DNA of 34,597 bases from Spartobacteria bacterium (lineage in GTDB: Bacteria; Verrucomicrobiota; Kiritimatiellia; CAIQIC01; Lenti-01), in contig RZYG01000007.1 in NCBI GenBank assembly GCA_009930415.1, forward strand, positions 1-34,597, given 5' to 3'. The notes beneath the pieces are model-generated. The model was not told the DNA's origin, ran no database searches, and saw nothing but the letters and a program-made list of their open reading frames with translations. This document shows, piece after piece, positions 1-34,597 of this stretch; position 1 is the stretch's first letter, and every line of letters begins with the position of its first letter. The translations under genes were made by a program, and so were the position numbers.

Positions 1-222
1 CGCTTGCCATCCGCGCCGTTTGCCGTATCATGCCGCCCCGCTGATGAAACCGGTCCTGACATTCCCGTGCGACGTCTTCCGCGACGCCTCCGGCCGCCGC
101 CGCGCCTGACGCGCGACCCCGCCGTTTCCCCGCCGCGCCCCGCGGCTTTCCCCCAGTTTCCAGTTTCCCCGTTCCAACATTCCATCGTTCCAACATACCA
201 TCCTTCCACCCCCCGGCCTCCC

Positions 223-2049
223 ATGAAAACCGTCTCCCACCTCCGCAACGTCGCCATCATCGCCCACGTCGACCACGGCAAAACCACGCTCGTGGACGCC
301 ATCCTGCGCCAGCTCCACGTCGCCGAGGGCGAGGCCGCCGCCCAGGACTGCCTGCTCGACAGCAACGACCTCGAGCGCGAGCGCGGCATCACCATCCTCG
401 CCAAGAACGTCTCCATCCGCCACGCCGGCGTGAAGATCAACGTCATCGACACCCCCGGCCACGCCGATTTCGGCGGGCAGGTCGAACGCGTGCTCAACAT
501 GGCCGACGGCGTCCTGCTGCTCGTCGACGCCGCCGAAGGCCCCATGCCCCAGACCCGGTTCGTCCTCGACAAGGCCCTCAAGCTCGGTCTCAAGCCGCTC
601 GTCGTCCTCAACAAGATCGACAAGCCCGCCGAGCGGCACAACGAAGTCCTCAACGAGATCTTCGACCTCTTCGTCGAGCTCGGCGCCAGCCACGAGCAGC
701 TCGACTTCCCGATCCTCTACGCCGCCGGGCGCGACGGCTGGGCCGTCCGCGATCTGGCCAAGGATCCGCGCGATTCCATCGTCCCGCTGCTCGACGCCAT
801 CGTCCAGCACGTCCCGGCGCCGAAGCTGGACGACGGCCCCGTCCAGATGCAGGTCACGACGCTCGACTACTCCGACTACACGGGGCGCATCGGCATCGGC
901 CGCGTGCGGCGGGGCACGCTCGATGCCGCCCAGCCGCTCGCCCTCGTCAAGCAGGACCGCAGCGTCCTGCCCTGCAAGGTCCGCGCGCTCTACGTCTTCG
1001 AAGGCCTCGGCCGCAAGGAAACCACGCAGGTCGAATGCGGCGACCTGTGCGCCGTCCACGGCGTCGAAGGCGTGGACATCGGCGACACCCTGACCCCCGT
1101 CGATTTCCCCGAACCGCTGGATCCGATCACGCTCGACGCGCCGACGATTTCGATGACGTTCCGCATCAACGACTCGCCCGGCTTCGGCACCTCCGGCAAG
1201 TATCTCACCTCCCGCCACATCCGCGAGCGGCTCTACCGCGAGACCCAGAAGGACGTCGCCCTCTCGTTCGCGGAAGTCGGCGAGGGTTCCTTCAAGGTCA
1301 GCGGCCGCGGCGTCCTGCACCTGGCCGTGCTGATCGAGAACATGCGCCGCGAGGGCTACGAACTGACCGTTTCCCGCCCGCGCGTGATCGTCAAGACCCT
1401 CGGCGGCGTCCGCCACGAACCGATCGAAACCCTGGTCGTGGACGTGCCCGACGCTTCCACGGGCCCCGTCATCGAAAACGTCGGCAAGCGCCAGGGCCTG
1501 ATGCAGCGCATGCATTCCGCCGGCGGGCGCACCGTCCTCGAATTCGCGATTCCCACCCGCGGGCTCATCGGCCTGCGCACCAAGATCATCACCGCCACCA
1601 GCGGCGAGGCCATCCTCAACCACCGGTTCCTGCGCTACGAACCCATGCGCGAAGACATCCCCCAGCGCCTCAACGGCGTCCTCATCAGCATGGAAGACGG
1701 CAAGGCCAACACCTACGCCATCGACGGCCTCCAGGACCGCGGCTATTTCTTCGTCTCGCCCGGCGAGCACTGCTACGTCGGCCAGATCGTCGGCGAGCAC
1801 TGCAAGGACAACGATCTCGTCGTCAACGTCCAGCGCGGCAAGAAGCTCACCAACATGCGCGCGTCCGGCTCCGACCGGAAGCTCTTCGTCGTGCCGGCCG
1901 TCAAGCTCTCCATCGAGGAAGCCATCGAATACGTCAACGACGACGAACTCGTCGAGATCACCCCCGACGCCCTCCGCCTGCGCAAGTATTTCCTCGACGA
2001 AAACGAGCGCAAGCGCAAGCGCGACCACGACTGGACCCAGGCCGGATAG
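223..2049 (+). CDS. typA: Ribosome-associated GTPase TypA/BipA
   Basis: ORF 4..2049. The likely start is ATG at 223 ([30 protein letters not shown]). G1 AHVDHGKT, G3 [15 protein letters not shown] and G4 NKIDKP motifs are present, with a TypA-like C-terminus ([30 protein letters not shown]). Confidence 0.96.
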
Positions 2050-2063
2050 GCCCGGCGGACTGG

Positions 2064-2212
2064 GTTGACGTGGAACGTAGAACCTTTCGCGCGGTTTTAC
2101 GTGGAACGTAAAAACTTTCAACGATTTTTACGTGGAACGTAAAAACTTTCGGCGGATTTTACGTCGAACGTAAAAACTTTGATGCGGGTTTTACGTGGAA
2201 CGTAAAAACTTT
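2064..2212. repeat. Five-copy tandem palindromic repeat array, 24 bp unit TTTTACGTGGAACGTAAAAACTTT with 7-8 bp spacers
   Basis: Read directly: copies at 2064-2087 (degenerate), 2095-2118, 2126-2149, 2157-2180 and 2189-2212. Each later copy contains the inverted repeat TTTTACGT-N3-ACGTAAAA. Confidence 0.93.
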
Positions 2213-2282
2213 GCGCTTGCGGGCGGGGCGGGGGTTCGGGCATCCTGCGTTTCTACAAATAGGAACAACCCGGGAGACCTCC

Positions 2283-3206
2283 ATGATGCCGCGCCTGCGC
2301 CTTGCGATCCTTGCCGCCCTGTTCGCCGTTTCGGCGGCCTCCGCCTACGACCAGCCCGCCGTGAATCTGGGCTTCACCAGTTTTCTCGACGGCATTCCGC
2401 CCGCCGGGCCGGGCTGGTACTTCGCGCAGTACGTCCAGTCCTATTCCGCGGACAAGCTGCCGGACCTGCCCTTCCCCGGCGACCCGGAACTCGAGGCGTG
2501 GATCAGCCTGACGCAGGTGATCTACCAGCATCCGCAGGCCATCCTCGGCGGCGCCAACGTCGGCCTCGACCTCATCCTGCCGGCGGCGGCCTTCGACCTC
2601 GAAGCCGACGGCACGCCGCTGACCGCCCAGGACGGCCTGGGCGATCTGCTCGTCGGCCCGTACCTGCAATGGGCGCCGGTCATGGGCGCGAACGGCCCGG
2701 TCTTCGTGCACCGCCTCGAGCTGCAGACGATCCTGCCCACCGGCGACTACGACGAGCGCTATTCCATCAATCCCGGCGGCAACGTCGTGAGCTTCAACCC
2801 CTACTGGGCCGCCACCTGGTTCGTCACGCCCAAGTGGACGATTTCCGGCCGCCTCCACTATCTGTGGAACGCCGAAAACGACGAACCCAACGTCCCGCCC
2901 GATTCCGGCATCGCCGACACCCAGGCCGGCCAGGCGGTCCACGCCAACTTCGCCACCGAATACGAAGTGATCGCGAAGCAGCTGCGCGTCGGCCTCAACG
3001 GCTACGCGTTCCGGCAGATCTCGGACAGCCAGGCCAACGGCGAGTGCGTGGACGACCAGAAGGAACAGGTCGTCGGCATCGGTCCGGGCGCGCTGTGGAG
3101 CTTCGGCCCGGACAACCACCTCTTCGCGAACGTCTATTTCGAGACGGAAGCCCAGAGCCGGCCGGAAGGCACGCGCGTGAACCTGCGCTACGTGCACCAC
3201 TTCTAA
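2283..3206 (+). CDS. SphA/MetA-like outer membrane transporter family protein (COG4313-like, phenol meta-pathway type)
   Basis: Signal peptide MMPRLRLAILAALFAVSAASA followed by VNLGFTSFLDGIPPAGPGWYFAQYVQSYSADKL and a beta-barrel-like pattern to the C-terminal HHF. Confidence 0.75.
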   Translation: MMPRLRLAILAALFAVSAASAYDQPAVNLGFTSFLDGIPPAGPGWYFAQYVQSYSADKLPDLPFPGDPELEAWISLTQVIYQHPQAILGGANVGLDLILPAAAFDLEADGTPLTAQDGLGDLLVGPYLQWAPVMGANGPVFVHRLELQTILPTGDYDERYSINPGGNVVSFNPYWAATWFVTPKWTISGRLHYLWNAENDEPNVPPDSGIADTQAGQAVHANFATEYEVIAKQLRVGLNGYAFRQISDSQANGECVDDQKEQVVGIGPGALWSFGPDNHLFANVYFETEAQSRPEGTRVNLRYVHHF

Positions 3207-3220
3207 AGCGCCGGAAAAGA

Positions 3221-3240
3221 CCGGGACGGGGTCGTCCCGG
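3221..3240. terminator. Hairpin CCGGGACG-GGGT-CGTCCCGG
   Basis: Perfect 8 bp stem with 4 nt loop just after the + strand stop at 3206. Confidence 0.55.
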
Positions 3241-3273
3241 CTCCAAACAGCCGAGAAATCCGTGTCTTTGAAG

Positions 3274-3295
3274 CCCCCGACGACCTCGTCGGGGG
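3274..3295. terminator. Hairpin CCCCCGACG-ACCT-CGTCGGGGG
   Basis: Perfect 9 bp stem with 4 nt loop between convergent genes ending at 3206 (+) and 3326 (-). Confidence 0.6.
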
Positions 3296-3325
3296 AAAGG
3301 GCGGCCCAACCAATCCCGCGTTTTG

Positions 3326-5191
3326 CTAGCCCGGCGGCGGGGCGGCGGCGGGGGCCTTGGCGGCGGGCGGCGGGGGTTCTTCGCCGGCGATCGGGGCGAG
3401 GACGAGACGGAAGCCGTTGACGGCGCCGCGGGCGTTGCCGAGGAAGCCGTAGGTCATTTCGCAGCCGAGGCGCGCCGTGGAATAGTCGTCCCAGCCGCCG
3501 CCGTGCCAGCCGCCGAATTCGGCGCCGCCGGCGATCTTCGAGGTGGTTTCCCACACGTTGCCGCCCGCGCCGAACAGCCCCCAGACGTTTTCGCCGCTGT
3601 ACTCGACGGGGGCGGTGACGGCGAACCCGTCCTGATAGCCGGAAATGAACTGGAGATCCCGGAAAGCGGCGGCGAGGCTTTCGTCGCCGTAGTTGCCGCG
3701 GTTGGGCGGCCAGGCTTCGCCCCAGGGGAACACCGCCGACATGCCGGCGCGGGTGTAGGCGATGGCCTCGGCGCGCGACGGCAGGCGGTAGCGCCAGCCC
3801 GGCCGCAGCTTGCCGGCGGCGCGTTCCTGCTCGGTCAGCCAGGCGGCGTAGGCCGCCACGTCGTCGAAGTTCACGCGCACGACGGGCTGGCGCGGATCCC
3901 GCAGGCTCAGCTCGCGGAACTCCCCGCTGTCGTGCTCGGGATCTTTCAGCGCATACTCTTCGTTGGTGACCTCGAAGCGGCCGATCCACAGGCCCAAAGG
4001 CGCCGCCCAGACGAATTCCATCCGGCCGGTCTGCGTCACCCACGGCTGGCCTTCCACCGGCAGCGGCGTGGTGGCGACGAGTTTCTGGACGGCCGGCAAG
4101 ACGGGGCCGGTTTTTTTCGCAGCGGCAGGCGGCGGCGCGACGGGCTTGATGGCTTCGCGCGGCGGCGGCGGGGGCGGACGCCGGAGGGCTTCCACCAGCA
4201 CGTAGCCGCCGACGCCCAGGCCGGCGCCGCCGAACAGCAACCCGAGGGCGAGGCCGACGCACCGGCGGATGCGCCGCCATTCGGTCGCGCTGCGGCCGCG
4301 GCGGCTCGCCACGCGTTCGCCGGCGAGCGCCCGCACGAAATCGTTGCAGGTGGCGAAGCGGTTGCGCGGCTTGGGGGCCGTGGCGCGCCGCAGCGCGGCG
4401 CGGGCCGCGAGCGGCAAAAAATCGGGCGGATCGGCATCCAGCCCGGGCGGCGCGCCGGCCAGCAAATCCCACGCCAGGATGCCCAAGGCGTACTGGTCGC
4501 TGCCGGAATCCGGATCGGAATCTTCCGCGCGCAGTTCGGGGGCGAGATAGGCGCCCGTCACGCCTGTGCGGGTGGCCTTGCCCCGAACGAATTCCACGTG
4601 GCGGCGGGTCATCAGGCCGAAATCCGTCACGCGCACCAAGCCGTCGGGTCCGATGAAGACGTTCGAGGGCGTCAGGTTGCAATGCACGATCCGCTGCTGA
4701 TGGGCGAAGTCCAGGCCCGCCGCGATCTGGACCAGCACGGGCAGCAGTTCGTCCACGGTGCGCCGGCCGTTTTCCCCCTGCCGGCCCCAGGTCTCGACGT
4801 CGAGCCCCGGCGCGTAGTCGCCCACCACGTAGGTCTGTTCGCCGGCATGCACGATCTGGCGGATGATCGCCACGTTCGGGTGGCGCTTGTCGGCGATGCG
4901 CCGGATCTCGTCGTGCAGCACGCCGAGCATTTTTTTCGACCGGCGCAGATCGGGCGGCAGCCAGCGGATGGCGACCTCCTGCCCGGTCTGGCGATCGAAG
5001 CACTGCCAGACTTCCCCCATTTGGCTCGCGCCGAGGATCGCCACGACTTCGTAGCGCCCCAGCAACGTCGTTCCCACCCTGAATTCCCGCGGCCGATGAT
5101 CCGACGAACGTGCTTCTTCTGCACGAGCGATTTTAGCCGTCTGGGTTGTCATGATCAGGGCCATTGTGTCATTTTTCCCGTTGGGGGGCAA
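3326..5191 (-). CDS. Protein-kinase-like domain (predicted pseudokinase), TM segment and C-terminal FGE-sulfatase (SUMF1-like) domain
   Basis: Kinase-fold landmarks: LLGRYEVVAILGASQMGEVW, VAIRWLPP, VHCNLTPSNVFI, VTDFG, YLAPE. TM segment CVGLALGLLFGGAGLGVGGYVLV. FGE-like GRFEVTNEEYA, YRLPSRAEAIAY, FPWGE, GNVWE, GFRLV. The start may be 5152 (MTTQTAK) or 5164. Confidence 0.85.
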   Translation of the reverse strand: MPPNGKNDTMALIMTTQTAKIARAEEARSSDHRPREFRVGTTLLGRYEVVAILGASQMGEVWQCFDRQTGQEVAIRWLPPDLRRSKKMLGVLHDEIRRIADKRHPNVAIIRQIVHAGEQTYVVGDYAPGLDVETWGRQGENGRRTVDELLPVLVQIAAGLDFAHQQRIVHCNLTPSNVFIGPDGLVRVTDFGLMTRRHVEFVRGKATRTGVTGAYLAPELRAEDSDPDSGSDQYALGILAWDLLAGAPPGLDADPPDFLPLAARAALRRATAPKPRNRFATCNDFVRALAGERVASRRGRSATEWRRIRRCVGLALGLLFGGAGLGVGGYVLVEALRRPPPPPPREAIKPVAPPPAAAKKTGPVLPAVQKLVATTPLPVEGQPWVTQTGRMEFVWAAPLGLWIGRFEVTNEEYALKDPEHDSGEFRELSLRDPRQPVVRVNFDDVAAYAAWLTEQERAAGKLRPGWRYRLPSRAEAIAYTRAGMSAVFPWGEAWPPNRGNYGDESLAAAFRDLQFISGYQDGFAVTAPVEYSGENVWGLFGAGGNVWETTSKIAGGAEFGGWHGGGWDDYSTARLGCEMTYGFLGNARGAVNGFRLVLAPIAGEEPPPPAAKAPAAAPPPG

Positions 5192-5228
5192 TAGCCTCCG
5201 GCGCGAATTAACGGGAAATTCACGAAAT

Positions 5229-7283
5229 TCACGGTCCCGAACGATCCGTATGCACCCAAATATCCGGCCAATGGTCGTTGCCGGAATGGAACGAGACGCG
5301 CGCGGCCTGTTCGGGCGGGTCGCCGAGGCGCCAGAGGAAGATTTCGTAGTCGGCGACGTCGTGTTCGTGGGCGCCGCGCGAGGCGCCGAAGACGAGCAGC
5401 GCGCCGTCGTTGGACACGCGCGGAAAATACTCGTGGCTCCACTCGCCGGGCAGGTCCAGCAACGTGTGCAGGTTTTGGCCGGCGCGATCCGCGCGGCAAA
5501 TGCGGTTTTTCATCCGGCCGCCCGATTCCACCAGCACGAGCCAGTCGCCGGAAGGCGCGAAGGCGAGCTGGCAGCCGCCGGCCACGCGCGTTTCGGCGCC
5601 GTCGGGCAGCGCGAACAGCGACGTGCTGCGCGCCCCGCCGCGCACGGTGACGGCGACGCGCCCGCCGCGCGGATCCATGGCCGGCGTCGTCCAGACGCGG
5701 CGGTCGCGGGCGCCCAGCAGGATCGTTTCGGCGCCGGTCTCCAGATCCACCTGCACGACTTCGCGGCCGCCGCGCTGGAACGCGACGGCCCGGCCGTCGG
5801 CCGTCCAATCCGGCTGCGCGCCGCGTTCGGCCAGCAACCGTTCCCGGCCGGTGGCCAGATCGAGCATCCAGACGTCCCACTCGTCGTTGTTGCGGAACGA
5901 CACCCACGGCAGCCGCGAGCGGGCAAACGCCACCCGCGTGCCGTCCGGCGAGATCTTGGGCGACCGGTCCACGTGCGGATCGGTCGTCAGGCGCGTCAGC
6001 TTTTCGCTTGGCCAATCCAGGCGGACGAGATCGTGCTGGCCGAACATCGTCGAACCCCAGACGACGAAGCCGCGGCGTTCGCCCCAGACCGCGGCGAGCG
6101 CGGCCCGCTCGGCCGCGCCCATCTCCAGGACGTTTCCTGCTGCCGGCGCCGTTTGCGCGCCGGCTTTCTGCCGGGCGCGCCAGCCCCAGGCGCCGCCCAG
6201 GAAGGCCAGGACCGCCAGGACCGCGCCGAGGCCGATCCAGAGGCCGGTTTTCGCGCGCCGCGAACGCACGGGCGCCGCGCCGGCGCGCCGGCCCCACAGC
6301 AAGCCCAGCAGGCCGAGGCCCCCCAGCGCATAATCCACCATCTGGCTGGCCACGTGCGTGCCCAGCAGAACGAGCGCGGCATCGGCGCCGGACACGCCCG
6401 CAAAGCGCATCGCGCCGGCGCCGGCGGCCTCGTAGCTGCCCAGGCTCAGGAACGTCGGCACCGGCAGCGCCGCGCCGCCTTCGCCGCCGATCAGCCCGAC
6501 CAGCGTCTGCCAGACGGGCAGTTCCGCCAGCGCCGGGCGCAAGACCCGCGCCACGCCGGTGAACGCCGCCGCCAGGCCGAAATATTTCACGGCGCGGATG
6601 CCCACCGAAAGCGCGGCCGCTTTCCACAGCACGCCGCCGCCGCGCACCTGCCCGAACGAATCCGCCAGTTTTTCCATGAACGCCTCCAACCCCGCCATCC
6701 AGCGCCGATGCCGCACGCGCGCCGGCAGGCGCGCGGCGAGCGCCGCCGCCCACCCCGGCCCCCGGAACAGCAGTGCGCCGCCGATCGCCACCGCCGCCAG
6801 CACCGCGCCGGCGCCCCACAGGATCGCCAGCCGGCCGGCGGCTTCGGCCACGGGCGCGGCCACGGCCGCGGCCAACACCGCCGCCAGCGCAAGGAAATCG
6901 AACAGGATGCTGATGGTCATGGACGACACGCAATCCGCGCTCCGCACGCCCTCCCCGCGGTTGAGCAGCGCCCAGTAGGCCAGTTCCCCGGCACGCGCCG
7001 GCAGCATGTCCACGAACATGTTCCGCGCCAGCGTCACGCCGAACAGGCGGCCGCGGCCGGGCAGCGGGACGACGCCCGCGCCCGCCAGCAACAGGCGGTA
7101 GCGCACGGCCCGCAGCCAGCCCTGCAGCAGCTGCGCCGCCGCATAAACGACCCACGTGCCCAAGCCCATGGCCGCCAGCGCCCGGGCCACGTCCGCGGCC
7201 GACGAATCCGCCGCGTGGAATACCAGCGCCAGGATGCCCGCCGAAATCGCCAGCGACAGTCCGAATTTCAGTCCTTTGCCCAC
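5229..7283 (-). CDS. Lysylphosphatidylglycerol synthase TM-like (YbhN/AglD flippase-like) domain fused to TolB-like beta-propeller
   Basis: N-terminal multi-TM region with GTWVVYAAAQLLQGWLRAVRYRLLL, RNMFVDMLPARAGELAYWALL and PTFLSLGSYEAAGAGAMRFAG. C-terminal PD40/TolB-like repeats (DVWMLDLATGRERLLAERGAQPDWTADGRAVAFQRGG, RVSNDGALLVFGASRG). Confidence 0.8.
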   Translation of the reverse strand: MGKGLKFGLSLAISAGILALVFHAADSSAADVARALAAMGLGTWVVYAAAQLLQGWLRAVRYRLLLAGAGVVPLPGRGRLFGVTLARNMFVDMLPARAGELAYWALLNRGEGVRSADCVSSMTISILFDFLALAAVLAAAVAAPVAEAAGRLAILWGAGAVLAAVAIGGALLFRGPGWAAALAARLPARVRHRRWMAGLEAFMEKLADSFGQVRGGGVLWKAAALSVGIRAVKYFGLAAAFTGVARVLRPALAELPVWQTLVGLIGGEGGAALPVPTFLSLGSYEAAGAGAMRFAGVSGADAALVLLGTHVASQMVDYALGGLGLLGLLWGRRAGAAPVRSRRAKTGLWIGLGAVLAVLAFLGGAWGWRARQKAGAQTAPAAGNVLEMGAAERAALAAVWGERRGFVVWGSTMFGQHDLVRLDWPSEKLTRLTTDPHVDRSPKISPDGTRVAFARSRLPWVSFRNNDEWDVWMLDLATGRERLLAERGAQPDWTADGRAVAFQRGGREVVQVDLETGAETILLGARDRRVWTTPAMDPRGGRVAVTVRGGARSTSLFALPDGAETRVAGGCQLAFAPSGDWLVLVESGGRMKNRICRADRAGQNLHTLLDLPGEWSHEYFPRVSNDGALLVFGASRGAHEHDVADYEIFLWRLGDPPEQAARVSFHSGNDHWPDIWVHTDRSGP

Positions 7284-7357
7284 GTCTGTTTGTAGCCGCG
7301 TCCCCCGCGAAAAGAAACACTTTTCCCGCGCGGGGCGGTCGGTTACCTTGGGCAGCG

Positions 7358-8110
7358 ATGAAAGCGGTTTTCCGATGGGCCTGGCGCGCGGCGCGCGGCG
7401 CGCTGGCGCTGGGCGGCGCGGCCGCGCTGCTGTTCGCGGCCACGCTCTTCACCCACCTGCCGTGGCGCGCCTATCGCGCCTTGTCGCGCGTGCCCGCGCC
7501 GGCGGCCGGCGCGCCCACCCACGTCCTCGTTATGGGCGGCAGCGGCATTCCGGGCGAATCCGGCCTGTGCCGCACCTTTTACGGCGCGGAGGCCGCGCGG
7601 CTCCATCGCCGGGCGCAGGTGTTGATCGCCCTGCCGCTGGGCACCAACGAATCGTTCGCGTCCCGCGCCTATTTCGACGAATTGCGCCGGCGCGGGGTGG
7701 CCGCGCGCCGCATCCGCGTGCTGGCCGGCGGCCGCAACACCCGCGAGCAGGCGCTGCGCCTGGTCGAAACCTTGGCGGCGGCGACCAACGCCGCCCACGT
7801 GCTGATCGTGACGGATCCCTACCACGTGCGGCGCACCGCCGCCTGCATCCGCAAAGCCGCCGCGGAGCAAGCGTTCAAGATGCGCCTTTCCGCGCTGCCG
7901 GTCTTCCAGCTCTCCATCGACGATCCGCTCGCGTTCCGCGCCGAAGATCTGGACGGCCCCGGACCGGTCGCGGCCGCCCGCGCCGCCGTACCCGACGTCG
8001 GCTCCGCCCTGCGGCTCCGCTACGACGTGTGGAACAACCTCGGCTACGTCGTGGACGTCTTGCGCGAAAGAACCGCGCTGACCTATTATCGGCTCCGCGG
8101 CTGGATCTAG
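7358..8110 (+). CDS. YdcF/SanA-like DUF218 family protein
   Basis: N-terminal TM, then THVLVMGGSGIPGESG, FDELRRRGVAARRIRVLAGGRNTREQALRL and VLIVTDPYHVRRTAACIRKA, which follow the DUF218 pattern. Confidence 0.8.
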   Translation: MKAVFRWAWRAARGALALGGAAALLFAATLFTHLPWRAYRALSRVPAPAAGAPTHVLVMGGSGIPGESGLCRTFYGAEAARLHRRAQVLIALPLGTNESFASRAYFDELRRRGVAARRIRVLAGGRNTREQALRLVETLAAATNAAHVLIVTDPYHVRRTAACIRKAAAEQAFKMRLSALPVFQLSIDDPLAFRAEDLDGPGPVAAARAAVPDVGSALRLRYDVWNNLGYVVDVLRERTALTYYRLRGWI

Positions 8111-8155
8111 AAAACCGCCCCCCCCTCCCGCAACTCAACCCAAAGGAACTCCCCC

Positions 8156-8590
8156 ATGAAGCCCTTCCTGCGTCCCCGCCATTGGTTGTTCACGTTTCTG
8201 TTGCTCCCGCTGGCTCTGGCATGGGGATGCGGCGGCGGCGGACCGGACGGCGGCGATGAAGACGACGGGGAAAATGAAGACGTCGCCGGCGACCCCGCCG
8301 CGTTCGTGGGCACGTGGGCGCTGCGCGACGCCGCCGGCACGCTCAAGTGGTACATCCTGTTCAAGGCCGACCGCACTTGGCTCATTTCCGACACGGCCGA
8401 CGGTTCCGCCCGCCGCGTGTACGGCACCTACGTCGTCGAAGGCAACCGCGCCGCCGGGCCGATGGTCAATCCCGGCGTCGGCGAGGGCGAAATCGTTGCG
8501 ACGCTGACGGGCACGACGCTGAATCTGGACTTCGTGGAATTCTGGCACCGCCCGCCCAAGCACGTCCCCTATACCGGCACGAAACCGTAA
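8156..8590 (+). CDS. Small hypothetical lipoprotein
   Basis: Lipobox-like LALAWGCGGGG, acidic linker DGGDEDDGENEDVAGD, then GTWALRDAAGTLKWYILFKADRTW. Confidence 0.65.
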   Translation: MKPFLRPRHWLFTFLLLPLALAWGCGGGGPDGGDEDDGENEDVAGDPAAFVGTWALRDAAGTLKWYILFKADRTWLISDTADGSARRVYGTYVVEGNRAAGPMVNPGVGEGEIVATLTGTTLNLDFVEFWHRPPKHVPYTGTKP

Positions 8591-8609
8591 GGCGCCGGGC
8601 ACAAAAAAT

Positions 8610-8633
8610 CGAGGCCGCCTGCGGGCGGCCTCG
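8610..8633 (-). terminator. Rho-independent terminator of the Fur-family gene
   Basis: CGAGGCCGCC-TGCG-GGCGGCCTCG, a 10 bp stem. On the minus strand it is followed by ATTTTTTG. Confidence 0.8.
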
Positions 8634-8654
8634 GGGTTCGGGGTTTCGGTTCGT

Positions 8655-9158
8655 TCAGTTCCGGGCGCGCGCCGCGGCCTTCGCGCGGGCCGCGCAGCAC
8701 GTGCCGGTGCCGCGGAAGATCAGGTCCATGCCGGTGAGGGTACCCAGCGTTTTCTCCGCCGAGCGCCGCAAGGTGGCCAGCCCTTCCAGCTCCACGTTGT
8801 CGATCCGTCCACACTTTTCGCACAGGAAATGCGCGATCTGGCGTTCCTTGGACGTGCCGTAGCGGGCGTGGCTCTTCCACGTGGTGATCCGCCAGGCCAA
8901 GCCCGCCTCTTCCAGCATGTTCATCGTGCGATAGACGGTGAACAGCGAGATTTTCGGAATGTCCGTCCGGACCGCCCGAAAGATGGTGTCCACGTCCGGA
9001 TGGTTCACGTTCGTTTCGAGTTCCCGATAGATCGCGAACCGCTGCTTGGTCAGCCGCAATCCGACAGCGTGGAACATCTGACGCCATTCGCGGTATTGCG
9101 CCTGCTCGCCCGCAGAAACCGCTTTCCTCTTGGTGGGGTTGCCTTTTTTATTTGCCAT
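8655..9158 (-). CDS. Fur-family transcriptional regulator
   Basis: GLRLTKQRFAIYRELETNVNHPDVDTIFRAVRTDIPKISLFTVYRTMNMLEEAGL, HFLCEKCGRIDNVE. Confidence 0.9.
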   Translation of the reverse strand: MANKKGNPTKRKAVSAGEQAQYREWRQMFHAVGLRLTKQRFAIYRELETNVNHPDVDTIFRAVRTDIPKISLFTVYRTMNMLEEAGLAWRITTWKSHARYGTSKERQIAHFLCEKCGRIDNVELEGLATLRRSAEKTLGTLTGMDLIFRGTGTCCAARAKAAARARN

Positions 9159-9250
9159 GATTTGACGGAATCTATCTCCTTAATCTTTTCTTAACAAACA
9201 CTTTTTTCAATAAATTTCACTTTTTCCGCCATCGTTTTCCAAAAGAAAAC

Positions 9251-9284
9251 CCGCATGGCCCGGGAACGCCCTCGGGCCATGCGG
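9251..9284 (-). terminator. Rho-independent terminator downstream of the DUF481 gene
   Basis: CCGCATGGCCCG-N10-CGGGCCATGCGG, a 12 bp stem. On the minus strand it is followed by GTTTTCTTTT. Confidence 0.85.
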
Positions 9285-9319
9285 AGCGGATATGCCTCAA
9301 TCCACTGTTCAGCAGAAGA

Positions 9320-10120
9320 TTACAGAGAAATCCCGATGCCGGCGATCAGGCTGACGTCGTTGCGTTCCTTGCCCGCGGCCGGGGTGTTGTCGTACTTGTC
9401 CTGCAAGACGACGCGCAAGTTGAGGCGCTCGTTCATGGCCGCTTCGACGCCGATTTCGCCCACCAGCAGGTAGTTGTCGAAATCTTCGGCTTCGGGCACG
9501 TATTCGAGGGACTGCACGAGCTTGGCGTTTTCCAGCGCCTGGCAGGTATAGCGTTCCGCAAAGCGCAACGCCAGATAGTCGTCGCTCACGCCGCCAACCT
9601 CTTCCCAGACGTAGGAAGGACCGGCTTCGAACGACAGTTCGCGCTTGTCGTTCTTCACCAGATAGAAGCCCAGGCCGGGGCCGAGCGTCGCGCGGTAATC
9701 GATGTCCGCGACGTCGTCGTACAGCGCCGAACCGTCCACGTACCCGAACGTCTTCGGCGTGAGCGTCTTCTTCGCGTTGGCGAAGATCTTGGCGTTTTCG
9801 ATCGTCTTTTCGTCGTTTTCCGTCACGGTGACGACGCCCGCTTCATCGGTGGTCTCGGTCTTCACGGTGTTCTCGCCGTAGTTGAACTCGGCGCCCGCGA
9901 GCACGGAGCCCAGGCCTTCCTTTTCGCCTTCGGTCTTGAGGCCGACGTTCGCCGCCAGCGTCTCGCTGTTGCCGTCGGTCATCGTCAAGCCCGCGTTCAG
10001 CGCGGTCGCCAGACCCGCCGGGGCCGCTTCTTCGGCCGCCGCCTTCTTGGCCTTCTTCTCCGCCGCCGAGGCCGTAACCGCCAGCGCCAGCACCGTCAAT
10101 ACCATCCAGATCTTCTTCAT
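9320..10120 (-). CDS. DUF481 (YdiY-like) outer membrane protein
   Basis: Signal peptide MKKIWMVLTVLALAVTASA; ALNAGLTMTDGNSETLAANVGLKTE; RATLGPGLGFYLVKNDKRELSFEAGPSYVWEE. Confidence 0.85.
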   Translation of the reverse strand: MKKIWMVLTVLALAVTASAAEKKAKKAAAEEAAPAGLATALNAGLTMTDGNSETLAANVGLKTEGEKEGLGSVLAGAEFNYGENTVKTETTDEAGVVTVTENDEKTIENAKIFANAKKTLTPKTFGYVDGSALYDDVADIDYRATLGPGLGFYLVKNDKRELSFEAGPSYVWEEVGGVSDDYLALRFAERYTCQALENAKLVQSLEYVPEAEDFDNYLLVGEIGVEAAMNERLNLRVVLQDKYDNTPAAGKERNDVSLIAGIGISL

Positions 10121-10146
10121 TTGGGTTTCTCCTTGTTTCTCGATCG

Positions 10147-10518
10147 CTACTTCGCCGCTTCGGCTTCCTGCTTGCGGCGCAGGCCGTTGATGCCCTTGAC
10201 CATGATGAACACCGCGATCGCCACGATCAGGAAGTCCACCACCGTTTGCGCGAACACGCCGTAGTTCAGCGTCACGGCCGGCACCGCCGCCACCGCCGCG
10301 CCCGCCGCGTCCACCGTGGCCTCCGTGCCCGCCTTCAGCGTCACGGCCAAATCCTTGAAATCCACCCCGCCCAGCAACAGCCCGATCGGCGGCATGATCA
10401 CGTCGTTCACCAGCGACGTCACGATCTTGCCGAACGCGCCGCCGACGATGATGCCCACCGCCATGTCGATCATGTTGCCCTTGACGGCGAACTCCTGGAA
10501 TTCCTTCACGATGCTCAT
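10147..10518 (-). CDS. mscL: Large-conductance mechanosensitive channel MscL
   Basis: [68 protein letters not shown]. Confidence 0.97.
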
Positions 10519-10682
10519 TCTATTTCTCCCTGTTTTTTAGGATTACGTTAACGGGAGTGGAACGATATACCTTAATAACGGAATGTCAAAGCCCAAATCG
10601 AAAGCGGATCCGGCCGGATAATTTAGGCTTTTCTCGCCGGTTCCGGCCCCCTACTCTTGCTTTCCACAGGAGAATCGCATCC

Positions 10683-11789
10683 ATGTCCAGCACCTTCGGC
10701 ACCCTTTTCCGCGTCACCACGTTCGGCGAGTCGCACGGCCGCGCCGTGGGCTGCGTCATCGACGGCTGCCCGGCGCGCATTCCGCTGGCCGCCGCAGACG
10801 TCCAGCCGCAGCTCGACCGCCGCCGCCCCGGCGCCACCGCCCTCAACACCCCCCGCAAGGAGTCGGACGTCGTCACCCTCCTCTCCGGCACCGACCGCGG
10901 CCTGACGCTCGGCACGCCCATCGGCCTTTCGATCCCCAACGCCGATACCCAGCCCGGCGATTATGCGGAAATGGAAACCGTGCCGCGCCCGTCCCACGCC
11001 GACTTCACCTATGCCGAAAAATACGGCCTGCGCGCCCGCTCCGGCGGCGGCCGCGCCTCCGCCCGCGAAACCGCCGCGCGCGTCGCCGCCGGCGCCGTCG
11101 CCGAAAAAATGCTCTCCGTTTTCCATCCCGTGGAAATCGTCGCCTGGGTCGAAACCGTCGGCGATCTCGCGGCCCGCCGGCCCGATTTCGCGACCTTGAC
11201 CCGCGCGGACGTGGATGCCACCCCCGTGCGCTGCCCCGATTTGGACGCGGCCCCGCGCATGATCGCGGCCATCGAAGCGGCGCGCGACGCCGGCGATTCC
11301 CTCGGCGGCGTCGTGGCCTGCCTGTGCCGCGGCATACCCGCCGGCTGGGGCGAACCGGTCTTCGACAAGCTCACCGCCGAACTCGCCCACGCCATGCTCT
11401 CCATCCCCGCCACGCGCGGATTCGAAATCGGCGAAGGGTTCGCGGCCACGCGGCTGCGCGGCTCGCAGCACAACGATCCGTTCGCCGCCAAGCCCGGCGG
11501 CGGCATCCGCCCCGCCAGCAACCGCTGCGGCGGCATCCAAGGCGGCATCTCCAACGGCGAAACGATCTTCTTCCGCGTGGCCTTCAAGCCCGTTTCCACC
11601 ATCTCCCTGCCGCAGCCAACCGTCGCCTTCGACGGCACCCCGGTGACGTTCGCGGCCAAGGGCCGCCACGATCCCTGCGTCCTGCCCCGGGCCGTCCCGG
11701 TCGTCGAAGCGATGGCCGCCCTCGTGTTGGCCGACGCGTTCCTGCAGCAACAAGTCCAGCGCATTCCGCATCCTGGAGGCTCCCGATGA
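10683..11789 (+). CDS. aroC: Chorismate synthase
   Basis: MSSTFGTLFRVTTFGESHGRAVGCVIDGCPARIPL, LRARSGGGRASARETAARVAAGAVAEKML, GGIRPASNRCGGIQGGISNGE. Upstream AGGAG. Confidence 0.97.
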   Translation: MSSTFGTLFRVTTFGESHGRAVGCVIDGCPARIPLAAADVQPQLDRRRPGATALNTPRKESDVVTLLSGTDRGLTLGTPIGLSIPNADTQPGDYAEMETVPRPSHADFTYAEKYGLRARSGGGRASARETAARVAAGAVAEKMLSVFHPVEIVAWVETVGDLAARRPDFATLTRADVDATPVRCPDLDAAPRMIAAIEAARDAGDSLGGVVACLCRGIPAGWGEPVFDKLTAELAHAMLSIPATRGFEIGEGFAATRLRGSQHNDPFAAKPGGGIRPASNRCGGIQGGISNGETIFFRVAFKPVSTISLPQPTVAFDGTPVTFAAKGRHDPCVLPRAVPVVEAMAALVLADAFLQQQVQRIPHPGGSR

Positions 11790-13228
11790 AATTCCGTTCC
11801 GGTTGGCTCGCCTTGCTGCTCGTCCCGGCCCTCGCCGGCGCGGCGCAACCGCGTTCCGTCGCGCTCGTCGTCCAGGAAAACGGCCACGCGCAAATCACCG
11901 AAACCCACGACCTGCCGCCGCCCGCCGCGGACGGCACCGTCCGCATCGGCCCCCTGCCGGAAACCCTGCTGCCGGCCTCCGTCAACGCCGCGCCGCTCGA
12001 ACGCGGCGAAACGATCGAGATCGTTTCCCAGCGCTTTCTCTACGACCTGCGCGACGACGCGGCCCTCTTCGGCGCCTATCGCGGCACCGCGGTCGTCGGC
12101 CGCAAAGGCGATGCCGCCTGGGCCGGCCGCTTGGCCGCCGTGCCCGATTTTTCCAAGCCGGCGCCCGGCCTCCTGCTCGAAGCCGAAGGCCAGCCCGTCC
12201 GGTTCATCCCCGACCTGCTCGCGCTGGACGCCGTCGAGTTTCCCGCCCGCGGCGATCTGGCCCGGCACCCCACCCTCCAATGGCAGCTCGCCGCCGGCCA
12301 ACCCCCGCCGACCGCCATCCAGCTCCACTACGCCGCGTCCGGCCTCTCCTGGTCCGCGTCCCACGAAGCCCTTTTGGCCGACGACGCCCGGTCCATCGCC
12401 CTCGCCACCCGCGTCCATCTCCGCAACCGGACCCAGCGCGATTTCGCCAACGCCCGCGTGCGGTTGGCCCTGACCGAAAAGGGCCAATTCGCCCCGCTCG
12501 TGCCGGCGGCCGGCGATCCGCGCGCCGCCCGTTCCGCCGCCTTGCGCTACGCCGCCGACGGCCAGAGCTGGGTGCCCGAACGCGCCGCCGCGTCCGCCGC
12601 CGTCGTGGCCACCTACGACCTGCCCCAGCCGCTCGCCCTGCCGGCCGGCGCCGAGGTCCGCGCCGGCCTGTACGCCGCCCCGCAGCTGCCCGTCGAAACC
12701 CGCTACGTCTACGACGGCGTCCGCTTCGACCGCTACCAGCGCAACCGCCGCACCGACGGCAACCTCGGCACCGAATTCGCCACCGTCGTCGAAACCCGCC
12801 TGACGTTCGCCAACGAAAGCGCCGCGCCGCTGCCCCCGGGCGAATTCCGCCTCCTGCGCGGGCAGGCCGACCAAGCCCTCGAATGGATCGGCACCGATTG
12901 GCTCCCCGCCCTCAAGCCCGGCGAAACCGCCACGCTCGGACTCGGTCCCGCCGCCGGCCTCTCCGGACGCCGCCTCCGCACCGCCTACGCCGACGTCGTG
13001 CCGCTCCAAAGCGCCGACGAGTCCTTCGAGATCACGCTCGAAAACCAGACCGCCGCCGACCAGACCATCGTCGTCGTCGAACATTTCTACCGCGGCGAAA
13101 AGCACGAGATCACCGCCGCCAGCGCCAAGCACGTGCCCGGCGCCGATCCGCATTCCGTCCACTTCGAGATCCCCGTCAAGACCGGCACCAGCCAATCCTT
13201 CACCTACACCGTGCGCTACGCGTGGTGA
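11786..13228 (+). CDS. DUF4139 domain-containing secreted protein
   Basis: ATG overlaps the aroC stop (ATGA). Signal peptide MKFRSGWLALLLVPALAGA; RFLYDLRDDAALFGAY; IQLHYAASGLSWSASHEALL; RYVYDGVRFDRYQRNRRTDGNLGTEFATVVETRLTFANE. Confidence 0.7.
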   Translation: MKFRSGWLALLLVPALAGAAQPRSVALVVQENGHAQITETHDLPPPAADGTVRIGPLPETLLPASVNAAPLERGETIEIVSQRFLYDLRDDAALFGAYRGTAVVGRKGDAAWAGRLAAVPDFSKPAPGLLLEAEGQPVRFIPDLLALDAVEFPARGDLARHPTLQWQLAAGQPPPTAIQLHYAASGLSWSASHEALLADDARSIALATRVHLRNRTQRDFANARVRLALTEKGQFAPLVPAAGDPRAARSAALRYAADGQSWVPERAAASAAVVATYDLPQPLALPAGAEVRAGLYAAPQLPVETRYVYDGVRFDRYQRNRRTDGNLGTEFATVVETRLTFANESAAPLPPGEFRLLRGQADQALEWIGTDWLPALKPGETATLGLGPAAGLSGRRLRTAYADVVPLQSADESFEITLENQTAADQTIVVVEHFYRGEKHEITAASAKHVPGADPHSVHFEIPVKTGTSQSFTYTVRYAW

Positions 13229-14247
13229 GTTCACCCGCTCCATCCGGTCCGCGCACGCTCGTCTGCGGCGTCAACTGGCTCGGCGATGCCGTCATGTCCC
13301 TGCCCGCGCTGCAGGCCCTGCGCGACCACCAGGCCGGCACCGAGCTGACCGTGCTGACCAAGCCGGGGCTCGCCCCCTTCTGGGCGCTGAGTTCCTTGCC
13401 CCGGCGCGTCCTGACGCTGCCCGCGGCCGGCGCCTCCCTCCGCCCCGCCGTCCGCGCGCTGCGCGAATTGGATTTCCAGACGGCCTACGTCCTGCCGCAT
13501 TCCTTCCGCTCCGCCCTGCCGCCGTTCCTCGCGCGGATTCCCCGGCGCATCGGCCTGCCCGGACATTTCCCGCGCGATTTCCTGCTGACCGAAACCCGCC
13601 CGCCCGCCGGCGGCCCCGGCCGCGAGCACCAGATCCACGAATATCTCGACTTGTTCTTCCCCGGCGAAAACCGCCGCACGTTCGTCCCGCCGCGGCTGGA
13701 CGTGCCGACCGCCGCGCGGGATCACCTGCGCGCGCAACTCGCCGACCTGCCGCGGCCGTGGATTTCCGTCCTGCCCGGCGCGGCGCGCGGAACGTCCAAG
13801 CAATGGCCCGCCGAGCGCTATGCCGAAGCCGCCGCCGCGCTCGTCGCGCAGACCGGCGGTTCGATCGTGACCCTCGGCACGAAGTCCGAGCACGCGCCCT
13901 GCCAGCAAGTCGCCGCCGCCGCCGCGCCGAACGGACTCAACCTCGCCGGCGCCACGACGCTGGCCGAACTGGCCGCCATGCTCGCGCTGTCCGCCGCCGT
14001 GCTTTGCAACGACAGCGGGGGAATGCATCTCGCCGCCGCCGTCGGCACCCCGCTCGTCGCGCTGTTCGGCATCACCGATCCCGCCCGCACCGGCCCCCTC
14101 GGCAACCGCATCCGCATCCTCCAGCATTCCGACCGCCGGTCCCGCGACGTGCCGCGGACGTCCGCCGCCGCCCAGGCCGCGCTGCGCGCCATTTCCGTCG
14201 CCGAAGCCGTCGCGGCCGTCGCCGACGCCTTGGGCAACGCGACATGA
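13225..14247 (+). CDS. ADP-heptose:LPS heptosyltransferase (WaaF-like, GT9)
   Basis: GTG start overlaps the upstream stop (GTGA). TLVCGVNWLGDAVMSLPALQALR, VLPGAARGTSKQWPAERYAEAA, LCNDSGGMHLAAAVGTPLVALFGITDP. Confidence 0.88.
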   Translation: MSSPAPSGPRTLVCGVNWLGDAVMSLPALQALRDHQAGTELTVLTKPGLAPFWALSSLPRRVLTLPAAGASLRPAVRALRELDFQTAYVLPHSFRSALPPFLARIPRRIGLPGHFPRDFLLTETRPPAGGPGREHQIHEYLDLFFPGENRRTFVPPRLDVPTAARDHLRAQLADLPRPWISVLPGAARGTSKQWPAERYAEAAAALVAQTGGSIVTLGTKSEHAPCQQVAAAAAPNGLNLAGATTLAELAAMLALSAAVLCNDSGGMHLAAAVGTPLVALFGITDPARTGPLGNRIRILQHSDRRSRDVPRTSAAAQAALRAISVAEAVAAVADALGNAT

Positions 14248-14284
14248 CCCCTTTTCAACGCCCCCCCCGCGAAAACCTGATGTT

Positions 14285-14647
14285 TTATAAAACGTTTGGC
14301 GGCGGCCCGATGAGCTGCGGTTGTGGTTCGGGCAATGCCCGCCCCCGCTTGCGCGCAATCCCCGACCGCGAACCGAGCGTTTTGCGTCCCAGCGGCCATG
14401 TCGCCAGCGGCACGTAGCGTCCTGCCGCGCTTTCATAGAGGACAAGTTCGCGCACGGCCTGCGCCGGCAGATCGCCGACCGGCAGATTCGCCAGCGTGGC
14501 GCCAAACGCCCGCGTCAGATGCAGATTGTCCAGGCGCGTCCAGCGGATCGCCTCCCCGCGCAGCCGTGCTTGCAGTTCGGCCAGCGCGCGCCGCAACGGC
14601 TCCGCCGCCGCCACCGCCACGCCCGCAAACAGCCGCTTCGTTTCCAC
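14285..14647 (-). CDS. RNA 2',3'-cyclic phosphodiesterase (ThpR/LigT-like), apparently internally truncated
   Basis: METKRLFAGVAVAAAEPLRRAL N-terminus, a single NLHLTRAF motif, then directly the C-terminal-like VRELVLYESAAGRYVPLATWPLG. Only 120 aa and no second HxT. Confidence 0.65.
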   Translation of the reverse strand: METKRLFAGVAVAAAEPLRRALAELQARLRGEAIRWTRLDNLHLTRAFGATLANLPVGDLPAQAVRELVLYESAAGRYVPLATWPLGRKTLGSRSGIARKRGRALPEPQPQLIGPPPNVL

Positions 14648-14656
14648 TCGGTTCCC

Positions 14657-15760
14657 CTACGGCGAAATCCGCGCGTCCCGCAGCTCCCGCAGCAGCTCAT
14701 TCACCCGGAACCGGCCCACCTCGCTGAACGGACTCCAGACTTCGTCCTTGTGCACGTCGTGCCAGACCGCCACCAGATCCCATTCCGGCACGACGACCAT
14801 CGCGAACCGGCCGCCGTAGCCCGAACCGAAAAACGTTCCCGGCGGCGCGTCCGGCAGCAGCCGCGTTCCGTCCGGCGCGATGCGGTTGAACCACCAATAA
14901 TATCCCAGGCAACCGAGATGGTTCTTCTGGTTTTTTCCGCCGCCGATCGAGCCCGGTTTTTTCAGCGTGCGGCTTTCCGCGCCGGACGTGCGCGGAAAAT
15001 CCGCCGGCAGCACGCCGGCCAGGGCTTCCCGGAACAGGTCTTCCCGCAACATCGTCCGGCCGCGCCACGTGCCGCCGCGCAGGACCAGCAGCGCGAACCG
15101 CGCCTGGTCCCGCACCGACATCCGCAATCGGCCCAGATGCGATTGGCGGCTGTTCAGGTCCGGCAGGTCTTCGAACCCGACCACCGCACCCAACCGCGGA
15201 CCGTTCAGCACGCCGTCGAATTGCTTCCAAGGCGTTTGGTAGACCTCGTGGAGCACCGTCCAGACCAGCAATCCCGTGCCGAAGTCGTTGTAGGCGAACG
15301 CCGCGCCGGGGTCTTCCAACAGGCCATAGCCCGAGGTCTGCCGCAACAAATGCCGGAAGGTGATGGCGCGGTCCTTGTGCCCCAGATCCGGATTCAGATC
15401 CGCCAGGGCCGGCATGAATTTCGCGACCGGCTCGTCCAAGGACGCAAGCCGGCGCTCTTCGAGCGCCTTGAACGTCAGGAACGCATAGACCGGTTTGCAC
15501 GAAGAGGCCACGTCGTGGCGATTGGTCACGTCGCCCCAGGCATGGATCATCTTTCCGCCCCGGACGATGCAGCCGGAGCCTCCCGTTTTGCGGGAAAACT
15601 CAGCCAGTTTCTCCGCGGAAAAACCCGCGGCTTCGGGGGTCGTCCAAGCCCAGTGCCGGCCGGGAAATCCCGTCGTCTGCGCCCGCCAAACGCTCCAAAG
15701 CGCGGCGGTCGCCAAGATGGCCAGCGCCAGACCGATGCCCCCAGCCGCGAGTCGCTTCAT
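14657..15760 (-). CDS. Serine hydrolase (beta-lactamase/class C PBP-like), tandem copy 1
   Basis: N-terminal TM; VASSCKPVYAF (SxxK); FAYNDFGTGLL (YxN); FFGSGYGGRFAMV. Confidence 0.85.
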   Translation of the reverse strand: MKRLAAGGIGLALAILATAALWSVWRAQTTGFPGRHWAWTTPEAAGFSAEKLAEFSRKTGGSGCIVRGGKMIHAWGDVTNRHDVASSCKPVYAFLTFKALEERRLASLDEPVAKFMPALADLNPDLGHKDRAITFRHLLRQTSGYGLLEDPGAAFAYNDFGTGLLVWTVLHEVYQTPWKQFDGVLNGPRLGAVVGFEDLPDLNSRQSHLGRLRMSVRDQARFALLVLRGGTWRGRTMLREDLFREALAGVLPADFPRTSGAESRTLKKPGSIGGGKNQKNHLGCLGYYWWFNRIAPDGTRLLPDAPPGTFFGSGYGGRFAMVVVPEWDLVAVWHDVHKDEVWSPFSEVGRFRVNELLRELRDARISP

Positions 15761-16875
15761 CGCGCCGCCGCCGTCCGCGCCGCCCACAAGTCGCGCAGCA
15801 TCTCGTTCACCTTGAACCGACCGACGTCGCTGAACGGACTCCATTCTTCGCCGGAGCGCAAATGCGCGTCGTGCCAAACCGCGACCAGGTCCAGCTCCGG
15901 AATCGCCACCATCGCGGACCGGCCGCCATAGCCCACGCCCAGAAAGGTGCCCGGCGAGGCATCCGGCAGCAGCCAACTCCCGTCGGGCGTCCGGTCGTTG
16001 TGCCACCAGAAGTGGCCCAGGCTGCCCGCATGGTGTTTTTCGTCCTTGCCGCCGCCGATGGAGGCCACCTGATCCAGATGCTCGGCCTCTTCTCCCGACG
16101 TCCGCGGAAAATGGTCCGGCAACGGTTCGCGCAGCGCTTCCCGGAACAGGTCTTCCCTCAGGAATCGCTGGCCCCGCCACGTGCCGCCGCGCAAATACAG
16201 CAGCGCGAACCGCGCCATGTCCCGCACCGAAATGCGGATCCGCCCCCGCGGCACGCGGAAACTGATCGCGGTCGGTTCGTCTTCGAACCCGAGCGCGGCA
16301 CCCAGCAGTTCGCCGTTTAGGATTTCGTCGTATTCTTTCGGCAGCCGGTCGTACACGCGGTAGAACAGCGCCCAGACCAGCAGGCCCGTGGCGTAATCGT
16401 TGTAGGCGAACGACTCGCCGGGTTCCTCCTCGAGCCCGTAGCCGGACGTCTGCTCCAGCAGATGCCGGAAGGTGATCTCGCGGTCCTTGTACTCCGCCGC
16501 CGCGTTCAGGTCGTCGAGTTCCGGCACCCAGTTCACCACCCGGTCGTCCAAGGAGCCGAGCCGGCCGGTTTCGATCGCCTTGTACGTGAGAAACGCGTAG
16601 ATCGGCTTGATGGACGACGCCACGTTCCGGCGCTGGTCGATTTCGCCCCACGCATGGATCATCTCGCCGCCATGGACGAGGCAGCCATCCCCGCCGACTT
16701 TCGCCGAAAACGCCGCCAGCTTTTCCTCGGAAAATCCCGCCTTCTCCGGCGCTTTCCACGACCAGCGTTTTCCGGGATATTTCGGGTTGTCCGTCCCCCA
16801 CAACGCCCAAACGCCGCCCGCCCCCGCCCCGATGGCCAGCGCCAGCCCGACTCCCCATGCCGCGCGGCGCCTCAC
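15757..16875 (-). CDS. Serine hydrolase (beta-lactamase/class C PBP-like), tandem copy 2
   Basis: GTG start at 16875 overlaps the stop of the upstream gene. VASSIKPIYAF (SxxK), FAYNDYATGLL (YxN), FLGVGYGGRSAMV. Confidence 0.85.
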   Translation of the reverse strand: MRRRAAWGVGLALAIGAGAGGVWALWGTDNPKYPGKRWSWKAPEKAGFSEEKLAAFSAKVGGDGCLVHGGEMIHAWGEIDQRRNVASSIKPIYAFLTYKAIETGRLGSLDDRVVNWVPELDDLNAAAEYKDREITFRHLLEQTSGYGLEEEPGESFAYNDYATGLLVWALFYRVYDRLPKEYDEILNGELLGAALGFEDEPTAISFRVPRGRIRISVRDMARFALLYLRGGTWRGQRFLREDLFREALREPLPDHFPRTSGEEAEHLDQVASIGGGKDEKHHAGSLGHFWWHNDRTPDGSWLLPDASPGTFLGVGYGGRSAMVAIPELDLVAVWHDAHLRSGEEWSPFSDVGRFKVNEMLRDLWAARTAAAR

Positions 16876-18011
16876 CGCGCCGCCTCCGTCCGCGCCGCGA
16901 GCAGCTCCCGCAGCAGCTCGTTGACCTTGAACCGGCCGACTTCGCTGAACGGGCTCCAGGCGGACTTGTCGAGATCCGGATAGACGCCCAGCCAGACCGC
17001 CACCAGATCCCGTTCGGGAATCGCAACCATCGCGAACCGCCCACCGTAGCCGGACCCGAAAAACGTGCCGGGCGGCGCATCCGCCAGCAGCCGCGTCCCG
17101 TCGGGCGTGATTTGGTTGAACCACCAGTAGTTTTTCAAACAGCCCAGATGGTTTTTTTCATCCTTGCCGCCGCCGAACGATTTCCAGACCGGCGGCAGCA
17201 TTTCGGCGTCCACGCCCGCCGTGCGCGGCAAGGCATGCGGCAGGCCGCCGCCCAGAGCTTCGCGGAAGAGATCTGCGCGCATCAGGCGCTGCCCGTTCCA
17301 CACCCCGCCGCGCAAATAAAGCAGCATGAACCGCGCCAGATCCCGCGCCGAAATGCGAATGCGGCCGCGCGGCGAATTCGGATGCGTCGCCGTCGGCCGG
17401 TCCTCGAACCCCAGCACGGCACCCAACTCGCGGCCGTTCAGCAGTTCGTCGTAGCGCGCCGGCGGCAGGTCGTGGACGCGATAGAACAGCGTCCACATCA
17501 GCAAACCCGTGGCAAAGTCGTTGTAGGCGAACGCCGCGCCCGGCCGCTCCTGGAAACCGTAGCCGGAATTCTGGCGCAAGAGATGCCGGAACGTGATGCC
17601 GCGGTCCTTGTGGTCCAGATCGGCATTCAGTTCCGCGAGTTCCGGCACCCAGCGCATCACGGGTTCGTCCAGCGATTCGATCCGGCCGTCCTGAACGGCT
17701 TGGAGCACGAGGTGGGCATAGATCGGCTTGCACGCCGATGCCACGTCGCCGCGGAACGTGACGTCCCCCCAGGCATAGATCATTTCGCCGCCGTGGACCA
17801 AACAGCCCGTGCCGCCCACCCGTTGCGAAAAATCATGCAGCGCGTGACGGGAAAATCCCGCCTCTTCCGGAGCTTTCCAGGACCAATGCTGGCCCGGATA
17901 AATCGATCGACGCGCGGCGAGGGCCTGCGAAATCGACCCGGCCACTCCGGCCGCAATCCATGCGGCGAGCGCGCCGAAGGCCATCCATCGCCTGCCAAAC
18001 CGGACGTTCAT
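16872..18011 (-). CDS. Serine hydrolase (beta-lactamase/class C PBP-like), tandem copy 3
   Basis: MNVRFGRRWMAFGALAAWIAAGVAG; VASACKPIYAH (SxxK); FAYNDFATGLL (YxN); FFGSGYGGRFAMV. Confidence 0.86.
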   Translation of the reverse strand: MNVRFGRRWMAFGALAAWIAAGVAGSISQALAARRSIYPGQHWSWKAPEEAGFSRHALHDFSQRVGGTGCLVHGGEMIYAWGDVTFRGDVASACKPIYAHLVLQAVQDGRIESLDEPVMRWVPELAELNADLDHKDRGITFRHLLRQNSGYGFQERPGAAFAYNDFATGLLMWTLFYRVHDLPPARYDELLNGRELGAVLGFEDRPTATHPNSPRGRIRISARDLARFMLLYLRGGVWNGQRLMRADLFREALGGGLPHALPRTAGVDAEMLPPVWKSFGGGKDEKNHLGCLKNYWWFNQITPDGTRLLADAPPGTFFGSGYGGRFAMVAIPERDLVAVWLGVYPDLDKSAWSPFSEVGRFKVNELLRELLAARTEAAR

Positions 18012-18059
18012 GGGGGCCTATCCTATTCCAATCCGCGCCCGCGGGCATCCAAAAAAGAC

Positions 18060-18088
18060 GCCCGGCCGCCGTTGTCGGACGGCCGGGC
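18060..18088 (-). terminator. Rho-independent terminator of leuA
   Basis: GCCCGGCCG-CCG-TTGT-CGG-(A)-CGGCCGGGC. On the minus strand it is followed by GTCTTTTTT, just downstream of the leuA stop at 18110. Confidence 0.85.
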
Positions 18089-18109
18089 ATTGCGCAGGGA
18101 AAACGCGAC

Positions 18110-19648
18110 CTAGGCCTTGCCCGCGCCTTGTTCGATGAACAGGTGCCGATTCAGCGCGTTGACGTAGGCCTTCGCCGACGCCATCACGATGTCGATGTCC
18201 GAGCCCTTCGCGGCCACCAGGTCGTCGCCGTAGCGCACCTGCACGGAGGCCTCGCCCAAGGCGTCCTCGCCGTGGGTCACCGCCTGCATCGCGAACGACT
18301 TCAGCTCGCCCTTGATGCCGGTGAGGCGGTCGATGGCCTTCAGCGCGGCTTCCACCGGGCCGGAACCCGTCGCGGAATCCTGCGCGATCTTGCCGTCCTT
18401 CTCGATCTGCACCGTCGCCGTCGGGATCGAGCGGTTGCCGGCCGAGACCTGCAGGCACTTGATGGCGTAGACCCGCGGCACGTCCGAAATGAATTCGCGC
18501 AGCAGCTCGACGATGTCGTCGTCGTACACGACCTTTTTCTTGTCCGCCAGCGCGATGAACGCGTCGTAGACCCCTTGCAGCTGCTCGGCGCTGACCTGGA
18601 GGCCCATGCGCTTGAGGTGCGCGGAGAACCCGGCGCGGCCGCTGTGCTTGCCCAGCACCAGGTCGGTGCCCGTCACCACGCCCACGTCCTCGGGACGCAT
18701 GATCTCGTAGGTCTCGCGGTGCTTGAGCATGCCGTCCTGGTGGATGCCCGACTCGTGCGCGAAGGCGTTCGCGCCCACGATGGCCTTGTTGCGCTGGACC
18801 ATCATGCCGGTCAGCTGGCTCACCAGCCGGCTCGCCGGGAACAGTTCCTGGGTGCGCACGCGCGACTGGATGCCGTAGTGGTCGTTGCGGACCTTCAGCG
18901 CCATCACCAGCTCTTCCAGCGAGCAGTTGCCCGCGCGCTCGCCGATGCCGTTGATGGTGCATTCCACGCCGCGCGCGCCGCATTCGATGGCCGCCAGCGA
19001 GTTGGCCACCGCCAGGCCCAGATCGTTGTGGCAGTGCACGTGCACCACCACGTCCTTCAGCTCCGGCACCTGCTCGTGCAGGGTCGTCAGCAGCCGGCGG
19101 AACTCCTGCGGAACCGTGAACCCGACCGTGTCGGGGATGTTCACCGTCGTCGCGCCCGCCGCGATCACCGCGCGGACCACCTCCGCCAGGAATTCCGGTT
19201 CCGTGCGCGAGGCGTCCTCGGGGCTGAACTGCACGTCCTTGCAGAACTTCCGGGCATAGGTCACGCCTTCGACCGCCTGCCGGATGATCTCGTCCTTCGC
19301 CTTCTTCAGCTTGAATTCGCGGTGGATCGCGCTCGTCGCCAGGAACACGTGGATCCGCGCGCGGTCGCCCGCCGGTTTCAGCGCCTCGGCGCATTTCTCG
19401 ATGTCGCCCTTCACGCAGCGGGCCAGCCCCGCGATGCGGCACTTCTTGATCTCGGAAGCGACTTTCTTCACCGCCTCGAAGTCGCCCGGCGACGCCGCCG
19501 GGAAACCGGCTTCGATGATGTCCACGTTCAGCTTTTCCAGCTGCCGCGCCACCTGCAGCTTCTCGTGCAGGCCCATGCTCGCGCCGGGACATTGCTCCCC
19601 GTCGCGCAGCGTCGTGTCGAAAATAATCACGTGATCCGGTTTTTTCAT
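18110..19648 (-). CDS. leuA: 2-isopropylmalate synthase
   Basis: MKKPDHVIIFDTTLRDGEQCPGASM, VHVHCHNDLGLAVANSLAAIECGA, NAFAHESGIHQDGMLKHRETYEIM, plus a C-terminal regulatory domain. Confidence 0.97.
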   Translation of the reverse strand: MKKPDHVIIFDTTLRDGEQCPGASMGLHEKLQVARQLEKLNVDIIEAGFPAASPGDFEAVKKVASEIKKCRIAGLARCVKGDIEKCAEALKPAGDRARIHVFLATSAIHREFKLKKAKDEIIRQAVEGVTYARKFCKDVQFSPEDASRTEPEFLAEVVRAVIAAGATTVNIPDTVGFTVPQEFRRLLTTLHEQVPELKDVVVHVHCHNDLGLAVANSLAAIECGARGVECTINGIGERAGNCSLEELVMALKVRNDHYGIQSRVRTQELFPASRLVSQLTGMMVQRNKAIVGANAFAHESGIHQDGMLKHRETYEIMRPEDVGVVTGTDLVLGKHSGRAGFSAHLKRMGLQVSAEQLQGVYDAFIALADKKKVVYDDDIVELLREFISDVPRVYAIKCLQVSAGNRSIPTATVQIEKDGKIAQDSATGSGPVEAALKAIDRLTGIKGELKSFAMQAVTHGEDALGEASVQVRYGDDLVAAKGSDIDIVMASAKAYVNALNRHLFIEQGAGKA

Positions 19649-19693
19649 GTCCTGGTTTCCTGTTCTCAGGTCTCTCTCGTCGAACGCGGGCGA

Positions 19694-19725
19694 CAAAACG
19701 CCCGCCAAGGTTCACTTTGGCGGGC
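19694..19725 (-). terminator. Attenuator terminator in the leuA leader
   Basis: Minus strand GCCCGCCAA-AGTGAACC-TTGGCGGGC, a 9 bp stem, followed by GTTTTGT, about 50 nt upstream of the leuA start. Confidence 0.8.
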
Positions 19726-19752
19726 TTTCCGGAAAGCAGACGGCTCCGGGCA

Positions 19753-19839
19753 TCAACCAGCGCAACACCCGTCGCCCGCCGAGGCACGGGTGTCGCCGCG
19801 CAACGCGAGAAGCAGGGCCTGGATGGAAATCGCCGTCAT
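19753..19839 (-). CDS. Putative leuA leader peptide MTAISIQALLLALRGDTRASAGDGCCAG
   Basis: 28-codon ORF (CAT at 19837-19839, stop TCA at 19753-19755) with codons ATT, ATC, CTG CTT CTC, TTG, immediately upstream of competing hairpins. Confidence 0.75.
   Translation of the reverse strand: MTAISIQALLLALRGDTRASAGDGCCAG
19765..19793 (-). promoter_or_regulatory. Leader hairpin 1 (1:2-type) of the leuA attenuator
   Basis: Minus strand ACACCCGT-GCCTCGGCGGGCG-ACGGGTGT, an 8 bp stem. The loop contains GGCGGGC, complementary to the 5' arm of the terminator. Confidence 0.7.
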
Positions 19840-19849
19840 CACGCGGGGA

Positions 19850-19878
19850 ACTAAACCATCCCCCCGGCAGGCTGTCAA
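19850..19878 (-). promoter_or_regulatory. Putative sigma70-type promoter for the leuA leader
   Basis: Minus strand TTGACA (19873-19878), 17 nt spacer, TTTAGT (19850-19855). Confidence 0.7.
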
Positions 19879-19900
19879 GGGCCGCGCCCGGAAATCGCGT

Positions 19901-20809
19901 TCAGTCCGGCGCGGCGCGCAGGCGCGGATCCAGGGCGTCCCGCAGGGCGTCCCCCAGCAGGTTGAAGGCGAGCACCACGGCGAAAATCGCCGCGGTGACG
20001 GCCGCCAGTTCCCACCACATGCCCTGCCACAGGCGCAGGCGCGCCGAGGCGATCATCGTGCCCCAGCTCGGTTGCCCCTGCGCGCCGATCCCCAGAAAGC
20101 TCAGGAACACCTCCGTGCCGATCGCGGCCGGAAACCGCAGCGTGAACGACACCAGCGCCACGTGGACCACGTTCGGCAGGATATGCCGGAAGAGGATGCG
20201 CCCGTGCGAAAAGCCCAGCGCGCGCGCCGCCCGCACGTAGCCGCGCTCCTTCTGCCGCAGCGTTTCCGCGCGGACCAGCCGGCAGGTGCCCACCCAGGTC
20301 GTCAGGCCGATGGCGAGAAACACCCCCAGCAGGCCCTGGCCGACCACCATCGCGATCGCCAGCACGAACAGCAGGCCCGGAATCGCCGCGAACGTCGTCG
20401 ACAGCCAGATCACGAAGTCGTCCGTCTTGCCGCCGAAATATCCGCCGAGGCACCCGAGCAGGACGCCCAGCGGAATCGCGATGAGCGACGACACCACGCC
20501 GACCTGGAACGCGATGCGCGCGCCCTGCACCAGCCGCAGGCCCACGTCGCGTCCCAGCCCGTCCGTGCCCAACCAGTGCGCGGCGGACGGCGGCAAATGC
20601 CGCGCGGCCAGATTCTGGGCCTGCCACGGCGCCGGCACGTCGCGCCACGCGAACCACGCGTTGGCGAGCTCGCCCGCCAGCGCCGCCAGGCAGAAAACCG
20701 CCAGCACCGCCAGGCAGGCCCGCGCGGCGCGGCTGGCCCAGATGCGGTTCCACGCCTCGCGCCCGAACGAAACGCCGCCGGCTTCCCGGATGTCCGCTTC
20801 CGCGCTCAT
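19901..20809 (-). CDS. Peptide ABC transporter permease, OppC/YejE-like
   Basis: HWLGTDGLGRDVGLRLVQGARIAFQVG, RAARALGFSHGRILFRHILPNV, FLSFLGIGAQGQPSWGTMIASA, DALRDALDPRLR. Confidence 0.92.
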   Translation of the reverse strand: MSAEADIREAGGVSFGREAWNRIWASRAARACLAVLAVFCLAALAGELANAWFAWRDVPAPWQAQNLAARHLPPSAAHWLGTDGLGRDVGLRLVQGARIAFQVGVVSSLIAIPLGVLLGCLGGYFGGKTDDFVIWLSTTFAAIPGLLFVLAIAMVVGQGLLGVFLAIGLTTWVGTCRLVRAETLRQKERGYVRAARALGFSHGRILFRHILPNVVHVALVSFTLRFPAAIGTEVFLSFLGIGAQGQPSWGTMIASARLRLWQGMWWELAAVTAAIFAVVLAFNLLGDALRDALDPRLRAAPD

Positions 20810-22065
20810 GCCAGCTTCACCCGCGGATCCACCCACGCCAGCGCGACGTCCGCCAGCACGTTCGCCGCCGTGAACAGCAGCGCGCCCACCAGCACGATCG
20901 CGCGCACCACCTCGACGTCCGCCGAATGGATGGCGTTCAGACTCAGGTAGCCCAGCCCCGGAATGCCGAAGAAACTCTCCAGCAGCAGGCTGCCGGTGTA
21001 GAGATACGGCAGCGCCAGCGCCACGTTGACGATCACCGGCCCCAGCGCGTTCTTCAGCACGTGCTTGAAGAGGACCTGCTCGGTCCGCAAGCCCTTCGCG
21101 AACGCCGTGCGCACGTAATCCTTGTGCATCTCCTCCAGCAAAATCGTCCGGTAGAAGCGCACGTTCGTGCCCAGTCCCGTCGCCACGCCGATCAAGACCG
21201 GCAGCAGCAAGTTGCGCCACGATTCGAAGCCCCACACCGGGAACCACCCGAGCCGGTACGCCAGCACGTACTGCCCGAACACGATCCAGACCAGATAGTT
21301 CACGCTCATCAGCGCCACGCAGACCGCGACGAGACCCCGGTCCAGCCCCGATCCACGCCGGTAGGCGCACAGCAGCGCCAGCACCAGGCTGACGGCCAGT
21401 TCCACGACCAGGATCGGCACCGTCAGCGCCAGGCTCGGTCCGAGACCCGCCTTGAGCAGGTTGCTCACGGGTTGGTTCAGGCTCGTGCTCGTGCCGAAAT
21501 CCAGCCGCAGCACCCGCCCGGCGTATTCCACGAGCTGGCTGTCGAAGAAATGCCGCGTCGCCTTTTCCAGTTTCACGCGCCGGATTTCGACCGGGCCGCC
21601 CGCCGCGCGGAAGGCGGGTTGTTCCGCGCTGCGGAAAACTTTTTTCCACGGTGTGGAACACTTTTTTCCACGGTGTGGAAACCCTGGGCCGTCGCCGATC
21701 ACCGTCAACCGCCACGTTTCGCCTTTGGGCGGCGGAAACGCGAAGGGAATCGCCAGTTCCCGGCCGTCTTCGAGCCGCAACGGGCCGGACTCGCCGGCGC
21801 CCCACGCGGCGCGCACGCCGGGCGCCGCCGTGTCGAAATCCACTTCATCCAGCGCGCGGGTTTTCGTCCAGTGGCCGCAGAAGAGCGGTTTGTCGTAGCC
21901 GCGCGCCGCGTCGAATTCATCCAGCGCGCGCGCGCCGGCGTTTTGCCCGAGCACCAGCGCCGCCGGCGAACCGCCCACGACGTTGAACAGCACGAAGGTG
22001 ATCAGCACGACCCCGGCCACCGTCGGCAGCGCCTGCAGCAGCCGTCTGGCGATGAATCGGCCCAT
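20806..22065 (-). CDS. Peptide ABC transporter permease, OppB/YejB-like
   Basis: MGRFIARRLLQALPTVAGVVLITFVLFNVVGGSPA, LRLDFGTSTSLNQPVSNLLKAGLGPSLALTV, RTAFAKGLRTEQVLFKHVLKNALGPVI, LLLESFFGIPGLGYLSLNAI. Its stop overlaps the oppC start. Confidence 0.9.
   Translation of the reverse strand: MGRFIARRLLQALPTVAGVVLITFVLFNVVGGSPAALVLGQNAGARALDEFDAARGYDKPLFCGHWTKTRALDEVDFDTAAPGVRAAWGAGESGPLRLEDGRELAIPFAFPPPKGETWRLTVIGDGPGFPHRGKKCSTPWKKVFRSAEQPAFRAAGGPVEIRRVKLEKATRHFFDSQLVEYAGRVLRLDFGTSTSLNQPVSNLLKAGLGPSLALTVPILVVELAVSLVLALLCAYRRGSGLDRGLVAVCVALMSVNYLVWIVFGQYVLAYRLGWFPVWGFESWRNLLLPVLIGVATGLGTNVRFYRTILLEEMHKDYVRTAFAKGLRTEQVLFKHVLKNALGPVIVNVALALPYLYTGSLLLESFFGIPGLGYLSLNAIHSADVEVVRAIVLVGALLFTAANVLADVALAWVDPRVKLA
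21622..21680. repeat. Three-copy palindromic tandem repeat (15 bp palindrome plus 7 bp linker, 22 bp period) inside the oppB-like CDS
   Basis: TTCCGC-GCT-GCGGAA (21622-21636), TTCCAC-GGT-GTGGAA (21644-21658) and TTCCAC-GGT-GTGGAA (21666-21680), with linkers AACTTTT and CACTTTT. Confidence 0.9.
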
Positions 22066-22066
22066 G

Positions 22067-22585
22067 TCAGTCCGGCTGTTTCCAGCGCGCGAGCAAGTGC
22101 GCCGCCAGTTCTTCCGGCGTCCGGTCGGAAGTGTCGATCTGGACCGGAATGCGGGCATAGAGCGGCGCGCGCGCCGCCAGCAGATCGCGGATTTTCCGTT
22201 CGGGGTCTTCGCCGGCCAGCAACGGCCGCTTCCGCGAGCGCGCCGTGCGCGCCAAGAGGACCTCGGGACGCGCCGTCAGGCACACCAGCAGGCCGCGGGC
22301 TTCCAGCGCGCGCAGGTTGGCTTCGCGCAGCACCACGCCCCCGCCGCAGGAAATCACCGCGCCTTGCTTGCGCCCCCATTCTTCCGCCAGCCGCGATTCG
22401 AGATCGCGGAAGGCCGGTTCGCCGTCTTCCGCGAAAATGCGGGCGATGGATTTGCCGGCGCGGCGCTCCAGTTCGGCGTCCATGTCCAAGAACGGCGCCT
22501 GGGCCAAGGCCGCGACGCGGCGGCCGACGGCGCTCTTGCCCGTCCCCATGAACCCCAGCAGGACCAGATTGCGGGAGCTGTCCAT
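22067..22585 (-). CDS. aroK: Shikimate kinase
   Basis: NLVLLGFMGTGKSAVGRRVA (Walker A), FLDMDAELERRAGKSI, FRDLESRL, ISCGGGVVL. Confidence 0.94.
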   Translation of the reverse strand: MDSSRNLVLLGFMGTGKSAVGRRVAALAQAPFLDMDAELERRAGKSIARIFAEDGEPAFRDLESRLAEEWGRKQGAVISCGGGVVLREANLRALEARGLLVCLTARPEVLLARTARSRKRPLLAGEDPERKIRDLLAARAPLYARIPVQIDTSDRTPEELAAHLLARWKQPD

Positions 22586-22621
22586 GCGGGATTCCGCGGA
22601 TGCGCGGGCGGGAACCGCCCG

Positions 22622-23458
22622 CTATTGGATCACGAGGCGCGTGGTCTTCATCAGCGCCTTCCACAATTTTTCGGACGAATCCGCTTCCAGCAGCTTGGCC
22701 CGGTTTTCCTCTTTCTGGAACACCTGGGACAGACCTGAAAGCAGTTTGAGATAGAACGCGCTCGCCGCCGTGGGAATCACCACGAAGAACACGATGCGCG
22801 TGCAGGCCTTGCCCGCCGGATCGAACTTGATGGCCTTGGGCGCGAGGCCCAGCGCCAGCGTGAGCGCGCCGCCTTCGATGCAGCGCACGTGCGGAAACGC
22901 CAAGCCGTTTTCCACCGCGGTCGAAATGATCGCTTCGCGCTTGAGGGCGGACTCCAGCAGCTTGCCGGCGTCGTCCACGAAGCCTTCGTCGGCCAGCTTC
23001 TGGCACAGTTCGGCCAGAACCGCGTCGCGGTCCGCGCCTTTCAGCGCCGGAATCATCAGGGCTTCGGCCGAAAACCGTTCGATGCCGACCTTGGGCGGAT
23101 CGCTGCGGCGGGGCGCCTTGCGGGTGTTGCGGGCGGCGGATTCGCGGTGGAACAGCAACCGCGCGCAGGCGGGGCAGTGGTAGATTTTCTCGGCGGCGTG
23201 CACCTGGTGCACGAGCGAAACCGGCAGCGTCATGCCGCAGGCCGTGCAGACCCCGTTGACCACGGGCACGATCGCCAGCGGGCTTTTCTGCAGCAGCCGC
23301 GCGAATTGCTGGGAGACGTCGGGCGGTATTTCTTTCTTGAGCGAAGCGATGGAGGCGTCCAGCTGGTCGAGCTGCGCGCCCGGCATGCCCGCTTCCTGCT
23401 GCGCGCGGGCGACGATGAGTTCCTGGAGCTGGACCAACAGATTGATGACCGGTTGCAT
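22622..23458 (-). CDS. Zn-ribbon/coiled-coil N-terminus fused to PTS EIIA type-2 (PtsN/FruA-like) domain
   Basis: N-terminus with GVCTACGMTLP...YHCPACARLLF. C-terminus with ALKREAIISTAVENGLAFPHVRC, including the PHxR active-site motif. Confidence 0.8.
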   Translation of the reverse strand: MQPVINLLVQLQELIVARAQQEAGMPGAQLDQLDASIASLKKEIPPDVSQQFARLLQKSPLAIVPVVNGVCTACGMTLPVSLVHQVHAAEKIYHCPACARLLFHRESAARNTRKAPRRSDPPKVGIERFSAEALMIPALKGADRDAVLAELCQKLADEGFVDDAGKLLESALKREAIISTAVENGLAFPHVRCIEGGALTLALGLAPKAIKFDPAGKACTRIVFFVVIPTAASAFYLKLLSGLSQVFQKEENRAKLLEADSSEKLWKALMKTTRLVIQ

Positions 23459-23561
23459 GTGTTTCCTTCTGGCAATACGCGTGGTTAGTCCCGTTTTTTT
23501 ACGCGCCGGCTCCGCAAACGTAAAGGGAAAACGGTTTTTGAAGGAAAAAACGACCCCGGAG

Positions 23562-24146
23562 TCAAGGCCAGGTGACCATGACGACGTTGCTGCGCTCCTT
23601 CACGTTGCGCATCGTCGTGCGGGCGAGGCCGCTCACCATCAGGCCGATCCGTTCGCCGCTTTTCGGCCGCCAGCCGCTCAGCGGCGACACCTTGATGTGC
23701 CCACCGCCGGACAGCACCGACATGGGCTTGGCGGTCTGGCCGAAGCGCAGCCATTCGAACGTCGCCGCGTACCATTGGCCATTGAGGTTGACGATCACCC
23801 ATGGATTGGCGTTCACGCCGTCCACCGCGGGCCAGGCGCGCGCCTGGCTGTACGGCAGGTTGATCGTGCCGCCACCCACGCTGGCGTTCAGCGAAGCGGT
23901 TTGCGCCCAGCCGGACACGTCCGTGTGCAGCCATTGAATCGGCCCGTTGATTTCGGCCGGCCAGCCGGCCGACGTGCCGGTGGCGCCCGGCGCCGGGTTC
24001 GCCGCCGTCTGCACGGCTGCCAATTCCGTGTCCGTCGCCTCCGCGCCGCCCGAACTCCATTCGCATCCGCTCGCCAGCAAGGCGACGATGGCTGCCCCAA
24101 GCCCGATGATGCACCGGGCCGTCGTCCGTTGGATTTTGGTTAACAT
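23562..24146 (-). CDS. Putative lipoprotein, paralog A of a family with conserved C-terminal domain
   Basis: Lipobox-like ALLASGCEW; GWPAEINGPIQWLHTDVSGW...NVKERSNVVMVTWP, closely matching the product of 31113..31748. Confidence 0.75.
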   Translation of the reverse strand: MLTKIQRTTARCIIGLGAAIVALLASGCEWSSGGAEATDTELAAVQTAANPAPGATGTSAGWPAEINGPIQWLHTDVSGWAQTASLNASVGGGTINLPYSQARAWPAVDGVNANPWVIVNLNGQWYAATFEWLRFGQTAKPMSVLSGGGHIKVSPLSGWRPKSGERIGLMVSGLARTTMRNVKERSNVVMVTWP

Positions 24147-24150
24147 CTTG

Positions 24151-24924
24151 TTAATTTAGCTTGTCGGCAATCGTTTTCAAATTATTTTTCCGGCGAGCCG
24201 GAACGACGGCCATCCATTGCGAGCGGCGGTCCGGCGCAACTCGCTCGAGGGCATAGCGCAACGCCGTACGCGGCAGGCGGGCCGCCCAGACGTCCAAAAA
24301 CGCAGCCAGCGCCGGTTCATCCCGTTTGCCGGCTTCGCGCAGCATCCAACCGGTCGCTTTGTGCATGAGATCTTCGGGATCGTCCAGCAGCCGTTTCGCC
24401 AGCCAGAAGGTATTCTCCAACCGGCCTTGCCGGATGTGTTCCAGCGTGGAAACCATCGCGATGCGCCGATCCCAGAGCAGCGGCGAGGCCGCCAAACGGC
24501 CCAGCACGCGCCGGCCGCCGCCCGGCGGCAAGTGCCGCCCCACGATGCCCGGCGCGCTGACGTCCACCAGGTCCCAGTTGTTGATCCGCGCCGTCCGGGC
24601 CAGATAGAAATCGAAAATCGCGCCGCGCGCCGCGGCATTTCCGCCCGCATAGCTCCGCACCAGCGCCGCCACGGCGAAAAACCGCGCCTCGTGCACGGGG
24701 GAATCCAGCAGTTCGCCGGCAACGGCCAACGGCACGGCGCGGAACTGAGCCAGCACGGCGCGGATCTGCGGCACCTTGAGCCCCCAGAATTCGTCGCCTT
24801 CCCCGTAGTCGCCGGGCCCCGTCTTGAAAAACCGGCGCAGGATCGCCGCCTGCGCGGGATTCCGCCGCGCCCGCAATTCCCGCAAGACGGCCGCCGCGGT
24901 GGCCGGCTGCGGCGCGCCGCTCAT
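24151..24924 (-). CDS. DNA alkylation repair protein, AlkD-like (HEAT-like)
   Basis: FFKTGPGDYGEGDEFWGLKVPQIRAVLAQF, HEARFFAVAALV, INNWDLVDVSAPGIVG, LMHKATGWMLREAGKRD. Confidence 0.92.
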   Translation of the reverse strand: MSGAPQPATAAAVLRELRARRNPAQAAILRRFFKTGPGDYGEGDEFWGLKVPQIRAVLAQFRAVPLAVAGELLDSPVHEARFFAVAALVRSYAGGNAAARGAIFDFYLARTARINNWDLVDVSAPGIVGRHLPPGGGRRVLGRLAASPLLWDRRIAMVSTLEHIRQGRLENTFWLAKRLLDDPEDLMHKATGWMLREAGKRDEPALAAFLDVWAARLPRTALRYALERVAPDRRSQWMAVVPARRKNNLKTIADKLN

Positions 24925-25217
24925 TTGAGCGTTTCCAGCACCGGCGTGGTGAAGGCCCACACGCCGGATCGGTCGCCGACTTCGTCGCGCAGCGCCTGCA
25001 AGCGCCCCATCAGCCGCGCGGCGACGTCGTCGGCCACCACGACGAACGCGCCGGAATTGGCGCCGGGCCACACGGGATTGTCCATCCGCGCGCCGCTTTG
25101 CGGCCCGCGCCCGGTCATCCGTTTCCAGCGCGACAGTCCCACGATGCCCATTTCATCGAGCAGGTCCTGGATCTCTTCCGTCAAGACGACGTCGTGCATC
25201 ACCCAGACCGCTTTCAT
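24921..25217 (-). CDS. Small PII-like / PG0541-type transporter-associated protein
   Basis: MKAVWVMHDVVLTEEIQDLLDEMGIVGLSRWKRMTGRGPQSGARMDNPVWPGANSGAFVVVAD. Overlaps the RND gene by 4 nt. Confidence 0.65.
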   Translation of the reverse strand: MKAVWVMHDVVLTEEIQDLLDEMGIVGLSRWKRMTGRGPQSGARMDNPVWPGANSGAFVVVADDVAARLMGRLQALRDEVGDRSGVWAFTTPVLETLK

Positions 25218-28200
25218 GCCCGCACTCCCTTCTCGGCCGCCGCCTGCTCGCGCCGCCGCGCCATGCGCGAATGCACAAGGCTGTAGAGCGTCGGCACCAG
25301 CACCAGCGTGACCAGCATCGAGAACGTCAGCCCGCCGACGATCGTGGCGGCCATCGGTTTCCAGGTCGCGGCGCCCTCGCCGCGGCTGAGGATCATCGGC
25401 ACCATCGCCAGCGACGTGGTCATCGTCGTGATCAGCACGGGGCGCAGGCGCGAGCGGCCGGCGTCGACGATCGCATCGGCCAGGCTCTGGCCGCGCGCGC
25501 GCAGGAGGTTGACGTAGTCCACCAGCACGATCGCGTTGTTCACCACCACGCCCACGAGCAGGATCATGCCGATGAACGACATGATGCTGACCGTCAGCCG
25601 CAGCGCGGTCAGGGCAACGGCCACGCCGGTGAACGCGAACGGGATGGAAAACAGGATCAAGAACGGATCGAGGAGGCTTTCGAACTGCGCGGCCATGACC
25701 ATGTAGACCAGCAGCACGCCCAGCACCAGCATCAGCCCCATCTGGCGGAACGATTCCTCCTGGTCCTCGGCGGTGCCGCCGAAATGGATGCCGGTGCCGG
25801 CCGGCAGCGGCACTTCCTCGGCGAGCCGGCGGCGCAGGTCGCGGACGACTTCGCCGCTGCTGCGCCCGAACACGTCGGCCGTCACCTGGATCATGCGTTC
25901 CTGGTTGCGCCGGTCGATCTGCAGCGGGCCGAGGCGTTCGACGACCGTCGCCACGCTGTCGAGCCGGATGCGGCGTCCGTCGGCCAGGACGACGTCCGCC
26001 TGCGCGATGTCCTCGACTTTCCGCCGGTAGGCTTCGTCCAAACGCAGGACCACGTCGTAATCCTCGTCGGATTCGCGATAGCGGGTGGCCGTCGTGCCGT
26101 AGAACAGCGTGCGCACGCCGTCGGCGATTTGCCCGACGTTCAGGCCGTGGGCGGCCGCCTTCGTCCGGTCGATCTCCACGCGGATTTCCGGCCGGCCGGG
26201 ATCGCGGCCGATTTCGGCGTCCACCGCGCCGGGCGTGGTGTTCACCACCTCCAGCACCTGGTCGGCGACGGCTTGCAGGAGATCGAGATCGAACCCCAGC
26301 ACCTCGATCACGATGGGCTTGGCGCCGCCGCCGGGGCCCATCTGGGAGGTGTCCACGTTGTATTTCTGGACCTCGGGCCAGCGCGTCACGACATCGCCCA
26401 CGGCGCGGCCGATTTCCTTGAGGCCGCGGGTGCGCTGGGTCTGCGACACGAGACGCATCATCACCCAACCGATGTGCGATCCGCCCGAGCCCATGCCGCC
26501 GGATTCGCCGCAGCGCCAGGCATGGACCAGCACGTTCTCGCGGCCGGCTTCCGCCAGCGCCACTTCGAGGATGCGCTGGCCGACCGCGGCGGTCTCCTCC
26601 ACGCGCGTGCCGATGGGCGTCTGGTAGCGCAGCATCAGGCGCCCGTTGTCTTCCTCGGGCGAATATTCGGATCCCAGCCCCATGAACAACGCCGCGCTGG
26701 CCGCGAAAACGGCGAGCGCCGCCGCCACGACCCACCCGCGATGCCGCAAGGCGCGGCCCAGCAGCCGGGAATAGGCGGCGTCCAGCGCCGCGAACTTGGC
26801 CTCGCTCCAGCGGTGGAACGCCGCGTTGAGCCGGCCGCGCGTCCGGCGCCGCGCCGGCGCCTGCAGCAGGCGCGAGCCCAGCATCGGCGTCAGCCACAGG
26901 GCGCACCCCAGGCTGGCCAGCAACGTCGCCACCAGCAGGCCGCCGAGCTGCTTGAACATGATGCCGGCCTCGCCCTTCAGGAAAATCAGCGGCACGAACA
27001 CCACGATCGTCGTCAGCGTCGAGGCGCTGACGGCCGTGCCGACTTCCTCGGCGCCGAACATGGCGGCTTCGCGCGGGGCCGTGCCCCGCTCCACCTTGAC
27101 GGAGATGCTCTCCAGCACCACCACCGCGTTGTCCACCACCATGCCCATCGCGATCGCCAGGCTCGCCATCGAGATGATGTTGATCGTCCAGCCCATCGTC
27201 CACAGGAAGATGAAGGCCAGGATCAGCGAGAACGGAATCGTCAGCGCGATGATGAACGACGACCGCAGGCTGCGCAGGAAGAAGAACGCCGTCAGCACCA
27301 CGAACACGAACGCCCACCGCACCGTCGACACCACGTTGCCGATGGACTGCGTGATCTGCTCGCTGGTGTCGAAGATCTGGTGGATTTCGACGTCGCGCGG
27401 CAGGCCCGGCAGGATGTTTTCCTCCAGCTCGCGGGCCACTTCCTGCGCCGTTTCCACGGTGTTGGCGCCCGAGCGCTTCTGGACCATCATCATGATCGCG
27501 CGGCGATCCATCACCTTCGAAAGGCGGATTTCCTCCGCGAAGCCGTCCTCGACCTCCGCGACGTCGCGCAGGCGCACGAGCGCGCCGCCGGCGGACCGGA
27601 CCACGATCTCGCCGATCTGGGCGGGATCGGCGTATTCGCCGGGCACGCGGATCGTGTAGTCGAGCGTCCCCACCTTGACGTTGCCCGCCGGCAGGGTCAC
27701 GTTTTCGCGCGCCAGCGCCGCGGCCACCTGCTCGAAGACCAGCCCGTAGCCGGCCAGCCGCGCCGGGTCGAGCTTCACGTTGATCTGCCGCTCGAGGCCG
27801 CCGAACAGGTTGACGGCCCCCACGCCCGGCAGGCGCTTCAGCGGATCGGCGATCTCGTTGTTGGCGATCTCCTCGAGGGCCTCGATGCTTTCCTCGCAGG
27901 TGATGCCGTAGAACTGGATCGGGACCTGCGACGTGTTGAACTTGCGCAACATGGGCGGATCGGCGTCCTCCGGCAGGACCTTGCGGATGCGCTCGAGGTT
28001 GCTGCGGATGTCGTTGGAGGCCTCGTCGAGGTTGGTGCCCCAGGCGAATTCGCACGTCACGCTCGAAATGCCTTCGATGGTGGCGCTGGTCATTTCCTCC
28101 AGGCCGTTCACGGTGCCCAGCGCGCGCTCGACGACTTTGGTGACCATGCGCTCGACGTCTTCGGTGCTCACGCCTTCCCAGGTGGTCACCACGGTCACGG

Positions 28201-28330
28201 TAGGCCGTTCGATTTCCGGCAGCAGGTCCACGGGCAGCTGCCCGACCATCACCGCGCCCAGCACGAAGACGGCCAGAAAGAACATCAGCGTCGTGACGGG
28301 CCGCTGGACGCCCAGTTCGGGCAGTTTCAT
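25214..28330 (-). CDS. RND efflux permease, AcrB/HAE1 family
   Basis: MKLPELGVQRPVTTLMFFLAVFVLGAVMVGQLPVDLLPEIERPTVTVVTTWEG; MGMVVDNAVVVLESI; FIGMILLVGVVVNNAIVLVDYVNLLR. Confidence 0.96.
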   Translation of the reverse strand: MKLPELGVQRPVTTLMFFLAVFVLGAVMVGQLPVDLLPEIERPTVTVVTTWEGVSTEDVERMVTKVVERALGTVNGLEEMTSATIEGISSVTCEFAWGTNLDEASNDIRSNLERIRKVLPEDADPPMLRKFNTSQVPIQFYGITCEESIEALEEIANNEIADPLKRLPGVGAVNLFGGLERQINVKLDPARLAGYGLVFEQVAAALARENVTLPAGNVKVGTLDYTIRVPGEYADPAQIGEIVVRSAGGALVRLRDVAEVEDGFAEEIRLSKVMDRRAIMMMVQKRSGANTVETAQEVARELEENILPGLPRDVEIHQIFDTSEQITQSIGNVVSTVRWAFVFVVLTAFFFLRSLRSSFIIALTIPFSLILAFIFLWTMGWTINIISMASLAIAMGMVVDNAVVVLESISVKVERGTAPREAAMFGAEEVGTAVSASTLTTIVVFVPLIFLKGEAGIMFKQLGGLLVATLLASLGCALWLTPMLGSRLLQAPARRRTRGRLNAAFHRWSEAKFAALDAAYSRLLGRALRHRGWVVAAALAVFAASAALFMGLGSEYSPEEDNGRLMLRYQTPIGTRVEETAAVGQRILEVALAEAGRENVLVHAWRCGESGGMGSGGSHIGWVMMRLVSQTQRTRGLKEIGRAVGDVVTRWPEVQKYNVDTSQMGPGGGAKPIVIEVLGFDLDLLQAVADQVLEVVNTTPGAVDAEIGRDPGRPEIRVEIDRTKAAAHGLNVGQIADGVRTLFYGTTATRYRESDEDYDVVLRLDEAYRRKVEDIAQADVVLADGRRIRLDSVATVVERLGPLQIDRRNQERMIQVTADVFGRSSGEVVRDLRRRLAEEVPLPAGTGIHFGGTAEDQEESFRQMGLMLVLGVLLVYMVMAAQFESLLDPFLILFSIPFAFTGVAVALTALRLTVSIMSFIGMILLVGVVVNNAIVLVDYVNLLRARGQSLADAIVDAGRSRLRPVLITTMTTSLAMVPMILSRGEGAATWKPMAATIVGGLTFSMLVTLVLVPTLYSLVHSRMARRREQAAAEKGVRA

Positions 28331-28336
28331 GGCCGG

Positions 28337-29476
28337 CTACTCCGCCGGCTCCGCCGCGGGCGCGATCCGCTCGATGGGCGCGCCGTCGGTCAGCTTGTTC
28401 TGGCCCATCGCCACGTATTCGGCGCCGGCGTCCAGGCCGGAGACGATTTCGAGGTATTCCCCGGCGCGGATGCCGGTGACGACGTCGGTGGCGCGGGCCC
28501 GGCCGTCTTCCACGGTAAAGACGACTTGGCGGTCCAGCACGCGGATCACGGCGGCGGCCGGCACGGCCACCGCGCCGGGGCTCGTCGCCAAGGTCAGCCG
28601 GGCCGTCGCGTACATGCCCGGGCGGAGCGGCCAGACACCGTCCCGCTTGGCGTTGTCCATGCGGATTTCGGCGCGCACGGTGCGCGTGGCCGGATCCGCT
28701 TCCGGGAAAATCCGCGCAACGGCGCATTCCGTCTCGCGGCCGGGCCAGACGTCCGTCGCCACCGCGACCTGCGTCCGCCCCTCCTGCAGCAGCGGCAGCA
28801 GCCGCACCGGAATCGGCAGGATCAACCGCAACGGATCCATCTGGGCGATCCGCACGATGGCGACCGCCGGCCCGACCAGCGCGCCGGGATCCGCGCGGCG
28901 CTCGGCCACCACGCCGTCCATCGGGGCGCGGATTTCCGTCTCGTCCAGGTTCACCTGGGCCAGCTTGAGCTGCGCCTGGGCCTGGGCCAGCGCGGCCTTG
29001 GCGCTTTCGTGCGCGGTCGCCGCGCCGTCGCGCGCCTGCTCCGTCGCCACTTCTTCGGCGAAAAGCGCCTCCAGGCGGGCGCGTTCGCGGGCGCGGTCGT
29101 CCAGCGTCACTTCCGCCTGGCGCGCCTGCGCCGCCGCCAAGGCCACCTGCGCTTCCAGCTCGCGGCGATCGAGCTCGGCGATGACTTCGCCCGCCCGCAC
29201 CTCGGCGCCTTCCGTCGTCGGATCGCCGTTTTTCAGTTCCAGCTTCTCCAGCCGCCCCTGGATCTTCGGCTTGACCTCGACCGCCAGCGGCGATTCCAGT
29301 TCGCCCGTGAACCACAGCGTCTCGGACAGGTCGCGCCGCTCCGCGAACGCCGTCCGCACCGGCACCGGACCGCGCTCCTTCTTCGGGGCGCCGGCCTTCT
29401 CCGCCGGCTTCGAACAACCCGCCGCCAACGCGAGGGCCAGCGCCGCGCCCAGCAAAACCCAACCGCTCTTTTTCAT
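28337..29476 (-). CDS. RND efflux periplasmic adaptor subunit (MFP)
   Basis: Lipoprotein signal ALALAAGCSKP; FTGELESPLAVEVKPKIQGRLEKL; NLDETEIRAPMDGVV; LRPGMYATARLTL. Confidence 0.94.
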   Translation of the reverse strand: MKKSGWVLLGAALALALAAGCSKPAEKAGAPKKERGPVPVRTAFAERRDLSETLWFTGELESPLAVEVKPKIQGRLEKLELKNGDPTTEGAEVRAGEVIAELDRRELEAQVALAAAQARQAEVTLDDRARERARLEALFAEEVATEQARDGAATAHESAKAALAQAQAQLKLAQVNLDETEIRAPMDGVVAERRADPGALVGPAVAIVRIAQMDPLRLILPIPVRLLPLLQEGRTQVAVATDVWPGRETECAVARIFPEADPATRTVRAEIRMDNAKRDGVWPLRPGMYATARLTLATSPGAVAVPAAAVIRVLDRQVVFTVEDGRARATDVVTGIRAGEYLEIVSGLDAGAEYVAMGQNKLTDGAPIERIAPAAEPAE

Positions 29477-29492
29477 GTTCGGTCTCCAATCC

Positions 29493-30995
29493 TCATTCGA
29501 CGGATCCGGCGGATCCGACCGATCCGGCGGATGGGGCGTCACCGCCCAGCACCGGCGCGTCGGGCAGGACGTCGGGCGCCAGTTGGCCCATGGCCTGCTG
29601 CAACGCCACGCGCGCCAGCGCGTGGCTGAAAATCGACTGGTAGTAGTTGGCGGACGCCCGGGTCAGCGCCTGGCGGGCATCCATGACCTCGACGGGCGTA
29701 TTCTGGCCTTCCTTCAAACCCGCCTCGACGAGCCGCAGCGCTTCGGCCGCGGTGGCGAGATTCCGGCTCTGCGAATGCGCGAACTCTTCGGCGGTTTTCA
29801 GCGACAGCACGGCTTGGCGGATTTCGCTGACGGCCCGGTCTTCCGCGTCTTGCAGGGCGATTTCCAGCTGGCGCAGTTTCGCCCGTTCCTGGATCAGCGT
29901 GCCGCGCCGGTCGAAGCCGTCGAAGATCGGCAGGGTCACCTGCACGCCCGCCTGCCATTCGTCGCCCCAGTCGTCCCGCGCGGCATCGTGCGGATCGGGG
30001 TTGGCCCAGTTCTGCGAAACGTAGCCCGAGACCTCGGGTACGTAGCGGCTTTTCGCCACGGCCACGCTTTCGCGCTGCATCCGCAGGGCGTATTCGGCCA
30101 GGGCCAGGTCCGCGCGGCGTTCCAGCGCCGTCCGCGCCGCGTCGGCGAATTCGATCGTCTCGGGCACCAGCGGGATGTCGTCGACCAGCTCCGCCGCGCT
30201 TTCGGGCGAGGCCCCCATCAGGCGGTAGAGGGCCGTGTAGGCCACGTCCTTGTCGTTGCGCGCCTGCAAGACCTGCGCGCGGAAGTTCGCCACCTCCACC
30301 TGCGCGCGCAGCTCGTCGTAGTTCGAGGCCATGCCCTGCCGCCGCCGCGCCTGCGCGTTTTCCAGCTGGCGTTCGGCGGTTTCCAGCGCGGCCTGATTCA
30401 CCTCCAGCAAATGCTCGCTCAGCACCGCCTGGTAATAGGCGCGGATCGTTTTGCGCTGCGTGGCTTCCGTCGCCGCGCGGATCGACGCCTCCGTCCAGGC
30501 GTCGTAGAGTTTGGCGGCGCGCAGGGCCGCGCCGATCCGGCCATTGAACAGCGGCTGCGTCAGCCGCAATCCCGCGCCGTACTGGTCCTGGAACCGCGTC
30601 GGGTAGCGGGTCCCGTCCGGCCCCGCCGCGGTGCGTTCTTCGTCCAGCCGCAGATAGCTGCCCGTCAGCCCCAGCGCCGGCAGCGCTTCGGAATAGGACG
30701 CCTCGACGCGGCCGCGGGCCACTTCCCGGCCCCATTCCTCCTGCTGGAGGGATCGGTTGTTGCCCAGCGCCAGCGCCACGGCTTCCCACAACAGCAACGG
30801 CCCCGACAGATAGACCCCGCTGTCCGTCGTGGCCTTCTGGGCCAGATCGTCCAGCCGCCGTTCAGCGGCCTCCGCGCGCAGGGCGCGCATCTCCTGAGCG
30901 TCCGGCACGCCGACGCATCCGGCCAACAGCGCGACCAGCGCCGTGCCCAAAACCACCCGAACCGCTTGCCGCCGTTTTGCCATTTTTGTCGCCAT
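29493..30995 (-). CDS. TolC-family outer membrane efflux lipoprotein
   Basis: Lipobox ALLAGCVG; LLLWEAVALALGNNRSLQQEEW; RLTQPLFNG; AEEFAHSQSRNLATAAEALRLVEAGLKEGQNTPVEVMDA. Confidence 0.93.
   Translation of the reverse strand: MATKMAKRRQAVRVVLGTALVALLAGCVGVPDAQEMRALRAEAAERRLDDLAQKATTDSGVYLSGPLLLWEAVALALGNNRSLQQEEWGREVARGRVEASYSEALPALGLTGSYLRLDEERTAAGPDGTRYPTRFQDQYGAGLRLTQPLFNGRIGAALRAAKLYDAWTEASIRAATEATQRKTIRAYYQAVLSEHLLEVNQAALETAERQLENAQARRRQGMASNYDELRAQVEVANFRAQVLQARNDKDVAYTALYRLMGASPESAAELVDDIPLVPETIEFADAARTALERRADLALAEYALRMQRESVAVAKSRYVPEVSGYVSQNWANPDPHDAARDDWGDEWQAGVQVTLPIFDGFDRRGTLIQERAKLRQLEIALQDAEDRAVSEIRQAVLSLKTAEEFAHSQSRNLATAAEALRLVEAGLKEGQNTPVEVMDARQALTRASANYYQSIFSHALARVALQQAMGQLAPDVLPDAPVLGGDAPSAGSVGSAGSVE
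29502..29537. repeat. Short 9 bp tandem repeat near the 3' end of the TolC-family gene
   Basis: GGATCCGGC GGATCCGAC CGATCCGGC GGATGGGGC, encoding the Ser/Gly/Val-rich tail SAGSVGSAGSVE. Confidence 0.7.
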
Positions 30996-31112
30996 TCGAT
31001 GGATAGTCGTCGCGATCGGACCATAAGTTACCGTCGGCCGGATCGCGCCCGCATGTTCGCGGCAAACGCCGCCGGCCTCAAGCCGATAATTTGCCCCCCT
31101 GCCCGGCCCCGG

Positions 31113-31748
31113 CTAGGGCCAGGTGACCATGACGACGTTGCTGCGCTCCTTCACGTTGCGCATCTTCGTCCGGGCCAGGCCGCTGACCATCAGGCCGAAC
31201 CGCTCGCCGCTGCGCGGCCGCCACCGGTTCAACGGCGATACCTTGATGTGGTCGCCCAGGCTGCCGTCCAACACGCCCTTGGGCTTCGACGTCTGCCCGA
31301 AGCGGAACCACTCGAAGGTCGCCGCATACCACTGGCCGTTCATGTTCACGATCACCCACGGATTGGCGTTCACCCCGTCCACCGCCGGCCAGACCCGCGC
31401 CTTGCTGTAGGGCATGTTGATCGTGCCGCCGACGCTGGCGCTCAGACTGGCCGTCACGGGCCAGCTCGACACGTCCGTGTGCAGCCATTTGATCGAACCG
31501 GTGATTTCCGCCGGCCAGCCGCCTTCGGTCGGCGTGCCGGTCGCGGGCGTCTCCGTGGAAGGCGTTTCGGTGGCGGGCGCTTCCGCCGCCGGCGCTTCCG
31601 CCGCCGGCGCTTGCTGGCCTTGCAGCTGCGCCAAGGTCAACGTGCCTTCGTTTTCCAGCGAAGACGTCTCGCAGCCGACCGTCAAAACGGCCGCCGCCGC
31701 CGCCGCGAATCCCGCCTTCATCCATGTTTCGATTTTCGCCACGTTCAT
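31113..31748 (-). CDS. Putative lipoprotein, paralog B of a family with conserved C-terminal domain
   Basis: AAVLTVGCETS lipobox-like; Ala/Thr/Pro repeat linker; GWPAEITGSIKWLHTDVSSW...NVKERSNVVMVTWP. Confidence 0.75.
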   Translation of the reverse strand: MNVAKIETWMKAGFAAAAAAVLTVGCETSSLENEGTLTLAQLQGQQAPAAEAPAAEAPATETPSTETPATGTPTEGGWPAEITGSIKWLHTDVSSWPVTASLSASVGGTINMPYSKARVWPAVDGVNANPWVIVNMNGQWYAATFEWFRFGQTSKPKGVLDGSLGDHIKVSPLNRWRPRSGERFGLMVSGLARTKMRNVKERSNVVMVTWP

Positions 31749-31828
31749 CCTCCGGTCTGACCTCTGGGCCGAGTTTGTTGCCCGTACATACGTCATGGCG
31801 GGGAGCAACTCAAACACAATTTCAACAA

Positions 31829-32821
31829 TTATCGAGGGGGCGGTCCGGCCGGCCAAACCGGCGTCAGCGCTTCCGGATTGCGCAGATCCGCCTCGAAGAT
31901 CCGGCTGAGCTCGCGCCAAACCGGTCCGGGCCGGCCGGCACCCACGGGCCGCCCCGCGAACTCCGTTACCGCCGTCACGTGCGGCGTCGTGCCGAACACC
32001 AGCATCTCCGCCGCTTTTTCCAGCTCCGCGCGCGGCACGTCCGCCGCCTCCACGCCGGCCAGGATCCCCGCCGGCACCAGTTGCTCGCGCGCGAGTTCCA
32101 TCACGCGCAACATGGTCGTGCCCAGCAGGATGTGTTCCGGTTTCGGCACCCGCAGCACGCGGTCCGCCGTCACGATGCCGAAATTTTCCGTCGGCAGTTC
32201 GGTCATGTGCCCGTTCTTGTCGAAGCCGAGCATGAAATCCACGCCGGCATCCACCGCCTGCTTTTTCATCAGCACGTTCGGCAGATAGTTCACGCTCTTC
32301 ACCTGCGCGAAAAACCCGTCTTTGTTCGGCACGCCGCTGACGCCCACCTTGGCGCCTTCCGGATGCGCCGCCATGAACGGCGGCGGCAGCCGGATCGCCA
32401 GCACCATCAAGAGCGGCCGCGGACATTCGTAGGGATTCGCCGAATGCCCGCCCGGCCCGCGCGACACGAAAATCCGGATCAGCGCGTCGCGGTGCCCCCC
32501 CGCCCGCAGCACCGCCCCCACGATGCGTTGGATCTCCGCCCGGCTCCACGGCAACTCCAGCGCGATCGTCCGCGCTCCGCCTTCCAGCCGGGCCAGGTGC
32601 GCCGCGAGATTGTAGACCGCCCCGTCCACGCACTTGAACGTCTCGAACAACCCGTCGCCGCGGTGCACCATGTGGTCGTCCACCGGCACCACCATCAGGT
32701 TCGGATCCGTCGTGATGCCGTCCCACCAGCTCGAATACATCGCGTAATAGCCCGCGTGGTACGCCGGCCGGTTCGTCCGGCAAAACGCCGCGAAATCCTC
32801 GCTTCTGAAATTCGTCTTCAT
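31829..32821 (-). CDS. Class IV PLP aminotransferase (branched-chain aminotransferase / ADC lyase-like)
   Basis: VPVDDHMVHRGDGLFETFKCVDGAVYNLAAHLARLE, VKSVNYLPNVLMKKQAVDAGVDFMLGFDKNGHMTELPTENFGIV. Confidence 0.9.
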   Translation of the reverse strand: MKTNFRSEDFAAFCRTNRPAYHAGYYAMYSSWWDGITTDPNLMVVPVDDHMVHRGDGLFETFKCVDGAVYNLAAHLARLEGGARTIALELPWSRAEIQRIVGAVLRAGGHRDALIRIFVSRGPGGHSANPYECPRPLLMVLAIRLPPPFMAAHPEGAKVGVSGVPNKDGFFAQVKSVNYLPNVLMKKQAVDAGVDFMLGFDKNGHMTELPTENFGIVTADRVLRVPKPEHILLGTTMLRVMELAREQLVPAGILAGVEAADVPRAELEKAAEMLVFGTTPHVTAVTEFAGRPVGAGRPGPVWRELSRIFEADLRNPEALTPVWPAGPPPR

Positions 32822-32924
32822 CGTCTTTCCGTCATCCCCCGCAAGAAATGGGTTGTCCGGTTCTTTCCTGTGTTCCTGTTATTTCCTGTTTTCGTGCTGA
32901 AATTTCTTCGGTTTTCGGCGGCGC

Positions 32925-34373
32925 TTACTTCCGCTTGTGCGCCGGCGGCAGGCCCAGTTCCTCGCGGTACTTCGCCACCGTTCGCCGCGCCACCTTCAAT
33001 CCCTGGCCGTTCAGCTTGTCCGCGATGGCCTGGTCGGAGAGCGGCTTGCGCACGTCTTCGTGCCCGATGGCCTTCGCCACCGCTTCCTTGACCGCCTCCG
33101 TCGAGATGCTCCCGCCGTCCGCCGTCTTCAGCCCGCCCGTGAAGAAGAACCGCAGCTCGAAAACGCCCTGCGGCGTCCGCGCGTATTTGCCCGCCACCGC
33201 CCGGCCCACGGTCGTTTCGTGCACGCCGACCTTTTCCGCCACCGCCCCCATCGTCATCGGCTTCAGCTTCGAAATGCCGTGCTCGAAGAATTCGCCCTGC
33301 GCCGCCGCGATCTCTTCCGCGATGCGCCGGATCGTCGTGCGCCGCTGGTGCAGGCTGTCCAGCACGAACTGGCCCGCGCGGATTTTCTCGGCGAGGTACT
33401 TCTTCGCTTCCGCGGCCGTTGCGGGATCTTCCAGCATCGCTTCGTATTCCGCGCTGATGCGCAGCCGCGGCAGCGCGTCCCGGACCGGCTCGACGACGTA
33501 CGTTCCCTCCGCGGTCTTGCGGATGTCCACCTCCGGCGTCACGTACACCGGCGGCGGCGCCGAAAACTTCAGGCCCGGCTTCGGGTCCAGCGCCGCGATC
33601 GCCTTGAGCGCGGCGGCCACCGCCGCCGCGTCCAATTTCGTCGTTTGCGCCAGTTGCGCGGCGGTCTGGTTTCCCAGTTCTTCCAAATGCCCCGCGACCA
33701 GGCGCGCCGCCGGCGATTCCGCCCCGTGGCCCGCGCGGCGCAGCTGGGTCAGCAGGCATTCCTTCAGATCGCGCGCCGCCACGCCCGGCGGATCGAACTC
33801 CTGCACCACCGCCAGCGCCGCGCGCACCGCCGCTTCCGGCGCGCCGGATTCGCGCGCGATTTCCGCCACGTCCGCCGCCAGCCAGCCGTTGTCGTCCACG
33901 TTGCCGATGATGTAGGCGCCCGCCTGCTTCTCCGCTTCGTCCAGGCCGGATTCGTTGAGCTGTTCTTCCAGATGCGCATGCAGCGACGGCGGCGCCGTGA
34001 TCGAATCCAGGAAGAACTGCCGCTTTTCGTCCGCCTCGGGCGAGACCGCCGGCGTGCCGGGCGCTTCCTCCAGCGGCCGCGGCTCCAGCATCTGCTCCAG
34101 CGCATCGATCTCCCGGCCGAAATCGTCCGGCTCGAAATCGTTTTCCGGGTCCACTTCGTTGGCCGCCGGCGACGCCAGCGGCTCGGACGTCGGCAGCGCG
34201 GCCTCGCCGTCGCCCGCCTTCTCCTCCAGCACGGGATTGCTTTCCAGTTCCGCCCGGACCAGTTCGCGCAGCTCCGGCCACGGCACCTGCAGGAAACGCA
34301 GCGCCTGCAGCATGCGTGGCGCCAGTTTCATCTCCTGCCGCATCTGCGTCGTCTGGAACATTCCTGGCTTCAT
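32925..34373 (-). CDS. rpoN: RNA polymerase sigma-54 factor
   Basis: MKLAPRMLQALRFLQVPWPELRELVRAELESNPVLEE; QEFDPPGVAARDLKECLL; VAEKVGVHETTVGRAVAGKY; RpoN box ARRTVAKYREELGLPP. Confidence 0.96.
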   Translation of the reverse strand: MKPGMFQTTQMRQEMKLAPRMLQALRFLQVPWPELRELVRAELESNPVLEEKAGDGEAALPTSEPLASPAANEVDPENDFEPDDFGREIDALEQMLEPRPLEEAPGTPAVSPEADEKRQFFLDSITAPPSLHAHLEEQLNESGLDEAEKQAGAYIIGNVDDNGWLAADVAEIARESGAPEAAVRAALAVVQEFDPPGVAARDLKECLLTQLRRAGHGAESPAARLVAGHLEELGNQTAAQLAQTTKLDAAAVAAALKAIAALDPKPGLKFSAPPPVYVTPEVDIRKTAEGTYVVEPVRDALPRLRISAEYEAMLEDPATAAEAKKYLAEKIRAGQFVLDSLHQRRTTIRRIAEEIAAAQGEFFEHGISKLKPMTMGAVAEKVGVHETTVGRAVAGKYARTPQGVFELRFFFTGGLKTADGGSISTEAVKEAVAKAIGHEDVRKPLSDQAIADKLNGQGLKVARRTVAKYREELGLPPAHKRK

Positions 34374-34459
34374 CGGCCGGCATCCTACTCCAGATCGCGT
34401 TTTCCTGCACAGCCCAAACCAACCGAACCCCGATACCCGCCGAATTCTCCCGGCCTTGC

Positions 34460-34597
34460 GTAGGAGCTCAGCTGCTGAGCCCGGGCTGTTTCGGATTTGG
34501 GCGCAAGACGGATTTCGGGCTCTGAATCGTAGGGGCCGAGCTTGCTCGGACCGGGTTTGGAGAAATTTGGGAACAGCTGCGGTCTCAGCAAGCTGAG
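34460..34597. repeat. REP/BIME-like palindrome cluster, truncated by the window edge
   Basis: GTAGGAGCTCAGCTGCTGAGCCCGGG (from 34460), GTAGGGGCCGAGCTTGCTCGGACCGGG (from 34529) and the inverted-orientation CTCAG-CAAG-CTGAG (34584-34597). Confidence 0.75.

Follow-up and report, generated by a model that had tools for sequence, protein, structure and literature searches.

A predicted leucine attenuator with a near-leaderless leader ORF upstream of leuA in Kiritimatiellae

The leuA locus and its leader region

The window (the whole stretch of 34,597 nt that was analyzed) comes from a Kiritimatiellae metagenome-assembled genome and carries leuA on its minus strand. The gene is preceded by an attenuator region (19694-19878) that comprises a promoter, a short ORF, a hairpin (hairpin 1) and a terminator (Table 1). 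Citramalate synthase and homocitrate synthase were rejected as the identity of leuA, the scores being far below the cut-offs of their models. The gene looks monocistronic, with an intrinsic terminator of its own predicted downstream. Beyond it, on the same strand (14657-18011), lie three neighboring genes for serine hydrolases of the beta-lactamase family, paralogues that are about 58-65% identical to each other. Upstream of the leader, also on the same strand, is an oppC-like permease gene of an ABC-transporter operon. A full-length ilvB was not found in the genome of the window (G000), and ilvC and leuC were present; because close relatives have ilvB and this genome has ilvC, the missing ilvB is probably an assembly gap.

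The promoter ahead of the ORF is sigma-70-like in its sequence, and transcription is predicted to start near 19843, as judged from the spacing to the -10 element TTTAGT. The initial annotation of this DNA had placed here a 28-codon ORF with Leu codons at 19801-19815. This ORF was present, with the translation MTAISIQALLLALRGDTRASAGDGCCAG, and its frame and Leu codons were conserved. The two Ile codons that had also been pointed out do occur in the window; they were not conserved in the family, and one member (L007) has none.

Hairpin 1 is formed by GCGACACCCG (19787-19796) with CGGGTGTTGC (19762-19771) and displays GGCGGGC (segment 2) in its loop, as annotated before; the stem was slightly longer than the 19765-19793 first assigned to it. 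Segment 2 of the window ends 18 nt ahead of the leader stop codon. The terminator was found where it had been described, with GCCCGCC (segment 3) facing GGCGGGC (segment 4), and is followed by GTTTTGT, whose short T tract has only four T. In the alternative structure, segment 2 pairs with segment 3, and the pairing is extended by a CGGG whose partner just upstream of segment 3 is UCCG, CCCG or CCUG across the family (paired in 12/12). Because this extended antiterminator takes CGGG from the stem of hairpin 1, the pairings 1:2 and 2:3 are mutually exclusive. Four parts of a classical attenuator were found: a leader ORF with Leu codons, an intervening intrinsic terminator, an antiterminator exclusive of it and a gene for leucine synthesis downstream.

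Table 1. Positions of the leader features and of leuA in the window
Feature	Position	Strand	Remarks
-35 element TTGACA	19873-19878	-	Perfect consensus; spacer to -10 element 17 nt; invariant in 12/12 family members
-10 element TTTAGT	19850-19855	-	Preceded by TG, like an extended -10
Leader ORF, 28 codons, predicted near-leaderless	19753-19839	-	Stop TGA at 19753-19755; frame intact in 12/12; in-ORF indel 3 nt
Leu codons CTG CTT CTC	19807-19815	-	Synonymous variation; some relatives have one other codon in between
Last Leu codon TTG, probable control codon	19801-19803	-	Position invariant; CTT in most f3/f4 genomes
Hairpin 1 (1:2), loop displays segment 2	19762-19796	-	Cells paired: 100% in alignment A1, 95.8% in A3
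Segment 2 core GGCGGGC	19774-19780	-	Family-invariant; covaries with segment 3 across families
Segment 2 extension CGGG	19768-19771	-	Pairs with UCCG at 19730-19733 in extended antiterminator; standard pairs in 12/12
Small middle hairpin (CCGGA...TTCCGG)	19729-19750	-	86.7% of cells paired; competes with antiterminator extension
Segment 3 GCCCGCC	19719-19725	-	Conservation and covariation with segments 2 and 4
Terminator hairpin 3:4, 9-bp stem GCCCGCCAA/TTGGCGGGC	19700-19725	-	T tract at 19695-19698
leuA, 2-isopropylmalate synthase	18113-19648	-	NCBIfam TIGR00973 leuA_bact 707.7 bits (cut-off 598.7); NF002086 760.9 (cut-off 532)
Intrinsic terminator 3' of leuA	18051-18088	-	Inverted repeat plus TCTTTTTT

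Conservation, covariation and class-wide occurrence

The element was found in 13/13 family genomes (the window included) that have an orthologous leuA and a readable upstream region. An RNA model built from 12 family sequences matched it once in the genome of the window and in each family relative with an orthologous leuA (E-values of 1e-31 to 1e-43), including G006, which had been left out of the building. When 29 relatives were searched with this model, only one extra copy was detected. The element was absent in the family members G007 and G008, whose LeuA is only 50-53% identical; in two further members (G011 and G014), LeuA was not matched at the threshold used. Within the family the leader frame was intact, the sole in-ORF indel being exactly one codon that adjoins the Leu cluster, and the Leu codons varied synonymously (CTC, CTG or TTG directly before GCG; CTG, CTA or CTC further up). 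The folding energy of the leader was unremarkable for GC-rich DNA (z = -1.43), and chance was therefore excluded through conservation, not energy.

Segments 2 and 3 did not vary within the family and their covariation there was uninformative. We therefore added families f3 and f4 and the paralogous copy (alignment A3). In this alignment, two pairs of the antiterminator 2:3 were changed on both sides, from C-G to U-A in three sequences and from G-C to A-U in the paralogue. The number of two-sided changed cells was 4 for 2:3, compared with 0.9 in shuffles (1/500 shuffles reached 4, and all slid controls gave 0), and 5 vs 1.3 for the terminator 3:4, although these counts do not represent independent events because the sequences are related. 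In hairpin 1, the changes were one-sided only and none was two-sided. Thus, the antiterminator is exclusive of the terminator and conserved, with compensatory changes, and the changes in both 2:3 and 3:4 bear out the earlier proposal that segments 2 and 4 compete for segment 3. Alignment of leaders from relatives, suggested at the time as a check, supported the annotation in its conserved Leu codons and, once f3, f4 and the paralogue were included, in its covariation.

We then scanned the leuA upstream regions from 103 Kiritimatiellae genomes for a Leu-rich ATG ORF (at least three Leu in six codons) followed by an intrinsic terminator. This combination was found in 52/103 regions from 15 families and in 0/2060 dinucleotide shuffles. 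The count is a lower bound, because L005, L011 and L012, three family members in which the element is obvious, were missed under the strict terminator rule. When at least four codons in six were required, Leu gave 39 loci and every other amino acid at most three. Further, 20 of the remaining regions showed, by motif match, a motif typical of an ilvN/ilvH-like C-terminus just upstream, and leuA is therefore probably internal to an ilv operon there.

The distance from the leader stop codon to the terminator was 24-44 nt across the class loci. The segment 2 complement ended 15-18 nt before the stop codon in at least some members of f1, f2, f3, f4, f8, f10, f13, f21 and f41; a simple contiguous-pairing search did not find a good segment 2 in most f21 members. 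Family f15 differs in that segment 2 lies directly at the leader stop codon.

In 52/52 class loci, the -10 element of the best promoter-like pair ended 0-11 nt (mostly 6-10 nt) upstream of an in-frame start codon, a placement found in only 7% of shuffles. Given this distance, transcription should begin at the start codon or about 5 nt from it, which would leave no space for a Shine-Dalgarno sequence. The leader ORF is thus probably leaderless, with a start predicted at, or at most about 5 nt from, the start codon.

Ribosome masking, proposed mechanism and alternatives

Ribosomes on the leader were modeled by equilibrium folding with ViennaRNA, using a 30-nt ribosome mask and several transcript lengths. 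When the ribosome stalled on the first Leu codons, hairpin 1 stayed mostly intact once segment 3 was out; the exceptions, at the first codon, were L003, L006, L007, L008 and L013, with competing pairings, and L012, in which hairpin 1 was weak throughout. With the TTG at 19801-19803 in the A site, hairpin 1 fell to 0-0.25 in every member. At this position, f1 and one f3 genome have TTG and the remaining f3/f4 genomes have CTT; the switch is synonymous and needs two base changes. Because a stall at the last Leu codon opens hairpin 1 in the model and its position changes only synonymously, our results suggest that it serves as the control codon. By footprint geometry, the earlier idea that stalling on the Leu codons frees segment 2 would apply to the last codon and not to the CTG-CTT-CTC cluster as a whole.

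The terminator was favored in nearly every full-length equilibrium state, and antitermination would thus have to be kinetic. During the TTG stall, the probability of the antiterminator before segment 4 ranged from about 0.01 to 1.0 among members; for the window's own sequence it was low (0.19) and dropped to 0.01. When the ribosome was placed at the stop codon, hairpin 1 was not restored and the state was mixed, with L007, L009, L011 and L012 favoring the antiterminator before segment 4. A ribosome in this position had been assumed to cover segment 2; at a distance of 18 nt it merely abuts the segment and does not clearly cover it. Thus, the masking model supports the part assigned to the last Leu codon and does not reproduce all states.

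We propose that ribosomes translating the leader attenuate transcription of leuA according to the level of charged tRNA-Leu, a reading to which we assign a probability of roughly 0.9. Sequence and comparison show the ORF, the conservation of its Leu codons, the promoter, the hairpins and the covariation; how the leader is translated, where ribosomes stall, how the switch works kinetically and how it responds to leucine we infer as follows. RNA polymerase would initiate no more than a few bases away from the start codon of the leader, and the near-leaderless ORF would be loaded by a ribosome. When leucine is ample, the ribosome would reach the stop codon and depart, hairpin 1 would keep GGCGGGC in its loop and CGGG in its stem, segment 3 would pair with segment 4, and transcription would end about 45 nt upstream of leuA. 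When Leu-tRNA is scarce, the ribosome would stall on the Leu codons, decisively at the TTG, and cover the 5' arm of hairpin 1. Segment 2, thus freed, would capture segment 3 ahead of the synthesis of segment 4, and leuA would be transcribed.

Antitermination could instead be brought about by an H-type pseudoknot, in which hairpin 1 stays and its loop GGCGGGC pairs with segment 3, until a ribosome at the stop codon melts the 3' arm and breaks the pseudoknot. Leucine would act in a similar way, except that hairpin 1 would belong to the antiterminator. Segment 2 does occupy the hairpin 1 loop, flanked by linkers of about 6 and 2 nt, hairpin 1 mostly survived stalls on the upstream Leu codons, and Actinobacteria provide a precedent for a pseudoknot at leuA combined with a Leu leader peptide (the LEU element, PMC1262725). 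However, we consider a pseudoknot improbable here, because the extended antiterminator uses the stem CGGG in 12/12 sequences and thereby excludes hairpin 1, and because families such as f15, with segment 2 at the stop codon, have no space in the ORF for the 3' arm.

The same attenuation might also sense general translation, through the efficiency of leaderless initiation, more than leucine. Initiation on leaderless mRNAs can vary with the initiation state, and the predicted near-leaderless arrangement in 52/52 loci is consistent with such a role; however, the strong enrichment that is specific to Leu codons and the conserved last Leu codon imply specificity for an amino acid and make this variant very improbable. 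Finally, a chance combination of a GC-rich hairpin, the terminator of the upstream ABC-transporter operon and a spurious ORF, with which the z-score and the oppC-like gene on the same strand would be compatible, is refuted by the class-wide conservation, the Leu specificity, the covariation and the dedicated promoter, and has a negligible probability. A leucine attenuator of leuA, as the initial annotation had it, agrees with this conservation and specificity, with the covariation of both 2:3 and 3:4 and with the enzyme identity of leuA.

Related systems and a second copy in one relative

The leader resembles leuL of the E. coli leuABCD operon (Rfam Leu_leader) in its Leu-rich ORF, in the terminator before leuA and in the position of segment 2 within the ORF. 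Measured with the same code, the distance from stop codon to terminator is 24 nt in E. coli leuL vs 30 nt here, and that from segment 2 to segment 3 is 49 vs 48 nt; E. coli leuL likewise has TTG CGC GG after its CTA run. The present leader differs from E. coli leuL in that segment 2 is displayed by the hairpin 1 loop, that leuA looks monocistronic and that no 5' UTR is predicted, whereas E. coli leuL has one. At the gathering score, no Rfam family, including Leu_leader (RF00512, the gammaproteobacterial leu leader), matched the window or 16 relatives, and at E-values up to 10 there was nothing relevant, with only weak matches to unrelated sRNA families.

Leu-rich leaders of Streptomyces lividans, LeuL1 before leuA and LeuL2 before leuS, are transcribed leaderless (PMC8079986); this trait is therefore already known in another phylum. 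Whereas the Streptomyces leuA leader is without a typical Rho-independent terminator (PMC8079986), the present leader has a terminator and a covarying antiterminator. The actinobacterial LEU element (PMC1262725) shares with it a run of Leu codons upstream of leuA and alternative structures, which in LEU include a pseudoknot. In the LEU element, however, the Leu codons pair with the Shine-Dalgarno box of leuA (PMC1262725), whereas the control predicted here is at the terminator upstream of leuA.

Naville and Gautheret (2010; PMC2965389) gave Proteobacteria and Actinobacteria as the only groups with demonstrated leader-peptide systems, to which they added Firmicutes. In the literature searched, leader-peptide attenuation was not described for Kiritimatiellae or Verrucomicrobia, although such absence is no proof. 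An earlier proteobacterial survey reportedly named Thermotogales and Bacteroidetes too. Thus, the mechanism is already known and its distribution is new: classical attenuation by leader peptide, as in Proteobacteria, Actinobacteria and some Firmicutes, is extended to a class dominated by uncultured members. The 52 loci in 15 families are diverged natural variants, sufficient to read the constraints on an attenuator, which concern the last Leu codon, the 2:3:4 triple, the spacing from stop codon to terminator and the distance from promoter to start codon. Further, the element can serve in annotation as an RNA family and offers a testable example of attenuation where the mRNA is near-leaderless and has an intrinsic terminator.

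The extra copy detected with the RNA model lies in G010 (G010:C149:9228-9378; locus L208, 2429-2579; E-value of 3.7e-25), upstream of genes for an XRE-cupin regulator and an AMP-binding acyl-CoA ligase. Its leader is MRIHQMEDLYLALRRDTRATAGGGCCVG, in which the last TTG is kept, and its segments 2 and 3 are GGCAGGC and GCCTGCC, a compensatory change. The model did not find this second element in other family genomes, though these carry homologues of the regulator. By its sequence, the second copy is a candidate leucine attenuator of genes that do not belong to the classical leu pathway; connecting it with leucine synthesis from isovalerate is speculative. A broader picture, possible but doubtful as a whole, would be that leaderless leucine attenuation is class-wide in Kiritimatiellae, with a single last Leu codon of fixed position acting as sensor and, in many families, a distance of about 16 nt from segment 2 to the stop codon, and that the device was copied in one lineage to the operon of the XRE-cupin regulator and acyl-CoA ligase, perhaps for leucine from isovalerate.

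A candidate Leu-rich ORF with a terminator was present before leuA in nine of the loci fetched from other phyla, and the device is therefore not confined to Kiritimatiellae; the placement of the -10 element relative to the start codon was mixed in these nine. Loci with a Leu-rich ORF and a terminator ahead of leuA include L107-L111, L071, L077 and L083, which belong to Planctomycetota and to deltaproteobacterial or Binatota-like metagenome-assembled genomes. Some leader cores from other phyla resemble those of Kiritimatiellae (LGLSxAHAAG, RASAG).
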